A stretch of DNA of 64,000 nucleotides from an uncultured Devosia sp. Its GTDB lineage: Bacteria > Pseudomonadota > Alphaproteobacteria > Rhizobiales > Devosiaceae. Location of the stretch: positions 124,001 to 188,000 of the forward strand of contig NZ_CAJXJS010000001.1 of assembly GCF_913055165.1 (NCBI RefSeq), in the 5' to 3' direction. Of this stretch, positions 1 to 64,000 are shown in pieces (within the stretch, counting starts at the first letter, position 1; the number at the start of each line of letters is the position of its first letter). The position numbers and the translations under genes were made by a program. A model generated the notes under the pieces. It searched no databases and was not told the origin of the DNA. It saw only the letters and a list, made by a program, of their open reading frames with translations.

Positions 1-10
1 GATCGACGAC

Positions 11-448
11 CTACTGGCCTTTGGTCGGTTCGTCCTCGAAGATCACTACGCCCTTGCCCGGGTGTTCTCGATAGTGGGCCAGTCGGGATTGCAGTGAACC
101 GACATGCAACTCGAGCTTATGCCCGTCCGGGTCAAGGAAGTAGGTCGAGGCACCTTCGCTCCGATTGTCTTTCCATATGGTACTGGCGGCGGACACCCGG
201 GAGCTCAGTTCATCGTAGAATTCTTCAGCAACGCTAAGCGCGATGTGGGTGTAATCCGGGTGAGGCGACGACCGCACATGCTCGTCGTGAGACAAGCATA
301 GCCACAGCGATCCGGCTTCCAAATATGCACCCTCCGACCATACCGCGCGGACGGCGCAGCCGAGGACGTCACGGTAGAATGCAAGCGAACGCTCGACGTC
401 AGCCACAGCTAATGTGATGTGGTTCAGTCCGCTTACGCCTATGCTCAT
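11..448 (-). CDS. fosA: FosA-type fosfomycin thiol transferase (VOC superfamily)
   Basis: A 145-residue VOC-fold enzyme that would open the fosfomycin epoxide with a thiol in the cytoplasm. Counting from MSIGVSGLNH, the metal ligands of FosA are all present (His10, His68, Glu113), as are the catalytic Thr12 and the substrate/K+-loop residues Lys93, Ser97, Ser101 and Arg122. These sit at nearly constant offset from the Pseudomonas FosA numbering, so I call FosA rather than a generic glyoxalase. Length fits the family (about 135). In-frame starts also exist at 460 and 493; none has a convincing ribosome site. An ABC efflux operon starts divergently about 260 bases away. Confidence 0.85.
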   Translation of the reverse strand: MSIGVSGLNHITLAVADVERSLAFYRDVLGCAVRAVWSEGAYLEAGSLWLCLSHDEHVRSSPHPDYTHIALSVAEEFYDELSSRVSAASTIWKDNRSEGASTYFLDPDGHKLELHVGSLQSRLAHYREHPGKGVVIFEDEPTKGQ

Positions 449-711
449 ATTCAACACCATGCACGCTTGATCCGTGTCCGTTATCGGACACACCAGTTAG
501 TACATCAATGGCCGCCATGCGGTCGGATGTGCGGGGCCATGGCGCCAGCGCCGCGCCTTGACTGTCGTCACCAACCGGAAGCCTGCGCTTTGCCTCGGCA
601 GACCTTGATCGGCAATGATCGGCGCACGGGCCTAGTCAGCCGCCGGCCGCCGTATTGCCCTTGATTGACTATGGTCAATGTCATGCTCGCAATGCAGAGC
701 AAAATGGCCGC

Positions 712-1482
712 ATGATGCATGGCGAACCGATAGCAGCCGCAAGCTTGGGGGAAGAGGGGGCGGTCCCTGCCGCCACATCACTGCCGCTTGTGTGCACCAG
801 CAAACTCACCAAGATCTACAGGATGGGCGAAGTCGAGGTGTTGGCGCTGGACGCGGTGGATTTCGCTGCGTCGGCGGGTGAGTTCGATGTGATCCTTGGG
901 CCCTCCGGTTCGGGAAAGTCGACCTTCCTCAACCTTATTGGTGGTCTCGATACGCCGACCTCGGGCGAAGCCTGGTTCCAGGACCACCAGTTGGCAAAGG
1001 CCAGCGAAGCGGCGTTGACGCGCTACCGCCGCGACCATGTCGGCTTTGTCTTCCAGTTCTACAATCTGGTCCCCAGCCTGACGGCCCGCGAGAACGTGAA
1101 GCTGGTCACCGAGATTTCGCGCAGGCCCATGCGACCCGAGGAAGCGCTCGAACTGGTTGGCCTGTCGGACAGGATGGACCATTTTCCGGCGCAACTTTCC
1201 GGAGGCGAGCAGCAGCGGGTTGCCATCGCCCGCGCTATCGCCAAGCGGCCCGACTTGTTGTTGTGCGACGAACCCACAGGCGCACTGGATTCCAAAACCG
1301 GCGTGGTGGTCCTTGAGGCGCTGCTTCGGGTGAACGCCGAGTTCGACACGACCACGCTGGTCATCACCCATAATGTGGCCATCCGCGAGATCGCCCACCG
1401 CGTCGTCAATTTCGCCAATGGGCGGATTGTTTCGGTCGAGACGAACCAGACACGTCTCCCCGCTTCCGCGATAAGCTGGTGA
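712..1482 (+). CDS. ABC transporter ATPase, MacB/LolD-like efflux family
   Basis: Cytoplasmic ATPase of a tripartite export system, 256 residues. Walker [10 protein letters not shown] is at 63-71, the signature LSGGEQQR starts at 162 and Walker [13 protein letters not shown] starts at 182, all intact and typical of the LolD/MacB group. The frame opens earlier at a TTG (655), but ATG pairs at 712/715 give a normal N-terminus. The permease starts seven bases after the stop and an adaptor follows, so the three form one operon. The ligand is not evident; the absence of lipoprotein-sorting genes argues against Lol and for drug or small-molecule efflux. Confidence 0.85.
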
Positions 1483-1488
1483 TGCGCC

Positions 1489-3849
1489 ATGAACGCGCTG
1501 CACATCAAGCTGATCCGCGAATTGCGCCGCCTCTGGGCCCAGGTGGCGTCCATTGGCCTGGTCATCGCCGCCGGCGTGGCGGCCTTGATCATCGGCATGG
1601 GCACGTATCAGTCCCTCGAAAAGACCCGGGCCGACTACTATGCACGGAACAACTTCGCGGACGTCTTCGCCAGCGTGGCCCGCGCGCCCCGATCCCTGCT
1701 GCCGGCGATTGGTGAGCTGGACGGCGTCCTGGTCGTGGATGCGCGCATCGTCAGGCTCGCCCCCGCCGATGTCGAGGGCCTTGCCGAGCCCGCCTCGGTG
1801 CTCCTGATTTCTCTTCCAGCGGGCCCCCAGCCGCTCAACCAGCTTCACTTGCGCAGCGGGCGGCTCCCCGAAGCCGGCCAGACCACTGAGGCCGTCGTGA
1901 GCGAGGTCTTTGCCACCGCGCGGGGCCTGGTGCCCGGCTCTCGCCTCGATGTCGTCATGAACGGCACGCACCGTTCGGTCACCATCACCGGCATCGCGCT
2001 GGCGCCAGACTATATCTATGCCATGACGCCGGGCGACATCATGCCCAGCGAGGGTCGTTTCGGGGTGCTGTGGATGCCCGAAGCCACCATTGCGGCGACC
2101 TATGACCTGACCGGTGCCTTCAATACGGTGTCCCTCAAGCTGGCACCCGGCGCTGCCACGAACACCATCATCGCGGGCCTCGATCGCCTGCTTGCCCCCT
2201 ATGGCGGCCAGGGCGCCTATGGACGCAGCCAGCAGACCTCGCATGTGTTCCTTGACGCGGAACTGACGCAGCTGCGCGGCATGAGTGCCGTGCTCCCACC
2301 AATTTTTCTCGTCGTGGCGGCGTTTCTGGTCAACATGACGCTGACCCGCCTCATCGCCCTTGAGCGGGAGCAGATCGGGCTCCTCAAGGCGCTGGGCTAC
2401 GGCTCCTGGAGCATCGCCTGGCACTATGTCGAGTTCGTGCTGCTGATCGCCGTGCTGGGGATTGTCGCCGGCTATGGCTTCGGCATCTGGGCCGGTAACG
2501 CGCTCACCGTGCTCTATGCGCGCTACTACAGCTTCCCGGTGCTGACATTTAGCCGCGACCCGGCCATCTATGTCATTGCGGCCGCGGTGACCATGGGTGC
2601 GTCCGTCCTGGGCGCGGTGCGCGCCGTCCGCCAGGCGGCATGGCTGCCACCGGCTGTCGCCATGATGCCGCCCGCGCCGCCGGTCTATCGCCGGATATTG
2701 GGTGCCCGCAATCCATTCCATCTTGAGGTGCCGCAACGCTGGATCATCGCCTCGCGGCATCTGCTGCACTGGCCCTGGCGAACAGCCGGCGGCGTGGTGG
2801 GCCTGGCCCTGGCCACGGCCATCCTGATCGGCTCGCTCTGGTCGGTGGGCGCCATCAACTACATGGTCGACTATACGTTCAATCGCACGGAACGGCAGGA
2901 CGGGACCATCACCTTCCTCGGTTCCAGGCCGGCCGCAGCGCTCTATGAGGTCGCTCGGCTTCCGGGCGTCCTGGCGGCTGAGCCCTTCGCAAGCCTGGGC
3001 GTGGAGATCAGCAAGGGGCCGGTCAGCCGGCGCATTGGCCTCACCGCCTATGCGGGTGGGAGCGACCAGACCCGGCTGCTCGATGACCGGTTCCGGCCCG
3101 TCGTCTTGCCCGAAGAGGGCGTCATCATCAGTCGATCGCTGGCGCGGCTGCTCAGGGTCGGCCTCGGTGACAGCGTTGAGATCAGGCCGCTCGATGGCGG
3201 CGGGCAGACATATTCTGTCAGTGTCGCAGGGTTGATGGAGGGCTATCTCGGCCTCGCCGCCTATATGGACCTCGAGGCCCTCGACACGCTTCTGGGCCGC
3301 TCGCCGCAGATATCGGGCGTCAATGTCGAGATCGATGAAAGGCAGCAAGCCGAGCTGTTCGCCGCGCTCAAGGCGACACCGGCATTGGGCATGATCAGCC
3401 TCCGCTCGGTCGCGCTCGAGCGCTTCCGCGAAACCATGGCGCAGAACATGTTCGTGATGATCGGGGTGCTCCTGGCCATGGCCGGGGTCATCGCCTTTGG
3501 TGTCGTCTACAATTTCGCGCGCATATCGCTGTCCGAGCAGGGGCGTGAAATGGCGAGCCTGCGCGTGCTCGGCTTCAGCCGCGGTGAAGTCTCGATGCTG
3601 CTGCTATCGGAAATTGCGATGGTGACTCTGCTCGCCCAGCCCATCGGCTGGTTGCTTGGGATTGGCTTGGCGCGCGGCATGGTGAGCAGCTTCTCGAGCG
3701 AACTCTTCACCATGCCCCTGGTGCTCGAACTGGACGTCTTTGTCTATTCCACGGCCGTGGTCATGGCGGCCGCGGGGCTCTCCGGCCTGGTCGTGCGACG
3801 CCGCATTGACCGTCTCGACATGATCGCTGTGCTCAAGACGAGGGAATAG
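1489..3849 (+). CDS. FtsX-like ABC transporter permease
   Basis: Inner-membrane permease of 786 residues with the duplicated FtsX arrangement: an N-terminal helix (about 17-40), a large extracytoplasmic domain, a three-helix FtsX core (about 265-385), a second helix and periplasmic domain (about 430-650), and a closing helix set near 655-775. This double-FtsX layout is seen in DevC/YknZ/MacB-type exporters rather than in single-module LolC proteins. It lies between the ATPase and a HlyD-like adaptor on the same strand with only a few bases between stops and starts, so it is the membrane channel of that system. Confidence 0.82.
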
Positions 3850-3851
3850 AA

Positions 3852-5042
3852 ATGGTGGGTCGCATCATCAGCATAGCCGTCGTTGCCCTCATTCTGGCCG
3901 GTGCGGCCTGGGCCCTGTGGCCCCGGCCGGTGGCGGTGGAGGTGGCCGTGATCGGGCGCGGCAGCCTCGCCGTGACCGTGGAAGAGGAAGGCATTTCGCG
4001 CATAAGGGAGGTCTATCGTGTGACCGCCCCGGTTGCTGGCCGACTGGTGCGCATCGATATCCACGCCGGCGATCCGGTCACTCCCGGGCAGACGGTGGCC
4101 GTCATCGAGCCGGCACCGCCTGGCCTGCTTGACGAACGCTCGCGCCTGATCGCCGAAGCCGCCGTTGCGGCAGCCGAGGCCGCGGTGCAACTGGCCGAAG
4201 CGTCGCTGTCGGAAGCGCAGGCCCGCGCCGGTTATGCCGACGCCGACGCGACGAGAAAGGCGGCTCTGGCCGAGCGCGGCGTCGTTTCCGCCCAGGTCAA
4301 CGAGCAGGCCACGCTTGCCCTCTCTATGGCAAACCGGGATGTCCAGGTTGCGCAGGCAACGCTGGCCATGCGCCAGCAGGATCTCGAAAGCGCCCGCGCC
4401 ACGCTTATCCAGGGCAGCGCCGCCACGCCGGCCGGCCAATGCTGTGCGAATGTGCCCAGCCCCATTGCGGGGCAGGTTTTGACCGTTCTCACCGAAAGCG
4501 AACAGGCCGTGCAGCCGGGCACGCCCCTCATGGACCTGGGGGATCCGGCCAATATGCAGGTCGTGGTGCAGGTTCTGTCTTTTGACGCGGTGCGGATCCC
4601 GGCGGGTGCGCCCGCCACGATCAGGAATTGGGGCGGGGAACCGCTGCAGGCGCGCGTCAGCAGCATCAGTCCCTCCGCCGTGACCAAAGTCAGTGCCCTG
4701 GGCATCGAGGAGCAACGCACCGAGGTGGTCCTTGACCTGCTCGACCCGCCCCAGGTCTGGTCGCGGCTGGGGCACGGCTTCCGGGTCGTGGCAGACATCG
4801 TTGTCTGGGAGGGAAAGGACAGGGTGCTTGTCCCCATTGCAGCGCTGTTCAGGGACGCAGACCAATGGGCCACGTTCCGCGTGCTCGACGGCAAGGCCAT
4901 GCTGTCTCCCATCCAGCTGGGCCCGAGGAATGGCGATTTCGGTGAAGTTTTGAGTGGTCTTGAACCGGGTGATGTTGTCGTCACGCATCCCGGCGACACG
5001 GTGGTGAATGGTGGACAAGTCGAAGTCACCAGTGCTCCCTGA
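3852..5042 (+). CDS. HlyD-family periplasmic adaptor (membrane fusion protein)
   Basis: Periplasmic adaptor of the preceding ABC exporter, 396 residues. It has one N-terminal membrane helix (about 5-25), a lipoyl half-motif (VAGRLVRIDIHAGDPVTPGQ), an alanine-rich alpha-helical hairpin (about 95-190) rich in Ala/Glu heptads, the returning lipoyl strand (PSPIAGQVLTVL) and a beta-barrel. It starts two bases after the permease stop, preceded by AGGGAA. An outer-membrane TolC partner is not encoded here. Placement after ATPase and permease is the reverse of the usual macAB order. Confidence 0.85.
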   Translation: MVGRIISIAVVALILAGAAWALWPRPVAVEVAVIGRGSLAVTVEEEGISRIREVYRVTAPVAGRLVRIDIHAGDPVTPGQTVAVIEPAPPGLLDERSRLIAEAAVAAAEAAVQLAEASLSEAQARAGYADADATRKAALAERGVVSAQVNEQATLALSMANRDVQVAQATLAMRQQDLESARATLIQGSAATPAGQCCANVPSPIAGQVLTVLTESEQAVQPGTPLMDLGDPANMQVVVQVLSFDAVRIPAGAPATIRNWGGEPLQARVSSISPSAVTKVSALGIEEQRTEVVLDLLDPPQVWSRLGHGFRVVADIVVWEGKDRVLVPIAALFRDADQWATFRVLDGKAMLSPIQLGPRNGDFGEVLSGLEPGDVVVTHPGDTVVNGGQVEVTSAP

Positions 5043-5216
5043 ACCAAGGCTGCAACCGGTTCACCTGGCGGGTGTTGCGCGCCTCGGCACCAGCTTGGGA
5101 ACCAAAAGACCGGATCTCGCCGGTGCATCACGGAAAATGTGGATCTAAGCAAGGAACAGACACTCGCGTCGTTGTGACGGAATGCTGTGACACCAGCAAT
5201 TTCAATGGGTTAGGAA

Positions 5217-5306
5217 TGGCGGAGAGAAAGGGATTCGAACCCTTGAGACGGTTCCCCGCCTACACACTTTCCAGGCGTGCGCCTTCGACCACTCGGCCAC
5301 CTCTCC
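5217..5306 (-). tRNA. tRNA-Ser (anticodon GGA)
   Basis: Read on the minus strand, the sequence begins GGAGAGGUGGCCGAGUGG, has CUGGAAA at the anticodon (GGA), a long variable arm typical of class II serine tRNAs, GGUUCGAAUCC in the T-arm and ends with discriminator G followed by an encoded CCA (5217-5219). The acceptor stem pairs 7 of 7, counting one G-U. It reads UCC/UCU serine codons. Confidence 0.97.
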
Positions 5307-5558
5307 GCATCGCTTCTGACCGGTCTGGAAAGGCCGGTATCGCGGATCCCCGAGGGGCCGCTGCGAGCGAGGCGCAATATACTCATCATCGTTTGCGACG
5401 CAAGGGATCACTTGGCGGCGTCACAGATTGTTTTTCGGGCACGCCAGCCCCACATGCTGGCTGACCTTGTGGCGCGCCGGAGCGCGTGGCACAAGACTAG
5501 CGTGCCTGGCAGTGGAACGAACCGGGGGCGGTTCGATTTGATCAAGCCAGCATAGGGA

Positions 5559-5888
5559 ATGTGGATGCGGCTTGTCTTGCGAGTATTGGGCACCTGGCTG
5601 ATCGGCCTGGCGCTGATTTTTCTTGTCGTGGATGGCACAAAGTCATTGGCGGCCAATGCATTGGTCCTGACCAGCCTGGGAGAGGCCTGGACGCAATTGC
5701 ATCCGCCCAGCATTGAGGCGGTGAGCGGGTTTTTTGAAAGCCGGTTCTTTGCCGATCTGCTCGACGCCGCGATGCAGACGCTCCTGACCTATCCGGCCTT
5801 TGCCGTGCTGGGCGTGCCTGGAATTGTGATAGCCTTGATGGGCCGCCGTCCGCGCCGCGAGCGCTTCCTGCGCCAGGAGCAGCTATGA
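5559..5888 (+). CDS. small two-helix membrane protein, unknown function
   Basis: A 109-residue protein with a hydrophobic N-terminal segment (about 5-25) and a second one (about 78-95) followed by a strongly basic tail (RRPRRERFLRQEQL), predicting two membrane helices with both ends in the cytoplasm. I recall similar short proteins in other Hyphomicrobiales but know no function. The start could also be the Met two codons downstream. It is codirectional with msrA, 70 bases away. Confidence 0.6.
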   Translation: MWMRLVLRVLGTWLIGLALIFLVVDGTKSLAANALVLTSLGEAWTQLHPPSIEAVSGFFESRFFADLLDAAMQTLLTYPAFAVLGVPGIVIALMGRRPRRERFLRQEQL

Positions 5889-5958
5889 TCCAGGGCCGGC
5901 CCGTCCGGCGTAACCGTTTCAGGGTCGCAACCGAATAGAGGGCTGAAAGGAGCATCAC

Positions 5959-6615
5959 ATGTTCTTCCGCCAAAAGCCGACCACTATCCCCAGCCCCGCC
6001 GAGGCGCTGCCGGGGCGCGAACAGGCCATGCCGGTCGCCGCGGACCACTTCGTCAACGGTGCCGCGCTCAAGGGCCCCTATCCCGAGGGAAGCGAGACGA
6101 TCTATTTTGGCCTGGGCTGTTTCTGGGGTGCCGAACGCCTGTTCTGGAAACTGCCGGGCGTGCTGGTCACCGCCGTTGGCTATCAGGGCGGGCACACGCC
6201 CAACCCGACCTATGAAGAGGTCTGTTCGGGGCGCACCGGCCATACCGAGGCGGTCATGGTGGTCTATGATCCCGACCGGATCAGCCCGGACAGCCTGCTC
6301 AAGACGTTCTGGGAGGAGCACGACCCGACCCAGGGCATGCGACAGGGCAATGACGTGGGCACGCAATACCGCTCGGCCATCTATACCACCACGCCCGAAC
6401 AGGCCGACGCGGTGGCCAGCAGCCGTGCCGCCTATCAGCGCGCCCTGGACGCCCGCGGATTGGGCCCGATCACCACCGAAATCGCGCCGGCTGGACCGTT
6501 CTATTTCGCCGAAACCTATCACCAGCAATATCTGGCCAAGAACCCCAATGGCTATTGCGGCCTGGCCGGCACCGGCGTCAGCTGCCCGATCGGCACCGGC
6601 GTTGCGGCCCAATGA
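5959..6615 (+). CDS. msrA: peptide-methionine (S)-S-oxide reductase
   Basis: Repairs oxidised methionine (S-sulfoxide) in proteins using thioredoxin. The catalytic motif GCFWGAER places the nucleophile at Cys54; resolving cysteines are near the C-terminus (Cys200, Cys209) in [11 protein letters not shown], as in longer bacterial MsrA enzymes. The 218-residue length, with about 45 residues before the domain, fits that subclass. AAAGGAG precedes the ATG by a normal distance. No msrB lies beside it. Confidence 0.95.
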
Positions 6616-6684
6616 CAGGCGCCCGACCGAGCAGATCAAGGGCGCTCTGCAGCAGCAGGGCGTCCTCGGCTGACCGCGCCCCGT

Positions 6685-8475
6685 TCAAGGCGTGATGGCA
6701 TAGACCTTGAGCGGCCCGCCTTGCGAGATGTCTTCCAGCCATGGCGGCGGGGTCCCGGCGGCGAGCAGGTTCAGCACCGTTCCCGGCTGGTCGAGCCCAG
6801 GACCGCGCATTTCAGGCATCGCCGGACAGGTGACCAGCAGGTCAAGGCCGCGAGCGGCGGCGATCTGCCGGGCCTCTTCGGCCGGCCGGTTGAAGAAGCG
6901 GAACGCGTCGAGCACGCCTGCCTCATTGCGGTGATAGGGTGCTGCCACCACCGCATGGGGCGTTTCCAGCAGCAGGTGCGAGCCCAGGTCGATCGGGTTC
7001 ATCACTGTGGTTGGCGGCAAGGCGCGCAGCTCGGCAAAGGCTTCGCTGGCAAGGCAGGGTATCTTGCTGGCCCGTGCGGCGCTCAGTGCCTGGGCCCGCC
7101 CGTCCGGTAGCAGGTTCATTACCCCGCCAACCACGAGGCTGAGCACAACGCCGGAAAAGACCAGCCAGGTTCCCATCAAGCCCAATGCCGGCAAGATGCG
7201 TGGACGGGCGAGATAGACCTGCCGGGCGCTGACAATCAGCCAGGCGGCGGCGGGAATGGTCGGCACGATCGTCAGGCGCGCCCCGCGGATCTGTGCCAGC
7301 ATGATCAGGGTCGTGCATCCCAGAAACACCAGCAGCGTCAGCCAGCCCAGGCGTTTGCCGGGCTCTCGCCAGAAAGCCAGCACTGCGGCGGCCAGGGCCA
7401 GGAAGACCGGGGCACCCACGGTAATGGCATAGGCTGGCAGGTCGAACAGCGAGGTGTGCCAGGGCTTGGCTTCGACGATTGCGGCAATCCAGTTTTCCTG
7501 CAGCCAGGGGTCGAGCGCCGCATAAGGCCCGCCCAGGCATTGGGGATAGACAAGTGCCACGACCGCGCCCGAGGCGAGCCCCAGAACGCCCAGCAGCGCC
7601 AGTCGCCACATTGCCCGTCGCGGTGGTGGCAGCAGTGAAACCCCGCCAAAGGCCAGGCCGACCAGCAGGCCCGCAAGGACAAAGACCGGCGAGATCATGT
7701 CGCAGGCCGCCTCCAGCCAGCGCGCCGGTGGCCGGGTCAGGACCAGCATGAGGGCCAGGCCGCCACCCAGCCCGAGGCCGAAGCGCCAGAGCGTGCGGGC
7801 GCGACCGGGATCGAAGACATATCCCAAACCGAAAGCGAGGATGGCGGCGACGACAACCGGGGCCGCCTCCAGCGCCACCGAAAGCGACATGGCAGCGAGA
7901 AGGCCGGCGATCCACGCTGCACCCGGGCGGCGCAGGGCGATCAGGCTGGCCAGCAGGGTTGCCATGGATAAGAGAATGATGACGTTGTGATGGTCCACCC
8001 GGCCCGGGACGAACTCGGCCAGGATCGCGGGGCTCAGAACCGGCAGGACCACGCCCGGCAGCAGGCCTGCCCGTCCGACCAGTTCCATCGTCGTGCGGGT
8101 GCTCAGCCATAGCAACCCACCGAGCAGCAGGACCGGCCAGACGGCCCCCGTGAACAACAGGGCATTGGTCGGATCGGTGAAGCGGCCGGCCAGCCACAAA
8201 AGTGCGGCCAGAGGCAGGTCGATCAACCGCGACCAGTGGATTTCCGCGCCAAACGGCGTGTTGAGCCGGTGTTGGGTAAGGTCGTACCAGCCTTGCCCGG
8301 CAAGGAAGTCGCGGACCACCACCATGCGCATCGCATCGTCCGTGTCCACAAATAGCGGCATGCCGGTATTGGTCACCAGGCCACGCCAGAGCAGGGCGGT
8401 TGCCGCCAGCACCCAGATACCGGCAATCCACAGCCAGTCGTATCGCCCGGCATTGGGCTGGATTGGATCAGACAC
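6685..8475 (-). CDS. polytopic GT-C-like membrane protein
   Basis: About 596 residues with a dozen or so hydrophobic segments. Two acidic motifs suggest a GT-C glycosyltransferase fold. The first is FVDTDDAMRM soon after the first helix, where these enzymes carry metal-binding acids in the first external loop; HWSRLIDLP follows. The second is GRVDHHN later, reminiscent of the DHH-type motif in some STT3 proteins. Such proteins may use polyprenyl-linked sugar donors. I infer the fold from motif placement only; acceptor and donor are unknown. The start is taken at a GTG (8475) with GAGAG upstream; another GTG lies at 8523. Confidence 0.6.
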   Translation of the reverse strand: MSDPIQPNAGRYDWLWIAGIWVLAATALLWRGLVTNTGMPLFVDTDDAMRMVVVRDFLAGQGWYDLTQHRLNTPFGAEIHWSRLIDLPLAALLWLAGRFTDPTNALLFTGAVWPVLLLGGLLWLSTRTTMELVGRAGLLPGVVLPVLSPAILAEFVPGRVDHHNVIILLSMATLLASLIALRRPGAAWIAGLLAAMSLSVALEAAPVVVAAILAFGLGYVFDPGRARTLWRFGLGLGGGLALMLVLTRPPARWLEAACDMISPVFVLAGLLVGLAFGGVSLLPPPRRAMWRLALLGVLGLASGAVVALVYPQCLGGPYAALDPWLQENWIAAIVEAKPWHTSLFDLPAYAITVGAPVFLALAAAVLAFWREPGKRLGWLTLLVFLGCTTLIMLAQIRGARLTIVPTIPAAAWLIVSARQVYLARPRILPALGLMGTWLVFSGVVLSLVVGGVMNLLPDGRAQALSAARASKIPCLASEAFAELRALPPTTVMNPIDLGSHLLLETPHAVVAAPYHRNEAGVLDAFRFFNRPAEEARQIAAARGLDLLVTCPAMPEMRGPGLDQPGTVLNLLAAGTPPPWLEDISQGGPLKVYAITP

Positions 8476-8604
8476 GCTTGGGTTCTCTCTGCTGCGGCCG
8501 GGACGCAGACCATGGAATAGCACGCGTTAACAGCCCGTGCAGTGGACGTTGCGGCCCGAACCCGAAAGTTGGATTATCCCGACCTGCTGGCAGGAGGACA
8601 ACGC

Positions 8605-8982
8605 ATGACTGACGCACCCGGCCTCGGCCCCATTGGCCAGATTGCCCGCACCGTGGGTGATATTGCCGCAGCCAGGCACTTCTATGACGAGCTGTTGGGC
8701 TTACCGTTGCTCTATGAGTTCCCGGGCATGGCCTTTTTCGATCTGGGTGGCACGCGGCTCTATTTGCAGGAGGGCGAAGCCGGCCGGTCTGAATCCATCC
8801 TCTATTTCCGCGTCGCTGACATTGCCGCCAGCCATGCGCACCTCGAACGCAAGGGTGTCAAATTCCTGCAGCCGCCGCATTGTGTGCACAGGCATGCCGA
8901 TGGCCTTGAGGAATGGCTCGCCTTTTTCGCCGATCCCGAAGATCGTCCGCTGGCGCTGATGGCTCAGCAGCGTCCCGCCTGA
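8605..8982 (+). CDS. VOC/glyoxalase-superfamily protein
   Basis: A 125-residue single VOC module of the methylmalonyl-CoA epimerase/glyoxalase type: IGQIARTVGDIAAARHFYDE at the start, a FDLGGTRLYL strand and a second beta-alpha-beta-beta-beta unit from about 60. The ATG at 8605 is preceded by AGGAGGA at 8592, which decides it over an upstream GTG. The first metal-ligand His common in glyoxalase I is replaced by Gln (GQIA), so the reaction cannot be assigned. Confidence 0.75.
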   Translation: MTDAPGLGPIGQIARTVGDIAAARHFYDELLGLPLLYEFPGMAFFDLGGTRLYLQEGEAGRSESILYFRVADIAASHAHLERKGVKFLQPPHCVHRHADGLEEWLAFFADPEDRPLALMAQQRPA

Positions 8983-9066
8983 AGGTCGAGCGCAGAAAAG
9001 CGAATTTCGCTAACCACTTGCCAACTATTGCCAGTTCAGGATGAAGGTGGACGCAGGGTCTGCTCA

Positions 9067-10149
9067 GTGGACGCAAAAATAGACAAGATCTGGACTTTAC
9101 CGGAAACCGATCCGGTCAAGGCACTGGCGCCTATCCGGCGGCTGGTGGTTGGCGCATTTCTCGGATCGCTTCTGGCGGGGTCGGTTCTGGTTGCCTCGAC
9201 CCTGCATGTCATGTCGACCACTGACAACCTCTCCATGGCTGACGAGCGTGCCCGCGCCGCAGAGATCGTCGATATCCTGGTTACGCTGCCCGCCGAGGAG
9301 ATTGCCCCGGCGCTGGAGAGCCTGGCGCCTGTCGCCGGTTTGCGCGATCTGACCCTTTCACCCGCGCCCGCGTCAGACGACTATGTGCAATCCCTGCCGC
9401 TGCTCTCCGGTCCGTTGGGCAGCCACTTCCTGACCTGGACCGCCGACCGCCCGGGACTGTTCCTGTTCAACAATTATGCCCCCTTGCGGGTGCCGCTGAT
9501 GCTGGCCCTGATCGGCAGTGTTCTGGCGTGCCTGGTGGCCATGTTGCGGCATGTGCGGCGGATCGAGAGCGAGCGCGTCGCCGCCCAGAGGCAGGCCATG
9601 CGCGACCATCTGACCGGCCTGCCCAATCGGCTGGCGCTGGAGGGCGAGATGGCCCGGCTGAGCTCCGAGCAATGGAACTTTTCGGTGCTGGCGCTCGATC
9701 TCGACCGGTTCAAGCCGGTCAACGACCTGTTCGGCCACCATGCCGGTGACCTGGCGCTGATCGAGGTCGCGCAGCGCCTGGCCGCGCAACTGCATGCCGG
9801 CGAGTTCCTGGCGCGCATCGGCGGCGACGAGTTCGTGGCCATTGTCCATCGGGGCGCGCGCCGCGCCGATCTCACCCAATTGGCGCGCGATTGCATCGCC
9901 GCCATCAGCGAGCCGTTGCGCTCGGTCGGTCCCAATATCTGCGTGGGGATCAGCGTGGGCATTGTCGAAGATGGCCCCAGCCACCCCGCGGCCGCCCTGC
10001 TCAAGCAGGCGGATAGAGCGCTCTACGAGGCCAAGCGTCTCAATGGCGGCGCCTTCTGTTTCGCCGGTGAAAAGGGCTCCTCGCCCTCTCCGGGGCAGGA
10101 AATGCCAGCCCACTTTCACACAGCCGGTTTCCTGGCGCGTACCGCCTGA
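9067..10149 (+). CDS. diguanylate cyclase with periplasmic sensor segment
   Basis: Makes cyclic di-GMP at the inner membrane. It has a TM helix near the N-terminus, an extracytoplasmic segment of roughly 100 residues, a second helix (PLMLALIGSVLACLVAML) and a GGDEF domain. The active loop IGGDEF is encoded at 9817-9834 and DLDRFKPVND is intact, so it should be active. The inhibitory I-site RxxD just upstream is replaced by HAGE, so product inhibition is probably lost. The start is uncertain: GTG 9067 has a weak CAGGG upstream; a TTG lies at 9028. Confidence 0.85.
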   Translation: MDAKIDKIWTLPETDPVKALAPIRRLVVGAFLGSLLAGSVLVASTLHVMSTTDNLSMADERARAAEIVDILVTLPAEEIAPALESLAPVAGLRDLTLSPAPASDDYVQSLPLLSGPLGSHFLTWTADRPGLFLFNNYAPLRVPLMLALIGSVLACLVAMLRHVRRIESERVAAQRQAMRDHLTGLPNRLALEGEMARLSSEQWNFSVLALDLDRFKPVNDLFGHHAGDLALIEVAQRLAAQLHAGEFLARIGGDEFVAIVHRGARRADLTQLARDCIAAISEPLRSVGPNICVGISVGIVEDGPSHPAAALLKQADRALYEAKRLNGGAFCFAGEKGSSPSPGQEMPAHFHTAGFLARTA

Positions 10150-10155
10150 GGCGGA

Positions 10156-10899
10156 TCAGTTGCCCGGCTTTGTTTCGTTCCGCGGCCGTGGTGCCAGTCC
10201 ATGCATGAACAACTGCTCGAGATAACGCGCCGCGTCCTCGAACCGTCCCTCACCATTGCGGCCCTTGCCCAGCACGGCCCGCACCTGTACGTCGAAATCG
10301 GCATAATGCTGGGTGGTCGCCCAGATCGAGAAGATCAAGTGATAAGGATCTGTGCGCGCCAGCCGCCCCTGATCCATCCAGCTCAGGAGAATCTTGGCTT
10401 TCTCGTCCACCAGGTTCTTGAGATCGACCTCGATCATCTCGTGAATGCGCGGCGCCCCCTGCAGCATCTCATTGGCAAACAGCCGGCTTTCGCGCGGGAA
10501 GTCACGGGCCATTTCGAGCTTGCGCCGGATATAGGAACGGATTTCCGAGAAGGGGTCGCCATCTTCATCCATCTCCCTGAGCGGCGCCAGCCAGGTGTCG
10601 AGCAGGGCACCGATCAGCCGGCGGTGGATCTCTTCCTTTCGGGGAAAATAATAGAGCAGGTTCGGCTTGCTCATCCCCGCCACTTCCGCGATCTGGTCAA
10701 TCGTGGCGCCCCGGAAGCCATGCACTGAAAACACTTCCAGCGCCGCCTCGAGAATAATGTCCTGCTTTTCCTTCTGGATGCGGGTAAGGGGGCGCTGACG
10801 TGCCGGCGGATGGGTCGCGGCCGCTTTGGCATCGGCCTTGTGCTGGCGTCGGGCGGTGACCGGGAGCGGATCGGCACCCTTGAGTTTTTTTACGACCAT
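10156..10899 (-). CDS. rutR: TetR-family pyrimidine-catabolism repressor RutR
   Basis: A 247-residue regulator. After a basic N-terminal extension of about 45 residues it has a TetR helix-turn-helix (ATIDQIAEVAGMSKPNLLYYF) and a ligand domain that follows E. coli RutR closely, including DTWLAPL, IRRKLEMARDFPRESRLF, LKNLVDEKAKIL and HLIFSIWATTQHYADF. RutR binds uracil or thymine and then leaves DNA. It is divergent from the pyrimidine-degradation genes, with a RutR-like operator between them. The ATG at 10899 avoids an upstream reading frame that would run through the operator. Confidence 0.9.
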   Translation of the reverse strand: MVVKKLKGADPLPVTARRQHKADAKAAATHPPARQRPLTRIQKEKQDIILEAALEVFSVHGFRGATIDQIAEVAGMSKPNLLYYFPRKEEIHRRLIGALLDTWLAPLREMDEDGDPFSEIRSYIRRKLEMARDFPRESRLFANEMLQGAPRIHEMIEVDLKNLVDEKAKILLSWMDQGRLARTDPYHLIFSIWATTQHYADFDVQVRAVLGKGRNGEGRFEDAARYLEQLFMHGLAPRPRNETKPGN

Positions 10900-10934
10900 T
10901 TTCGCCTTGCGGGAATGTGTAGGGATGCTAACAT

Positions 10935-10950
10935 TTTTCCAACTGGTCAA
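10935..10950. promoter_or_regulatory. RutR operator-like palindrome
   Basis: TTTTCCA-AC-TGGTCAA. The right half is identical to the E. coli RutR half-site TGGTCAA and the left half matches TTGACCA at 5 of 7, with the same two-base spacer. It lies between rutR and the aminotransferase gene, where a shared repressor site for both directions is expected. Confidence 0.75.
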
Positions 10951-11024
10951 AATTTCAGGGGTTCGCGCGTCCGCGTCAAGACCCAAAACGAGACCAGGCC
11001 AGATTCAACGGGAGCGAGAATTTC

Positions 11025-12353
11025 GTGTCCACTTCGTCCAATGTTGCGCCGAACGATCTCAGCGCGTTCTGGATGCCCTTTACGGCAAACCGGCAGTTCA
11101 AGAAGGCCCCACGCATGTTCGTGGCCGCCAAGGACATGCATTATACCACCGCCGACGGCCGCCAGGTGCTTGATGGCACGGCGGGCCTGTGGTGTGTCAA
11201 TGCCGGGCATGCGCGCCCCAAAATCGTCGAGGCCATCGCCAAGCAGGCGGCTGAGCTCGATTATGCTCCCGCCTTCCAGATGGGTCATCCCAAGGCGTTC
11301 GAGCTGGCCAACCGCCTGGTCGATCTGGCACCGGACGGGCTCGACCACGTGCTGTTCACCAATTCAGGCTCGGAATCGGTGGAGACCGCGCTCAAGGTCG
11401 CGCTGGCCTATCACAAGGTAAAGGGCGAGGGCTCGCGCACCCGTCTGATCGGCCGGGAACGCGCCTATCACGGCGTCAATTTCGGCGGCATTTCGGTGGG
11501 CGGCATCGTCACCAATCGCAAGATGTTCGGCACGCTTCTGACTGGCGTCGACCACATGCCGCACACCCACAATCTCAAGCAGAACGCCTTTTCGCGCGGC
11601 CTTCCCGAGCATGGCGCCGATCTGGCCGATGAGCTGGAACGCATCGTCACTCTGCACGATGCCTCCACTATCGCCGCCGTCATCGTCGAGCCCGTGGCCG
11701 GTTCAACCGGCGTGCTCATCCCGCCGGCTGACTATCTGAAGCGCCTGCGCGCGATCACCAAAAAGCACGGCATTCTGCTCATCTTCGACGAAGTGATCAC
11801 CGGTTACGGCCGTCTCGGCACGCCCTTCGGTGCCGACTATTTCGGCGTCGTGCCCGACATCATGGTGACGGCCAAGGGGTTGACCAATGGCGTCATTCCC
11901 ATGGGCGCCGTCATGGTTTCGGCCGAGATCCACGACACCTTCATGCAGGGTCCGGAACACCTGATCGAGTTCTTCCACGGCTATACCTATTCGGGCAATC
12001 CGGTGGCCTCGGCGGCGGGCCTGGCCACGCTCGAAACCTATAAGGAGGAGGGCCTCCTCACCCGCGGCAAGGAACTGGGCAAGGTCTGGGAGGATGCGCT
12101 GCATTCCCTCAAGGGCCTGCCCCATGTCATCGACATCCGCAATATTGGTCTCGTCGGCGCCATTGAGCTCGAGCCGATTGCCGGCCAACCGACCAAGCGC
12201 GCTTTCTCGGCTTTCCTGAAAGCCTATGAGCAGGGCCTGCTCATCCGCACCACGGGCGATATCATTGCGCTGTCGCCACCGCTGATCATTTCAGAAAGCC
12301 AGATCGGCGAAATCGTCTCGACCCTGTCGGGCATTCTGAAAATCCTGGATTGA
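11025..12353 (+). CDS. beta-alanine/omega-amino-acid:pyruvate aminotransferase
   Basis: PLP-dependent class III transaminase, 442 residues, cytoplasmic. In this setting it would move the amino group of beta-alanine or beta-aminoisobutyrate (from uracil or thymine breakdown) to pyruvate, giving malonate or methylmalonate semialdehyde. The PLP lysine is Lys284 (TAKGLTNG); the PLP-ring Asp is in [13 protein letters not shown] and the phosphate site in [14 protein letters not shown]. The N-terminus ([15 protein letters not shown]) is characteristic of the beta-alanine:pyruvate group. It starts with GTG. It is first in the RutR-controlled operon, 15 bases ahead of mmsA. Confidence 0.9.
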
Positions 12354-12367
12354 GGAGGCAGGCCCTG

Positions 12368-13864
12368 ATGCAGATCATCGAGAATGCCGTCGCCGGCAAG
12401 CGCTATGTCTCCTCGTCCACCCGCCGGGTGCCGGTCTTCAATCCGGCCACGGGCGAGCAGAGCGCCGAACTGCCGCTGTCCACCCTGGATGAACTGAACG
12501 CGGCGGTTGAAAACGCGAGGCAAGCGCAGGTGGCCTGGGGCAATACGCCACCCATGAAGCGTGCCCGCGTCATGTTCAAGTTCAAGGCGCTGCTCGACCA
12601 ATATGCTGACGATCTGGCGCGCGAGATTTCCAAGGAACATGGCAAAGTGCATGACGATGCTTTGGGCGAAGTGGCCCGCGGCATCGACTGCGTCGATTTT
12701 GCCTGCGGCATCCCGCAGCTCCTCAAGGGCGAATTCTCCCGCAATGTCGGGCCCTCGATCGACAGCTATTCCGATCGCCAGCCGCTGGGCGTCGTGGCCG
12801 GCATTACCCCGTTCAACTTCCCGGCCATGGTGCCGATGTGGATGTATCCGGCCGCCATTGCCTGCGGCAACGCATTCATATTGAAGCCTTCCGAACGCGA
12901 CCCGAGTGCTTCAATGCTGGCCTGGAACCTCTTCATGGAAGCCGGGCTGCCCGAAGGCATTCTCAATATCGTCCATGGCGACAAGGAAATGGTCGATGGC
13001 ATTCTCGACCATCCCGATATCAAGGCCGTGTCCTTTGTCGGCTCCACCCCGATCGCCGAATATGTCTATCAGCGCGGCACCCAGGCCGGTAAGCGCATGC
13101 AGGCGCTGGGCGGCGCCAAGAACCACATGGTCATCATGCCCGATGCCGATCTCGACCAGGCCGCCGATGCGCTGATGGGCGCCGGCTATGGCTCGGCCGG
13201 CGAGCGCTGCATGGCCATTTCGGTCGCCGTGCCGGTGGGCAAGGACACAGCCGACGCGCTGGTCGCAAAGCTGAAACCCCGCGTTGAATCGCTGAAGATC
13301 GGCCCGGCCACCGACAAGGACGCCGAAATGGGTCCGGTGGTCACGAAAATGCACCGCGACAAGATTCTCGGCTACATCGACTCAGGCGTGGAGCAGGGCG
13401 CCAAGCTGGTCGTCGACGGCCGCGGCTTCAAGCTCCAGGGCTATGAAGAAGGCTATTATGTCGGCGGCACGCTCTTCGACAATGTCGAGCCGGACATGAA
13501 AATCTACAAGGAAGAGATTTTCGGGCCCGTCCTGTCGGTCGTCCGCCGCGACAGCTTCAAGGATGCGGTCGATCTCATCCATGGCCATGAATATGCCAAT
13601 GGCACGGCCATCTTTACCCGTGATGGCGATGCGGCACGCGAATTTGCTGACAAGATCGAAGTGGGCATGGTGGGCATCAATGTGCCGATCCCGGTGCCGG
13701 TGGCCTACCATTCCTTCGGCGGCTGGAAGCGCTCGCTTTTCGGTGATCATTCCATCTATGGGCCCGAAGGGATCCACTTTTATACCCGGCTCAAGACCGT
13801 CACCACCCGCTGGCCCGCCGGCATCAAGGGCGGCGCCGAATTCAGCTTTCCGAGCGTGAAGTAG
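12368..13864 (+). CDS. mmsA: CoA-acylating methylmalonate-semialdehyde dehydrogenase
   Basis: Oxidises malonate or methylmalonate semialdehyde to acetyl-CoA or propionyl-CoA with NAD and release of CO2. It is a 498-residue ALDH with catalytic Cys281 in [11 protein letters not shown] and the FxP(x)[10 protein letters not shown]-terminal stretch ([12 protein letters not shown]) that marks the MmsA family. The ATG at 12368 follows GAGGAGGC, which overlaps the aminotransferase stop, so the two are translationally close. It directly takes the product of the preceding transaminase. Confidence 0.95.
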
Positions 13865-13968
13865 GTGGTCATGGTCAGCGCTACAAAGAAATCGCTGACC
13901 ACCCGCTCTCTCTCCGGCACGGAGAGGGAATATGGCGCCGATCCCCCATCCTTCCGGCCCTGCCGTTC

Positions 13969-13995
13969 GCCCCAGCGCGACGGCGGGGCTTTTTG
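13969..13995 (+). terminator. possible intra-operon terminator or attenuator
   Basis: GCCCC, an 11-base loop and GGGGC are followed by a run of five T. An 8-bp stem-loop (13873-13900, GGTCAGCG/CGCTGACC) lies shortly after the mmsA stop. These occupy the 158-base gap between mmsA and the amidohydrolase and could reduce read-through. The stem is short, so the call is tentative. Confidence 0.4.
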
Positions 13996-14022
13996 TTTCG
14001 ATCAGAACGACGAGTAAGCATC

Positions 14023-15273
14023 ATGACCTCTCCCGGCGAAAACCTTCGGATCAATGGCGACCGGCTCTGGGAGAGCCTGATGGAGATGGCCAAGATCGGG
14101 CCGGGCGTGGCCGGTGGCAATAACCGCCAGACCCTCACCAATGCCGACAAGGAAGGCCGTGAACTCTTCGCCAGATGGTGCGAGGAGGCGGGTCTGACGC
14201 TGGGCGTGGATGAAATGGGCACCATGTTTGCCCGCCGCGAGGGCGAGGACCCGAGCCTTGATCCGGTCTATGTTGGTTCTCATCTCGATACCCAGCCGAC
14301 CGGCGGCAAATATGACGGCGTGCTCGGCGTGCTGGGCGGGCTCGAGCTGGTCCGCACCCTTAACGATCTCGGCATCAAGACCAGGCGCCCCATCGTCGTC
14401 ACCAACTGGACCAATGAGGAAGGCACCCGCTTCGCCCCGGCCATGCTGGCCTCGGGCGTTTTTGCCGGCATGCACACCCAGGACTGGGCCTATGATCGTC
14501 TCGATGCCGAGGGCAAGCGCTTTGGCGACGAGCTTGAGCGCATTGGCTGGAAAGGTCCCGAAAAGGTTGGCGCGCGCAAGATCCACGCCATGTTCGAACT
14601 CCATATCGAACAGGGTCCGATCCTGGAGGCCGAGGGCAAGGATATCGGCGTCGTCACCCACGGGCAGGGCCTATGGTGGCTCGAGGTGACGCTCACCGGC
14701 AAGGAAGCCCATACCGGCTCGACCCCGATGAATATGCGCGTCAATGCCGGGCTCGGCATGGCACGGGTGACCGAGGCGGTGCACCGCATCGCCATGGCGC
14801 ATCAACCCAATGCCGTGGGCGCGATTGGCCAGGCCAATGTCTATCCCAACTCGCGCAACGTCATTCCGGGCAAGGCGGTGTTCACCATCGATATCCGCTC
14901 GCCCGAACTCGACAAGCTCACCTCGATGCGCGAGCAGATCGAAGCCGAAGCGGCAAAGATCGCTGAAGAGCTGGGCCTGGGTCTCAATATCGAGCCCACC
15001 GGTCATTTCGATCCCGTCACCTTCGACGAAAACTGCGTCAAGGCCGTCCGCGACGCTGCCGAACGGCTCGGTTACAGCCACCGCAACATCGTCTCGGGCG
15101 CCGGCCACGATGCCTGCTGGATCAACCGCGTCGCGCCGACCGCCATGGTCATGTGCCCCTGCGTCGATGGCCTGAGCCACAACGAGGCCGAAGACATCTC
15201 CAAGGAATGGGCCACCGCCGGCGCCGACGTGCTGTTCCACGCCGTGGTCGAGACCGCGGGGATTGTGGAGTGA
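14023..15273 (+). CDS. N-carbamoyl-beta-amino-acid amidohydrolase (M20 family)
   Basis: Zn- or Mn-dependent cytoplasmic hydrolase, 416 residues, of the AllC/HyuC/beta-ureidopropionase branch of peptidase family M20. It would release beta-alanine or beta-aminoisobutyrate, CO2 and ammonia from the N-carbamoyl product of dihydropyrimidinase. Metal residues are His88 (GSHLDT), Asp99 (KYDGVLG), Glu132-133 (NEEGTRF) and the HIEQGPILE and LSHNEAE motifs. AllC and L-carbamoylase share the fold; the neighbours decide for beta-ureidopropionase. The ATG at 14023 is chosen over a TTG at 13993. Confidence 0.88.
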   Translation: MTSPGENLRINGDRLWESLMEMAKIGPGVAGGNNRQTLTNADKEGRELFARWCEEAGLTLGVDEMGTMFARREGEDPSLDPVYVGSHLDTQPTGGKYDGVLGVLGGLELVRTLNDLGIKTRRPIVVTNWTNEEGTRFAPAMLASGVFAGMHTQDWAYDRLDAEGKRFGDELERIGWKGPEKVGARKIHAMFELHIEQGPILEAEGKDIGVVTHGQGLWWLEVTLTGKEAHTGSTPMNMRVNAGLGMARVTEAVHRIAMAHQPNAVGAIGQANVYPNSRNVIPGKAVFTIDIRSPELDKLTSMREQIEAEAAKIAEELGLGLNIEPTGHFDPVTFDENCVKAVRDAAERLGYSHRNIVSGAGHDACWINRVAPTAMVMCPCVDGLSHNEAEDISKEWATAGADVLFHAVVETAGIVE

Positions 15274-15302
15274 TGAAGCGGGCAGTTGATGTCGCGCAGC
15301 GA

Positions 15303-15353
15303 CACCTCTCCCTTTGGGGGAGAGGTCGGCCCGAAGGGGCGGGTGAGGGGGCC
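15303..15353. repeat. palindromic repeat, type A copy 1
   Basis: Starts CACCTCTCCC, ends GGTGAGGGGGCC, with two internal short palindromes. The reverse-oriented partner is at 15700-15758. Further copies lie at 17267-17317 and 17344-17393. This looks like a REP/BIME-type extragenic element. Confidence 0.85.
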
Positions 15354-15355
15354 TA

Positions 15356-15793
15356 ATGAGCACACTCAAGACCCGGTTTGCGGCGCAGGCCGCCAAGACC
15401 CTGCGATCCAATATGTCGGACGCAGAGCGAAAGCTTTGGCGCGTGCTGCGCAATCGGCAGTTTCGTGGGTTCAAATTCGTCCGACAGTTACCAGTCGGGC
15501 CCTACATTGCCGATTTTGCCTGTCGCGAAGCGGATCTGATCATCGAGATCGATGGCGGGCAACATGCACAGAACAAGCGCGACGCCGTTCGCACGACCGA
15601 ACTTGAAAGTTATGGTTTCGCTGTGATCCGCTTTTGGAACAGGGAAGTCCTGACTAATATCGATGGCGTCTTTGCCGTCCTATCCGAGCACATAGAAAAG
15701 GCCCCCTCACCCGGACTTCGCTTCGCGAAGCCCGACCTCTCCCCCGAAGGGAGAGGTGAAGAGCGGCCGGGGAAACAAGGGAACGCATCATGA
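15356..15793 (+). CDS. DUF559-domain protein (restriction-endonuclease-like fold)
   Basis: A 145-residue protein with the DUF559 core: MSDAERKLWRVLRNRQFRGF, then FVRQLPVGPYIADFAC, LIIEIDGGQHA and VIRFWNREVL. This is the PD-(D/E)xK-like arrangement found in Vsr-related proteins, so nuclease activity is possible but unproven. It has nothing obvious to do with pyrimidine breakdown, yet sits between two pathway genes; its stop overlaps the dihydropyrimidinase start. It is bracketed by inverted type A repeats, and its last 30 or so residues are encoded by the downstream copy, suggesting insertion of a repeat-flanked unit. Confidence 0.75.
   Translation: MSTLKTRFAAQAAKTLRSNMSDAERKLWRVLRNRQFRGFKFVRQLPVGPYIADFACREADLIIEIDGGQHAQNKRDAVRTTELESYGFAVIRFWNREVLTNIDGVFAVLSEHIEKAPSPGLRFAKPDLSPEGRGEERPGKQGNAS
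15700..15758. repeat. palindromic repeat, type A copy 2 (inside the DUF559 coding end)
   Basis: Starts GGCCCCCTCACCC and ends GGGAGAGGTG: the type A element in reverse orientation to the copy at 15303, with an extra internal palindrome CTTCGCTTCGCGAAG. It lies within the 3-prime coding part of the DUF559 gene. Confidence 0.85.
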
Positions 15794-17241
15794 GCACAGT
15801 CATCAAGAACGGCACCATCGTCACCGCCGATCTCAGCTACGAAGCCGATGTGAAGATCGAAGGCGATACGATCGTCGAGATCGGCAGGAACCTTTCGGGC
15901 GACGAGACCCTGGACGCCACTGGCTGCCTGATCATGCCGGGGGGCATCGACCCGCATACCCATCTCGAAATGCCCTTCATGGGCACTTACTCGGCCGATG
16001 ATTTCGAGAGCGGCACCCGCGCGGCGCTGGCTGGCGGCACCACCATGGTAGTCGATTTCTGCCTGCCCAATCCCGAGCAGAGCCTGCTCGAAGCGCTCCA
16101 GATGTGGGACAACAAATCCGGCAAGGCCTCGACGGATTATTCCTTCCACATGGCCATCACCTGGTGGGGCGAGCAGGTGTTCAATGAAATGGCCGAGGTG
16201 GTCGACAGAGGCATCACCTCGTTCAAGCACTTCATGGCCTATAAGGGTGCGCTCATGGTCAATGACGATGAGATGTTCGCCAGCTTCCAGCGTTGCGCCG
16301 CGCTCGGCGCCCTGCCGCTCGTCCATGCCGAGAATGGCGACGTCGTTGCCGCCATGACAGCCAAGCTGCTCGCCGAAGGCAATAACGGCCCCGAGGGCCA
16401 TGCCTATTCGCGCCCGCCGGAAGTCGAGGGCGAAGCCACCAACCGCGCCATCATGCTGGCCGACATGGCCGGGGTGCCGCTTTATGTCGTGCACACAAGC
16501 TGCGAACAGGCGCATGAAGCCATCCGCCGCGCCCGCCAAAAGGGCATGCGCGTCTATGGCGAGCCGCTGATCCAGCATCTGACGCTCGACGAGAGCGAAT
16601 ATTTCAACCCTGATTGGGACCATGCCGCCCGCCGCGTCATGTCGCCACCGTTCCGCAACAAGCAACACCAGGATTCGCTCTGGGCCGGGCTGCAGGCGGG
16701 TTCGCTCTCCTGCGTCGCGACGGACCATTGCGCCTTCACCACCGAGCAGAAGCGCTTCGGCGTCGGCAATTTCTCGAAAATCCCCAATGGCACGGGCGGC
16801 CTCGAAGATCGCCTGCCGGTACTCTGGACCGCCGGGGTCAATACCGGGCGCCTGACGCCGAACGAGTTCGTCGCCGTCACCTCGACCAATATCGCCAAGA
16901 TCCTCAACCTCTATCCCAAGAAGGGTGCGGTCATGGTCGGCGCCGATGCCGATCTCGTGGTCTGGGACCCCAAGCGGAGCAAGACCATTTCGGCCAAGTC
17001 CCAGCAATCGGTGATCGACTACAATGTGTTCGAAGGCTTCGAGGTGACGGGCCTGCCGCGCTTCGTTCTGAGCCGCGGCAAGGTCTCCATCGTCGAAAAC
17101 GAGGTCAAGGCCGAGCCGGGCCATGGCAAGTTCGTCGCCCGCGAGGCGAAAAACCCTGTGAACCGGGCGCTGAGCCAGTGGAAGGAAATCGTCGCCCCCC
17201 GCAAGGTGGAACGCAGCGGTATTCCGGCGACCGGGGTTTGA
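15790..17241 (+). CDS. hydA: dihydropyrimidinase (D-hydantoinase)
   Basis: Opens the ring of dihydrouracil or dihydrothymine to N-carbamoyl-beta-alanine or its methyl form; also acts on hydantoins. 483 residues of the amidohydrolase superfamily with a full binuclear metal set: His56 and His58 (DPHTH), carbamylated Lys152 (MAYKGAL), His179 (LVHAEN), His235 (VVHTS) and Asp312 (VATDHCAF). It starts four bases before the end of the DUF559 gene, so its translation may now depend on that frame. GGGGAAACAAGGGAA precedes the ATG. Confidence 0.95.
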   Translation: MSTVIKNGTIVTADLSYEADVKIEGDTIVEIGRNLSGDETLDATGCLIMPGGIDPHTHLEMPFMGTYSADDFESGTRAALAGGTTMVVDFCLPNPEQSLLEALQMWDNKSGKASTDYSFHMAITWWGEQVFNEMAEVVDRGITSFKHFMAYKGALMVNDDEMFASFQRCAALGALPLVHAENGDVVAAMTAKLLAEGNNGPEGHAYSRPPEVEGEATNRAIMLADMAGVPLYVVHTSCEQAHEAIRRARQKGMRVYGEPLIQHLTLDESEYFNPDWDHAARRVMSPPFRNKQHQDSLWAGLQAGSLSCVATDHCAFTTEQKRFGVGNFSKIPNGTGGLEDRLPVLWTAGVNTGRLTPNEFVAVTSTNIAKILNLYPKKGAVMVGADADLVVWDPKRSKTISAKSQQSVIDYNVFEGFEVTGLPRFVLSRGKVSIVENEVKAEPGHGKFVAREAKNPVNRALSQWKEIVAPRKVERSGIPATGV

Positions 17242-17266
17242 TGAGTTTGGTTTGGTTCGTGTTGAA

Positions 17267-17317
17267 GGCCCCCTCACCCGGCCCGGCGGGCCGACCTCTC
17301 CCCCAAAGGGAGAGGTG
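17267..17317. repeat. palindromic repeat, type A copy 3
   Basis: GGCCCCCTCACCC to AGAGGTG. It forms an inverted pair with 17344-17393 in the gap between the dihydropyrimidinase and transporter genes; the pair could fold into a long hairpin in the mRNA. Confidence 0.85.
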
Positions 17318-17343
17318 TCGCTACGCGACGTTGAAGCTGACAG

Positions 17344-17393
17344 CACCTCTCCCTGGGGGGAGAGGTCGCCGCGAAGCGGCGGGTGAGGGGGCC
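17344..17393. repeat. palindromic repeat, type A copy 4
   Basis: CACCTCTCCC to GGTGAGGGGGCC, close to copy 1 and opposite to copy 3. It ends six bases before the ATPase start, so the repeat may occupy its ribosome-binding region. Confidence 0.85.
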
Positions 17394-17398
17394 TCCCA

Positions 17399-18184
17399 AT
17401 GACTGTCGTCTCCGCCCAAAATCTCGGCCTGACCTTCCCCACCGGCGATGGCGATGTGGTTGCGCTCAGCGACGTCAACCTCACCATCGACAAGGGCGAT
17501 TTCGTCTCCTTCATTGGTCCCTCGGGCTGCGGCAAGACGACGTTTCTGCGCACCATTGCCGATCTTGAAAAGCCCACCTCGGGGACGCTCAGCGTCAACG
17601 GCATGAGCCCCGAAGAAGCGCGCAAGGCGCGGGCCTATGGCTATGTCTTTCAGGCGGCGGCGCTCTATCCGTGGCGGACCATTGAAAAGAATATCGCCCT
17701 GCCGCTCGAGATCATGGGACATTCTGCGGCCCAGCAGGCCGAGCGCATCCAGCGAACAATGGAGCTGGTCAATCTCTCGGGCTTTGAAAAGAAATATCCC
17801 TGGCAGCTTTCCGGCGGCATGCAGCAGCGCGCCTCCATCGCCCGCGCGCTGAGTTTTGATGCCGATCTTCTATTGATGGACGAGCCCTTCGGGGCGCTGG
17901 ACGAAATCGTCCGCGATCACCTCAATTCCGAGCTCTTGAAGCTCTGGGCCCGCACGGAAAAGACCATCTGCTTCGTCACCCATTCCATCCCGGAGGCGGT
18001 TTATCTTTCGACCAAGATCGTGGTCATGTCGCCGCGCCCCGGCCGGGTGACCGACATCATCGAGAGCACTCTGCCGCGCGAGCGCCCGCTCGATATCCGC
18101 GAGACCCCCGAATTTCTCGCCATCGCCGCCCGAGTGCGCGAAGGATTGCGGGCCGGGCATAGCTATGACGAGGATCACGTGTGA
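17399..18184 (+). CDS. ABC importer ATPase, SsuB/TauB/ThiZ-like
   Basis: Cytoplasmic ATPase of 261 residues for import of a pyrimidine-type compound (role inferred from context). Walker A GPSGCGKTT 40-48, Q-loop in VFQAAALYPWRT, signature LSGGMQQRAS from 137 and Walker B LLLMDEPFGALDE from 157. The VFQ...LYPW and FVTHSIPEAVYLS features are those of the nitrate/sulfonate/taurine/thiamine-precursor family, which pairs with NMT1/THI5-like binding proteins such as the one encoded downstream. Its stop overlaps the next gene's GTG start. Confidence 0.9.
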   Translation: MTVVSAQNLGLTFPTGDGDVVALSDVNLTIDKGDFVSFIGPSGCGKTTFLRTIADLEKPTSGTLSVNGMSPEEARKARAYGYVFQAAALYPWRTIEKNIALPLEIMGHSAAQQAERIQRTMELVNLSGFEKKYPWQLSGGMQQRASIARALSFDADLLLMDEPFGALDEIVRDHLNSELLKLWARTEKTICFVTHSIPEAVYLSTKIVVMSPRPGRVTDIIESTLPRERPLDIRETPEFLAIAARVREGLRAGHSYDEDHV

Positions 18185-19047
18185 ACCGCCTCCTCCCCGT
18201 CCTCACCATTCTCATCGCCATCGTCGCCTTCTGGTATGCCATGGCGATCCATATGAATGCGCCCTGGCAGAACCAGCTCAATGCCCGCGCGGACCTGGTC
18301 GATGTGCCGTTCACGGAGTTCGCCGCCCAGACCTGGGCGCAGGACAAGCCGGTGCTGCCCGCGCCGCATCAGGTGGTTGCCGAAATCTGGAATGCCACTG
18401 TCGGGCTGGAGATCACCTCGCGCCGCTCGCTGGCCTATCACGGCTGGATCACCCTTTCGGCAACGCTGCTCGGCTTTGCCTTTGGCACGGCGCTCGGCGT
18501 GCTGCTGGCCGTGGCCATCATCCATAATGACGCCTCGGACCGCTCGCTCATGCCCTGGATCATCGCCAGCCAGACCATTCCCATTCTCGCCATCGCGCCC
18601 ATGGTGGTGGTCGGCCTGGGCTCGGTGGGGTTGACCGGGCTGGTGCCCAAGGCGCTGATCTCGATGTATCTGAGCTTCTTCCCGGTGGTGGTCGGCATGG
18701 TCAAGGGGCTGCGCTCGCCCGAGGCCATCCAGCTTGATCTCATGCGCACCTATGATGCCAATGGCTGGCAGGTGTTCTGGAAATTGCGCTGGCCCGCCGC
18801 CATGCCCTTCCTCTTTGCCTCGATGAAAGTGGGCATTGCCATTTCGCTGATCGGTGCCGTCGTCGCCGAACTGTCCAATGCCTCGGGTGGAGGCTTGGGC
18901 GTGCGCCTCCTCACCGGCTCCTATAACGGCCAGACGGTGCAGATCTGGGCGGCCCTGTTCATCGCCGCGGGCCTCGCTGCTGTGCTGGTAGCGATTGTCG
19001 GCGCGGCTGAAAGATGGGTCAACACGCGCATGGGAGCACGGGCATGA
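18181..19047 (+). CDS. ABC importer permease (BPD_transp_1), first of two
   Basis: Inner-membrane permease, 288 residues, with about six helices and the EAA-type cytoplasmic loop near residues 193-215 (MRTYDANGWQVFWKLRWPA). An N-terminal helix is followed by a periplasmic stretch before the core. It starts with GTG within the end of the ATPase gene and ends overlapping the second permease by ATGA. Two non-identical permeases imply a heterodimeric channel. Confidence 0.88.
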   Translation: MNRLLPVLTILIAIVAFWYAMAIHMNAPWQNQLNARADLVDVPFTEFAAQTWAQDKPVLPAPHQVVAEIWNATVGLEITSRRSLAYHGWITLSATLLGFAFGTALGVLLAVAIIHNDASDRSLMPWIIASQTIPILAIAPMVVVGLGSVGLTGLVPKALISMYLSFFPVVVGMVKGLRSPEAIQLDLMRTYDANGWQVFWKLRWPAAMPFLFASMKVGIAISLIGAVVAELSNASGGGLGVRLLTGSYNGQTVQIWAALFIAAGLAAVLVAIVGAAERWVNTRMGARA

Positions 19048-20156
19048 ACCGCACCGGCCTGACCGCCATGCAATTGGCACTGGCCCTCCTGGCCGGCGGC
19101 GCCGCGCTTCTGGGCCTGGGGTTCGGCCTTTCCAGTTTTGGCACCGCCCCGTTGCTGACCCTCTATTTTGCACTCGGCGCGGCGTCGCTGGTCCGGCTGG
19201 CGCTGCCGTTCAGCCTCTGGTTCGACGGCGCGCTGATGCTGTTCGGCGCCGTGGCGCTAATCCTGGCGCTGCCCGCCGAGGGCGCCGTGCCGGCCCATTT
19301 CTGGTGGGCGCTGGTGGCGAGCTGGGCGTTTGCCTGGTTGTTTGTCGAGCGCCTGTCGGCCGCCATCCGCCAGGGCCAATTGCCCGAAACCGGCACGGGT
19401 CTGGTCATCCCGATCATTTTTGGCCTTGCTTTGCTGGTCGCCTGGGAAGCCATTACCCGCGGCGCCAACGTACCGCCGGTGCTGCTGCCGCCGCCCTCGG
19501 CGATCTGGGCGCGCATGACCGCCGAAGTGCCTACGCTCTGGGCCGATTTCGTGCAGACCTTCATCAAATCCGTACTGCCCGGCTATGCCATGGGCTGCCT
19601 GGCGGGGCTCATCGTCGCCATTGCCGTGGATCGCTCGCCTTTCCTCAAGGCCGGGGTCATGCCGATCGGCAATTTCATGTCGGCGCTGCCCATTATCGGC
19701 ATCGCCCCGATCATGGTCATGTGGTTCGGCTTCGACTGGCAATCCAAGGCCGCCGTCGTGGTCGCCATGACCTTCTTCCCCATGCTGGTCAATACCGTGG
19801 CCGGGCTCAACGCCGCCTCGGCCATCGAACGCGACCTCATGCACACCTATGCCGCCAACTATTGGCAAACCCTTATGAAGCTAAGGCTCCCCGCTGCGGG
19901 CCCCTTCATATTCAACGCCCTCAAGATCAACTCGACTCTGGCCTTGATCGGCGCAATCGTAGCGGAATTCTTCGGAACGCCCATTGTGGGAATGGGCTTC
20001 CGGATTTCGACCGGGGTGGGGCGTCTCGCCATCGACCTGGTCTGGGCGGAGATCGCTGTTGCGGCGGTCGCGGGGTCCGCCTTCTACGGGGTGATCGCCC
20101 TCATCGAAAGGGGCGTCACCTTCTGGCATCCGTCTGTCCGTGGTGGACGGACGTAA
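19044..20156 (+). CDS. ABC importer permease (BPD_transp_1), second of two
   Basis: Inner-membrane permease of 370 residues, longer than its partner because of an N-terminal block of about four extra helices (residues 1-105). The core carries the EAA-type loop MHTYAANYWQTLMKLRLPA. The ATG at 19044 overlaps the preceding stop. The extra helices are seen in some pyrimidine or thiamine-precursor transporter permeases, but I cannot say what they do. Confidence 0.85.
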   Translation: MNRTGLTAMQLALALLAGGAALLGLGFGLSSFGTAPLLTLYFALGAASLVRLALPFSLWFDGALMLFGAVALILALPAEGAVPAHFWWALVASWAFAWLFVERLSAAIRQGQLPETGTGLVIPIIFGLALLVAWEAITRGANVPPVLLPPPSAIWARMTAEVPTLWADFVQTFIKSVLPGYAMGCLAGLIVAIAVDRSPFLKAGVMPIGNFMSALPIIGIAPIMVMWFGFDWQSKAAVVVAMTFFPMLVNTVAGLNAASAIERDLMHTYAANYWQTLMKLRLPAAGPFIFNALKINSTLALIGAIVAEFFGTPIVGMGFRISTGVGRLAIDLVWAEIAVAAVAGSAFYGVIALIERGVTFWHPSVRGGRT

Positions 20157-20176
20157 AGGGAAAAGGGAACGACAAC

Positions 20177-21154
20177 ATGAAAAAGTTTATCGGAGGTCTC
20201 GTTGCAGGCGCCTTGGCGCTTTCGGCCAGCACCGCCTTGGCGCAGGACGCGCTGACCCTGCAATTGAAGTGGGTCACGCAAGCCCAGTTCGCCGGCTATC
20301 TGGTCGCTGAATCCAAGGGCTTTTATGACGAGGAAAATCTCGACGTCACCATCCTGCCCGGCGGCCCCAATATCGCCCCCGAACAGGTGATCGCCGGCGG
20401 TGGCGCCGATATCATCGTCACCTGGATGGCCGCCGGCATGGCCGCCCGTGAATCGGGTGTGCCCCTGGTCAATATCGCCCAGCCCTTCAAGCGCTCGGGC
20501 CTGATGATGATCTGCCCCGAGGAAACCGGCATCACCGAAGTCGCCGATTTCCCGGGCCATACCCTGGGCGTCTGGTTCTTTGGCAATGAATATCCCTTCT
20601 TTGCCTGGATGAACAAGGAAGGCATCCCCACCGATGGCTCGGACGGCGGCGTCACGGTGCTGCAGCAGAGCTTTGATATCCAGCCTATGATCCAGGGCCA
20701 GGCCGACTGCATCTCGGTCATGACCTATAACGAATATGGCCAGGCGCTCGATGCCGGCTACGGCCCGGATAACCTCACCATCTTCAACTATACCGAGATG
20801 GGCAATGACCTGCTTGAAGATGGTCTCTATGTCATGGAAGACACGCTGGAGGATCCGGCCAAGGTCGACGCCTATACACGCTTTGTGAAGGCCTCGATGA
20901 AGGGCTGGGCCTATGCCCTGGAAAACCCGGAAGAAGCCGCCGAGATCGTGGTTGAAATGGACGATACCGGTGCCGCCGAATATGAGCACCAGCTCTATAT
21001 GACCGGCGAGGTTTCCAAGCTTGTCGATGCCACCGACCCGGCCCTCGACATGGATACCTATGAGCGCACGGTGCAGGCCCTGCTCGACCAGGAAATCATC
21101 ACGGCCGAACCGGAAGGCGCCTATACCAGCGTCGTCACCGACGCCCTGAAGTAA
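20177..21154 (+). CDS. ABC substrate-binding protein, NMT1/THI5-like
   Basis: Periplasmic binding protein of 325 residues. A signal peptide (MKKFIGGLVAGALALSASTALAQD, cut after LAQ or ALA) is followed by LQLKWVTQAQFAGYLVAESKGFY, the conserved start of the NMT1/THI5-like fold that binds pyrimidines or thiamine precursors. AAAGGGAAAAGGGAA precedes the ATG. A frame upstream is open back to 18995 but that part overlaps the permease and is not coding. It ends the operon, with a hairpin after its stop. Substrate is inferred to be uracil, thymine, dihydropyrimidine or hydantoin. Confidence 0.88.
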   Translation: MKKFIGGLVAGALALSASTALAQDALTLQLKWVTQAQFAGYLVAESKGFYDEENLDVTILPGGPNIAPEQVIAGGGADIIVTWMAAGMAARESGVPLVNIAQPFKRSGLMMICPEETGITEVADFPGHTLGVWFFGNEYPFFAWMNKEGIPTDGSDGGVTVLQQSFDIQPMIQGQADCISVMTYNEYGQALDAGYGPDNLTIFNYTEMGNDLLEDGLYVMEDTLEDPAKVDAYTRFVKASMKGWAYALENPEEAAEIVVEMDDTGAAEYEHQLYMTGEVSKLVDATDPALDMDTYERTVQALLDQEIITAEPEGAYTSVVTDALK

Positions 21155-21178
21155 GCAATGCTTACCGAGTGAATTGAG

Positions 21179-21203
21179 CGGGCGGGGAGCAATCCTCGCC
21201 CGC
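21179..21203 (+). terminator. terminator hairpin after the pyrimidine operon
   Basis: GCGGGCGGGG, a short loop, CCTCGCCCGC: a 10-bp stem with one G-U pair, 25 bases after the binding-protein stop. There is no clear T run, so termination efficiency is uncertain. Confidence 0.55.
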
Positions 21204-21288
21204 TTCGCTGTGCTGGCCCGCTGGAACAAAACCACCCCCCTCACAGTTGTTTGACCACTCGCGTCTTTCAACAAGAGGGTTTTCCCCC

Positions 21289-21363
21289 ATGAACTCCATC
21301 ATCTATCTCGTCGGCCTTGTCGTGATTGTCATGGCTATCCTGTCCTTCATCGGCCTGGCTTGA
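21289..21363 (+). CDS. 24-residue membrane microprotein
   Basis: An ORF too short for most gene finders: it begins MNSIIYLVGLVVIVMAIL and ends SFIGLA, essentially one transmembrane helix. AAGAGGG lies about 11 bases upstream of the ATG. The gene sits 22 bases before a polytopic membrane protein gene on the same strand, and a second 24-residue helix protein follows that gene. Strong hydrophobic periodicity, ribosome site and placement support a real gene. Function unknown. Confidence 0.65.
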   Translation: MNSIIYLVGLVVIVMAILSFIGLA

Positions 21364-21385
21364 GCCAGAACGGGAGGACACAGAC

Positions 21386-22282
21386 ATGAGCATGGACACA
21401 CCACCCGGCGTTGCCGTCGTTGAAACAGAAATCACCAGGGACCAGGCCGAACGCAGCTATGTCGATTGGCCGGCCATCTTCGCCGGGATCGTGTTGGCCT
21501 CGGCCATCTCGCTGGTACTGATCAGCTTCGGCTCGGCCATTGGCCTCAATTTCATCGACTTCAATGCCCGTGAGGGCGCCCCGGCCATTCTGATCGGCAT
21601 TGGTGCGGCAAGCTGGTTCCTCTGGGTCCAGATCTCCTCCTTCATGGCCGGCGGCTATCTCACGGGTCGCCTGCGGGCGCGCAATTTCGACGCCACCGAG
21701 GACGAAAGCGATATGCGTGACGGCGCTCATGGCCTGCTGGTCTGGGGCGGTGCCATGATCATCGGTGCCATTCTGGCCGTTGGTGGCATTGGCGCAGTGG
21801 GCAGTGCCGTGGGCACCACCATTGCTACCGCCACCACGGCCGCTTCCAATGTCTCGGAAGGTGCAGCGGACGGGCTCGACCCCAATGCCTATTTCATCGA
21901 TACCCTGTTCCGCGCCGATACCCCGGTCGATCCCGGCGTGGCCCGCGACGAAGCCGGCCGCATCTTTGCCCAGGCCGCTCTGGGTGACGGCACGGTTGCC
22001 GCCGAGGACCGCACCTATCTCGCCACTATAGTGGCCGCCAATACCGGCCTGCCGCCTGCCGAGGCCGAAGCGCGTGTCGATAGCGTCATCGCCAATGTCG
22101 AAGCGGCGCGTGTCGAAGCGGTGGAAGCAGCGCGCATTGCCCGCAACACGGCCATCCTTGCAGCATTCCTGCTGGCGGCCTCCTCGCTGGTCTCGGCCAT
22201 CGGCGCCTATTGGGCTGCACAGAAGGGTGGCAATCACCGCGACAACAACACCGTCTTTGCTGACGTCTTCCGTCGGTTCTAG
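21386..22282 (+). CDS. polytopic membrane protein, often labelled PhnA-like
   Basis: 298 residues. A short acidic N-terminus precedes YVDWPAIFAGIVLASAISLVL (helix 1), a second pair of helices (about 68-90, 112-145), a soluble central part (about 150-255) with alternating acidic and Ala residues, and a C-terminal helix near 262-285. Related proteins in rhizobia are often named PhnA-like without functional support. GGGAGGA lies eight bases before the ATG at 21386. It is flanked by two single-helix microproteins, suggesting a small membrane complex (inference). Confidence 0.75.
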   Translation: MSMDTPPGVAVVETEITRDQAERSYVDWPAIFAGIVLASAISLVLISFGSAIGLNFIDFNAREGAPAILIGIGAASWFLWVQISSFMAGGYLTGRLRARNFDATEDESDMRDGAHGLLVWGGAMIIGAILAVGGIGAVGSAVGTTIATATTAASNVSEGAADGLDPNAYFIDTLFRADTPVDPGVARDEAGRIFAQAALGDGTVAAEDRTYLATIVAANTGLPPAEAEARVDSVIANVEAARVEAVEAARIARNTAILAAFLLAASSLVSAIGAYWAAQKGGNHRDNNTVFADVFRRF

Positions 22283-22306
22283 GCGCGCAGGAAAAGGAGA
22301 CTAGCG

Positions 22307-22381
22307 ATGTTCAAGGCACTTGCCCTCTGGCTGCTCGGTGTGCCGATCTGGCTTATCATCATCATCTTCCTGGTCTTCTGA
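22307..22381 (+). CDS. 24-residue membrane microprotein, second
   Basis: Begins MFKALALWLLGVPIWLIIII and ends FLVF: one predicted helix with a Gly-Val-Pro kink. AAAAGGAGA is placed ideally upstream of the ATG. A strong intrinsic terminator begins 13 bases after the stop, which marks it as the last gene of the unit. I recall similar very short proteins in other proteobacteria; function unknown. Confidence 0.7.
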   Translation: MFKALALWLLGVPIWLIIIIFLVF

Positions 22382-22393
22382 CCGGAAGGCCAA

Positions 22394-22424
22394 AAAAGCG
22401 GGGAGCGATCCCCGCTTTTCTTTT
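22394..22424 (+). terminator. intrinsic terminator after the microprotein operon
   Basis: AAAAGCGGGG, AGCGAT loop, CCCCGCTTTT, then CTTTT: a perfect 10-bp stem with T-rich tail. The A/T flanks make it usable in both directions, serving the facing TetR gene as well. Confidence 0.92.
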
Positions 22425-22441
22425 GCGGGTGAGGATGGTGG

Positions 22442-23026
22442 TCACTTCTTCAGCCCACGGATGAGCGCCTTCATCACCTTGCGATAGTCATTGATCTCGT
22501 CTGCAGGCGCCAGCGACGCCCGGTCGAACATGGCGCTGAGCAGATGCGCCAGCGGCAGGGGCGGAAGGTCCTTGATGGCGCCCGCTTCAATGGCTGTACC
22601 GACCCCCTCAACCAGCGTGCGCAGGCCATGCCGCGCATCGATCTCATCGACCGCCGCGCGCCCCAGCACGGCCGGCGCGTCCACGATCAGCAGGCGGCGG
22701 CGCCCTTCGTCCTGCATGGCGGCCAGGAACCCCTCGCCACCCCGGATCAGCGCCTTGACCGGGCCGGGCTCATCTTCGCCGCCCTCGGCCGCCTGGTGGA
22801 TGGTCAGCGCCAACAGCGCGTGCTCCTCTTCCACCACGGCGGCAAACAGCGCCTGCTTGTCCGCAAAATGATGGTAGAGCGCGCCACGCGTCACCCCGGC
22901 TGCCTTGACGATTTCCGGCGTGCTGGTCGCTGCATAACCCTTTTGCGCAAACAGCGTTCGAGCGGCTGCGACCAGGGCCCGGCGCGTGGCAGTCCGACGA
23001 TCCTCCTGACGTCTTCTGACATCCAT
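22442..23026 (-). CDS. TetR-family transcriptional regulator
   Basis: 194 residues with the TetR DNA-binding domain at the N-terminus ([41 protein letters not shown]) and a divergent all-helical ligand domain. It is divergent from a VOC-protein gene 76 bases away. A 17-base near-perfect palindrome in that gap is a likely shared operator, so the pair probably forms a repressor-target unit. The ligand is unknown. Confidence 0.88.
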
Positions 23027-23053
23027 CTTTCATACATCCTGCATCTATCAATC

Positions 23054-23070
23054 AAACATGCTGCGTGTTT
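23054..23070. promoter_or_regulatory. probable TetR operator
   Basis: AAACATGC-T-GCGTGTTT: an 8-bp inverted repeat around one base with a single mismatch, in the gap between the divergent TetR and VOC genes. Size and position fit a TetR dimer site. Confidence 0.65.
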
Positions 23071-23102
23071 GTAATGATAAAGCCAATTCAGGGAGACGAT
23101 CA

Positions 23103-23504
23103 ATGTTCAACACGCTTTATCCTCTGCTCCATGTCCGGGATGTGGCCGCGACCAGCCGCTTCTATCAGGAGCATTTCGGCTTCGAGCCGGTCTTTGAGAG
23201 CGATTGGTATGTGCAATTACGTGGTGGTGCCACGGGCAATGAGCTGGCCGTGATCGCCTTTGATCATGAGACCATCCCGCCCCAGGGACGCCATCCCACC
23301 GCCAATCTGATCCTCAGCTTCGAGGTGGAAGACGCCGCGGCAGACGCAGGGCGGCTCGAACAGGCCGGTGTTTCCATCGTCCAGCCGCTGCGCGACGAGG
23401 TGTTCGGCCAGCGCCATTTCATCGCCGCCGATCCCAATGGCATCCTGCTCGATGTCATCACGCCCATCGAACCCGACCCGGACTGGCTCGCCGCACAGGG
23501 TTGA
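23103..23504 (+). CDS. VOC/glyoxalase-superfamily protein, TetR-linked
   Basis: 133 residues with two beta-alpha-beta-beta-beta modules: [20 protein letters not shown] starts the first and [18 protein letters not shown] the second, ending in [17 protein letters not shown]. This resembles bleomycin-resistance/glyoxalase-like dimeric proteins. GGGAGACGATCA precedes the ATG at 23103. Pairing with a divergent TetR gene suggests an inducible detoxification enzyme or binding protein; substrate unknown. Confidence 0.78.
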
Positions 23505-23568
23505 CCACCCTTGCGCCGGCGGCCCGATCACCATAGCTCTGGGGTGATCCCATCCCAGAGCCATTGTC

Positions 23569-24066
23569 ATGACCAAGTCTGTAGCCAATAAGACCCTTGC
23601 CGATTTTTCCGCCAATCGCCTCGACGGTACACCACAAGACCTCTCCGCATTTGCCGGTCAGGTGGTGCTGATCGTCAATGTGGCCAGCCAATGCGGTTTT
23701 ACCCCGCAATATGAGGGGCTCGAAGCACTCTATCAGCAGTTCAAGCATCGGGGCCTGGTCATTCTCGGCTTCCCCTGCAACCAGTTCGGCGCGCAGGAGC
23801 CGGGCAGCAGCGAGGAGATCGCGCAATTCTGTGCGCTCAATTTCGGCGTCAGCTTCCCCATGTTCGAGCGTATCGAGGTCAATGGCGAGGCCGCCCATCC
23901 CCTGTTCGACTGGCTGACCGCCGCCGCCCCGGGCGTCCTGGGGACCGAGGCCATCAAGTGGAACTTCACCAAATTCCTGCTCGACCGGGACGGCAAGGTG
24001 GTTGATCGCTTTGCCCCCACCACCGAACCGGCCGAGATCGCCCCGGCCATCGAAAAGCTGCTGTAA
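23569..24066 (+). CDS. glutathione peroxidase (Cys type)
   Basis: Reduces peroxides with thioredoxin or glutathione in the cytoplasm. 165 residues with catalytic Cys42 (NVASQCGFTPQY), Gln76 (FPCNQFGAQEPG) and the Trp-Asn pair in IKWNFTKFLLDR. The peroxidatic residue is Cys, not selenocysteine; no in-frame TGA is present. Length and motifs match bacterial BtuE/Gpx proteins. Confidence 0.94.
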   Translation: MTKSVANKTLADFSANRLDGTPQDLSAFAGQVVLIVNVASQCGFTPQYEGLEALYQQFKHRGLVILGFPCNQFGAQEPGSSEEIAQFCALNFGVSFPMFERIEVNGEAAHPLFDWLTAAAPGVLGTEAIKWNFTKFLLDRDGKVVDRFAPTTEPAEIAPAIEKLL

Positions 24067-24224
24067 CCAAACGGCCACATCCTTCATCACATTCCTGTCC
24101 GTGCGGAACGCATCCTGGGCGTCGCCGTTTGTTGGGCAAGGGGCGGAAATGAGCCAGCCTTCCCCAGGCAGCTCCCCTTGAAAGAGGCGGTCCAAAGGAT
24201 CGCCGCATGAAAGGAATGACAAAA

Positions 24225-24857
24225 ATGAAAAAGACCCTTCTGGCCTCCGCGGCCGTGATTTCGCTTGGCCTGTCGCTGCCCGCCATGGCGCAGGATGCCG
24301 GTGTTGTCGATGCTGAAGCCGGCGCTACCATCGGCGCAACCGGCGGCGCTGCCGGTGGCGCAACGCTGGGCTTTCTGGCTGGTGGCCCCATCGGCGCGGT
24401 GGTCGGCGGTTTTGCCGGCGCGGTGATCGGTGCCGAAGCCGGCATCGAAACCTCCACCATCGAATATGCCGGCACCAATCCGGTCGAGCCGGTGATGATC
24501 GAAGGTTCGCTTGATGTCGGCGCCACCGTGCCCGCCGGCGTGACCATCTATCCGGTCGAGGGTGACCCGGATCATGGCTATTTCTATGCCAATGGCCGCG
24601 TCTGGATCGTTGACCTCAACACCAACACGCTGGTGCAGTCGCCCGGCTATGTGGTGAACCAGTCGGCCGCCGATTTCGCCATTGCCAACCCGGTCGAGCC
24701 GGTCAATGCCGAAGGCGACGTGGTGGTGGGCTATGTCCTGCCCGACACGGCAACCATCACCCCCGTGCCCGAAGACCCCTATTATGGCTATGTCTATGTC
24801 GATGGCCGCCCGGCCCTTGTCGACAGCAGCTCGCGCACCATTGTGTGGATCCAGTAA
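24225..24857 (+). CDS. secreted DUF1236-domain protein
   Basis: 210 residues. Signal peptide MKKTLLASAAVISLGLSLPA-MAQ, then a Gly/Ala-rich glycine-zipper-like segment (about 25-72: TIGATGGAAGGATLGFLAGG), which may insert in or associate with membranes, followed by two DUF1236 repeats (NPVEPVMIEGSLDVGATVPA and NPVEPVNAEGDVVVGYVLPD). Three in-frame ATGs occur at 24207, 24216 and 24225; AAAGGA at 24210-24215 favours the last. DUF1236 is largely confined to Hyphomicrobiales and of unknown function. Confidence 0.85.
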   Translation: MKKTLLASAAVISLGLSLPAMAQDAGVVDAEAGATIGATGGAAGGATLGFLAGGPIGAVVGGFAGAVIGAEAGIETSTIEYAGTNPVEPVMIEGSLDVGATVPAGVTIYPVEGDPDHGYFYANGRVWIVDLNTNTLVQSPGYVVNQSAADFAIANPVEPVNAEGDVVVGYVLPDTATITPVPEDPYYGYVYVDGRPALVDSSSRTIVWIQ

Positions 24858-24879
24858 GTCCATCTACCGCAAGTCACTG

Positions 24880-24914
24880 GCCGCCCGGACTTCTGTCCGG
24901 GCGGCTTTGCTTTG
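24880..24914 (+). terminator. intrinsic terminator after DUF1236 gene
   Basis: GCCGCCCGGAC, TTCT loop, GTCCGGGCGGC: a perfect 11-bp stem followed by TTTGCTTTG. Confidence 0.9.
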
Positions 24915-24990
24915 TCCGGCCAATGCTTTAGATTTCGCCTCGGATGACCAACCGGACGGCGGGGTCCGGCAGACATTGGAGGCGGGGCCA

Positions 24991-25449
24991 ATGGCCGATA
25001 TTCTCGACTATTGCAGTGAACTTGCAGAAATCCGGTTCAAGTCCGGCCAGATCATGCTGCCCGAAGGCGAACGGCTGGGCAAACTGCTGGTGCTCATCGA
25101 TGGGCAGGTTGAGGTCATCCGCGAGCGCACCCAGGTCACCCATGTCGACGAGCCCGGCTCGATCTTCGGGGAAATGGCGGTCCTGCTCGACATGCCGCAC
25201 TCCGCCACGGTCAAGGCCCTCTCCGAGGTGCGGGCTTATGAAATTCCCGATGCACTGACCTTTCTCGAGGCCCACCCGGAAATGAGCCTGCATATCGCCA
25301 CCATGCTGGCGCGGCGGCTCTATTACACCACCTCCTATCTCGTGGATCTGCAACAGCAGGCGGCCGGCAAGCGGCAGGATCTCGATCTGGTCGATCAGAT
25401 TCTTTCCACCCTGGTCGATCCGGCCGAGGCCGGCAAAAGCGGTAAATGA
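24991..25449 (+). CDS. cyclic-nucleotide-binding-domain protein without HTH
   Basis: 152 residues made almost wholly of a cNMP-binding beta-roll: LGKLLVLIDGQVEVIRERTQ, then GSIFGEMAVLLDMPHSATVKAL with the phosphate-binding-cassette position, and a C-terminal helix pair. No DNA-binding helix-turn-helix follows, so it is not a complete Crp/Fnr regulator. It may sense cAMP or c-di-GMP, or be structural. The ATG at 24991 is preceded by GGAGGCGGGG. The stop overlaps the SelW-like gene (ATGA). Confidence 0.8.
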   Translation: MADILDYCSELAEIRFKSGQIMLPEGERLGKLLVLIDGQVEVIRERTQVTHVDEPGSIFGEMAVLLDMPHSATVKALSEVRAYEIPDALTFLEAHPEMSLHIATMLARRLYYTTSYLVDLQQQAAGKRQDLDLVDQILSTLVDPAEAGKSGK

Positions 25450-25739
25450 GCAGCGGCCCGGCCATCACCATTGCCTATTGCACCCAGTGCAACTGGCTGT
25501 TGCGGTCCGGCTGGTTGGCCCAGGAACTGCTCTCCACCTTCGGCATCGAGCTTGGCCAGGTCGCGCTTGTTCCTGGCACTGGCGGCATTTTCGAGATCCA
25601 TCTCGATGGTGAGCTGATCTGGGAGCGCAAGCGCGATGGCGGCTTCCCCGATAGCCGGGTCCTCAAGCAGATGGTGCGCGACCGCATCGATCCGGGCCGC
25701 GATCTGGGCCATCTCGACCGGGCGGGTCTGAAAGAGTAA
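25446..25739 (+). CDS. SelT/SelW/SelH (Rdx)-family thioredoxin-like protein
   Basis: 97 residues of the Rdx family: IAYCTQCNWLLRSGWLAQEL with a CxxC redox motif (Cys13, Cys16 counting from Met1), then GTGGIFEIHLDGELIWERK and GGFPDSRVLKQMVRD. Selenoprotein W homologues in bacteria carry Cys where mammals have Sec. Translation is coupled to the cNMP-domain gene by an ATGA overlap, so the two may work together. Redox partner unknown. Confidence 0.88.
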   Translation: MSSGPAITIAYCTQCNWLLRSGWLAQELLSTFGIELGQVALVPGTGGIFEIHLDGELIWERKRDGGFPDSRVLKQMVRDRIDPGRDLGHLDRAGLKE

Positions 25740-25806
25740 GAGGCTTTCCAATTCCTCTCAGTAGGTTAGTCTCTGCCCATCACTGCCAGCTTGGGAGGCC
25801 TGCGTC

Positions 25807-26175
25807 ATGGCACATAAGTTCAACATCACCCCTGCCGCCAACGATCAGTTCAAGTTCGACTTTTCCTACAATTCCGAAAAGATCTTCTGGTCCGAAAACT
25901 ACAAGCAGAAGGCCAGCGCCCAGAACGGCATCGACTCGCTCAAGAAGAACGCACCCGATGCCATCACGGTCGACCTGTGCAAGGGCGAAGAGGGCACGGG
26001 CTATCGCTTCGAGATCGTTGAATCCAAGGACGGCCAGCATTTCGTGCGCTTTGTCGCCGCCAATGGCGAGACCATGGCCCGCACTGAAACCTATGCCTCC
26101 AAGGCCTCGGCCAAGAACGCCATCGACTCGCTCAAATCCAACGGCCCAGGCGCCGAGGTCAACGACCAGGCCTGA
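25807..26175 (+). CDS. YegP-like protein (DUF1508 repeat)
   Basis: 122 residues with two DUF1508-type repeats: FKFDFSYNSEKIFWSENYKQ followed by KASAQNGIDSLKKNA, and YRFEIVESKDGQHFVRFVAA followed by KASAKNAIDSLKSN. This alternating strand and helix pattern is that of E. coli YegP, a small cytoplasmic protein of unknown role. TTGGGAGGCCTGCGTC precedes the ATG. Confidence 0.85.
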   Translation: MAHKFNITPAANDQFKFDFSYNSEKIFWSENYKQKASAQNGIDSLKKNAPDAITVDLCKGEEGTGYRFEIVESKDGQHFVRFVAANGETMARTETYASKASAKNAIDSLKSNGPGAEVNDQA

Positions 26176-26244
26176 CGCCCATTCCCAAAGCCGGGCCGCT
26201 TGCATTAGTCTCCCGGCGAAACCTGTCCGGGAGATGCCAACACT

Positions 26245-27033
26245 ATGCGTATCACTTCACTTCTGATGGCCGGCGCCGCGCTGGCTGCCTTCGCCCTGCC
26301 GGCCGCCGCCCAGGACCTCCCCGATCTTGAGGGCCGGGTCATCCAGGCGGTCACCGAAAACGCCTATTATCCGCTCAACTTCGCCGGTCCTGACGGAGAG
26401 GGCATCGGGCTGGAATATGATGTCATCAACGAGGTCGCCAGGCGCCTGAATGCAACTGTCGAATGGGATCTGACCGCCTGGGACGTGATGATCGAAAGCG
26501 TGCGCACCGGCCAGTTCGACATCGGTGCCGACGGCATCACCATCACCGAGGAGCGTGAAGAACAGATCGACTTCACCGATCCCTTCATCACCGTCGAGCA
26601 ATATTTCCTCGTCCGCGCCGATGAAGAGCGCATTACAGGGCCCCAAAGCTTTGCCGAAAACACCGATCTCCTGTTCGGTGCCCAGGCCGGCACCTCGTCG
26701 TTCTACACCGCCATCTATGATGTGCTCGATGGCGACGAAGCCAATCCGCGGGTCAAGACCTTCGACAGCTTCGGCGCCGCCGTACAGGCCGTCAAATCGG
26801 GCGACGTTGATGCGGTGATCGCCGACCAGGCCGCCTCGGCCGGCTATATCGGCGCCGATCCGGGTTCGTTCAAGCAGGCGGGCGAAGCCATCAAGTCCGA
26901 CCCCTTCGGCTTCATCCTCACCCCCGGCTCGGACCTGGTCGAACCCGTCAACGCGGCCCTCGCCCAGCTTCGCGACGAAGGCTGGCTCGACGAACGCATC
27001 AATTACTGGTTCTTCGAATACGCAGCGGAATAG
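26245..27033 (+). CDS. amino-acid-type ABC substrate-binding protein (SBP family 3)
   Basis: 262 residues. Signal peptide to about residue 22 (ALPAAAQD), then the family 3 fold: [58 protein letters not shown] and [11 protein letters not shown]. The ligand-binding arginine expected after the second motif is present in TEEREEQ. A permease of the same transporter class follows after a repeat-containing gap; no ATPase is encoded beside them. Confidence 0.9.
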
Positions 27034-27075
27034 GACGCGTTACCGACATATCCCCATGCTGGCGGCTCCTCCGCA

Positions 27076-27119
27076 CCCTCAATCCTTCCGCATTGAGGGG
27101 AGGGATTAAGGGTGGGGGT
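27076..27119. repeat. extragenic palindromic repeat
   Basis: CCCTCAAT, 8-base loop, ATTGAGGG, followed by GGAGGGATTAAGGGTGGGGG. It lies in the gap between the binding-protein and permease genes and resembles the G-rich right ends of other repeats in the window. Confidence 0.6.
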
Positions 27120-27164
27120 TCAGGACCACCCACCGCCTTTGGCGCCAAAAGTCCAGTACACCCC

Positions 27165-27983
27165 ATGACCTACCAGCCCCGCCGCCCCTCCATCCTTTCG
27201 CGCATGCCCTGGTGGCTGCTGGCCATCGGCCTGCTTTTCGTGCTGGGGCTGTGGGCCATCACCACCAACGGCACCTATGCTTCGATCTTCCGCACCCTCT
27301 CGGGCGGTGTGCTGACAACGCTCTGGGTCACTATCCTGGCTTTTGTCGCCGCCACCGCGCTGGGCCTGCTGATCGCCCTGGCACGCACTTCGGGCAATCG
27401 GGTGCTGCGCGAGGTCGCGACATTCTATGTCGAGATCATTCGCGGCATCCCCATTCTGGTGTTTCTGTTCTACGTTGCCTTTGTCGCGGCGCCTGCCATG
27501 GTGGCCGGCTTCAACTGGGTCTTCGCTCCGCTGATCGATTGGGGTCTTCTGGCCCCGGCCACGGTACGCGGCTTCGACTTTGTCTGGCGTGCCATCTTCG
27601 CGCTGACCGTGTGCTATTCCGCCTTCATCGCCGAAATCTTCCGCGCCGGCATCGAGGCGGTGGGGCGCGGCCAGATCGAGGCGGCCCGATCATTGGGGTT
27701 GAGCCGCTGGCATTGCTTCCGCCATATCATTTTCCCCCAGGCCCTGCGCACCATTCTGCCCCCGCTCGGCAATGATTTCGTCTCCATGGTCAAGGACAGC
27801 GCCCTTGTCTCGGCGCTCGGCGTGCAGGACATCACCCAGTTGGGCAAGCTCTCGGCCTCCTCGAGCTTCCTGTTCTTCGAGACCTACAACGTCGTCGCCT
27901 TCCTCTACCTCACCATGACCATCTCGCTTTCCCTGCTGGTGCGCTGGCTGGAAAAGGTGATGGACGGACGGGTCGTGCGCTAG
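27165..27983 (+). CDS. amino-acid-type ABC permease (HisM family)
   Basis: Inner-membrane permease, 272 residues, with about five or six helices, an N-terminal arginine/proline-rich start, the HisM-type motif [14 protein letters not shown] and the EAA loop [22 protein letters not shown]. It is typical of polar amino acid importers. The ATG at 27165 follows the repeat; no good ribosome site is visible. Only one permease and no ATPase gene are present, so a homodimer using an ATPase from elsewhere is likely. Confidence 0.88.
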
Positions 27984-28052
27984 GATTTGCGCGGTCATCT
28001 TGCACCGGGCGCCGCGACCCACCATCTTGTTCCGGTCAGCCGGAGGACCTCC

Positions 28053-28580
28053 ATGCATTCCATCGCCCGCCTTGCCATCGTCGCCGCCGCGGCCATCTCC
28101 CTTGCCGCCTGTGGCAATCGCAACGAGGTGGGCAATGTCGGGGTCGACTGGACTGGCAATGACATCTCGATCGAGGCGCTGGCCGATCCCGATGTCGAGG
28201 GCGTGGTGTGCCACCTCTCCTTCTTCAATCGCTCCTTTATCGACCGGCTGAGCCAGGGCAACTGGTTCGAAGACCCTTCTTATTCCGCGCTCGATTGCTC
28301 GGCAGTCGGCCCGATTACCGTGGGCGACATCTCTACCCGCGGCGCTGGCGAGGAGATTTTCCGCGAAGGCCGCTCGCTGATCTGGAAGTCGCTGCGCGTC
28401 ACCCGCATCTATGATGCGGCCAACAACGCGCTGGTCTATCTGGCTCATGCCCGCCAGATCCAGCAGGGCTCGGGCAAGATGAGCCTTTCAGTGGTGCCGC
28501 TCAACGGGCTTGATGTGACCTGGGAAAATGGCGCGCCCACGCCACAGCCCGCGGTCGAAGGCTCGGTCCTGGTGCAATAG
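28053..28580 (+). CDS. creA: CreA-family protein
   Basis: 175 residues. The N-terminus ends in LAACGNRN, which could be a lipobox (Cys19 in the LAAC context) or a simple signal peptide. The body has the CreA hallmark EVGNVGVDWTGNDISIEALADPDVEGVVCHLS and later DCSAVGPI and SLRVTRIYD. CreA is a conserved periplasmic-type protein of unknown role, named for its place in the E. coli creABCD locus; creBCD are not here. GGAGGACCTCC precedes the ATG. Confidence 0.88.
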   Translation: MHSIARLAIVAAAAISLAACGNRNEVGNVGVDWTGNDISIEALADPDVEGVVCHLSFFNRSFIDRLSQGNWFEDPSYSALDCSAVGPITVGDISTRGAGEEIFREGRSLIWKSLRVTRIYDAANNALVYLAHARQIQQGSGKMSLSVVPLNGLDVTWENGAPTPQPAVEGSVLVQ

Positions 28581-28680
28581 CACTCGATACGATTTGAATT
28601 AAAACACCATCAAACCCGCCATGACCGCGCAATGAGTCGGTGCCAGCCTTCTCGGGCAGTCGATGTCCCGGGAGGGGTTC

Positions 28681-28884
28681 ATGTCGGGTTTGCTCGCCTA
28701 TCTGGCCGATAATGCGGCCGATCTGCTGCTCAATGCCACCTTTGGCCTGTCGGTCTACATGATCGCCAGGCTGCTCAAGGCCAGCCCGTCTGCGGCCATA
28801 GTCTTCGCCGCCATCCCCTTTGGCGCGATCCTGCTGCTGCAAAATCCGGCCGTGCCGAACCGCCTCATGGCGCTGTTGGGCTGA
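28681..28884 (+). CDS. small membrane protein, unknown function
   Basis: 67 residues: MSGLLAYLADNAADLLLN, then two hydrophobic stretches (about 17-33 and 40-58) separated by LKASPS. GGGAGGGG lies just before the ATG. No family recognised. It stands alone between creA and the peroxiredoxin gene. Confidence 0.55.
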   Translation: MSGLLAYLADNAADLLLNATFGLSVYMIARLLKASPSAAIVFAAIPFGAILLLQNPAVPNRLMALLG

Positions 28885-29054
28885 CCAGCCTCATTTCGAT
28901 CCACAGATCGCAACGGCAACGGCTTGCCTGAATGGGCCTGAACAAGGCAAAACCATTCCGCTTGCCTCCGCTTCAATCGGGGGGCATCAGCACGATATTC
29001 TAGCCATCACAATAGACAGCAGACCTGCGACAGCGCGGGCAGAGGAAGACGACC

Positions 29055-29690
29055 ATGGCAATCCTGATTGGCGATACCGCCCCGGACTTCACTCTCGAAT
29101 CCACCGAGGGCACCATCCACTTCCACGATTTCATCGAAGGATCCTGGGCGGTGCTGTTCAGCCACCCCAAGAACTTCACCCCGGTCTGCACCACCGAACT
29201 GGGCTACACCGCCAAGCTCAAGGACGAATTCGCCAAGCGCGGCGTCAAGGTGCTGGGCCTGTCCGTCGACAAGCTCGAAGATCACGCCGGCTGGGCCAAG
29301 GACATCGAGGAAACCCAGGGCTCGGCCCTCAACTTCCCGCTCCTGGCCGATACCCAGGGTGAGGTCGCGCGCAAATACGACATGATCCACCCCAATGCCG
29401 ACAACACGCTGACCGTACGTTCGCTTTTCGTCATCGGGCCGGACAAGAAGGTCAAGCTCAAGATCGAATATCCTGCTTCGACGGGCCGCAATTTCGATGA
29501 GATCCTGCGCGTCATCGACAGCCTGCAACTGACCGCCAAACATCAGGTTGCCACCCCGGTGAACTGGAAGAATGGCGAAGACGTCATCATCGTCCCCGCT
29601 GTTTCCAATGAAGCGGCCAAGGACAAATTCCCGGGTGGCTGGAAGGAAGTAAAACCCTATCTCCGCATTGTGCCTCAGCCCCAGGGCTGA
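29055..29690 (+). CDS. 1-Cys peroxiredoxin (Prx6 type)
   Basis: Reduces hydrogen peroxide and alkyl hydroperoxides in the cytoplasm. 211 residues; peroxidatic Cys45 in FTPVCTTELG with Thr42, and the Prx6-type C-terminal domain (GRNFDEILRVIDSLQLTAKH, then VATPVNWKNGEDVIIVPAVS). Length and motifs match Prx6 rather than AhpC. GCAGAGGAAGACGACC precedes the ATG. A strong terminator follows. Confidence 0.94.
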   Translation: MAILIGDTAPDFTLESTEGTIHFHDFIEGSWAVLFSHPKNFTPVCTTELGYTAKLKDEFAKRGVKVLGLSVDKLEDHAGWAKDIEETQGSALNFPLLADTQGEVARKYDMIHPNADNTLTVRSLFVIGPDKKVKLKIEYPASTGRNFDEILRVIDSLQLTAKHQVATPVNWKNGEDVIIVPAVSNEAAKDKFPGGWKEVKPYLRIVPQPQG

Positions 29691-29727
29691 TTGCACCACA
29701 TTCTTCGTTTCTCTCCCTGACCAACTG

Positions 29728-29759
29728 GGCGATGGCTTCCGGCCATCGCCTTTTTCTTT
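29728..29759 (+). terminator. intrinsic terminator of the peroxiredoxin gene
   Basis: GGCGATGGC, TTCCG loop, GCCATCGCC, then TTTTTCTTT: a perfect 9-bp stem with T tract. Confidence 0.95.
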
Positions 29760-29954
29760 GCCCGAAGTCCACCCCGCCAGCCACATTGATGCCCCATTCT
29801 GGCCGGGGCGAGCGGTAATCGAGCCCAAATGCCTGCTGTGGCCGCCACCAGATCGCGCCCGGATGTCTGGTTTGCCGGAACCGTTGCCGCATGGCCACAC
29901 TCCGCAAACCGGTTCCTCTATTGCCCAGATTTGGGCCTCAGCATGACAGGTTGG

Positions 29955-30070
29955 ACGTAAATCCGTGGATTCAGTTTCTAAGGTTTACGTGATCTTGCGC
30001 CGCCCCGACTGGCGCAAGGCTTTGGAAACCTGCGGCAGAGCGGCCACAAACTGGGGCGGGACGTCGCAGG
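29955..30070 (+). other. intergenic region with nested inverted repeats, possible structured leader
   Basis: The 458-base gap between peroxiredoxin and the RlpA-like gene holds, after the terminator, three inverted repeats: ACGTAAA/TTTACGT (29955-29961, 29984-29990), CTTGCGCC/GGCGCAAG (29994-30001, 30011-30018) and CCTGCG/CGCAGG (30029-30034, 30065-30070). They could form an untranslated leader or small RNA. A 63-codon frame here lacks a ribosome site and a recognisable product, so I do not call it coding. Confidence 0.35.
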
Positions 30071-30148
30071 CGGCCCAAACGGCCCAGATTCGGGCGGGCA
30101 CTGCCTCTATTGAAGCGGCATCGAAAACTTCAGTGAGCCTCCAGACCA

Positions 30149-30505
30149 TTGACTAAGCGTATCGCAATCGCCGCCGTATCGGCCGCAACCCTCCTCGCCT
30201 TCTCCGCTTCGGCCGCCTATGCCCAGTGTGGCGGCGCCTCCTGGTATGGCCCGGGATTTCACGGCAAGACGGCTGCCTCCGGCCAGATCTTCGACCAGAA
30301 CGCCATGACCGCCGCCCACCGCACCCTGCCTTTCGGCACCAAGGTCGAGGTGACCGACCAATCCACCGGCAAGTCCGTGGAAGTCACCATCAACGATCGC
30401 GGCCCCTTCGTGGGCAAGCGCATCATCGACCTCTCCAAGGGGGCCGCCGCAGCTCTGGGTTTCCAGAACAAGGGCGTCACCTCTGTCTGCATCGCGCAGC
30501 GCTAA
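30149..30505 (+). CDS. RlpA-like (double-psi beta-barrel) secreted protein
   Basis: 118 residues. A signal peptide (about 1-26, ending SAAYAQ) is followed by GGASWYGPGFHGKTAASGQIF, then MTAAHRTLPFGTKVEVTD and VTINDRGPFVGKRIIDLSKGAA, the core of RlpA/septal-ring lytic transglycosylase proteins, including the catalytic-type Asp in NDRGP. There is no SPOR domain, so it lacks the septum-targeting part of long RlpA. The frame begins at TTG; no ATG is available before the signal peptide. Confidence 0.85.
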   Translation: MTKRIAIAAVSAATLLAFSASAAYAQCGGASWYGPGFHGKTAASGQIFDQNAMTAAHRTLPFGTKVEVTDQSTGKSVEVTINDRGPFVGKRIIDLSKGAAAALGFQNKGVTSVCIAQR

Positions 30506-30530
30506 GATATTCACCCGTCTTCCGGGATGA

Positions 30531-30560
30531 AAAGGGCCGCCTTCGGGGCGGCCCTTTTTT
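30531..30560 (+). terminator. intrinsic terminator of the RlpA-like gene
   Basis: AAAGGGCCGCC, TTCGG loop, GGCGGCCCTTT plus further T. The stem is perfect over 11 bp and the A/T flanks allow use by the facing aldo/keto reductase gene. Confidence 0.92.
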
Positions 30561-30563
30561 GTC

Positions 30564-31526
30564 TCAGCGCAGGCCCAGCGCCTCGATGGCGGCGACCTGT
30601 TCGGTTTCCAGCGGGCCCAGGGTCTCGGCCGCCACCGCCTCATCGAGTTCGGCCCGGTTCTTCACCCCCAGCACCAGCGTATCGACCCCGGCAATGCCCA
30701 GTGCATAGCGATGCGCGATCAGCGCCGGCGACGCGCCCCATTGCCGGCACAGCGCGCGGTAAGGTTCGGCGCGGGCAAAGTCACGGCTGGTGGGCGAATT
30801 GTCATCGCGGTCCAGTGCTCCGGTCAGCGCCCCGGCCTGCACGGCCCGCACCCCCATCACGCCCACGCCGGCCGCTTTGGCGGCAGCAATAACATCGCGC
30901 GGCCGCGGATCGAGCCCCGTGCCATTCATTTCGCCCGGACTGTCGAGCAGATTGGCAATCGCTTGCACGGCGGCGGGTAGGGGACCATCGGACAATGCCG
31001 CGATGGTGGCCGCCGCGTGGTTGATCCCGGTAATCCCCCAATCGCCAATCAGCCCGTCTCTGACCAGTTGCGCAAAGGCCGGCCGCACCGCTTCACGATA
31101 AAAGGTCAGCGCGGTCGAGCGCTCATCCTTGGGCGGCTGGCCCGGCGGATACTCGAAATCATCGGGCCGGATTTCCGAATGCAGCAGCATCATGTCGACC
31201 CGCTCGAGCTGCATGGCGACAAGACTATGCTCCAGCGATGCACGGAGCTGGTCATAGGCCTGGTCCGGCGCCACCGTGCCAAGGCTATACTTTGTGGTCA
31301 CCCGGACGCCGTCTGGCAGTTTGCCTTCAAAGGCCCGCCCGATCATCGCTTCACAGATCTTGTAGCCCGGCGCCGCATCGAGCAGCGTGATCCCGGCATC
31401 GACCGCCGCCCGCAAGGTGGCCACGGCCTCGTCCTCGGAGGTCGGCCCCCACACCTGCCCGATCCCGCCGCCGCCCAATGTCAGCCGGCTCACCGCGCCG
31501 AAGCGTCCCAATCGCGCGCTCTTCAT
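30564..31526 (-). CDS. aldo/keto reductase
   Basis: 320-residue NADPH-type oxidoreductase with a TIM-barrel. Tetrad residues are visible: Asp and Tyr in LDAAPGYKICEAMIG, Lys in VTTKYSLG and His in MMLLHSEI. The glycine-rich N-terminus (SRLTLGGGGIGQVWG) and long loops resemble the D-threo-aldose/L-fucose dehydrogenase subgroup. It begins one base after the stop of another aldo/keto reductase gene, so both are cotranscribed. Confidence 0.85.
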   Translation of the reverse strand: MKSARLGRFGAVSRLTLGGGGIGQVWGPTSEDEAVATLRAAVDAGITLLDAAPGYKICEAMIGRAFEGKLPDGVRVTTKYSLGTVAPDQAYDQLRASLEHSLVAMQLERVDMMLLHSEIRPDDFEYPPGQPPKDERSTALTFYREAVRPAFAQLVRDGLIGDWGITGINHAAATIAALSDGPLPAAVQAIANLLDSPGEMNGTGLDPRPRDVIAAAKAAGVGVMGVRAVQAGALTGALDRDDNSPTSRDFARAEPYRALCRQWGASPALIAHRYALGIAGVDTLVLGVKNRAELDEAVAAETLGPLETEQVAAIEALGLR

Positions 31527-31527
31527 C

Positions 31528-32523
31528 TCAAGCCTCCATCATGTCTGCGTGCATAATTGCATCAATTTCCGCCATCACCGCGGCGGGCAGCGGGCCTTTT
31601 TCCAAAGCGCCGAGATTGTCGCGCACCTGGGCTTCGGTCTTGAAGCCGGGAATGGGGAAGGTGTGGGGCGAACGGGCCAGGATCCAGCCCAGCGCGCCCT
31701 GCGCCGGCGTGCGGCCGCCGCTGGTCAAAAGGTCACGCAGCGCCTCGATCCGGGCCAGGGCTTCCGGTGTCGGCGTGCCATCCTTGAAATGCTTGACCCA
31801 TGAATGGCCGGCGCCGCGCACATCGCTGCCCGGCAGGCGGCTCGCGGCCGAGAACTTGCCCGAGAGCAGGCCCATGGCCAGCGGCGAACGATTAAGGCTC
31901 GCCAATCCCGCCTCGGCGCAGAGCGCCAGCATCTCCGGCCCGTCATGCAGCACGTTGAGCTCCTGCTGCACCGCCGCGAAATGCGGATAATCCAGCATCC
32001 GCCGCGCGGCCTGGGCATTGTCGGTGCTCCAGCCCCAGGCCTTGATCCGCCCGGCCTCGGCCAATTTCTCCAGCGCCTCGGCGGCCGCGTCGGCCTGATC
32101 CTCGGTCAGCTCGCCGGGATGGATCTGGTAGAGATCGATCTGCTCGACCCCCAACCGCTTGAGCGATTGCGCATTGGCCCACTCGATGTAACTGGGGCTC
32201 ACATCGATCGAGAGCAGGGCGCGCTTGGCCTCGTCATAGGTAAAGCCGAATTTGGTGGCGATGATGGCCTCGTCCCGGCGGCTCTTGAGCGCGGCGCCCA
32301 GCACCCGCTCGCTATGGCCGGTGCCATAAGCATCGGCGCTGTCGAACAGATTGGCGCCCAGATCAAGCGCGATCTGCAAGGCGCGGATCGATTGGGCGTC
32401 ATCCACATCGCCCCAGCCATCATTGCGCCCATCCAGCGTAAAATGCCCGCCAATCGCCCAGCAGCCCAGGCCAATGGCACCGGCCATGCGGCCGGTGCGC
32501 CCCAATTGTCGTTGCCACATCAT
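31528..32523 (-). CDS. aldo/keto reductase, second of a tandem pair
   Basis: 331 residues. Tetrad: Asp61 and Tyr66 (LFDSADAYGTGHSE), Lys91 (IIATKFGF) and His in LYQIHPGE. This is the common AKR11/12-like bacterial type. The start ATGATG overlaps the stop of an upstream DUF1127 microprotein gene, an unusual coupling. Products are distinct in sequence from the downstream reductase, so this is not a recent duplication. Confidence 0.88.
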   Translation of the reverse strand: MMWQRQLGRTGRMAGAIGLGCWAIGGHFTLDGRNDGWGDVDDAQSIRALQIALDLGANLFDSADAYGTGHSERVLGAALKSRRDEAIIATKFGFTYDEAKRALLSIDVSPSYIEWANAQSLKRLGVEQIDLYQIHPGELTEDQADAAAEALEKLAEAGRIKAWGWSTDNAQAARRMLDYPHFAAVQQELNVLHDGPEMLALCAEAGLASLNRSPLAMGLLSGKFSAASRLPGSDVRGAGHSWVKHFKDGTPTPEALARIEALRDLLTSGGRTPAQGALGWILARSPHTFPIPGFKTEAQVRDNLGALEKGPLPAAVMAEIDAIMHADMMEA

Positions 32524-32684
32524 TTGCGGTCTCCCTCAATGTCAATGCGGGCGATCACGTCATCGATCTGGTCGCGCTCAATGCCCAGATCGGCCAGGAT
32601 CCGGCTATCCAGCATGGCGAGCCGGCGGCGGGTATAGTTGCGCATATGCCAGGCATAGAGCCGGCGTCTGACGGGTTCGAACAT
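32520..32684 (-). CDS. DUF1127 small protein (54 residues)
   Basis: MFEPVRRRLYAWHMRNYTRR then LAMLDSRILADLGIERDQID: the arginine-rich short helix pair of DUF1127. Small DUF1127/YjiS-like proteins in alphaproteobacteria bind RNA and affect phosphate and carbon metabolism (known for Agrobacterium and Rhodobacter members). GGAGACGAG precedes the ATG at 32684. Its stop overlaps the reductase start, so reading of the two is coupled. Confidence 0.85.
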   Translation of the reverse strand: MFEPVRRRLYAWHMRNYTRRRLAMLDSRILADLGIERDQIDDVIARIDIEGDRK

Positions 32685-32867
32685 CGTCTCGTCTCCTCGA
32701 AATGGCCATGCAGCCACCAGCCGCCAGACCCGGCGAGTCGGCGTTTCATTCTTGGTGCTACAGGCAATTGACTCCGCCTCGTCCTGTAAGGCGGCGAGAC
32801 AAATATTGCGCAAATGCGGTCCTCTGCGCTACGATTGAAGTCGAAAGGCACATTGCAGGAATGAAAA

Positions 32868-33737
32868 GTGGATTTCTCCTGGGACGATTTGCGGCTCTTC
32901 CTCGATGTCGCCCGGCTCGGTGGCCTCAGCGCCGCCACCGGGACCACGGGCCTCTCCGCCGCCACGCTGGGCCGCCGCGTCACCGCCCTTGAGCATCAGA
33001 TCGGCGAGCCCTTGTTTGTGCGCAGCCAGACCGGCTACGCCTTGACCCCGGCGGGTGAGGAATTGCTGTTGCGCGCCGAGGAGGTCGAGGCGGCCATGCT
33101 CTCGCTCCGGCGCTGGAAGGACGGATCGATCGGCGAACGCGTGGTGCGGGTCTCGGCCGGGCCCTGGACCTCGGCCTTCATCGCCCGCCATATCGGCCAG
33201 ATCTGGACTGCGGCGGACCGCTTCGGCGTCGAGCTGGTCACCGCCAGCCACAAGGTCGATATCGGCCGCCGCCACGCCGATATCGGCATTCGCAATCAGC
33301 GACCGACCGAGCAATGGCTGGCCGGACGGCTGGTCGGCAAGGTGGCCTATGGCCTCTATGCCCGCCCCGAACTGATCAGTGGCGTTGCTGCCGGTTACTT
33401 CGTCGGCGCGGCAGGAGACAGCAGCCAGACCCATTCGGCCCGCTGGCTGCATGCCCGCCATGGCGACCGCATCGCCACCCGCGGCAATGACGCCATGAGC
33501 GTGCTCGAACTGGTCGCCGCGGGGGCCGGCATGTCGGTCTTTCCGTGTTTCGTCGGCGATGCCGATCCGCGCCTGTCGCGCATGGCCGGCACCATCCCCG
33601 AGCTCGAAACCGAGCAATGGCTGGTCTGCCACCATGAAGAGCGCCATACCCCGGCGGTGCGCACCGTCACCGAGCGCATCGCCGCCCTGATGCGCGAGCA
33701 GGGCCCCCTGTTTCGCGGTGAGCGCATTGCTGGCTGA
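32868..33737 (+). CDS. LysR-family transcriptional regulator
   Basis: 289 residues starting with GTG. N-terminal winged helix: WDDLRLFLDVARLGGLSAA, then LSAATLGRRVTALEHQIGEPLF, with an effector domain from about 90. It is divergent from the DUF1127-reductase unit (183 bases between starts), so those are its likely targets. Confidence 0.88.
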   Translation: MDFSWDDLRLFLDVARLGGLSAATGTTGLSAATLGRRVTALEHQIGEPLFVRSQTGYALTPAGEELLLRAEEVEAAMLSLRRWKDGSIGERVVRVSAGPWTSAFIARHIGQIWTAADRFGVELVTASHKVDIGRRHADIGIRNQRPTEQWLAGRLVGKVAYGLYARPELISGVAAGYFVGAAGDSSQTHSARWLHARHGDRIATRGNDAMSVLELVAAGAGMSVFPCFVGDADPRLSRMAGTIPELETEQWLVCHHEERHTPAVRTVTERIAALMREQGPLFRGERIAG

Positions 33738-33827
33738 AGCATTGAGAAAATATCGCGCATTAGCGGTGTGTTAGCAGCTTTGTCTTAGTATTCGCGCTGG
33801 ACGCAGGAAATAATTGAGAGCGATGCC

Positions 33828-34385
33828 ATGCGCGCATACGCCTATGTTGTCGGACCTGAAAATGGTCCGGGTACGGCCCTTCTCGATCTGGCGCGGGGGC
33901 TGGGCTTTGCCGGGGTCAGCCCGTTTTCGACCATGGCCCAGGCCGAACAGCAGACCCAGACCACGCCCATCTGTTTCTTTCTGTTCGCCGCCACCGAACA
34001 TCTCGAAAGCCTGCGCGGCATTGCCGAGGCGGTGCGCTTCAGCACCACGAGGCGCCTGCGCTTTTCCCCGCTGATCTATTTTTCCGAAAGTCCCTCGATC
34101 GAGGCGATCAGCGGCTGCATCAATATGGGTTTTGACGACGTCATCACCATGCCCTTCACCCGCAAGCGGGTGCTCGAGCGGATCACGCGGCAGGTCGGGC
34201 AGAACCTGGTCTACTACGAAACGCCCCGCTATTTCGGCCCCGACCGGCGCGGCCGTCCCGGCGTCGAACAGCGGTACGGCAATAGCCGCGGGTCCGGTCA
34301 GTTCCGCCGCCTCGAAATCGTCCGCAACCTGGTCAGCGGCATCAATGTGGTGCGCGACGATCATTTCGCGCCCGAGCCGGTGTGA
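33828..34385 (+). CDS. receiver-like protein with C-terminal GPDRR motif
   Basis: 185 residues. The first 125 have the alternating strand/helix pattern of a CheY-like receiver (PICFFLFAA, LIYFSES, GFDDVITMPFTRKRVLERI), but the phosphoacceptor Asp expected after the third strand is not evident, so phosphorylation is doubtful. The tail holds YFGPDRRGRPGVEQRYG, a basic motif that occurs at the C-terminus of some alphaproteobacterial signalling proteins. No DNA-binding domain. Possibly a phosphorylation-independent adaptor. Confidence 0.6.
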   Translation: MRAYAYVVGPENGPGTALLDLARGLGFAGVSPFSTMAQAEQQTQTTPICFFLFAATEHLESLRGIAEAVRFSTTRRLRFSPLIYFSESPSIEAISGCINMGFDDVITMPFTRKRVLERITRQVGQNLVYYETPRYFGPDRRGRPGVEQRYGNSRGSGQFRRLEIVRNLVSGINVVRDDHFAPEPV

Positions 34386-34498
34386 CCGGAATGCAAACGT
34401 TGCAATAAACCACTCCAGCGCTCTTCCCGCCCTATTCTCACCTGCCGGGAAATGGCCTAGCGTGCCGGCCATCGACCTTCCTTGAGCACTTTATCAAA

Positions 34499-35671
34499 AT
34501 GCGATTCGGCCTTGTCTTGCCGCCCCAGATCAAGGTCTTCGGGGCCTTCTTCATTTATTCGTTCTGCATGGGCGCCATGTTTCCGCGCCTGCCCGAAATC
34601 CAGGAAGCCATGGGCGTGGGCGAAGGCCAGCTTGGCTTGGCGCTGATCGGCTCGGCCGTCGGCACGCTGATTTCGCTGACCTTTGCCGGCCGCTTCATCG
34701 AGGCCCTGGGCTATCGGCGCATCCTGCTCGTTGCCATTCCGCTGCTCTCGGTGCTGTTTGCCGCCGCCGTCTGGGCTGCCAATCCGCTGGCCTTCTTCCT
34801 GCTGCTGGTGCCGGTGGGGCTGACCATTGGCTGCATCGAAATCATCATCAATATCGAGGCCGACCGGGTCGAACACGCCATTGGCCGCCGCATCATGAGC
34901 CGCGCCCATGCCTTTTGGAGCCTGGGCTTCTTTTCGGCCGGCATCGTAGGGTCCTTCATCGCCCGCACGGGCCTGGCGCCGCAATGGCATCTGATGATCA
35001 TGATCCCCGTGGTGCTGCTGGCCACGCTCGTCGTGCTGGGCCAGTTCCAGCCCGCCGCGCATCGCACGGGCTCGAGCACCGATGAAACCCCGCGCCTGGC
35101 CCGGCCCACCGCCACCATCATGGCGCTGGTGGCTGTCTGTCTCTCCGCCATGCTGATGGAAGGCGCCGGCATCGACTGGTCGGCCATCTATATGCGCAAC
35201 ATCTTTGACGCCACTCCGTTCTGGGCCGGCATCGCCGTTGCCGTGGTGGCCGGCTCCCAGGCCTTTGCCCGCTTCTTTGCCGATGGCTTTGTCGATCGTT
35301 TCGGCCCGGTGACCGTGGCACGGGTCCTGCTGACAATTCTGGGCGGCGGCGTGGTGCTGGCCTTTCTGGCCCCCTCGGCGCTGCTCGCCTATTGCGGCTT
35401 TGCCATGATCGGCTTCGGCTCGAGCGCCCTGTTCCCGCTGGCCATGTCCGCCGCCGCACAGCAGACGGACCGCCCCGCCGCCATCAATGTCGCCGCGCTG
35501 GCCCAGTTCTCCTTCACTGCCTTCCTGCTCGGCCCGCCGCTTCTGGGCTTCATCGCCGAGCATTTCGGCATCCAATGGACCTTCGGCGTCGGCTTTCCGC
35601 TGGTCCTGCTGGGCCTGTTCACCGCCCATGTGCTGGCGCCGCGCCCGGTCATCAAGACGGTGACGCCGTGA
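34499..35671 (+). CDS. MFS transporter, first of three paralogues
   Basis: 390 residues, about 12 helices in two six-helix halves. The loop after helix 1 has MFPRLPEIQEAMGVGEGQLG and helix 7-8 has GAGIDWSAIYMRNIF, both shared with the next gene; this is the YbjJ-like inner-membrane group. The substrate is unknown. Its stop overlaps the next transporter's GTG start (GTGA). Confidence 0.88.
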   Translation: MRFGLVLPPQIKVFGAFFIYSFCMGAMFPRLPEIQEAMGVGEGQLGLALIGSAVGTLISLTFAGRFIEALGYRRILLVAIPLLSVLFAAAVWAANPLAFFLLLVPVGLTIGCIEIIINIEADRVEHAIGRRIMSRAHAFWSLGFFSAGIVGSFIARTGLAPQWHLMIMIPVVLLATLVVLGQFQPAAHRTGSSTDETPRLARPTATIMALVAVCLSAMLMEGAGIDWSAIYMRNIFDATPFWAGIAVAVVAGSQAFARFFADGFVDRFGPVTVARVLLTILGGGVVLAFLAPSALLAYCGFAMIGFGSSALFPLAMSAAAQQTDRPAAINVAALAQFSFTAFLLGPPLLGFIAEHFGIQWTFGVGFPLVLLGLFTAHVLAPRPVIKTVTP

Positions 35672-36861
35672 CCATCGCCCCCCAGCACCGCATCTACGCC
35701 TGCTTTTTCTTCTTCGCCGTCGCCACCGGCGCGCTGATGTCCCGCCTGCCCGAGCTGCAGACCCATCTCGGCGTCAGCGAGGGCCAGTTGGGCCTGACCA
35801 TGATCGGCATGGCCATCGGCTCGTTGATCTCCCTGACGGCCGGCGCCCCGCTTGTAGAAAAGCTGGGTTTCCGTACCACCGCGTTTTTCACCACGCTGGG
35901 CCCGGCCATTCTGTTTGCCATCATCCCCTGGTTGCCTACCGCGCCGGCGGTTTTTGTGGTTCTGCTCGTGGTCGGCTTGCTGGCCGGTGCGCTCGAGATC
36001 AATCTCAATGTGGAAATCGACCGGCTCGAGACGTTGACCGGCAAGCGCTACATGAACCGCGCACATGGCTTCTGGAGTGTCGGCTTCTTCTTCACCGCCC
36101 TGTTCGGCGCCGTGATCCGCCAGTCGGGCCTGTCGGCGGGGCTGCACCTTGCGCTCGTCGCAACCATTATCGTGTTGATCGGCGGTTATCTGATCTATGG
36201 TGCCACCAATGCGCCCAGGACCGCCCGCAGCCAGACCGAGGCGGCCGGACATCGGTTTGCCTTTCCCAATCTGGGCCTGCTGCCGCTCTGCCTGATCGGC
36301 TTTGCCGCTTTTCTGGTGGAAGGGGCCGGCATCGACTGGTCGGCCATCTATATGCGCGATGTCTTTGCCGTCGAACCCATTGTCGGGGGCATGAGCCTGA
36401 CCCTGTTCGCCTTCTTCATGGCCCTGCTGCGATTGACCGCCGATCCATTTGTAGCCCTGTTCGGGCCGCGCAATGTCGCCATGATCATGCTCGGCTCCGC
36501 CAGCCTCGGTGCCCTGCTGGTCGGCATCGCGCCGGGGCCTGAGCTGGCACTGGCCGGTTTCGCGCTGATGGGCGCGGGTTGCTCGGCTGTCTATCCATTG
36601 GCCGTCTCGGCCGCGGCGCAGCGCACGGACCGGCCGGCTGCCGTCAATGTCGCGGCCATCGGCCAGGTCAGCGTCGTAGTGTTTTTCCTGGCGCCGCCCC
36701 TGCTTGGCTTCGTGGCCGAGCTGATCAATATCCGCGCCTCTTATCTGGTCTGCCTGCCCTTGTTGCTGGCCGGGCTTTGGGCCTCCAGCTTTGCGCTGGG
36801 CTCCAAAAAGGTGGAAACTCCCCTGGGCATGCCGCCCGAACCGCTCGGACCCAATGGCTGA
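35668..36861 (+). CDS. MFS transporter, second of three paralogues
   Basis: 397 residues, about 12 helices, with MSRLPELQTHLGVSEGQLGL and GAGIDWSAIYMRDVF, which mark it as a close paralogue of the preceding protein. The GTG at 35668 is chosen because the earlier frame is inside the preceding gene. Its end overlaps the mmcB start by eight bases. Confidence 0.88.
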   Translation: MTIAPQHRIYACFFFFAVATGALMSRLPELQTHLGVSEGQLGLTMIGMAIGSLISLTAGAPLVEKLGFRTTAFFTTLGPAILFAIIPWLPTAPAVFVVLLVVGLLAGALEINLNVEIDRLETLTGKRYMNRAHGFWSVGFFFTALFGAVIRQSGLSAGLHLALVATIIVLIGGYLIYGATNAPRTARSQTEAAGHRFAFPNLGLLPLCLIGFAAFLVEGAGIDWSAIYMRDVFAVEPIVGGMSLTLFAFFMALLRLTADPFVALFGPRNVAMIMLGSASLGALLVGIAPGPELALAGFALMGAGCSAVYPLAVSAAAQRTDRPAAVNVAAIGQVSVVVFFLAPPLLGFVAELINIRASYLVCLPLLLAGLWASSFALGSKKVETPLGMPPEPLGPNG

Positions 36862-37318
36862 TCTGCCACCAATCGTTGACCTGCGCCAATCGGCCACCGC
36901 GCTGCGCGTCCAGCGCGGGGTCATGCGCATGCTGCGCGAGCGGCACGACATGGCCTGTTATGCCGAAGTGCCGTTGGCCAATGGCCGCCGCGCCGATGTG
37001 CTGGCCGTCGGGCCCAAGGGAGAGATCTGGATCATCGAGATCAAGTCGAGCCTTATCGACTTCCAGGTCGATCGCAAATGGCCTGAATATCGCGAATTTT
37101 CCGACCGCTTCTTTTTCGCCAAGCCGCCCGAGCTGGACGGCGAGATATTTCCTCAAACGGAAGGGCTGATCGTCGCCGATGGCCATGATGGCGCGATCCT
37201 GCGCGACAGTCCCGACACCCCGCTTGCTCCCGCCCGCCGCAAGGCGCTCATGCTCAAACTCGCCCGCATGGGAGCCGACCGCATTCACGCCCTGATGGAC
37301 CCCGGGCCAATCGCCTGA
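36854..37318 (+). CDS. mmcB: MmcB-family DNA repair protein
   Basis: 154 residues: LRVQRGVMRMLRERHDMACY, then EVPLANGRRADVLAVGPKG and WIIEIKSSLIDFQVDRKWPE, a PD-(D/E)xK nuclease-like core (Asp in RADV, EIK). Caulobacter MmcB belongs to the SOS/mitomycin response and is found widely in alphaproteobacteria. It starts inside the MFS gene end and a third MFS gene follows, so it appears to have been caught in the transporter operon, or transporter genes have spread around it. Confidence 0.85.
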   Translation: MADLPPIVDLRQSATALRVQRGVMRMLRERHDMACYAEVPLANGRRADVLAVGPKGEIWIIEIKSSLIDFQVDRKWPEYREFSDRFFFAKPPELDGEIFPQTEGLIVADGHDGAILRDSPDTPLAPARRKALMLKLARMGADRIHALMDPGPIA

Positions 37319-37356
37319 GCCTTCCCTTCAGAGCAATTCCAAAGTATTGACGCATA

Positions 37357-38490
37357 ATGCTTTTCACCCATTGGCGCATTGTCGCGCTGTTTTTCACCCA
37401 TGCCCTGGCCGCCGGCGCCATTCACACCCGCATTCCGGACCTGCAGGAGCTGATCGGGCTCACCGAAGGCCAGCTTGGCCTGGTGCTGATCGGCCAGCCG
37501 CTGGGTGCGCTTTCGATGTTTCTGTTTTCCAGCGTCATCGTCGAGCGCTTCGGGCCGCGCCGCATGATCCTCTGGCTGCTGCCAAGCGTGGTCATCACCG
37601 CCGCCTTGGCCACGGTACTGCTCAACCCGATTGCCCTGTTCGTGCTGCTCGCGCTCAACGGCGTCGGCTTTTCGCTCACCAATATCGCCATGAATGTCGA
37701 GGCCGATCGGGTCGAGGCGGCCACCTCGGCCCGGGTGATGAATACCTGTCATGGCGCCTGGAGCGTCGGCTTCCTGCTCACCTCCCTGCTTGGCGCCGCG
37801 CTGCGCGGCCTGCATGTCACGCCGGCCCTTCATCTCTGGGCGCTGGTGCCGCTGCTGATCGGGTTGATCTGGTTCGTCGTTCTGCCCATGCCCGACATGC
37901 CGCCCCGTCCTCACGCCGGCGGCGCGGTGAAAAAGCTGGCCTGGCCAAGCTGGGCCACCATGGGGCTGGTGGCCTTCGGTCTGGGTGCGGGGCTGACCGA
38001 AGGAGCCTCGCGCGCCTGGTCAATCATCTATCTGCGCGACAGTTTCAATGTCGCCCCCTTTGTGCAGTCATTGGCCCTTCCCGCCCTGCTCTTTGCCATG
38101 GCAGGCGGGCGCCTGGTCGCCGATCGCGTCATTGATCGATTCGGCCCGGTGCGGGTGGCGCGCAGTCTGTCCGCCCTGGCCGTGCTGGGCATGCTGGCCA
38201 TTGTCCTGGCCCCCAATGCCTATGCGGCACTGGCCGGCTTCCTGGCCGTGGGCATCGGCATCTGCGTGCTCTTTCCGCTCACACTGTCCGCGGCCGCGCG
38301 GCTGGGGGATCGTCCGGCCAGTCAGAACGTGGCGGCAACCACATTGATCTTCCAGCTCGTCAATCTGGGCGCCCCGGTCCTGATCGGCAGCGTGGCCGAA
38401 GGCTTCGGCGTGCGCATGGCCTTTGCCATGCTCATCCCCCTGCTCGTGCTGACCTTTGCCATGGCCGGGCGGCTACGCCCTAAAGATTGA
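37357..38490 (+). CDS. MFS transporter, third of three paralogues
   Basis: 377 residues, about 12 helices. It has IHTRIPDLQELIGLTEGQLG and MNVEADRVEAATSARVMNTC, matching the same regions of the two upstream transporters but more divergent (GLTEGASRAWSIIYLRDSF in place of GAGIDWSAIYMR). It shares its last 11 bases with the end of truB on the other strand. Confidence 0.88.
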   Translation: MLFTHWRIVALFFTHALAAGAIHTRIPDLQELIGLTEGQLGLVLIGQPLGALSMFLFSSVIVERFGPRRMILWLLPSVVITAALATVLLNPIALFVLLALNGVGFSLTNIAMNVEADRVEAATSARVMNTCHGAWSVGFLLTSLLGAALRGLHVTPALHLWALVPLLIGLIWFVVLPMPDMPPRPHAGGAVKKLAWPSWATMGLVAFGLGAGLTEGASRAWSIIYLRDSFNVAPFVQSLALPALLFAMAGGRLVADRVIDRFGPVRVARSLSALAVLGMLAIVLAPNAYAALAGFLAVGIGICVLFPLTLSAAARLGDRPASQNVAATTLIFQLVNLGAPVLIGSVAEGFGVRMAFAMLIPLLVLTFAMAGRLRPKD

Positions 38491-39388
38491 ACACCCGGCC
38501 GGGCTTGAACTGGCCGAATTCCACATGGCCGGTGGCCAGCACCTTGCCCTTGAAGCTCACCCAGCACTCGTCCATCGACACCGGGGCATTGGCCCCGGTC
38601 AACAGCACCGGATTGCCGTGCCCCACCGCCTTGGCCTGGCCGGCATCAAGCCGGATTTCCGCGATATCCTCAAGGCCGGCCGAAACCGGCAGCAGCAGGC
38701 CATCGCGCGCCGCCCCGGCTTCGGCGGCCTCGAGTTCTTCAATGCTCACCGCGTCCTCATCGGTGAACGGACCGACCGCGGCGCGGTGCAGCTTGGTCAC
38801 ATGCCCCACCGTGCCCAGCGCCTCGGCAATATCGCGCGCCAGCGCCCGCACATAGGTACCCTTGCCACAGGTCACCTCCAGCACGGTTTCCTCGGGCCCA
38901 TGCGAAACCAGTTCGATCGCGTCGATATCGATCGGCCGTTCGGCCAGTTCCACTTTTTCGCCGGCCCGGGCCAGATCATAGGCACGCTCGCCATCCACCT
39001 TGATCGCCGAAAAGGCCGGCGGCCGCTGCAGAATAGTGCCAATAAAGCGCGGCAGCACCGCCTCGAGCGCCCCCTGTTCGGGTCGCACATCGGAGGTGGC
39101 GATCACCTCGCCCTCGGTATCGTCAGTGCTGGTGGCTTTGCCCCAGCCGATGGTAAAGCGATAGATCTTGATCCCGTCCTGCACCTGCGGCACCGCCTTG
39201 GTGGCCTCGCCCAGGGCGATGGGCAAGATGCCGGTGGCCAGCGGGTCGAGCGTGCCGGCATGGCCCGCCTTGGCGGCGTTCAGCAGCCAGCGCACCTTGC
39301 CCACCGCCTGGGTGGAGGTGAAGTCATATGGCTTGTTGAGCACGACCCATCCGGAGATGGCGCGCTTCTTGGACTTTGGCTGGTTCAA
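38480..39388 (-). CDS. truB: tRNA pseudouridine-55 synthase
   Basis: 302 residues. Isomerises U55 in the T-loop of tRNAs. Catalytic Asp48 in GHAGTLDPLATG, with GWVVLNKPYDFTSTQ at the N-terminus and KTYVRALARDIAEAL-like GKGTYVRALARDIAEAL further on. A PUA-like C-terminus follows. It is directly downstream of rbfA. The usual rpsO downstream is absent; instead it converges on an MFS gene. Confidence 0.96.
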   Translation of the reverse strand: MNQPKSKKRAISGWVVLNKPYDFTSTQAVGKVRWLLNAAKAGHAGTLDPLATGILPIALGEATKAVPQVQDGIKIYRFTIGWGKATSTDDTEGEVIATSDVRPEQGALEAVLPRFIGTILQRPPAFSAIKVDGERAYDLARAGEKVELAERPIDIDAIELVSHGPEETVLEVTCGKGTYVRALARDIAEALGTVGHVTKLHRAAVGPFTDEDAVSIEELEAAEAGAARDGLLLPVSAGLEDIAEIRLDAGQAKAVGHGNPVLLTGANAPVSMDECWVSFKGKVLATGHVEFGQFKPGRVFNL

Positions 39389-39390
39389 AC

Positions 39391-39810
39391 TCAGTCTTCT
39401 TGGCTGTCGTCGCTATCGTCGTCGAGGTCGCGCTTGACCCGGTCCGAGCGCAGCAGCGCATCGATCCGGCCGGCTTCCTCGAAGGTATCGTCCACGAAGA
39501 AACGGATTTCCGGGGCATATTTGAGGTCGATCTGCGGCGCCACCCGGCCACGGATGAACTTGCGGTGCCGGTTGAGCGCCGCCACGATCTCCTCGGCATG
39601 CGTGCCGCCCAGCGGCATCACATAGGCATTGGCGATCTTGAGGTCCGGCGTCATGCGCACCTCGGGCACGGTCACGACCGCGCCGGCAAGGGCCTCGTCC
39701 TCGATGTCACCCCGGGCAAACAGCCCGGCCAGGGCATGGCGCACCAGTTCCCCGACGCGCAGCATGCGCTGGCTCGGGCCAGCGGGTTTGTGGTCTTTTT
39801 TCATGGGCAA
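39391..39810 (-). CDS. rbfA: 30S ribosome-binding factor A
   Basis: 139 residues, a KH-type cytoplasmic factor in late 30S maturation and cold adaptation. Recognisable by [40 protein letters not shown] and [21 protein letters not shown]. Two bases before the truB start. infB, the usual upstream neighbour, is not here; a secreted protein gene precedes it. Confidence 0.95.
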
Positions 39811-39837
39811 GCGGCTTAGGCTCTCACAGGGGCGCCG

Positions 39838-40497
39838 TCAATCCAGAAGCGTCAGCGAGACCTCGGACTTAAACTGGGCCATGCGCGCTTCCACCGTCTC
39901 GGCGGGCACCGGCCAGCTTGACGGCGTACTGGCGTCGAACGCCTCGCCCCGCCATTCCTGGAACACCAGGCCGAGCCCGGCCTCGGACCTGTAAAACCCC
40001 ATCACCATCACTTCGCCCTGTCCGGCAAAATCGGTAAAGGCGTCGAGATAGGCACCGCACACATAGCCCAGCGGCGGCAGCGCATCCTCCGCATCGGGCT
40101 CGAGCTGGAACAGCGCCACCGTGTCCGGATCGCAGGATTGGGCATAAACGTTGACCACCCGCGACCGGAACTCGGCCAGGTCCATGTCGGTCTCAGTGCT
40201 GATGCGGGCGCCATAAAGGCTGGACCAGAAGGCCTCGCCCTCGCCGCGCTTGTAGATCGTGAGCTGCGCCTGTCCGCCATCTTCGAAAAACCGGGTCGAA
40301 ACCCGCTCGGAAATGGCCGCCAGATCAGCGTCCGACCCCACCCAGTCCGGCGGCGGCAGGGTCAGGCGCTGCCCCAGCACATCGAGCACCAGGCGTCCCT
40401 CGTCCTGCGTGAAGGGCAGCGCACTCTGCGCCAGCACCGGGGCAGGAAGCATCATCAGGCCAGCCGCCAGAATTGCCGCTTTATTCGTCCAAGGCAC
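39838..40497 (-). CDS. secreted protein of unknown function
   Basis: 219 residues. A signal peptide to about residue 24 (MLPAPVLAQ) precedes an acidic mature protein with two cysteines (AQSCDPD, GYVCGAY) that could form a disulfide. No family recognised. It is upstream of rbfA on the same strand with a 27-base gap and so may share its transcript. Confidence 0.7.
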   Translation of the reverse strand: MPWTNKAAILAAGLMMLPAPVLAQSALPFTQDEGRLVLDVLGQRLTLPPPDWVGSDADLAAISERVSTRFFEDGGQAQLTIYKRGEGEAFWSSLYGARISTETDMDLAEFRSRVVNVYAQSCDPDTVALFQLEPDAEDALPPLGYVCGAYLDAFTDFAGQGEVMVMGFYRSEAGLGLVFQEWRGEAFDASTPSSWPVPAETVEARMAQFKSEVSLTLLD

Positions 40498-40648
40498 GGG
40501 CCACTCCTGACACCCGGAAAAACGCTCGTCGCCCGGACGCGCCCCACGCCCCCGACAATGTGACGATTAGGGGGCAGGGCGCCGCCACGCAAGCGCGCGA
40601 CAGGATCGCGGCCCAGTTGGTCGGCCGATTGGGGAAATGCTGCAACAC

Positions 40649-41668
40649 TTAAGCGCGCGCGGCGCGGGGCAGGGGGCCGTCGGGCAGCAGCCGGTGCGGT
40701 GGCTGGTGCCCGTCCATGAAGGTGCGGATATTGACGATCACCGCTTCCCCCATCTCCACCCGCGCTTCCAGCGTGGCCGACGCCATATGGGCGGTCAGCA
40801 CCACCCGGTTCGTCTCGGCCAGCGCCAAGAGGCGCGGATTGATGCCGGGGCGGTTCTCGAACACATCGAGCGCCGCGCCAGCCAGGTGCCCGCTTTCCAG
40901 CCGCTCGATCAGAGCGGTCTCGTCAAGCAGTTCGGGGCGGCTGACATTGATCAGATAAGCGCCCGGCCTCATCCGGTCGAGCCGCGCAGCAGACAGGATA
41001 TGATGCGTGTCGCGGGTCAGCGGGGTATGCAGCGAAACGATATCCACTTCGGCCAGCATGGCGTCCAGATCGTCCCAATAGCGCGCCTCGAGCGGTTGCT
41101 CGATGGCCGGTGGGCGGCGATTGCGCGAGTAGTAGTGGATATTGAGGCCAAAGGCCCGGGCGCGGCTCGCCACCGCCGTGCCAATCCGGCCCATGCCCAC
41201 AATGCCCAGCGCCTTGCCGCGCAGCCGGTGCCCCAGCATCGAGGTGGGCGACCATCCCGCCCAGGCCCGGTCCCGCAACAGCATCTGCGTGCCCTCCACC
41301 AGCCGGCGCGGCAGCGCCAGCATCAGCGCCGTGGCCATGTCGGCGGTGTCCTCGGTCAACACCGAAGGGGTATTGGTCACGGTCAGCCCGGCCGCCCAGG
41401 CCGCGTCGAGGTCGATATTGTCCACCCCATTGCCGAACTGGGCGATCAGCCGCACGCTGGGCGGCAACCGGCCGATCAGCGCCGCGTCGATATGGTCGGT
41501 AATGGTCGAGACCAGCACATCCTTGCCCGCGAGTCCGGCCAGGATATCGTCCCCGCTCAGGGCCAGATCGGCGTCATTGACATCGGTTTCGAACAGGGTC
41601 GCCATGCGCGCTTCAATGCTCGCGGGCAGCCGTCTGGTCACCAGGATCTTGGGTTTGCTCGATGTCAT
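40649..41668 (-). CDS. D-isomer-specific 2-hydroxyacid dehydrogenase
   Basis: 339 residues, NAD(P)-dependent; probably reduces glyoxylate, hydroxypyruvate or another 2-oxo acid. The Rossmann motif GIVGMGRIGTAVASRARAFG and the triad Arg (INVSRPELLDE), Glu (DVFENRPG) and His (LTAHMASAT) are visible. The usual motif has VNTARG at the Arg position, so the active site context is slightly different. The ATG at 41668 or 41677 could be used. Confidence 0.88.
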   Translation of the reverse strand: MTSSKPKILVTRRLPASIEARMATLFETDVNDADLALSGDDILAGLAGKDVLVSTITDHIDAALIGRLPPSVRLIAQFGNGVDNIDLDAAWAAGLTVTNTPSVLTEDTADMATALMLALPRRLVEGTQMLLRDRAWAGWSPTSMLGHRLRGKALGIVGMGRIGTAVASRARAFGLNIHYYSRNRRPPAIEQPLEARYWDDLDAMLAEVDIVSLHTPLTRDTHHILSAARLDRMRPGAYLINVSRPELLDETALIERLESGHLAGAALDVFENRPGINPRLLALAETNRVVLTAHMASATLEARVEMGEAVIVNIRTFMDGHQPPHRLLPDGPLPRAARA

Positions 41669-41773
41669 GCGCACCAATGAGGGGCCGGTTGGTCACCGGC
41701 GCAAGTGTCGCCTTCAGCGACCATTAAGGATATCGCGCTAGTGATAGGGCAAATCAAACCCGTCTGCAAAGTG

Positions 41774-42328
41774 ATGTTGTTCTTGCCAGCTCTGCCGGCC
41801 CGCCTGCGCACTGTATTCGCCATTCTCGTGGCCCTGTGCGCCGCTGCCATCGCCACGCCTGCCACGCAGGCGCAGGACAATCCCAGCGGCCTGCCGCTGC
41901 CCCGTTTCGTCACGACCCGCTCGCACCCGATCAATGTCCGTGTCGGCCCCGGCACGCGCTATGAAATCGCCTGGAACTACACCGTCTCTGGCGTGCCGGT
42001 GGAGATTATCCAGGAATTTGATACCTGGCGTAAGATCCGCGATGTCGAAGGCGACGAGGGCTGGGTGCATCAGAGCCTGCTGTCCGGCAATCGCGCCGGC
42101 TACGCCACGCCTCTGCTGGCCAATGGCGAGGTGCAGATGCATACCGGCCAATCCGCCGATGCAGCGGTGCGGGCCCGTCTCGCACCCGGCGTCCGGGTTT
42201 CGATCAGCGAATGCGACGGTACCTGGTGCAATGTTTCGGCCGGCCAACCGGGCGAGCGTCAGGCCTATTCGGGCTGGGTGCAGCAGGCCGAGCTCTGGGG
42301 TGTCTATGCCGACGAGACGTTCGACTGA
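41774..42328 (+). CDS. periplasmic SH3-domain protein
   Basis: 184 residues. A signal peptide (LVALCAAAIATPATQAQ) is followed by an SH3-like domain: TRSHPINVRVGPGTRYEIAW, then IIQEFDTWRKIRDVEGDEGWVHQSLLSG, and a second similar unit (MHTGQSADAAVRARLAPGVR, CDGTWCNVS). SH3_3/SH3_4 domains of this kind occur in envelope proteins that bind peptidoglycan. Its last 25 bases overlap the end of the facing FhuF-like gene. Confidence 0.85.
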   Translation: MLFLPALPARLRTVFAILVALCAAAIATPATQAQDNPSGLPLPRFVTTRSHPINVRVGPGTRYEIAWNYTVSGVPVEIIQEFDTWRKIRDVEGDEGWVHQSLLSGNRAGYATPLLANGEVQMHTGQSADAAVRARLAPGVRVSISECDGTWCNVSAGQPGERQAYSGWVQQAELWGVYADETFD

Positions 42329-43131
42329 GCCCGAACCTCAAGCTCAGCCATGATATTGGTACGCTCGCGATTGCGCCGCTCATCATCACTCAGCTTGGGG
42401 CAGGAGGCGCAGTAGCGCTCGGGAAAGGCCAGATAGTCGAGGCAACAGCCCTTGCGCGCCATGATGGCAACCTGCTGCCCATTGGGCAGGTCGAGCGTTT
42501 CCAGCCCGCCCTGTCCCTCCAGCCCCATTGCCGAGAGCCACAGATCGCAATAGCGATACTGCTCTGCCATGCTGATCTCGGGCCGGAAGTGTTTCAGCCG
42601 CACCATCAGCCCCAGCATCCGGTCGGCCAATAGGCGCAGCGCCGGGGTCTGCTTGAGCTTGGTCACCGCATTGATTTCGTCCAGCACGCTATCGCCCATG
42701 GCGCGCAGATCGCGCCCCGCCCTGGCGATCAATTCTTCCGTGCTGCCCTCCATCTGCGGTCCCGGGGCCAGGCGATAGCCATTGACGTCAAGGTTTTGCC
42801 GCGCCTGCGCCAGCGTCGTCACTGCCGGCAGCGCGCCATGCAGATGCACCGCAATGACCGAAAGGTAAGCCGGCTGCCACATCAGATTGGTCCACAGCCG
42901 CACCGCGTGAAACGGTTGCCCGGCTTCCGGATAGCTCACTGCCAGCCGTTCATACAGCTCCTCCAGGAACGCCCTGTTGTCCTGGCCCGGACTGTGCCAC
43001 CCCGGCAAGGGCCCGCCCGGCGCCCCCTTGAGAAAGCCCGTCGCCGACCCCGCCAGGGCGATGAACCGCGTCAACGCAACATCGTCTGCAGTCTGGGCGA
43101 AAAGGTAATTGCGGCTGGTCAAGTGCGGCAT
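42304..43131 (-). CDS. FhuF-like siderophore-iron (ferric) reductase
   Basis: 275 residues. The C-terminus has GCCLDYLAFPERYCASCP, i.e. CC-x10-C-x2-C, the [2Fe-2S] site of FhuF-type ferric-siderophore reductases. The remainder is all-helical and divergent from E. coli FhuF. In the cytoplasm such enzymes release iron from hydroxamate siderophores. No siderophore transporter or synthesis gene lies near it, so its partner must be elsewhere. Confidence 0.72.
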   Translation of the reverse strand: MPHLTSRNYLFAQTADDVALTRFIALAGSATGFLKGAPGGPLPGWHSPGQDNRAFLEELYERLAVSYPEAGQPFHAVRLWTNLMWQPAYLSVIAVHLHGALPAVTTLAQARQNLDVNGYRLAPGPQMEGSTEELIARAGRDLRAMGDSVLDEINAVTKLKQTPALRLLADRMLGLMVRLKHFRPEISMAEQYRYCDLWLSAMGLEGQGGLETLDLPNGQQVAIMARKGCCLDYLAFPERYCASCPKLSDDERRNRERTNIMAELEVRAQSNVSSA

Positions 43132-43280
43132 CCTGAAATCGGTTCTCTCCTAGCCGGTTCATTCGGACAAGGAAAGTCACCTACTCGACCCGCAATTCTA
43201 CCAATACCGCGCTTTACCGCTCCCTGTGGCGGTCCGGTCCATGCTGTCGCCAACCCGCTCATTCGCCTTGGGAGGCATGA

Positions 43281-43709
43281 ATGCGAAGGCCCGGCGCAAG
43301 TCTGCTCAATGATCGGCGCGGCACGGCCGCCATCGAATTTGCCATACTCACGCCCGTGTTCCTGCTGCTGCTCACCGGCATGCTGGCCTATGGCATCTAT
43401 TTCGGCGCCGCCCATTCCGTTCAGCAATTGGCCGCCGATGCAGCGCGCACCGCCATTGCCGGCCTCAACCAGGCCGAGCGCAACAGCCTGGTTGCCACCT
43501 ATCTGGCGCAGAATGCGGGCGATTATCCGCTGCTCAATCCGGCCCGCCTCACCCACACCATCGGCGACAGTCCTGCCGACCCGGCGCAATATGTCGTGCG
43601 CCTGAGCTATGATGCGACCGATCTGCCGATCTGGAATCTCTATCCACCCCTGCCGCTGCCGGGCAAGACCATTGTCCATGGCGCGACCATCCGGCGGGGT
43701 GGCTTGTGA
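43281..43709 (+). CDS. TadE-like pilus assembly protein
   Basis: 142 residues. The N-terminal DRRGTAAIEFAILTPVFLLLLTGMLAYG is the TadE prepilin-like motif with Glu at position +5 after the cleavage-type Gly, followed by a periplasmic pseudopilin body. It starts with ATG after GGGAGGC. It is paired with a TadG-like gene; no tad/cpa secretion genes are near, so the pair is an orphan. Confidence 0.82.
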   Translation: MRRPGASLLNDRRGTAAIEFAILTPVFLLLLTGMLAYGIYFGAAHSVQQLAADAARTAIAGLNQAERNSLVATYLAQNAGDYPLLNPARLTHTIGDSPADPAQYVVRLSYDATDLPIWNLYPPLPLPGKTIVHGATIRRGGL

Positions 43710-45346
43710 GCGGGTCCCGTTTCCGCCGTGATGAGCGTGGCAATATGGCCGTGCTCTTCGCCTTCGGTTTTGCTGTTTCCGCCATGGTGTCGGCCTTGGC
43801 GGTGGATGCGGCCGCGCTCTATCACGAGCGTCGCGTCCTGCAGGCCGCAGTCGATCTGGCGGCCATCTCGGCGGCGGCCGATCCCTCCCGCGCCACCGAG
43901 ATCGCCCAATCCGTGCTGGCGGAGGCGCAGCTCCTTGCCCCCGCCAGCACGGATGGGCTGACTGTCCTTCCGGGTCGCTATGACCCGACCGAACCGGACA
44001 TTGCCGACCGCTTCAGGCCCGGACAGGCCCCGCACAATGCCGTTTCGGTCACCCTCAACCGGCCCGGCAGGCTTTATTTCGCGGCCAGCTTTGCCGCCGT
44101 GCCGACCCTCCAGGCATCGGGCATTGCGGCGGTAACCCCCGAGGTGTCCTTCTCGGTCGGCTCGCGCCTCGCCAGCCTCAATAATGGCCTCGCCAATGCC
44201 ATTCTGTCGGGCCTGCTCGGCACCACACTGTCCCTGTCGGTGCTCGACTACACCGCGCTCGCCGCGGCCCAGATCGATGCACTGGGATTTCTCGACGCCC
44301 TGGCCACCCAATTGGGCGTGACCGCCGGAAGCTACGACGATCTGCTCACGACCAAGGCCGGGGCAGGGGATATTGCCGCCGCGCTGGCATCGCTCACCAA
44401 TGGCACTGCACAATCCGCCTTGATGCTGCTCGCCACCGCCGGCACCGGCGCCGATGTGGAGCTGGGCAAGCTGATCGACCTGGGCCGGCTGGGAGGGCTG
44501 GAGCTTGGCAGCGCCGGGGTCGCCGACCTGTCCCTGTCTGTGCTCGAACTGCTCTCGGCCGCCGCCGTGCTCAGCGATGGCGACAGCCAGGTCTCGCTCA
44601 ATCTCGGGGCTGCGGTGCCGGGGCTGGTGTCGCTGCAACTTGATCTCGCCATTGGCGAGCCTCCGCAGGGTGGCGGCTGGTTTGCCCTTGGGCCCCTGGG
44701 CACCATCATCCGCACCGCGCAGACTCGCTTGCGCCTCAGGGCCGAATTGCTGGGCGGACCGGCCCTGCTCGGCGCCGGCGTCAAGCTCCCGCTCTGGCTC
44801 GATCTGGCCCCCGCCGAGGCGCGCGCCGAAGTGGCCACCTGTCCCACCATCGGCGCGCCACATGGCAGCGCCACCATCGCCACGCGCCCCGGCGTGCTGC
44901 GCTTGAGCATTGGGGAGATGAGCGATGCGAGCCTTGCCGATTTCGGCGTGCCCCCTTCGGCCGCCCCGGTGCGCCTGATCAATATCCTGCTGCTGCGCGT
45001 CACCGGCGCGGCCATGGTCGAGCTGGCCCAGACCAGCCCGGTCCGGCTCGAATTTTCCTCAGCCGACATCGCCGCGGGCACCATGCGGACGGCGCGCACC
45101 GAAACGCTGGTGGCGTCCCTTGCGGATGCGCTGCTCGCCCGCCTCGACCTCACGGTCAATGTGCTGGGCCTTGGTCTCTCGCCGCCCCATCTCATCGCCC
45201 AGGCGGTGCGCAGCCTGCTCGTGCCGCTGGCGCCCCTGCTCGACAACACGATCAACGCCACGCTCTCCGCCCTGGGGCTGGGTCTGGGCGAGGCCGATGT
45301 GCGCGTCTATGGCGTGCGCTGCGATCGCTCTGTGCTGGTGGGGTAG
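43706..45346 (+). CDS. TadG-like pilus-associated protein
   Basis: 546 residues beginning with GTG in the end of the tadE-like gene. N-terminal RRDERGNMAVLFAFGFAVSA is the TadE/TadG membrane motif. A large extracytoplasmic part of alternating Ala/Leu/Gly-rich segments follows, with two cysteines (VATCPTIG, VRCDRS). TadG proteins are membrane-anchored accessory factors in adhesion pili; the von Willebrand domain typical of some is not evident. Confidence 0.78.
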   Translation: MSGSRFRRDERGNMAVLFAFGFAVSAMVSALAVDAAALYHERRVLQAAVDLAAISAAADPSRATEIAQSVLAEAQLLAPASTDGLTVLPGRYDPTEPDIADRFRPGQAPHNAVSVTLNRPGRLYFAASFAAVPTLQASGIAAVTPEVSFSVGSRLASLNNGLANAILSGLLGTTLSLSVLDYTALAAAQIDALGFLDALATQLGVTAGSYDDLLTTKAGAGDIAAALASLTNGTAQSALMLLATAGTGADVELGKLIDLGRLGGLELGSAGVADLSLSVLELLSAAAVLSDGDSQVSLNLGAAVPGLVSLQLDLAIGEPPQGGGWFALGPLGTIIRTAQTRLRLRAELLGGPALLGAGVKLPLWLDLAPAEARAEVATCPTIGAPHGSATIATRPGVLRLSIGEMSDASLADFGVPPSAAPVRLINILLLRVTGAAMVELAQTSPVRLEFSSADIAAGTMRTARTETLVASLADALLARLDLTVNVLGLGLSPPHLIAQAVRSLLVPLAPLLDNTINATLSALGLGLGEADVRVYGVRCDRSVLVG

Positions 45347-45551
45347 AATTCCCTGAGGACCAGCGCAGAAGAAAAATCACACAATTTCGCAGCCCCCACT
45401 TCCCGACTCCGCCCTGCCCGGTCTAGGCTGACGCACGTACATCCGGAGCGCTTCCGGCACGGCGTGTGACCGGCGGGCGCGACAAATCAACAATGGGAAG
45501 CAGGCGCGGCGTTTCCTTGAAACGCTGACTTGCTTTGGGAGGAATGCGCAG

Positions 45552-46676
45552 ATGAGCGCCAGGCGCCTGGGTATCGGCTTTATCGGTACCGGCAATATTT
45601 CGTCGGCCTATTTGAAGGCCATTCTGGGCAAGGACGGTTTGCCGGGCTTCGGCGTGCTCGACGTCAAGGCGCTCTCGGACATGCGGCCCGAAGCCGCCCA
45701 GGCCCGCGCCGATGAATTCGGCCTCAAGGCGATGAGTGTCGATGACATGCTCGCCGATCCCGGCATCGATCTGGTGGTCAACCTGACCATCCCGCGGGCC
45801 CATGTCGAAGTCGGCCTCAAATGCCTGGCCGCGGGCAAGCATGTCTATTCCGAAAAGCCGCTCGGCATCACCTTCGCCGAAGGCCGGAAGCTGCTCGACG
45901 CCGCCAATGCGGCGGGCCTCCGCATCGGCTCGGCACCCGATACATTCCTCGGCGGCGCCCATCAGCAGGCCCGCGCCGTGGTCGATAGCGGCGTACTGGG
46001 GCAATTGGTTGGCGGCACCGCCTTCATGCAGAGCCCCGGCCACGAAAGCTGGCATCCCGACCCGGCCTTTTACTATGACCTGGGCGGTGGCCCCATGCTC
46101 GACATGGGCCCCTATTACATCACCGACCTGGTCAATCTGCTTGGGCCCGTGGCAAAGGTCTCGGCCATGTCCTCGCGCCTGCGGACCGAACGCACCATCA
46201 CCTCCGAGCCCAAAAAGGGCCAGACCATGCCGGTGCATATCGACACCCATGTCACCGGCGCGCTCGGCTTTGCCAATGGCGCCATCGTACAGATCGCCAT
46301 GAGCTTCGATGTCGCCGCCCACAAGCACGTCCCGCTCGAGCTCTATGGCACCGAGCAGACCCTGATCGTGCCCGATCCGAACCACTTCGGCGGCACGGTG
46401 GAGCTGCGCAGGCGCGGCCGCGACCAGGACTGGGCCGAAGTCAAGCTTGAGGCCCCCTTTGCGGACGGCAATTACCGCTCGCTCGGGGTCGCCGACATGG
46501 CCGCCGCCATTCTTGACAACCGGCCGCACCGCGCCAATGGCGATCTGGCCCTGCATGTGCTCGAGGTGATGGAAGCCTTCGAGATCGCCGCGCGCGACGG
46601 CCGCACTGTCGATATCAAGACACCCGTCGAACGGCCCGCCCCGCTTGCCGAAAGCCTCAGGGGCGGAGCCCTATAG
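45552..46676 (+). CDS. Gfo/Idh/MocA-family oxidoreductase
   Basis: 374 residues, NAD(P)-dependent, acting on sugars or inositols. Rossmann motif GIGFIGTGNISSAYLKAILG; EKPLGIT marks the family's catalytic-type Lys; a C-terminal beta-sheet domain follows (GGGPMLDMGPYYITDLVNLLG with the conserved Asp and adjacent Tyr-Tyr). GGGAGGAATGCGCAG precedes the ATG. No sugar transporter is beside it; substrate unknown. Confidence 0.88.
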   Translation: MSARRLGIGFIGTGNISSAYLKAILGKDGLPGFGVLDVKALSDMRPEAAQARADEFGLKAMSVDDMLADPGIDLVVNLTIPRAHVEVGLKCLAAGKHVYSEKPLGITFAEGRKLLDAANAAGLRIGSAPDTFLGGAHQQARAVVDSGVLGQLVGGTAFMQSPGHESWHPDPAFYYDLGGGPMLDMGPYYITDLVNLLGPVAKVSAMSSRLRTERTITSEPKKGQTMPVHIDTHVTGALGFANGAIVQIAMSFDVAAHKHVPLELYGTEQTLIVPDPNHFGGTVELRRRGRDQDWAEVKLEAPFADGNYRSLGVADMAAAILDNRPHRANGDLALHVLEVMEAFEIAARDGRTVDIKTPVERPAPLAESLRGGAL

Positions 46677-46702
46677 GCGCCGCGCCAGCAGGCACCCGAC
46701 CC

Positions 46703-46776
46703 CCATTCCCTCCCCCTTGTGGGGAGGGTCGTAAAGCTGGACGCACCGTGTCCTGGCGCAGCTAGGGTGGGGGGCG
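46703..46776. repeat. extragenic palindromic repeat, type C
   Basis: CCCTCCCCCTTGTGGGGAGGG followed 30 bases later by GCTAGGGTGGGGGGCGG. A related sequence is at 63685-63750. It lies between the converging oxidoreductase and secreted-protein genes. Confidence 0.75.
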
Positions 46777-46786
46777 GACGTCTTGC

Positions 46787-47392
46787 CTACCAATACCAGC
46801 CCAGCTCACCGGCTGCGTCGGCATCAAAATACAGCGTCACCAGCGCATCATCGGCGGGGTTGGTTTCCCCGTCGATATACTGGCGTTGCAGCAGGGTCAC
46901 CGTCTCTGCGGCCTTGTCCTGATGCTGATAGAGATAGTCGAAACAGTCATCGTCATCCTCCACGCTGACGATGCTGTAGATCTCCTCCTTCAGCGCTGCC
47001 AGCGCGCGACCTTCAATGGCCGTGCCATCGGTCCTCTCGTAACCGCGGACTGTGGGCACCCAGTCATTGCCGGTCTCGCAGATATAGCGATCCTCTTTGA
47101 AGACGCCGCGGTCGACAAAGGAGATGTCGACCTCTTCGCTCCAGGGGTTGGAAATCTCATAGATTGCCCCGGTTTCGCTCACCGCCAGATAGATATCGGA
47201 CCAGGCGCAATTGCCGTCCTGCAGCCGGTAGCACCAGCGCTCCGCGCCCATCATCAGCACGGCCACATCGCTGATCGGTATCAGCTTGCCCGCCTTCATG
47301 CGGTCGATCACCGCCTGGCTGCCCGCGTCCTGTGCCGCTGCCGGGCCAGTCAGGCCGGCGCACAGGGCAATGAGTAAAGCTGCAAGGCGCAT
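46787..47392 (-). CDS. secreted protein of unknown function
   Basis: 201 residues. A signal peptide to about residue 20 (LTGPAAAQ) is followed by an acidic mature protein rich in Asp/Glu, with four cysteines (ERWCYRLQDGNCAW, DRYICETG, DDDDCFDY) that suggest two disulfides. No family recognised. Confidence 0.68.
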   Translation of the reverse strand: MRLAALLIALCAGLTGPAAAQDAGSQAVIDRMKAGKLIPISDVAVLMMGAERWCYRLQDGNCAWSDIYLAVSETGAIYEISNPWSEEVDISFVDRGVFKEDRYICETGNDWVPTVRGYERTDGTAIEGRALAALKEEIYSIVSVEDDDDCFDYLYQHQDKAAETVTLLQRQYIDGETNPADDALVTLYFDADAAGELGWYW

Positions 47393-47455
47393 GGCGATCC
47401 TCCCAAGATCAAGGTCTTCACTCTAAGCTGGCAAGCGGGGCAAAGATAACCCCCC

Positions 47456-47492
47456 TTGACAGGCGCTCTATATGTAACAATAAAAGTTACAT
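47456..47492 (+). promoter_or_regulatory. promoter and Rrf2 operator, with possibly leaderless start
   Basis: TTGACA at 47456-47461 is a consensus -35. About 17 bases later lies AATAAA (weak -10). ATGTAAC-N7-GTTACAT (47472-47478, 47486-47492) is a perfect inverted repeat that covers the -10 region and includes the ATG of the rrf2 gene. With this spacing transcription would begin close to the ATG. Confidence 0.65.
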
Positions 47493-47928
47493 GAAACGAT
47501 CAAGCCGCCTTTCCATCGCCTTGCACGCCCTGGTGCACCTCCACGCCCAGCCCGGCAAGCAGCTCAGCTCGGCCGCATTGGCCACTTGCCTGATGACCAA
47601 TCCCGTCGTCGTGCGCCGCATTCTGGGCGAATTGCGCGAGGCGGCGATAGTCGATGCCAGCAAGGGGCCCAATGGCGGCTGGACGCTCAGCCGTCCGGCC
47701 ACCGAAATCACCCTGCGCGATGTCTATGCCGCTCTTGGTGAGCGGATGCTGGTGCGCACCGAAAGCGATCCGGGCGACGTCACCTGCGCCATTGTTCGGT
47801 CGGTCGATCGGGTCATGCACGATTTTCTCGATGATGCCGAGGCCCTCTTGGCCGCCCGCCTGCAGCGGGTGCGCCTGAGCGACCTGGCCACCGACGCGCT
47901 CCATGCGGGGTTCCCCCGCCTGGACTGA
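47491..47928 (+). CDS. Rrf2-family transcriptional regulator
   Basis: 145 residues. Winged helix at the N-terminus (RLSIALHALVHLHAQPGKQL, LATCLMTNPVVVRRILGELR) and the family's glycine-rich wing KGPNGGWTLSRP. Only two cysteines exist (Cys33 and one in DVTCAIV), so the three-Cys Fe-S site of IscR/NsrR is absent; sensing must be different, perhaps thiol-based. A perfect palindrome overlaps its start. A flavin oxidoreductase gene follows 83 bases downstream and is its likely target. Confidence 0.88.
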   Translation: MKRSSRLSIALHALVHLHAQPGKQLSSAALATCLMTNPVVVRRILGELREAAIVDASKGPNGGWTLSRPATEITLRDVYAALGERMLVRTESDPGDVTCAIVRSVDRVMHDFLDDAEALLAARLQRVRLSDLATDALHAGFPRLD

Positions 47929-48011
47929 CATTACCAACCCCAGAGCGGGCCTCAGGCGCTGCCAGGCCGTGGCAGCGAACGGTTCTGCTCGCCCAGAAAA
48001 GGACCTGAAAC

Positions 48012-48902
48012 ATGCAGGATGTCATCATCATCGGCGGCAGCTTTGCCGGCCTCACCGCCGCCATGCAACTGGGCCGCGCCCGCCGCAAGGTCACCGTGCT
48101 CGACACCGGCCTCAACCGCAATCGCTACGCCGAACACGCCCACAATATCTTCGGCCATGACGGCATCCCGCCGGGCGAATTGCTCGCCACAGCCCGCCAC
48201 CAGGTCCAGCACTATCCAACGGTGCAACTGGTCGGCGCCAGGGCCCAGCTCGTCACCGGCGAGCCCGATGATTTCCGCGTCACCACCGCCGATGGTGAAA
48301 CCATTGCCGGCCGCCGCCTGATCCTGAGTTATGGCATTGTCGATGAAATGCCCGACATTCCCGGTTTTGCCCAATGCTGGGGCAAAACGGTCATCCACTG
48401 CCCCTTCTGCCACGGCTATGAAGTGGCCGGAAAACGCTGGGGCCTGCTCTATTCCTCGCCCATGTCGCTGCATGGTCCCACGCTCTACGCCAACTGGACC
48501 GACGACATCACCCTGATCCTGGATGGTCACGACATCCCCGAGGAGGAGCGCCACAAGCTCGAAAAGCGCGGCGTCAGGATCACAAATGGCAAGCTCACCA
48601 GCATCACCCATGACCAGGGCCTAGTGCGCGGGGTCACGCTTGAAGACGGCACCGAAATCGGTCTCGATGCGCTTTATGCCCATCCGCGCAATCGCCCCTC
48701 GGCCGATCTGCATGCCCAGCTTGGCCTCGACATGAAAGACACCCCGACCGGCACCATGATCGCCATTGGCGATATGCAGGCCGCCTCCCGCCCCGGCATC
48801 TTCGCCGCCGGCGACCTCGTCACCGGCATGCACTCGGTCACCTTCGCAAGCAACACCGGCTCGCTGGCGGCCATGGGCGCACTGCAGTCGATGATGGCGT
48901 GA
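48012..48902 (+). CDS. thioredoxin-reductase-like NAD(P)/FAD oxidoreductase
   Basis: 296 residues. FAD-binding GGSFAGLTAAMQLGRARRKV and a redox-type CPFCHGYEV (CxxC) in the NADPH domain place it in the thioredoxin reductase superfamily, but the N-terminus and the C-terminal FAAGDLVTG resemble the short YpdA-like/AhpF-like single proteins. It probably reduces a thiol or small protein disulfide. Its gene follows an rrf2-family regulator in the same direction, a common pairing. Confidence 0.85.
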   Translation: MQDVIIIGGSFAGLTAAMQLGRARRKVTVLDTGLNRNRYAEHAHNIFGHDGIPPGELLATARHQVQHYPTVQLVGARAQLVTGEPDDFRVTTADGETIAGRRLILSYGIVDEMPDIPGFAQCWGKTVIHCPFCHGYEVAGKRWGLLYSSPMSLHGPTLYANWTDDITLILDGHDIPEEERHKLEKRGVRITNGKLTSITHDQGLVRGVTLEDGTEIGLDALYAHPRNRPSADLHAQLGLDMKDTPTGTMIAIGDMQAASRPGIFAAGDLVTGMHSVTFASNTGSLAAMGALQSMMA

Positions 48903-48911
48903 GGGCGCCGA

Positions 48912-49033
48912 CGCACCCCCACCCAACCTCCCCCTGAAGAAGGGGGAGGAGCGCATCGAGTTCATCCTCGGTCTGGCGGCGATCACCGGCAGACCCCTCC
49001 CCCTTCTTCAGGGGGAGGTTGGGTGGGGGTGCG
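48912..49033. repeat. perfect 38-bp inverted repeat (type B) between convergent genes
   Basis: Left arm 48912-48949 and right arm 48996-49033 are exact reverse complements, with a 46-base loop. Each arm contains the core CCTCCCCCTGAAGAAGGGGG, itself a palindrome, which occurs again at 63945. The structure sits between the ends of the flavoprotein and aldo/keto reductase genes and may terminate both. Confidence 0.9.
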
Positions 49034-49038
49034 AACCC

Positions 49039-50076
49039 TTACCGCAACCAGCCCTGCGGTCGCGGATGCAGCTCCATCTGCCCGCCGGCAGTGGCCTCGT
49101 CGATCGCCGCAATCTCCTCATCGTTGAGATCGAGATTGTTCAGCACGCCCAGATTGTCTTTGAGCTGTTCGAGCGTCCGCACCCCAATCAGCGCCGAGGT
49201 CATTTCCTTGCGCCGCAGCACCCAGCTCAGCGCCAGTTGCACCATGGACTGGCCGCGCGCCTTGGCAATCTCGCCCACCTTGTCGACCGCTTCGAGCACC
49301 CGCGGCTCGATATGGCTGGCGCGCAAGGTGCCGTTTGGATTGTCGCCCCGCGCGCCTTCGGTTTGCCCGCGATTATACTTGCCCGAAAGCACCCCCTGCG
49401 CCAGCGGCGAAAAGGCGATGACGCCGATCCCCAACTCGCCGCAGGCATCAATCGTGTGATCGTTCTCGATCCAGCGATTGATCATTGAATAGCTCGGCTG
49501 GTGGATAGTGGTCGCCACCCCCATTTCTTTCAGGATCCGATGCGCTTCGCGCGTCTGCTGTTCCGGGTAGGACGAGATGCCGACATAAAGCGCCTTGCCT
49601 GATTTGACCGCATGGGCCAGCGCGCCCATGGTTTCTTCGAGCGGCGTGTCGGGATCGAAGCGGTGCGAATAGAAAATGTCGACATAGTCGAGCCCCATGC
49701 GCTTGAGCGACTGGTCGAGGCTCGCCAGCAGGTACTTGCGGCTCCCCCATTCGCCATAGGGTCCCGGCCACATATTGTAGCCTGCCTTGGTCGAAATGAT
49801 CATCTCGTCGCGATAGGGCCGGAAGTCGCGGGCCATCACCTGCCCGAACAGCTCTTCGGACGATCCTGCCGGCGGCCCGTAATTATTGGCCAGGTCGAAA
49901 TGGGTCACGCCTTGGTCGAAGGCATAGCCCAGAATTTCCATGGCGCTGGGATAGTCCCGCGTGCCGCCGAAATTCTGCCATAGCCCCAGGCTCACCACCG
50001 GCAGCTTCAGCCCCGATATGCCCGAACGGCGGTATTGCATGGTGTCATAGCGCGCCGGATCGGCCCGATAGGTCAT
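49039..50076 (-). CDS. YghZ-like aldo/keto reductase (AKR14)
   Basis: 345 residues. The N-terminus YDTMQYRRSGISGLKLPVVS and GVTHFDLANNYGPPAGSSEE are diagnostic of the YghZ/L-glyceraldehyde-3-phosphate reductase group; tetrad Asp, Tyr, Lys (IISTKAGY) and His (DIFYSHRFDPDTP) are intact. It reduces L-glyceraldehyde 3-phosphate and other aldehydes such as methylglyoxal. GGGAGAGAC precedes the ATG at 50076. Confidence 0.92.
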   Translation of the reverse strand: MTYRADPARYDTMQYRRSGISGLKLPVVSLGLWQNFGGTRDYPSAMEILGYAFDQGVTHFDLANNYGPPAGSSEELFGQVMARDFRPYRDEMIISTKAGYNMWPGPYGEWGSRKYLLASLDQSLKRMGLDYVDIFYSHRFDPDTPLEETMGALAHAVKSGKALYVGISSYPEQQTREAHRILKEMGVATTIHQPSYSMINRWIENDHTIDACGELGIGVIAFSPLAQGVLSGKYNRGQTEGARGDNPNGTLRASHIEPRVLEAVDKVGEIAKARGQSMVQLALSWVLRRKEMTSALIGVRTLEQLKDNLGVLNNLDLNDEEIAAIDEATAGGQMELHPRPQGWLR

Positions 50077-50147
50077 GGTGTCTCTCCCAATTTTGTGGCA
50101 GCGGCCGCCCCGTGACGCCGGGCGCGGCCGGTGGTATGAGCGGCGCC

Positions 50148-51185
50148 ATGAACGCGCCCGGCTCGAAATCCATGTCCAGTTTGCCCCAGACCCCTCATCC
50201 ATACAAGGTGATGGCCATCTATAAATTCGCAGCTCTGCCCGATGCCGAAGCGCTGAAAGGCCCATTGGCCGAATTCTGCTGTGGCCGCAATATCAAGGGC
50301 ACGCTGATCCTCGCCCCCGAAGGCATCAACGGCACCGTCGCCGGCACGCCTGAGGCCATCGACGCGCTGGCCAATTATCTCTTCGCCTCCGGTCCCTTCG
50401 GCACCCGGCTTGCCGGCGCCGAGGTGAAATATTCATTTGCCGACACAGCCCCCTTCCTGCGCATGAAAGTGCGCCTGAAGCCCGAAATCGTCACCCTGCG
50501 CGCGCCCCAGGTCGATCCCAGCCGTCAGGTCGGCACCTATGTCGAACCCGAGGATTGGAACGCGCTGATCGAGCGCAATGACGTGGTGCTGGTCGATACC
50601 CGCAATGACTATGAAGTGGGTCTGGGGACCTTTCAGCGCGCCCTCGATCCGCACACTTCGAGCTTTGTCGAATTCAAGGACTATGTCGAAAAGCACCTCG
50701 ATCCGAAAAAGGATAAGAAGGTCGCCATGTTCTGCACCGGCGGCATCCGCTGCGAAAAAGCCTCGTCATACTTGTTGAGCCAGGGCTTTGAGGAGGTCTT
50801 TCATCTCAAGGGCGGGATTTTGAAATATCTCGAAGTGGTGCCCGAGGCGCAAAGCCGGTTTTCCGGCGAATGCTTCGTGTTCGATGAGCGTGTCTCGGTC
50901 GGCCACGGGCTCGAACTGGGCAATGCCACCCTCTGCCGCGCCTGTCGCCATCCATTGACCGAGGCTGACCGGCGCCACGCCGATTTCCACGAAGGCATCT
51001 CCTGCCCCTATTGCGCCGGTGACACCGCCAAGCATCAGGCCGCCGCCGAGCGCCAGCGCCAGATGGACCTGGCCCGGCAACGCGGTCTCTCGCATATGGG
51101 CGACGCCGCCCTCACCGACGCCGAACGCCGCCGCCAGCAGAAAAAAGCGCAGGCCGAGCGGGCGCGGCAAATCAATAAGGACTAA
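50148..51185 (+). CDS. trhO: tRNA uridine(34) hydroxylase TrhO (YceA/rhodanese family)
   Basis: Oxygen-dependent hydroxylation of U34 in tRNA. About 345 residues: acylphosphatase-like N-terminal domain (EFCCGRNIKGTLILAPEGIN), rhodanese domain with active-site Cys196 in MFCTGGIRCEK, and a C-terminal zinc-ribbon-like part (CRACRHPLTEADRRH, CPYCAGD) found in long members. A Lys/Arg/Gln-rich tail follows. The start is uncertain: Met codons at 50148 and 50172 are both plausible. Confidence 0.93.
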   Translation: MNAPGSKSMSSLPQTPHPYKVMAIYKFAALPDAEALKGPLAEFCCGRNIKGTLILAPEGINGTVAGTPEAIDALANYLFASGPFGTRLAGAEVKYSFADTAPFLRMKVRLKPEIVTLRAPQVDPSRQVGTYVEPEDWNALIERNDVVLVDTRNDYEVGLGTFQRALDPHTSSFVEFKDYVEKHLDPKKDKKVAMFCTGGIRCEKASSYLLSQGFEEVFHLKGGILKYLEVVPEAQSRFSGECFVFDERVSVGHGLELGNATLCRACRHPLTEADRRHADFHEGISCPYCAGDTAKHQAAAERQRQMDLARQRGLSHMGDAALTDAERRRQQKKAQAERARQINKD

Positions 51186-51496
51186 GCTGCCCGCGGTGCG
51201 ATAGCTTGCAAGTCCGCGCCGATTTCGCGCCGTTTCTTCATCAGGTCAAACTCTGCCTGCAGTGACAGGAAAAATCCTTCCGACAGGCCGAAGTACCGCG
51301 CGAGCCGAAGATCTGTGTCCGCACTGACACTGCGCTCACCCAAGACGATTTCGTTTATGCGCCGGGGAGGTACGTGGATGGCGCGGGCCAAAGCATTCTG
51401 GCTCAACCCCATCGGCTTCAGGAAGTCCTCGAGCAGGATTTCTCCCGGATGCGGATTGGGCAGCACCTCTTCAATGGTAGTCGACAATTGCGACAT
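51182..51496 (-). CDS. higA: HigA-family antitoxin
   Basis: 104 residues with an Xre-type helix-turn-helix: HPGEILLEDFLKPMGLSQNA, then RAIHVPPRRINEIVLGERSV and ARYFGLSEGFFLSLQAE. This is the VapI/HigA antidote family. It is preceded by the toxin gene, with a 26-base overlap, and GGAGGACC lies before its ATG at 51496. Its stop overlaps the trhO end by four bases on the opposite strand. It would neutralise HigB and repress the operon. Confidence 0.92.
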   Translation of the reverse strand: MSQLSTTIEEVLPNPHPGEILLEDFLKPMGLSQNALARAIHVPPRRINEIVLGERSVSADTDLRLARYFGLSEGFFLSLQAEFDLMKKRREIGADLQAIAPRAA

Positions 51497-51752
51497 CGCG
51501 CGGTCCTCCTTCTTCCCAAACAAAACAGATCCGCCATTGGTCATTGATGCGAACGCTCCATTGTCCAGCGCGTTTGCCTTTGAGACTCTCCAACCGATTT
51601 CCCGGCGGCACGCGAAGATCGCTTATGGTCCGGGCCGCATGCAGCAGACGCAGTTTGCGCAGGGCGATGGCCTGAATATCACCGGGCAGTTTGCGGCTGT
51701 GCCGCCCCTGCCAGATACGCTCCGTTTCGCCATCTGAAAAGCTTTGGATCAC
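51471..51752 (-). CDS. higB: HigB-family toxin (RelE/ParE fold)
   Basis: 93 residues: MIQSFSDGETERIWQGRHSR, then LRKLRLLHAARTISDLRVPPGNRLE and GQWSVRINDQWRICFVWEEG. These match HigB mRNA interferases that cut translated mRNA on the ribosome. The toxin-first order is typical of higBA. Two inverted-repeat operators sit just upstream of the ATG. Confidence 0.92.
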   Translation of the reverse strand: MIQSFSDGETERIWQGRHSRKLPGDIQAIALRKLRLLHAARTISDLRVPPGNRLESLKGKRAGQWSVRINDQWRICFVWEEGGPRDVAIVDYH

Positions 51753-51762
51753 GGGCTGAATA

Positions 51763-51794
51763 TAACGCCCTGCGTTACATAACGCAATGCGTTA
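51763..51794. promoter_or_regulatory. tandem HigA operators
   Basis: TAACGC-N3-GCGTTA occurs twice (51763-51777 and 51780-51794), with a centre-to-centre distance of 17 bases, immediately upstream of higB (start 51752). Identical half-sites and spacing fit two repressor dimers on the promoter. Confidence 0.85.
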
Positions 51795-51873
51795 TGAGCA
51801 AATCGACGCATCGACATTGTCTATCTGAGCAGCGATGTTCAGTGCAGAAGTTCAATTCGCATAAGCCTTTCCA

Positions 51874-52827
51874 ATGGATCTCGATCAGCTTCGCACCTTC
51901 GACCGCATCGTCCGTGACCAGTCCTTCACCCGGGCAGCGGCCTATCTCAACATCACCCAGGCCACCGCCTCCATGCGCATCCGCGCCCTTGAAAACCTGC
52001 TTGGCGTGTCGCTTTTTGTCCGTGGCCGCACCGTCACGTTGACCGATCAGGGCATGACCTTTCTGCCCTTTGCCCGTCGCATCATCGGCACGGCCCAGGA
52101 AGGGCGCGAGGCGCTGCGCCGGGTCGAGCGTGGCCGGGTCTCGATCGGCTCGCTGCGCACCCTGGTCTCGCCCCTGATCACCGAAAGCCTCATCCGCTTT
52201 CAGGCGCAATACCCGTCTGTCGACGTGGTGGTGCGCGAAGGTCGTCAGGCCCAGATCGCTGCCATGCTGCATGAGCGCGAAGTGGAAATGGGGATTCTGT
52301 GCTGGCCCAATATCGATCCGCTGGTGGTCGATCTTGAGCCGCTTATCATCATGCGCGAGCGCGTGCCGCTGGTGGTTTCCCCCGAAGTGGCGGCCAGGCT
52401 CTCGGGCCAGCCCACCATCGATGAGGTGCTGACGCTGGTGCCCCGCGTCATTGCCCTGCGCTGGTGGCAGGCTGATCCGGAGCGTGCCGCGGCCCTGGTC
52501 CGGCTGGCCCGGACCAGCGTCGAGTTGCCCACCGGTCCCGCACGGCGCCTGGCAATGAAAGGCGAGGGGCTGGGTTTCTTCGTCAATTCAGCCGTGGAAG
52601 AGGATGTGCGCGCCGGTCGCCTGGTGGAAATCTCACCGCTCGAGTTCGAGCCGCTGCACCGCGACACCGCCATGGTGGTGCGCAATCCCGCCGTGCTTGA
52701 CCGCCCCATGCTGGCCGACTTTGTCCGCGAAATCGCCCAGGAATGCGCTCGCGTCGGCGAAATCATCGATGACCGGCTGCACCTGTTTCAGACCGGAAAG
52801 CCCGCCGCCCGCACGGCGGCGAGGTAG
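51874..52827 (+). CDS. LysR-family transcriptional regulator
   Basis: 317 residues. N-terminal winged helix: MDLDQLRTFDRIVRDQSFTR, AAAYLNITQATASMRIRALE. The effector domain begins near residue 90 (RVSIGSLRTLVSPLITESLI). The gene's last 40 bases overlap the end of a convergent LytTR gene. Targets are not evident; higB is divergent. Confidence 0.9.
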   Translation: MDLDQLRTFDRIVRDQSFTRAAAYLNITQATASMRIRALENLLGVSLFVRGRTVTLTDQGMTFLPFARRIIGTAQEGREALRRVERGRVSIGSLRTLVSPLITESLIRFQAQYPSVDVVVREGRQAQIAAMLHEREVEMGILCWPNIDPLVVDLEPLIIMRERVPLVVSPEVAARLSGQPTIDEVLTLVPRVIALRWWQADPERAAALVRLARTSVELPTGPARRLAMKGEGLGFFVNSAVEEDVRAGRLVEISPLEFEPLHRDTAMVVRNPAVLDRPMLADFVREIAQECARVGEIIDDRLHLFQTGKPAARTAAR

Positions 52828-53552
52828 GTCCGGCTCACCGGCACGATGCTGCCATCGTCCAGCTCCAGCGCCGGCCGGCCATTCTGGCGCGTGCTGCGCC
52901 TGACCGCGTCGAGCGCCACCCAATGGCTGCGATGCACCTGCAATCCGGCGACCGGTGCGGTTTCCCTGATGGCGTCGGAGAGCCGCATCAGGATCAGGCT
53001 GCTGCCCTTGTCGGTCGTCACCTCGACATAGTGATCTGCAACCGAAATGCGTCTTATTGGACCTCGTTGCGGACGCGGCAACCGCTCCAGCAGGGCTGGT
53101 GGGACATGTGCCGGGTCCGTTCGGGCGGGCCGCTCCAGCACCGCGCTGACCAGCGTCACCGCTGCCGATATCAGCGCGCAATAGATGCCCAGCGTGACAA
53201 GGTCGAAGCCGGTCCCGCCCGGCCCGAACACGACAATGTTGACCAGCGCCACGATGGCCGCCAGCAATGGCCCGGGCAGGGCTCCGGCCAGCAGCGCCGC
53301 AGCATATTTGTTGAGCCGCGGCCGCAGCAGCCGTTCGACGAAGCCGACCAGCAATGTTCCGGCAAAGGCGGTGCTCAAGACGATTACACCCCAATAGGCC
53401 AGGCGTGGGGCGACATCGAGCCGCTGATATGTGCCGAACGGTCCCACCAGTCCCACGATCAGCGCGATCGCGGCCAGTACGGTCCAGAACCGGGCATCGC
53501 GCGACAACCCCTGCAGTTCACGAAGCGTGGATTGCCATGGGCTGTTATTCAC
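52788..53552 (-). CDS. membrane LytTR-type DNA-binding regulator
   Basis: About 254 residues with four hydrophobic segments (roughly residues 23-150) and a C-terminal LytTR domain: PIRRISVADHYVEVTTDKGS, LRLSDAIRETAPVAGLQVHRSHWVAL. The membrane part lacks any recognised sensor motif; this architecture occurs in alphaproteobacterial LytTR regulators that act without a kinase. GTG at 53552 is the favoured start because CGCAGG lies before it; TTG 53639 is the limit of the frame. It ends inside the convergent LysR gene. Confidence 0.8.
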   Translation of the reverse strand: MNNSPWQSTLRELQGLSRDARFWTVLAAIALIVGLVGPFGTYQRLDVAPRLAYWGVIVLSTAFAGTLLVGFVERLLRPRLNKYAAALLAGALPGPLLAAIVALVNIVVFGPGGTGFDLVTLGIYCALISAAVTLVSAVLERPARTDPAHVPPALLERLPRPQRGPIRRISVADHYVEVTTDKGSSLILMRLSDAIRETAPVAGLQVHRSHWVALDAVRRSTRQNGRPALELDDGSIVPVSRTYLAAVRAAGFPV

Positions 53553-53653
53553 GAATGAGACCTGCGATTGGGGCACTTGCTGTTGTCGCGGCCAATCTAG
53601 CCAAGCATCGAGGTGAGGCAAAGTCTTTACCCTCACCAATATGGCGCTGTTCG

Positions 53654-54154
53654 ATGTCTCTTTCGCCCCTGCTGCAGTCTGACCTTGTCATCCAGATCCA
53701 TGCCTTCGCCGCCATCGCGGCCACCCTGCTCGGCGCCCTCGTCCTCTGGCGCCGCAAGGGCACCGCCCTGCACAAGGCGATGGGGCGGGTCTGGGTGCTG
53801 CTGATGTTCATCACCGCCACCTCGGCCCTGTTTATCCACGACATAAGGCTGATCGGGCCGTTCAGCCCCATCCACCTGTTTTCGCTGTTCACCTATTACA
53901 CGCTCTATGTTGGCCTCAAGGCCATCATCGTGGAGCGCAATGTGGCGCGCCACCGCGCCGAAATGCAGGGGCTCTATATCGGCGCGCTTGTCCTGGCAGG
54001 CGCCTTCACTTTCCTGCCCGGCCGGCGCATGCACGCGGTGCTGTTCGGTCCCGAGGCCGGCTGGACCCAGTCGCTGCTGGTCATCGTTCCGGTCCTCGTC
54101 GTTTCAGGCCTGGCCTGGTTGCGGATGCGGCAGCGGGCGCAGCGCGCCGTCTAG
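53654..54154 (+). CDS. DUF2306-type membrane protein
   Basis: 166 residues, four helices, with QIHAFAAIAATLLGALVLWR, HKAMGRVWVLLMFITATSAL, a His after the first helix and HIHLFSLFTYYTLYVGL-like PIHLFSLFTYYTLYVG. Histidines at helix ends are typical of the DUF2306 family. Function unknown. Its stop overlaps the end of mbfA by four bases. Confidence 0.75.
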   Translation: MSLSPLLQSDLVIQIHAFAAIAATLLGALVLWRRKGTALHKAMGRVWVLLMFITATSALFIHDIRLIGPFSPIHLFSLFTYYTLYVGLKAIIVERNVARHRAEMQGLYIGALVLAGAFTFLPGRRMHAVLFGPEAGWTQSLLVIVPVLVVSGLAWLRMRQRAQRAV

Positions 54155-55131
54155 GCATTGCCGATCAGGATCCCCGCCGCGAATACCAGCGAGCCACCCA
54201 GCACCACCTGCATCACCGCCCGCCAGAACGGGGTCTGCATATAGCGGTTCTGGATATAGGCGATGGCCCAGAGCTCGATCAGCACCACGGCAATGGCAAC
54301 GGCTGTGGCGGTGAAGAAATCTGCGATCAGATAGGGCAGGGCATGCCCCAGTCCGCCCACCGCCGTCATGATGCCCGCCGCCAGCCCGCGCTTGATCGGC
54401 GAGCCGCGCCCGGTCAGCTTGCCATCATCGGAAGCGGCCTCGGTGAAGCCCATGGAAATACCCGCGCCCACCGCTGCGGCCAGGCCCACCAGAAACGTCT
54501 GGTGCGTGTCCCCGGTGGCAAAGGCCGCGGCGAACACCGGTGCCAGCGTCGACACCGATCCATCCATCAGCCCGGCCAGCCCCGGCTGCACATAGGTCAA
54601 GAGGAACTGCCGGTGCTGTTCCTGGCTTTCGCTCTCGCGCCCTTCTGCCCCAAGCACACTGTCATCGATCTGGTCGGCGCGCTTGGCATGGCCCTTTTCG
54701 GCCGCCGCCAGATCGCCCAGCAGCTTGCGGATTCCCGCGTCACTCACCTGGTCGGCCGCAGCCAGATAGAACCGATAGGCCCCTTCCTCCATTTCCCACA
54801 CCTGCTGGCGTGCCTGCTCCAGGGTCAGCGACTTTTGCAGCCACACCGGCTTGCGGCTCAGGAAGCCGCGCACATGCTCGCGCCGGATCGGCACCAGCCG
54901 CGTCCCGAAGCGTTCGACATAAAGATCGAGCAGGCGCCGCCGGTGCTCGTCCTCTTCGGCCGCCATGCCTTCGAACAGCGCCGCGCTGCCCGGATAGGTC
55001 TCGCCCAGCCGCGTGGCATACTCCGAATAGATGCGTCCATCCTCTTCCTCGGCCGCTACGGCCAGGGAGAGAATTTCGCGCTCTGACAGCGAGGCGAAGT
55101 CACGGCGGTTATCGGGCCAGAGACGCAGCAT
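54151..55131 (-). CDS. mbfA: MbfA, ferritin-like and CCC1/VIT1-like iron exporter
   Basis: 326 residues in two parts. Residues 1-170 form a ferritin-like/rubrerythrin di-iron domain (AAEEEDGRIYSEYATRL, MAAEEDEHRRRLLDLY, EMEEGAYRFYLAAAD, AAAEKGHAKRAD); the rest is a CCC1/VIT1-type membrane domain (GLAGLMDGSVSTLAPVFAAA, GAGISMGFTEAASDDG). Agrobacterium and Bradyrhizobium MbfA export iron and protect against peroxide. GGAGGG just before the ATG at 55131 decides the start over an ATG at 55143 that would abut the operator. Two Irr-type sites lie upstream. Confidence 0.92.
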   Translation of the reverse strand: MLRLWPDNRRDFASLSEREILSLAVAAEEEDGRIYSEYATRLGETYPGSAALFEGMAAEEDEHRRRLLDLYVERFGTRLVPIRREHVRGFLSRKPVWLQKSLTLEQARQQVWEMEEGAYRFYLAAADQVSDAGIRKLLGDLAAAEKGHAKRADQIDDSVLGAEGRESESQEQHRQFLLTYVQPGLAGLMDGSVSTLAPVFAAAFATGDTHQTFLVGLAAAVGAGISMGFTEAASDDGKLTGRGSPIKRGLAAGIMTAVGGLGHALPYLIADFFTATAVAIAVVLIELWAIAYIQNRYMQTPFWRAVMQVVLGGSLVFAAGILIGNA

Positions 55132-55145
55132 GGCGCCCTCCATAG

Positions 55146-55184
55146 TTTAGAACCATTCCAGACTATGTTTAGAATGTTTCTAAA
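55146..55184. promoter_or_regulatory. two tandem iron control elements (ICE), Irr sites
   Basis: TTTAGAA-TGT-TTCTAAA (55168-55184) equals the rhizobial ICE consensus TTTAGAA-N3-TTCTAAA. TTTAGAA-CCA-TTCCAGA (55146-55162) is a second copy with two mismatches, 22 bases away centre to centre. They are directly upstream of mbfA, a known target of the heme-responsive iron regulator Irr, and also upstream of the divergent copper operon. Confidence 0.9.
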
Positions 55185-55280
55185 CTAGAGGCAACTGCCA
55201 TTTGCGCTGCGACAATGTGCAGGGCCCGCTCCCCGCCATTGCTCTTGAGCAGGCCGGAGGTACGGGCTATCGAGTGAGCC

Positions 55281-55682
55281 GTGAACAGCAGGACCCACAG
55301 CTCAGCGCAGATCATGCTCCGCGAAACCGGCATCGCCGTCGCGGTGCTGGCCATCTATGTGCTCACGCTGCTGCTGCCGCTGCATCAGGCCGCGGGCCTG
55401 CAGCGCGATCTCAACGCCATCGGTTTCTCAACCCTGGATTCCTGGTCGGTCTGTCAGCCATTGGCGCAGGACGGCAATGGCGACCCGCATGAGGCCGCCG
55501 CGCTCAATTGCCCGGCCACCGGTGTCTCCAAGCATCAGCTCGCCACCTTGCCCCCGCCGGCACCGGCCCTTGCGCCCCCGGCTGCGACCGAAATCATTCG
55601 CTTCGCCCAGGCCCCCAGTCCACACCGGTCCCTGCTGCCCGATCATGTCGGGCAATCCCGCGCGCCGCCTGTCACGGTCTGA
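55281..55682 (+). CDS. DUF2946-like membrane/secreted protein in copper cluster
   Basis: 133 residues with one N-terminal helix (IAVAVLAIYVLTLLLPL), then DSWSVCQPLA and LNCPATGVSKH, with His and Cys residues spaced as in DUF2946 proteins, and a proline-rich stretch. DUF2946 proteins often sit with copper-resistance or copper-transport genes, as here (YcnI-PCuAC, Sco1 downstream). The start may be GTG 55281 or ATG 55314. Confidence 0.55.
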   Translation: MNSRTHSSAQIMLRETGIAVAVLAIYVLTLLLPLHQAAGLQRDLNAIGFSTLDSWSVCQPLAQDGNGDPHEAAALNCPATGVSKHQLATLPPPAPALAPPAATEIIRFAQAPSPHRSLLPDHVGQSRAPPVTV

Positions 55683-55746
55683 TTTCAAGCCTTCCCGGCA
55701 GGTCTCCTGCCGGTATCAGACCATTTCTTTGACTGGAGACGAACCC

Positions 55747-56715
55747 ATGATCGGTTCTTTCGCGCGCGCCAGCCTGGCCGCCGCCACCCTCATCACCCTG
55801 GCCGCCCCGGCTGTTGCCCACTCGACCCTCGAGGTTCAGCAGGCCAATCTCGGCGCCAGCTACAAGGCCGTGCTCCGCATTCCCCATGGATGCGGCACCG
55901 AAGCCACCCATACCGTCCGCGTGCTGATCCCCGAGGGCTTTTTTGGCGTCAAGCCCATGCCCAAGGCGGGCTGGACTCTTGATACCGTTACCGGGCCCTA
56001 TCAGAACACCTATGTGAACCACGGCACCGAAATGTCCGAAGGTGTCACCGAGATCGTCTGGTCAGAGGGCAATCTGCCCAACGAATTCTATGACGAATTT
56101 GTCTTCCGCGGCACCTTTGCCGATACGCTCGAAGAAGGCCCCTTCTACTTCCCGACCATCCAGGAATGCGCCAATGGCGAGGAGGCCTGGACCGATGTGA
56201 GCGGAAGCGGCGACATGCCCGCGCCCAGCCTCACCCTGGTCGCCGGCGGCATGGACGAACACGCCCATCATGGGGCCATGGCCGCACCTGCCGAAACGAG
56301 CATTGGCGATCTGACCATTTCGGGCGCCTTTACCCGCGCGACCCTGCCCAACGCCCCGGTCGCCGGTGGCTTTCTGACCCTGACCAATACCGGCGCCCAG
56401 GACGATACTTTGATCGCGGTGGAAACCCCGGTGGCCAAGGAAGGGCAGATTCATGAAATGGCCATGGAGGGCGATGTGATGAAGATGCGTCAGCTCCCCG
56501 ACGGTCTGGTCCTTCCTGCTGGTGAGACCGTGGTGCTTGAACCCGGTGGCTATCACCTGATGTTCATGGGGCTCACCGATCCGATCGCCGAGGGCGATGC
56601 CGTGCCGGTCACGCTGACCTTCGAAAAAGCCGGCACCATCACGCTGGACCTGATCGCAGCCGGCTCCGCCGCTGACGCCCCGGCAGAAGACCATTCTGCC
56701 CATATGGGACACTGA
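55747..56715 (+). CDS. YcnI (DUF1775)-PCuAC fusion copper-binding protein
   Basis: 322 residues. Signal peptide ends in AVA, so mature protein begins His25-Ser-Thr, the N-terminal copper-ligand His of YcnI. DUF1775 domain about 25-175 (ASYKAVLRIPHGCGTEATHT). The linker is His-rich (DEHAHHG). A PCuAC domain follows (about 185-300: FTRATLPNAPVAGGFLTLTN, IHEMAMEGDVMKM, GGYHLMFMGL), with His/Met ligands for Cu(I). The C-terminus ends in a His tail. It delivers or buffers periplasmic copper, probably for cytochrome oxidase. Confidence 0.9.
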   Translation: MIGSFARASLAAATLITLAAPAVAHSTLEVQQANLGASYKAVLRIPHGCGTEATHTVRVLIPEGFFGVKPMPKAGWTLDTVTGPYQNTYVNHGTEMSEGVTEIVWSEGNLPNEFYDEFVFRGTFADTLEEGPFYFPTIQECANGEEAWTDVSGSGDMPAPSLTLVAGGMDEHAHHGAMAAPAETSIGDLTISGAFTRATLPNAPVAGGFLTLTNTGAQDDTLIAVETPVAKEGQIHEMAMEGDVMKMRQLPDGLVLPAGETVVLEPGGYHLMFMGLTDPIAEGDAVPVTLTFEKAGTITLDLIAAGSAADAPAEDHSAHMGH

Positions 56716-56718
56716 CCC

Positions 56719-57309
56719 ATGGCCCTGTCCCATATCCGCACCGTGCTCTGGACCCTGGTGGCCGTCGCTGCCCTGGGGGCCACCGGGCTTTATGTTTACA
56801 CCACCATGACACGTCCGGCCCAGGCGGTCGCCCTGGGGCAGGGCGACTATGAACTGGTGACCGCGACCGGCGCGGCGTTCAATCGCGACAGCCTCAAGGG
56901 TAGTCCGTCCATGCTGTTCTTCGGTTTCACCCATTGTCCCGAGGTCTGCCCCACCTCGCTGGCCGAAATGGCCAGCTGGTACGAGGCATTGGGCGACGAG
57001 GCAGACGATCTCAACGCCTTTTTCGTCACCGTCGATCCTGAGCGGGATACGGCGGAAGTCATTGGCGACTATGTGAGCTGGACCGGCCGTGTCACCGGCG
57101 TCACCGGATCCCCGGAAGAGATCGCCAAGGCGGCCCAGTCCTGGGCCGTCTATGCCGAAAAAGTGCCGCTTGAAGGTGGCGACTACACCATGGACCACAC
57201 CGCCTCGGTGTTCCTGGTCAATGCTGAGGGCGAGTTCGAGGGCACCATTGCCTATCGCGAAGACAGCGACACCGCGCTCGCCAAGCTCCGGCGCCTGCTC
57301 GAAGGCTGA
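56719..57309 (+). CDS. Sco1/SenC copper chaperone
   Basis: 196 residues, anchored by one N-terminal helix with a thioredoxin-like periplasmic domain. Copper ligands are Cys73 and Cys77 (THCPEVCPTS) and His160 (TMDHTASVFLV). It starts three bases after the YcnI-PCuAC stop. Sco proteins mature the CuA site of cytochrome c oxidase subunit II; the PCuAC partner fits this role. Confidence 0.94.
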   Translation: MALSHIRTVLWTLVAVAALGATGLYVYTTMTRPAQAVALGQGDYELVTATGAAFNRDSLKGSPSMLFFGFTHCPEVCPTSLAEMASWYEALGDEADDLNAFFVTVDPERDTAEVIGDYVSWTGRVTGVTGSPEEIAKAAQSWAVYAEKVPLEGGDYTMDHTASVFLVNAEGEFEGTIAYREDSDTALAKLRRLLEG

Positions 57310-57316
57310 ACCACGC

Positions 57317-57345
57317 GGGCAGATCGGCATCGCGCCGGTCTGCCC
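57317..57345. terminator. hairpin between convergent genes
   Basis: GGGCAGATCGG, CATCGCG loop, CCGGTCTGCCC: an 11-bp stem with one G-U pair, located eight bases after the sco stop, and 22 bases before the converging DadA-like gene. There is no T tract. Confidence 0.6.
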
Positions 57346-57366
57346 GGTCGTGAGCGCCCAGGCGGA

Positions 57367-58620
57367 TCAGCCCCCCATGAACCGCGCCATGCGGAACGGG
57401 TGGATATCGATTGCGGTTTCTTCCCCGGTCATCGCCTGCGCCAGCAATTCGCCGGTGGCCGGTCCCAGCGTAAAGCCGTGATGGGCGTGACCGATACCCA
57501 CGAACAAACCCTGATGCCTGGGGGCCTTCGAAATGATCGGCATCATGTCCGGCGTGCAGGGGCGTGCGCCCTTCCAGGGTTGCGGGTCGAGCCGCTCGCC
57601 CAGCGGGAACAATTCCCGCGCCGCGGCCTCTGCCTTGCCAAGCTGGATCGGGGTTGGCGCGGCGTCGCGCTCGGCAAATTCGGCCCCGGTGGTAATGCGG
57701 ATGCCCTTGGCCATCGGCGCCATGGCATAGCCGACTTCCGGGTCGAGCAGCAAATGGTTGAGCGCTGCGCCGTCGGCGCTGCCATAATGCATGTGATAGC
57801 CGCGCTTGACGAACAGCGGCAGCCGATAGCCCAGCCTGTCCAGCACATCGGGCGCCCACGGGCCCAGGGCAATCACCGCCTGCTTGGCAGATAGCTGTCG
57901 GCCCGCAATCTCGGCCTGCCAGCCCTCGGAAACCTGGTTCAGACCTGTTGCTGCACCGCGGACAAACGTGCCCCCCAGTTTCTCGAACAGATTGAAATAG
58001 GCGGTCACCAAGGCCCCCGGATCGCGCACCGTCCACGGGTCGGTCCAGTGAATGGCGCCGGCAAGGCCGCCGGTCAGGCTGGGCTCTGCCTTTTGCAGTG
58101 CCGGCCAGTCCAGCACCTCATAGCCGATCCCGAACTGGTCATGATCGCCCTGCGCCTTGCGTGCTTCCTTCTCCAGTTTTTCCGGGCTGCGGAAAGCCAG
58201 ATGCCAGCCATAGCGCGAAATCAGGCTTTCGGCCTCCGGGCCGCAGGCGTCGATCAGGTCAGCATGGGTGATGATCGAGCGCCCGATCAGCGGCGCATAG
58301 CTTTGCACCACCTTGCGATAATGCTCGGGCGAGGATTCCCACCAATAGCGCAACAGCGGCGGCGCCAGCCGGGGCAGCGCCAGCGGCTCATAGCGGGCCG
58401 CAGTCGAAAGATGCAGCCCCACCTGCAGCAGGGTTTGCAGGTCGCGCGGAAACGGATGCGGCCGCACCCCCTCGCGCTGGATGATCCCCGCATTGCCAAA
58501 GCTGGTCTCGTGCCCCGGCTCACTTCTGTCGACCAGGGTCACGCTGCGCCCGCGCCGCAGCAGGTGAATGCCGGTGGCAATGCCGACAATGCCGGCGCCA
58601 AGAATGAGTACGTCGTCCAT
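57367..58620 (-). CDS. DadA-like FAD-dependent amino-acid oxidoreductase
   Basis: 417 residues. The N-terminal dinucleotide fold is LILGAGIVGIATGIHLLRRG, and the DAO-family substrate domain ends with GLFVGIGHAHHGFTLGPATG. It resembles D-amino-acid dehydrogenase or related deaminating oxidases; substrate not determined. A LysR-type regulator gene lies upstream on the same strand, 128 bases away. Confidence 0.85.
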   Translation of the reverse strand: MDDVLILGAGIVGIATGIHLLRRGRSVTLVDRSEPGHETSFGNAGIIQREGVRPHPFPRDLQTLLQVGLHLSTAARYEPLALPRLAPPLLRYWWESSPEHYRKVVQSYAPLIGRSIITHADLIDACGPEAESLISRYGWHLAFRSPEKLEKEARKAQGDHDQFGIGYEVLDWPALQKAEPSLTGGLAGAIHWTDPWTVRDPGALVTAYFNLFEKLGGTFVRGAATGLNQVSEGWQAEIAGRQLSAKQAVIALGPWAPDVLDRLGYRLPLFVKRGYHMHYGSADGAALNHLLLDPEVGYAMAPMAKGIRITTGAEFAERDAAPTPIQLGKAEAAARELFPLGERLDPQPWKGARPCTPDMMPIISKAPRHQGLFVGIGHAHHGFTLGPATGELLAQAMTGEETAIDIHPFRMARFMGG

Positions 58621-58748
58621 GCCGATCCCCCGATCCAGTCACTATCGGATCAGCCTATCAGAACACCTGCGCAACAAAGCGTCCATATCGGCCGGCGCAT
58701 GGCAATTTTGCGCAAGATTATCCGGCACAATGCAAGGCATGCGCGAAT

Positions 58749-59690
58749 TTATTTGGAGAATGGCGCCAGTGTCGCCGTGTTCGGTACATTCTGGTGCACA
58801 TAGCCCAGCACGCTCGCGGGCACTTCCGTGGCCAGCCAGTCACGGAAAAAGCCCAGCTTCTTGGGCTCCCGCCGCCCCTTGGCCGTTGCCAGGAAATAGC
58901 CGCGCTTGCCCGCTGCCGGCAGATCAAACGGGCGGATCAGCCGCCCATCGCTCACCGCATCGGCGGTCATCATGTCGGCGGCCAGCAAGATGCCCTGCCC
59001 GGAAATCGCCGCATCAAAGGCCAGCGAGGCATCCGAATAGACCGGGCCACTAAGCGGCATGGCCGGGTCCAGCCCCGCTGTTTTCAGCCAGGCCGGCCAG
59101 TCGAGCATGCTGGTCTGGTCGGCAATCACCGGCACATGCGCCAGGTCCGCCGGGTTTTTCACCCGGTCGCGGATCAGGGGGGAACAGACCGGCTGGTATT
59201 CCTGTCCGCCGATCAGGCTCACATTGACCCCCGGCCAGGTTCCGTCGCCATAGCGGATGCCGCAATCGATATCGGGCCGGCTCAGGTCCAGCATTGCCCC
59301 GGTCACTGTCAGCCGCACTTCCAGGCCCGGATAGAGCGCGGAGAATTTGTTGACCCGCCAGATCAGCCAGCGCGAGGCAAACACGCTCCCCACCGTCACG
59401 TTGAGCACGCCCTCATGCGCGCCCGTCAGGCTCGCCAGGCCATCCTGCAATTGGGTGAAGCCGCCAGTCAGTTGCGGCAAGACCTGCATGAGGGCTGGCA
59501 GCGGTTTGATGCCCTGCGGCGTGCGCGCGAACAATTCCATGCCCAGCCGGTCCTCGGCCCGTCGCAGATGCTGGCTGACCGCGCCAATGGTCACGCCCAG
59601 CTCCTCGGCCGCCGGCGCCAGCGCCCCGCGACGGGCGACAATTTCGATGGCGCGCAGTGCATTGAGCGGAATGGGGAAGGGGTTTGTCAT
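58749..59690 (-). CDS. LysR-family regulator, GcvA-like
   Basis: 313 residues with the GcvA-type N-terminus: PLNALRAIEIVARRGALAPA, AEELGVTIGAVSQHLRRAED. A perfect palindrome covers its start codon. The downstream DadA-like gene is the likely target; the 45-codon gene on the other side is divergent. Confidence 0.9.
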   Translation of the reverse strand: MTNPFPIPLNALRAIEIVARRGALAPAAEELGVTIGAVSQHLRRAEDRLGMELFARTPQGIKPLPALMQVLPQLTGGFTQLQDGLASLTGAHEGVLNVTVGSVFASRWLIWRVNKFSALYPGLEVRLTVTGAMLDLSRPDIDCGIRYGDGTWPGVNVSLIGGQEYQPVCSPLIRDRVKNPADLAHVPVIADQTSMLDWPAWLKTAGLDPAMPLSGPVYSDASLAFDAAISGQGILLAADMMTADAVSDGRLIRPFDLPAAGKRGYFLATAKGRREPKKLGFFRDWLATEVPASVLGYVHQNVPNTATLAPFSK

Positions 59691-59705
59691 ATAGATTTTC
59701 TATAT
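59689..59705. promoter_or_regulatory. palindrome over the LysR start, likely autoregulatory site
   Basis: ATATAGA-TTT-TCTATAT: a perfect 7-bp inverted repeat which includes part of the LysR ATG (59688-59690). It contains the T-N11-A arrangement typical of LysR-type boxes. It also lies 90 bases before the divergent microprotein gene. Confidence 0.6.
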
Positions 59706-59794
59706 CGGCGTGCAGGCCTTGTCCATTGCAGGTGCAGCTCTGCGGGCGCATCATGAGCTCATAGCAAATCCCTCATCACTTCCGGAGACAGAAA

Positions 59795-59932
59795 ATGTCA
59801 CTCCTGACCCGCCTTCTGGCGTGGTTCGGCAAGTTCGTGCCGTCACGCCCCCGCACACCCCATCCCGACAGCATGCCCCTGCATGACTGGGCCGATCTGC
59901 CGCCGCATCATCCCAACTGCGATCCGTGCTGA
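59795..59932 (+). CDS. 45-residue protein with LHDWADLPPHHP motif
   Basis: Starts MSLLTRLLAWFGKFVPSRPR, an amphipathic basic helix, and ends with LHDWADLPPHHPNCDPC. GGAGACAGAAA precedes the ATG. I recall related short proteins with a DWADLPxxHP ending in rhizobia; function unknown. Its stop abuts the end of the facing extensin-like gene with no gap. Confidence 0.6.
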   Translation: MSLLTRLLAWFGKFVPSRPRTPHPDSMPLHDWADLPPHHPNCDPC

Positions 59933-60844
59933 TCACTCGCAGATCTGCGCTGTGCAGTTCTGTCCGTGGCACCCCAGGTCCAGGTGGAAATGATCCTCAT
60001 GCTCGGCATTGGCCTCGGGGCCAAGCACCGTGGTGAACCGCCCGCAAGCCGCCCCATGCGCCTGCCGCAACAGCCGCCCCGCCGGTGCCGCCGCCGGCAG
60101 CCAGTCCGCCTCCACGGCAATGCTCTGGCCATTTTCCAGCGTGAACCCCACCACGTCGAGCGCATTGGCAAAGCCATGTTCGGAGACGAACCCGTCCTGC
60201 GCGCCATTACGGTTGCGGCACATCAATGAGGTGCCGGTGGTGACGCCCGCCAGCGGACTGTCGAGCGCTGCGCCGGCATAAATATCCACCGCGCCCACCC
60301 AGTCGGCAATCGCCCCGGCCATCTGGCAATTGGTGGTGACCGGCGCAGTAAACCCGATCTCCCGCCCATTGACCCGCACGCCGGTCATCGACAGCGGCGA
60401 GCGCACCCCGCAAATCCCTTCGGCCACCGGATCGAGCATCTCCCCGATCACCCGGCCCTCCAGCAGCGCCGGACAGGCCGTCTGGTACACCCGTTCCGGC
60501 TCCGGCTCCGCGCGGGCAACCGGCACAGCGCTTTTCGCCTCGGCATCATCCACCTCTGGCGCGGAATCTTCCTCTACCGCAGTCTGCCCTGCCGGTCGCG
60601 GGCGGGGCATCGGTGGCGCATCATCCGCCTCGGCGTCTTCCTCCGCTGCGGGCCGTTCATCACGCGGCGTCGGGGTCACCGGCGCGACCGGCTCAATCGG
60701 CGCCTCCCGAACAGTGGCCGGCGCCACCCGCTCGGGCAGCACATCCTCCACGAAACGCTCGAAATCCTGCAACAAATCCTGCCCCGCAGCCGGGGTGGTC
60801 GCGATAAGCAGGGCGGCGATGGCAGTCTGGGTGAACCTGTGCAT
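59933..60844 (-). CDS. extensin-like C-terminal-domain protein
   Basis: 303 residues. Signal peptide (about 1-21, TTPAAGQ), a low-complexity Pro/Glu/Ala-rich region (about 35-105), then the extensin-like domain: ACPALLEGRVIGEMLDPVAE, NCQMAGAIADWVG, SEHGFANALDVVGF and EDHFHLDLGCHG. The His/Asp pattern SEHGxANAxD and HFHxD resembles M15-type metallopeptidases, so a peptidoglycan role is likely but unproven. Four or more cysteines suggest disulfides. Confidence 0.88.
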   Translation of the reverse strand: MHRFTQTAIAALLIATTPAAGQDLLQDFERFVEDVLPERVAPATVREAPIEPVAPVTPTPRDERPAAEEDAEADDAPPMPRPRPAGQTAVEEDSAPEVDDAEAKSAVPVARAEPEPERVYQTACPALLEGRVIGEMLDPVAEGICGVRSPLSMTGVRVNGREIGFTAPVTTNCQMAGAIADWVGAVDIYAGAALDSPLAGVTTGTSLMCRNRNGAQDGFVSEHGFANALDVVGFTLENGQSIAVEADWLPAAAPAGRLLRQAHGAACGRFTTVLGPEANAEHEDHFHLDLGCHGQNCTAQICE

Positions 60845-60946
60845 GGCTCTTCAACGCGCCATCCGCCCTCCCGTTGCCGCAAAACCCCGGTTAACCCCCG
60901 CTAAACCATCTTTCTCGGCTCCCGCGCTTCTGCTACAGCCACGGCT

Positions 60947-62752
60947 ATGACCACGCCGCTCAAGAACATTCGCAATTTCTCCATCGTCGCCCATATCGAC
61001 CATGGCAAATCCACCCTGGCCGATCGTCTGATCCAGATGACGGGCGGGCTCGACCTGCGCGAGATGAAGGCCCAGGTGCTCGATTCGATGGATATCGAGC
61101 GCGAGCGCGGCATCACCATCAAGGCGCAGACCGTGCGTCTCAAATACAAGGCCGAAGATGGCGAGGATTACATCCTCAACCTCATCGACACCCCCGGCCA
61201 TGTCGACTTCGCCTATGAAGTCTCCCGGTCGATGGCCGCCGTCGAAGGCTCCCTGCTCGTGGTCGATGCCAGCCAGGGCGTCGAGGCGCAGACCTTGGCC
61301 AATGTCTATCACGCCATCGACGCCAATCACGAAATCGTCCCGGTGCTCAACAAGGTCGATCTGCCCGCCGCCGATGTCGAGCGCGTCAAGACCCAGATCG
61401 AGGACGTCATCGGCATCGACGCGTCCGACGCGCTGGAAATTTCGGCCAAGACAGGCCTGGGCATGGAAACCGTGCTCGAAGCCATCGTCAAGCGCCTCCC
61501 CGCCCCCAAGGGCGAGCTCAATGCGCCCCTGAAGGCCCTGCTGGTCGATAGCTGGTACGACACCTATCTGGGCGTGGTTGTCCTCGTCCGCATCATCGAT
61601 GGGGTGATGAAGAAGGGCCAGAAGATCCGCATGATGGCCTCTGGCGCCGTTTACGAGCTGGACCGCGTCGCCGTCACCACCCCCAAGCTGGTCGAGGTCA
61701 AGGAGCTGACCCCGGGCGAGCTGGGCGTCTTCACCGCCTCGATCAAGGAAGTGGCCGACACCAATGTCGGCGACACCATCACCGAAGACAAGAAACCCAC
61801 CGAAAAGGCGCTGCCCGGCTTCCGCCCGGCCCAGCCGGTGGTGTTCTGCGGCCTCTTCCCGGTCGATGCTTCGGACTTTGACGAGCTGCGCGCCGCCATG
61901 GGCAAGCTGCGCCTGAACGACGCCAGCTTCTCCTTCGAGATGGAAACCAGCGCCGCCCTCGGCTTCGGCTTCCGCTGCGGTTTTTTGGGGCTCTTGCATC
62001 TCGAAATCATCCAGGAGCGCCTCTCCAGAGAATTCGATCTCGATCTCATCGCCACCGCCCCCTCCGTGGTCTACGAGGTCGAAATGACCAATGGCGAGAC
62101 GCAATATCTGCACAATCCCGCCGACCTGCCCGATGTGATGAAGATCGCCGAAATCCGCGAACCCTGGATCAAGGCGACCATTCTCACCCCCGACGAATAT
62201 CTCGGCGCGATCCTCAAGCTCTGCCAGGACCGCCGCGGCATCCAGACCAATCTGAGCTATGTCGGCCAGCGCGCCATGGTCGAATATGAACTGCCGCTCA
62301 ACGAGGTGGTGTTCGATTTCTACGATCGCCTGAAGTCGATCTCAAAAGGCTATGCCAGCTTCGACTATCAGCTCGCCGAACACCGCGCCGGCGACCTGGT
62401 CAAGCTCTCGATCCTGGTCAATGCCGAGCCGGTCGATGCCCTCTCCATGCTGGTGCACCGCACTGTCGCTGAGTCACGTGGCCGCGTCATGTGCGAAAAG
62501 CTCAAGGAGCTGATCCCCCCGCATCTGTTCGTCATCCCGATCCAGGCCGCCATTGGCGGCAAGATCATCGCCCGCGAAACCGTCCGCGCCATGCGCAAGG
62601 ACGTGACGGCCAAGTGCTACGGCGGCGACGCCACGCGCAAACGTAAGCTGCTGGAAAAGCAGAAGGCGGGCAAAAAGAGAATGCGCCAGTTTGGTAGTGT
62701 GGAAATCCCACAAGAGGCATTCATCAAAGCCCTCAAGATGGGCGACGACTAA
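60947..62752 (+). CDS. lepA: elongation factor 4 (LepA)
   Basis: 601-residue translational GTPase that back-translocates or remodels stalled ribosomes. P-loop AHIDHGKS at 15-22, switch [19 protein letters not shown]-like domains and the LepA-specific C-terminus ([41 protein letters not shown]). Length matches the family exactly. It stands alone. Confidence 0.98.
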
Positions 62753-62907
62753 GAACGATCACCCCGTCACCTCTCTCGTGCGAGATTCAAACGGGGCATC
62801 GTTGCAAAGCCGCCTCCCTTGTTCAGGGTAGGGTGCCAGACAACTCCGTTCGCTATTCTCCGGCCGCCCTGCCAATCCGGGCGACGTCGAACCAGGGAGA
62901 ATTACGC

Positions 62908-63501
62908 GTGGCACCATCGCAAGGCTGGACGGATTTTCTCGCGCCCGGCGAAAAACTCCTTTGGCAGGGCCGCCCTGCGCCGGGGGTCCGGCTGGGAGAT
63001 TTCCTCACCGCCCGCCTGCCCTTTGGCCTGGTCTTCACCGCCTTTGCCGTGTTTTGGATCATGGCGACCTCGGCCATGACGCAGAACGCGAGCATGGGTT
63101 TTGAGTTCTTCCCCCTGTTCGGCATTCCCTTCGTGCTGTTGGGCCTTCATCAGGTCATTGGCGCGCCCCTCTGGGATGCCTATGAGCGCACCCATAGCTG
63201 GTACGCAATGTCCGACCAAGCCGCCTTCATCGCCACCGAACTGTTCGGCCGGCGCGCCCTCAAGCGCATTCCCCTGGCCGACATGAATGCGCTCGAGCTT
63301 GAAGACGGTGTTGAAGGCACGGTCTGGTTCAAGCGCGAAACCCAGCTCCACACCAGCACCACCCGCACGAAAAACGGCCTGCCCCGGCACCGCACCTATA
63401 CCTCCCAGACGCGCACCGGCTTCAAGCGCATCGCCGACGCCCGCCAGGTCTACGGCCTCATCGCCCGCCAGCTCAGCCGCCAGAGCCAGACGGCGTCCTG
63501 A
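62908..63501 (+). CDS. PH-like-domain membrane protein, unknown function
   Basis: 197 residues. N-terminal WTDFLAPGEKLLWQGRPAPG, two helices (about 38-55 and 71-90) and a C-terminal soluble part of about 100 residues (YAMSDQAAFIATELFGRRAL, LADMNALELEDGVEGTVWFK) that looks like a bacterial PH-type domain. GTG at 62908 is chosen because GGGAGAA lies eight bases upstream; the frame is open from 62833. No partner genes. Confidence 0.68.
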   Translation: MAPSQGWTDFLAPGEKLLWQGRPAPGVRLGDFLTARLPFGLVFTAFAVFWIMATSAMTQNASMGFEFFPLFGIPFVLLGLHQVIGAPLWDAYERTHSWYAMSDQAAFIATELFGRRALKRIPLADMNALELEDGVEGTVWFKRETQLHTSTTRTKNGLPRHRTYTSQTRTGFKRIADARQVYGLIARQLSRQSQTAS

Positions 63502-63547
63502 GCCGGGGCAGGGCAAGCGCGCGGGGCTTCGCTCCGGCCCGCAGGGC

Positions 63548-63572
63548 AAAATCGCTCCAGTGGAGCAATTTT
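63548..63572. terminator. palindrome AAAATCGCTCCA-G-TGGAGCAATTTT
   Basis: Near-perfect palindrome around one base with outer A/T arms and an inner 6-bp GC stem, 47 bases after the preceding stop. It may act as a terminator or be an interspersed repeat. Confidence 0.45.
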
Positions 63573-63629
63573 TGGCAGCTAGGCCCGGAGTGCTCTATGC
63601 ACGCAGGGTGAGAGCCAACGCGCAGCGCC

Positions 63630-64000
63630 GGGTGAGGGGGCCTTATCTGATGCGCCCGACCCAAACAGGCACAATCCTTCCTTCACCTCCCCCTTGATGG
63701 GGGGTAGCGCCGCTCGGCCCGAAGGGCCCTGGAAAAGCTAGGTGGGGGTGATTTCTCGACACCGCACAGCCCAACGCCCCCGCCCTTCGATTCCGCTGCG
63801 CGGCACCTCAGGATGAGGGCTCCAAAACATCCAGCTATTTCCAGCACGATTTCCCACGGGCCTCATGGTGAGGTGCGCAGCGCCAGCGGAGCCTCGCACC
63901 ACGAGGGCGGGTGTCCCAAAACCCTCAACAGGCTCAATGTCATCCCTCCCCCTGAAGAAGGGGGAAGAGCCCGCCGGTGCCTGCCGCGTGAGCCCTGCGA
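63630..64000. repeat. repeat-rich right end without genes
   Basis: The 499 bases after 63501 hold no supported gene. Visible elements are a type A end (GGTGAGGGGGCC, about 63631-63642), a type C element (63685-63750), an inverted pair of another intergenic repeat (63783-63819 and 63861-63906, with CCTCAGGATGAGG and CCTCATGGTGAGG cores), and the type B core CCTCCCCCTGAAGAAGGGGG (63945-63964). Confidence 0.75.

Follow-up and report, generated by a model that had tools for sequence, protein, structure and literature searches.

Introduction

KdpF and MgtS are small accessory subunits of membrane systems, and the genes of such subunits are linked to the gene of the partner. Association with a larger membrane protein has been reported for CydX and AcrZ as well, in the portions of the two papers available (PMC4325964, PMC7267776). 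According to the available part of its description, SEP6 of S. meliloti is a protein of <30 aa with a predicted transmembrane helix, which was translated when tagged, was found in the membrane pellet and is conserved in Hyphomicrobiales (PMC10117765). The published EcfG motif, as given for Sphingomonas melonis in the accessible part of the paper, is GGAAC-N17-20-GTT (PMC6599016).

In Alphaproteobacteria, many of the effectors of the general stress response have yet to be characterised. We describe two families of microproteins, SEP-A and SEP-B, both of which lacked annotation in the records examined. Their genes are found repeatedly behind EcfG-type promoters and next to the gene of P, a membrane protein for which searches gave no family model. 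With the partner, the promoter and close relatives in hand, the translation, regulation and binding of these microproteins are directly testable in non-pathogenic soil bacteria.

Results

The Locus in Devosia

The window (the whole stretch of DNA analysed, 64,000 nucleotides from an uncultured Devosia sp.) carries on its plus strand, in this order, the genes of SEP-A (21289..21363), P (21386..22282) and SEP-B (22307..22381), with a gap of 22 nt between SEP-A and P and of 24 nt between P and SEP-B. SEP-A (MNSIIYLVGLVVIVMAILSFIGLA) appears to be a single-helix membrane microprotein of 24 aa with zero charged residues; SEP-B (MFKALALWLLGVPIWLIIIIFLVF), likewise of 24 aa and with a single predicted helix, has a conserved G-x-P within that helix (LWLLGVPIW); and P is a predicted four-helix membrane protein of 298 aa. 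A sequence-only reading of this DNA had proposed two 24-residue ORFs flanking a polytopic protein, and the place and length of both ORFs were confirmed, as was the polytopic protein between them. The named loci nearest to that of the window, by identity of P, are those of Devosia indica (99%) and D. marina (96%).

A purine-rich ribosome site lies ahead of SEP-A, P and SEP-B alike, and those of the two microproteins are of the GAGGG and AGGAG types, so that the “good” ribosome sites of the sequence-only reading were found again. The mean hydropathy is 2.4 for SEP-A and 2.5 for SEP-B, a composition that points to a helix and to membrane insertion. Counting both strands, the window has 308 ATG-started ORFs of 20–32 aa, which share 262 distinct stops, and SEP-A and SEP-B are the only two of them with a mean hydropathy >1.8. 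Their equal length, which had been noted too, is true of this locus, where both have 24 aa, but is not meaningful as such, since the length of SEP-B varies: among 63 named loci it is 24 aa in 23, 25 in 31 and 26 in 8, with one outside the length filter. SEP-A has 24 aa in 74 of 75 named loci, the remaining one being outside the length filter.

Behind SEP-B, at 22394..22419 on the plus strand, folding and the hairpins of relatives place an intrinsic-terminator-like stem-loop followed by a T-rich tail. The stem has 11 pairs, and the 63-nt stretch that holds it folds at -25.9 kcal/mol (z -2.4), with 2/200 shuffles equally good; a hairpin with a T-run <=75 nt past the SEP-B stop was found in 56/59 related loci that have SEP-B downstream vs 12/295 random segments, which bears out the earlier claim that a terminator ends the unit. 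A simple terminator scan found 0 terminators and missed this stem-loop, and a sigma-70 promoter scan gave no match ahead of SEP-A.

The entire unit, including the promoter motif, occurs once more in intact form in the window genome, at 80% DNA identity (G000:C10:2492-3733; L002, L028). This copy may be a paralogue or may belong to a contaminating contig; the close relatives G009 and G011 show a single copy of the unit each.

Coding Status and Annotation

Among the named loci, pN/pS of SEP-A is 0.24 in frame vs 1.10 and 3.49 in the shifted frames (74 loci, 72 unique DNA sequences), and that of SEP-B is 0.41 in frame vs 0.89 and 2.09 in the shifted frames (62 loci, 61 unique). Judged by these ratios, both SEP-A and SEP-B evolve as protein-coding sequence under purifying selection. 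The sequence-only reading had named a synonymous-site conservation test as a check and frameshifts or stops in close relatives as the outcome that would speak against it; no such outcome was seen, SEP-A being kept in 24/24 Devosia loci (the second copy of the window genome included) and SEP-B detected in 23/24, the one miss being L024.

Neither microprotein appears in the gene tables of five records with P (the table of one other record was unusable), and SEP-A is likewise absent from the gene tables of two further records, such tables being known to be incomplete. In the 40 plasmid records listed (of 65 with a SEP-A match), no feature lies under the match. The expectation that annotation pipelines would miss these microproteins was therefore correct for the records checked. 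Catalogues of predicted small proteins may hold both SEP families as unnamed clusters. No paper on SEP-A or SEP-B was recognised among the literature entries listed, and the SEP peptide strings, sought in full text, matched no paper. The accessible parts of a Bradyrhizobium sORF paper (PMC5082802) and of the Pro-SMP finder paper (PMC10903887) held nothing recognisable as these SEPs. S. meliloti SEP6, as far as the available text describes it, may be a member of one of the two families.

An EcfG-Type Promoter

Ahead of SEP-A, at 21223..21248 on the plus strand, lies a promoter motif of the EcfG type, the type of the general stress response, consisting of GGAAC (21223-21227), 18 bases and GTT (21246-21248), which is the same as GGAAC-N17-AGTT. 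Here GGAAC starts at -66 from SEP-A, and GGAAC...GTT is found at -59 to -66 in 21/24 Devosia loci; in an aligned promoter footprint of 17 Devosia loci (one row of which, L006, is at wrong coordinates), GGAAC and GTTG are conserved and the spacer is variable. More widely, the motif starts between -85 and -45 in 49/74 named loci vs 16/2960 random anchors, and in 9/17 further Hyphomicrobiales loci with P vs 3/680 random anchors. Outside the Alphaproteobacteria it was found at 0/10 loci when measured from the SEP (random anchors 0/400), which is a weak control as the SEP is behind P there, and at 0/12 loci within 200 nt before the P match. Apart from the count before the P match, these promoter counts are of loci with a recognised SEP, which brought the named loci from 76 to 74, the further Hyphomicrobiales loci from 22 to 17 and the non-alpha loci from 12 to 10. 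At 25/74 named loci the motif is missing. Among these is a run of Devosia relatives (L163-L169), in which control may therefore differ.

The window genome encodes NepR, and next to the NepR gene are an ORF with regions 2 and 4 of sigma-70 (an ECF sigma factor) and an ORF with the PhyR sigma-like and receiver domains, all of them over cut-off. EcfG-type motifs also stand there, on the plus strand at 1763 and 2693 (L191, G000:C50); one precedes the PhyR start by 77 nt, and one precedes a DUF1328 gene, adjacent to the NepR gene, by 45 nt. In their main text, regulon tables aside, the parts seen of two papers on EcfG regulons (PMC6599016, PMC3616915) report neither these microproteins nor P.

Linkage of the Microproteins to P

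SEP-A precedes P in 75 of the 76 named loci that encode P relatives, and SEP-B is present in 63/76, downstream of P in 59 and upstream in 4. The one locus that lacks SEP-A is that of Candidatus Devosia symbiotica (L190), in which the match to P covers only 37 residues and both SEPs are missing from the matches, as though this symbiont's unit were decaying.

The sequence-only reading had suggested a search for the same triple arrangement in Hyphomicrobiales, and the SEPs indeed proved to be tied to the polytopic protein well past Devosia; that the linkage reaches beyond Hyphomicrobiales was not foreseen in that reading, nor were the EcfG-type promoter and the changes in SEP position around P. 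A profile of P matched in 70/297 Hyphomicrobiales genomes, and a neighbouring SEP on the same strand was found at 55/63 strong P loci (E up to 1.7e-25): SEP-A at 28, SEP-B at 38 and both at 11. No listed SEP neighbours P at 8/63 strong loci and at 15/15 weak ones. Anywhere in the genome, a SEP was found in 60/61 genomes that encode a strong P, vs 133/297 Hyphomicrobiales genomes overall. In these adjacency counts, extra fragments of the same P gene were omitted, and SEP matches were taken to near E 1e-3 (one SEP-B at 0.0035 was kept); the counts are slightly low because weaker SEP matches, one of them beside P in G258, were left out. Genomes within one genus are not independent of one another.

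In a sample of the phylum, P was found in 68/398 genomes, and the 29 loci taken from it (L199-L227; 13 from Hyphomicrobiales, 4 from other alphaproteobacterial orders and 12 from other classes, partly repeating genomes of the earlier counts) had a SEP at 29/29. Among the strongest P loci outside the Alphaproteobacteria (E up to 2.9e-69), SEP-B lies downstream of P at 16/16, 13-73 nt from match to match; among the weaker ones (E 5.6e-29 or worse), a neighbouring SEP-B match was found at 1/20. Relatives of P also occur in 73 plasmid records, and SEP-A or SEP-B is near P at 6/6 loci hand-picked from the 30 records listed of these 73, including those of Pandoraea and Variovorax; a Mesorhizobium terrae plasmid repeats the Devosia order A-P-B, and on a Rhodobacterales plasmid the P relative is directly preceded by SEP-A. 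A tblastn search of plasmids with a SEP-B homologue gave no match, probably an effect of the low-complexity filter. At 5/26 P loci (L037, L038, L043, L047 and L048), no SEP was found within the 1.5-kb flanks, and four of these five genomes (G203, G245, G265 and G313) have a SEP-B elsewhere. The weak P matches (G140, G219, G197, G241 and others) form a distant P-like group, with several copies in some genomes and with no neighbouring SEPs in the lists used.

The order of the genes changes between lineages. SEP-B is downstream of P in Devosia and in the other classes, whereas many Hyphomicrobiales have it upstream; Hoeflea and Pelagibacterium have SEP-A as well as SEP-B upstream of P. The genes that flank the unit fall into 25 neighbour clusters on the upstream side (n=73, the largest of 40) and 28 on the downstream side (n=72, the largest of 19); with so many clusters, the largest holding 40/73, the synteny seen in Devosia is partly inherited, yet the unit also moves.

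The Membrane Protein P

No Pfam or NCBIfam model was over cut-off for P itself. TerB (PF05099) scored 17.1 bits, below its cut-off of 24.4; this weak similarity covers a helical segment of P at about 194-254 and recurs in 17/43 relatives at E <= 0.1 (best 0.0002). The same Pfam scan of 43 relatives gave, besides TerB, ten families in 1-8 members each (E <= 0.1), and an NCBIfam scan of 29 relatives gave one match each to HpsJ (E 2e-5) and to an anti-sigma model, all of these matches being weak. A sequence search of the PDB with P had a best E of 0.17. With the structural model of P (mean pLDDT 74.6, pTM 0.57), Foldseek gave no match at E <= 0.001, the best (E 0.39) being a protein other than FtsX, and the best VIA match was FtsX, with Z 8.8 and rmsd 9.4 over 164 residues. 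An FtsX-type four-helix permease fold was considered for P, and on a model with this pTM the match was judged too weak.

The predicted long helices of P span 28-56, 67-96, 105-141 and 224-286, with further helical parts at 184-220. The protein has a conserved loop, GRLR..DATE.ESD.RDG, and a C-terminal GG.HRD; in a wide alignment of 29 sequences, W28, G34, G53, G89, R95, R97, R111, D112, G116, W120, D172, R176, D208, Y211, R230, A252, R285 and D286 are invariant. The placement of charges would put both termini on the inner side together with the RDG loop, and the segment 142-250 outside.

Microproteins Away From P

Both families also occur without P: in Hyphomicrobiales, 59/87 SEP-A and 70/108 SEP-B matches are not beside it. 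Twenty such places were hand-picked (not drawn at random) for each family, and a SEP was recognised in 15/20 of those for SEP-A and 20/20 of those for SEP-B; an EcfG-type motif stands in the same position as at the P loci at 7/15 of the recognisable SEP-A and at 15/20 SEP-B, vs about 1% of random anchors. That SEPs without P have an EcfG-type motif of their own argues for a role as stress microproteins independent of P, and their occurrence without P argues that P is not their sole partner.

At one of the places picked (L266), a P-like protein (E 3e-9) is encoded upstream of the SEP on the opposite strand. SEP-A homologues lie upstream of an MscS-type channel (L238, which was scanned, and L251, 88% identical to L238) and of a DUF1206 membrane protein (L247), so that P may be one of several membrane proteins with which SEP-A travels. 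SEP-A was also seen before a helical protein that has no confident family assignment. An unannotated SEP-A homologue (L275:3001-3072) lies between two DUF1236 genes on the S. meliloti Ak57 plasmid pSymB, with an EcfG-type motif 50 nt upstream.

Discussion

We consider it somewhat probable that the locus is a three-gene EcfG stress unit in which the SEPs are accessory or regulatory subunits of the inner membrane that bind the helices of P. Starting from what the comparison of genomes gave on linkage, coding status, promoter motif and terminator, we infer a course of events in which RNA polymerase containing EcfG would read the GGAAC...GTT promoter and transcribe SEP-A, P and SEP-B as far as the terminator. 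Both SEPs would then be translated and inserted in the inner membrane as single helices (SEP-B probably N-in, because of the K/R near its start), and these helices would bind those by which P spans the membrane. P is predicted to have four such helices, the third and fourth being separated by a putative soluble, helical segment. As its small subunits, the SEPs would have an accessory or regulatory function, with a presumed protective role in starvation, osmotic or other envelope stress.

We favour such a complex of the SEPs with P because the linkage persists across classes despite changes in order and regulation; what counts against it, in the genomes compared, is that SEPs occur away from P and that some P loci lack a SEP. 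In the main competing explanation, the SEPs act alone, on the lipid membrane itself: as stress-induced, lipid-embedded microproteins (“YohP-like”), they would alter membrane fluidity or potential, and they would be co-transcribed with P as members of a shared stress regulon. The many SEPs found away from P, often with their own EcfG-type motif in the places sampled, fit this idea, as does SEP-A upstream of an MscS-type channel and of a DUF1206 protein; in addition, E. coli YohP, of 27 aa, is reported in the accessible part of its description to change both the composition of the membrane and its potential when cells are stressed (PMC12719787). Action on the membrane alone nevertheless leaves unexplained why SEP-B is beside P at every one of the 16 strongest loci outside the Alphaproteobacteria, where the motif was found at none of 12, and we regard it as possible but unlikely.

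It could also be supposed that the SEP ORFs serve to tune the synthesis of P, as leader peptides or by translational coupling, and that their product has no function, and in the window SEP-A does lie just before P with a ribosome site of its own. SEP-B, however, follows P in Devosia and in the other classes and is therefore no leader there, and as a general account the idea was rejected on this ground; purifying selection on the amino-acid sequences of the SEPs and the presence of both families away from P also speak against it, and we give it very little credence. In size and hydrophobicity the SEPs would also suit type I toxins, or hydrophobic peptides that resemble toxins and have no partner, but Rfam gave no family match within 20400-23400 and no antitoxin RNA was recognised among known RNA families, and the linkage to P is kept across classes; this origin seems to us a shade less probable still. 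Short ORFs are common, as the 308 in the window attest, and the SEPs might in principle be chance hydrophobic ORFs or an artefact, an explanation that purifying selection and cross-class linkage refute at the comparative level and that we hold to be next to impossible.

Looking beyond the single locus, we put forward, tentatively and with rather more doubt than the unit itself, that in Proteobacteria SEP-A, SEP-B and P make up a stress complex of the inner membrane that has not been described before, the four-helix P being completed by one 24-residue subunit or by two, which are interchangeable, and that in Alphaproteobacteria both SEP families are widespread, unannotated stress effectors that work with P and with other stress membrane proteins. 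Taken by itself, the locus is a clear case in which likely real proteins of 24 residues are revealed by their linkage, not by their length or annotation.

The control of the unit resembles that of the EcfG regulon, as far as the available text of the S. melonis work describes it: the promoter in the window fits the published motif, and NepR, an ECF sigma factor and PhyR are encoded in the genome (PMC6599016). S. meliloti SEP6, in what could be seen of its description, is like the SEPs in being under 30 aa, in its predicted transmembrane helix and in its conservation in Hyphomicrobiales, a likeness by description, not by sequence (PMC10117765). YohP of E. coli is another very short, stress-linked membrane protein; it differs in that a partner operon of this kind goes unmentioned in the accessible part of the paper, the two being compared by description only (PMC12719787).

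With CydX, AcrZ, KdpF and MgtS, the SEPs share their place among the very small membrane proteins. As in CydX and AcrZ, they have <50 residues and (judging by composition) a single hydrophobic helix, and their genes are recurrently linked to that of a partner, P, with exceptions. The differences, in a comparison made by description only, are that there are two microproteins per partner here and that these change places around P, that the SEPs also occur away from P, and that P is without known function. Small subunits of membrane proteins are a known kind; what would be new in this unit is that there are two of them for the one partner P, likely under stress control.
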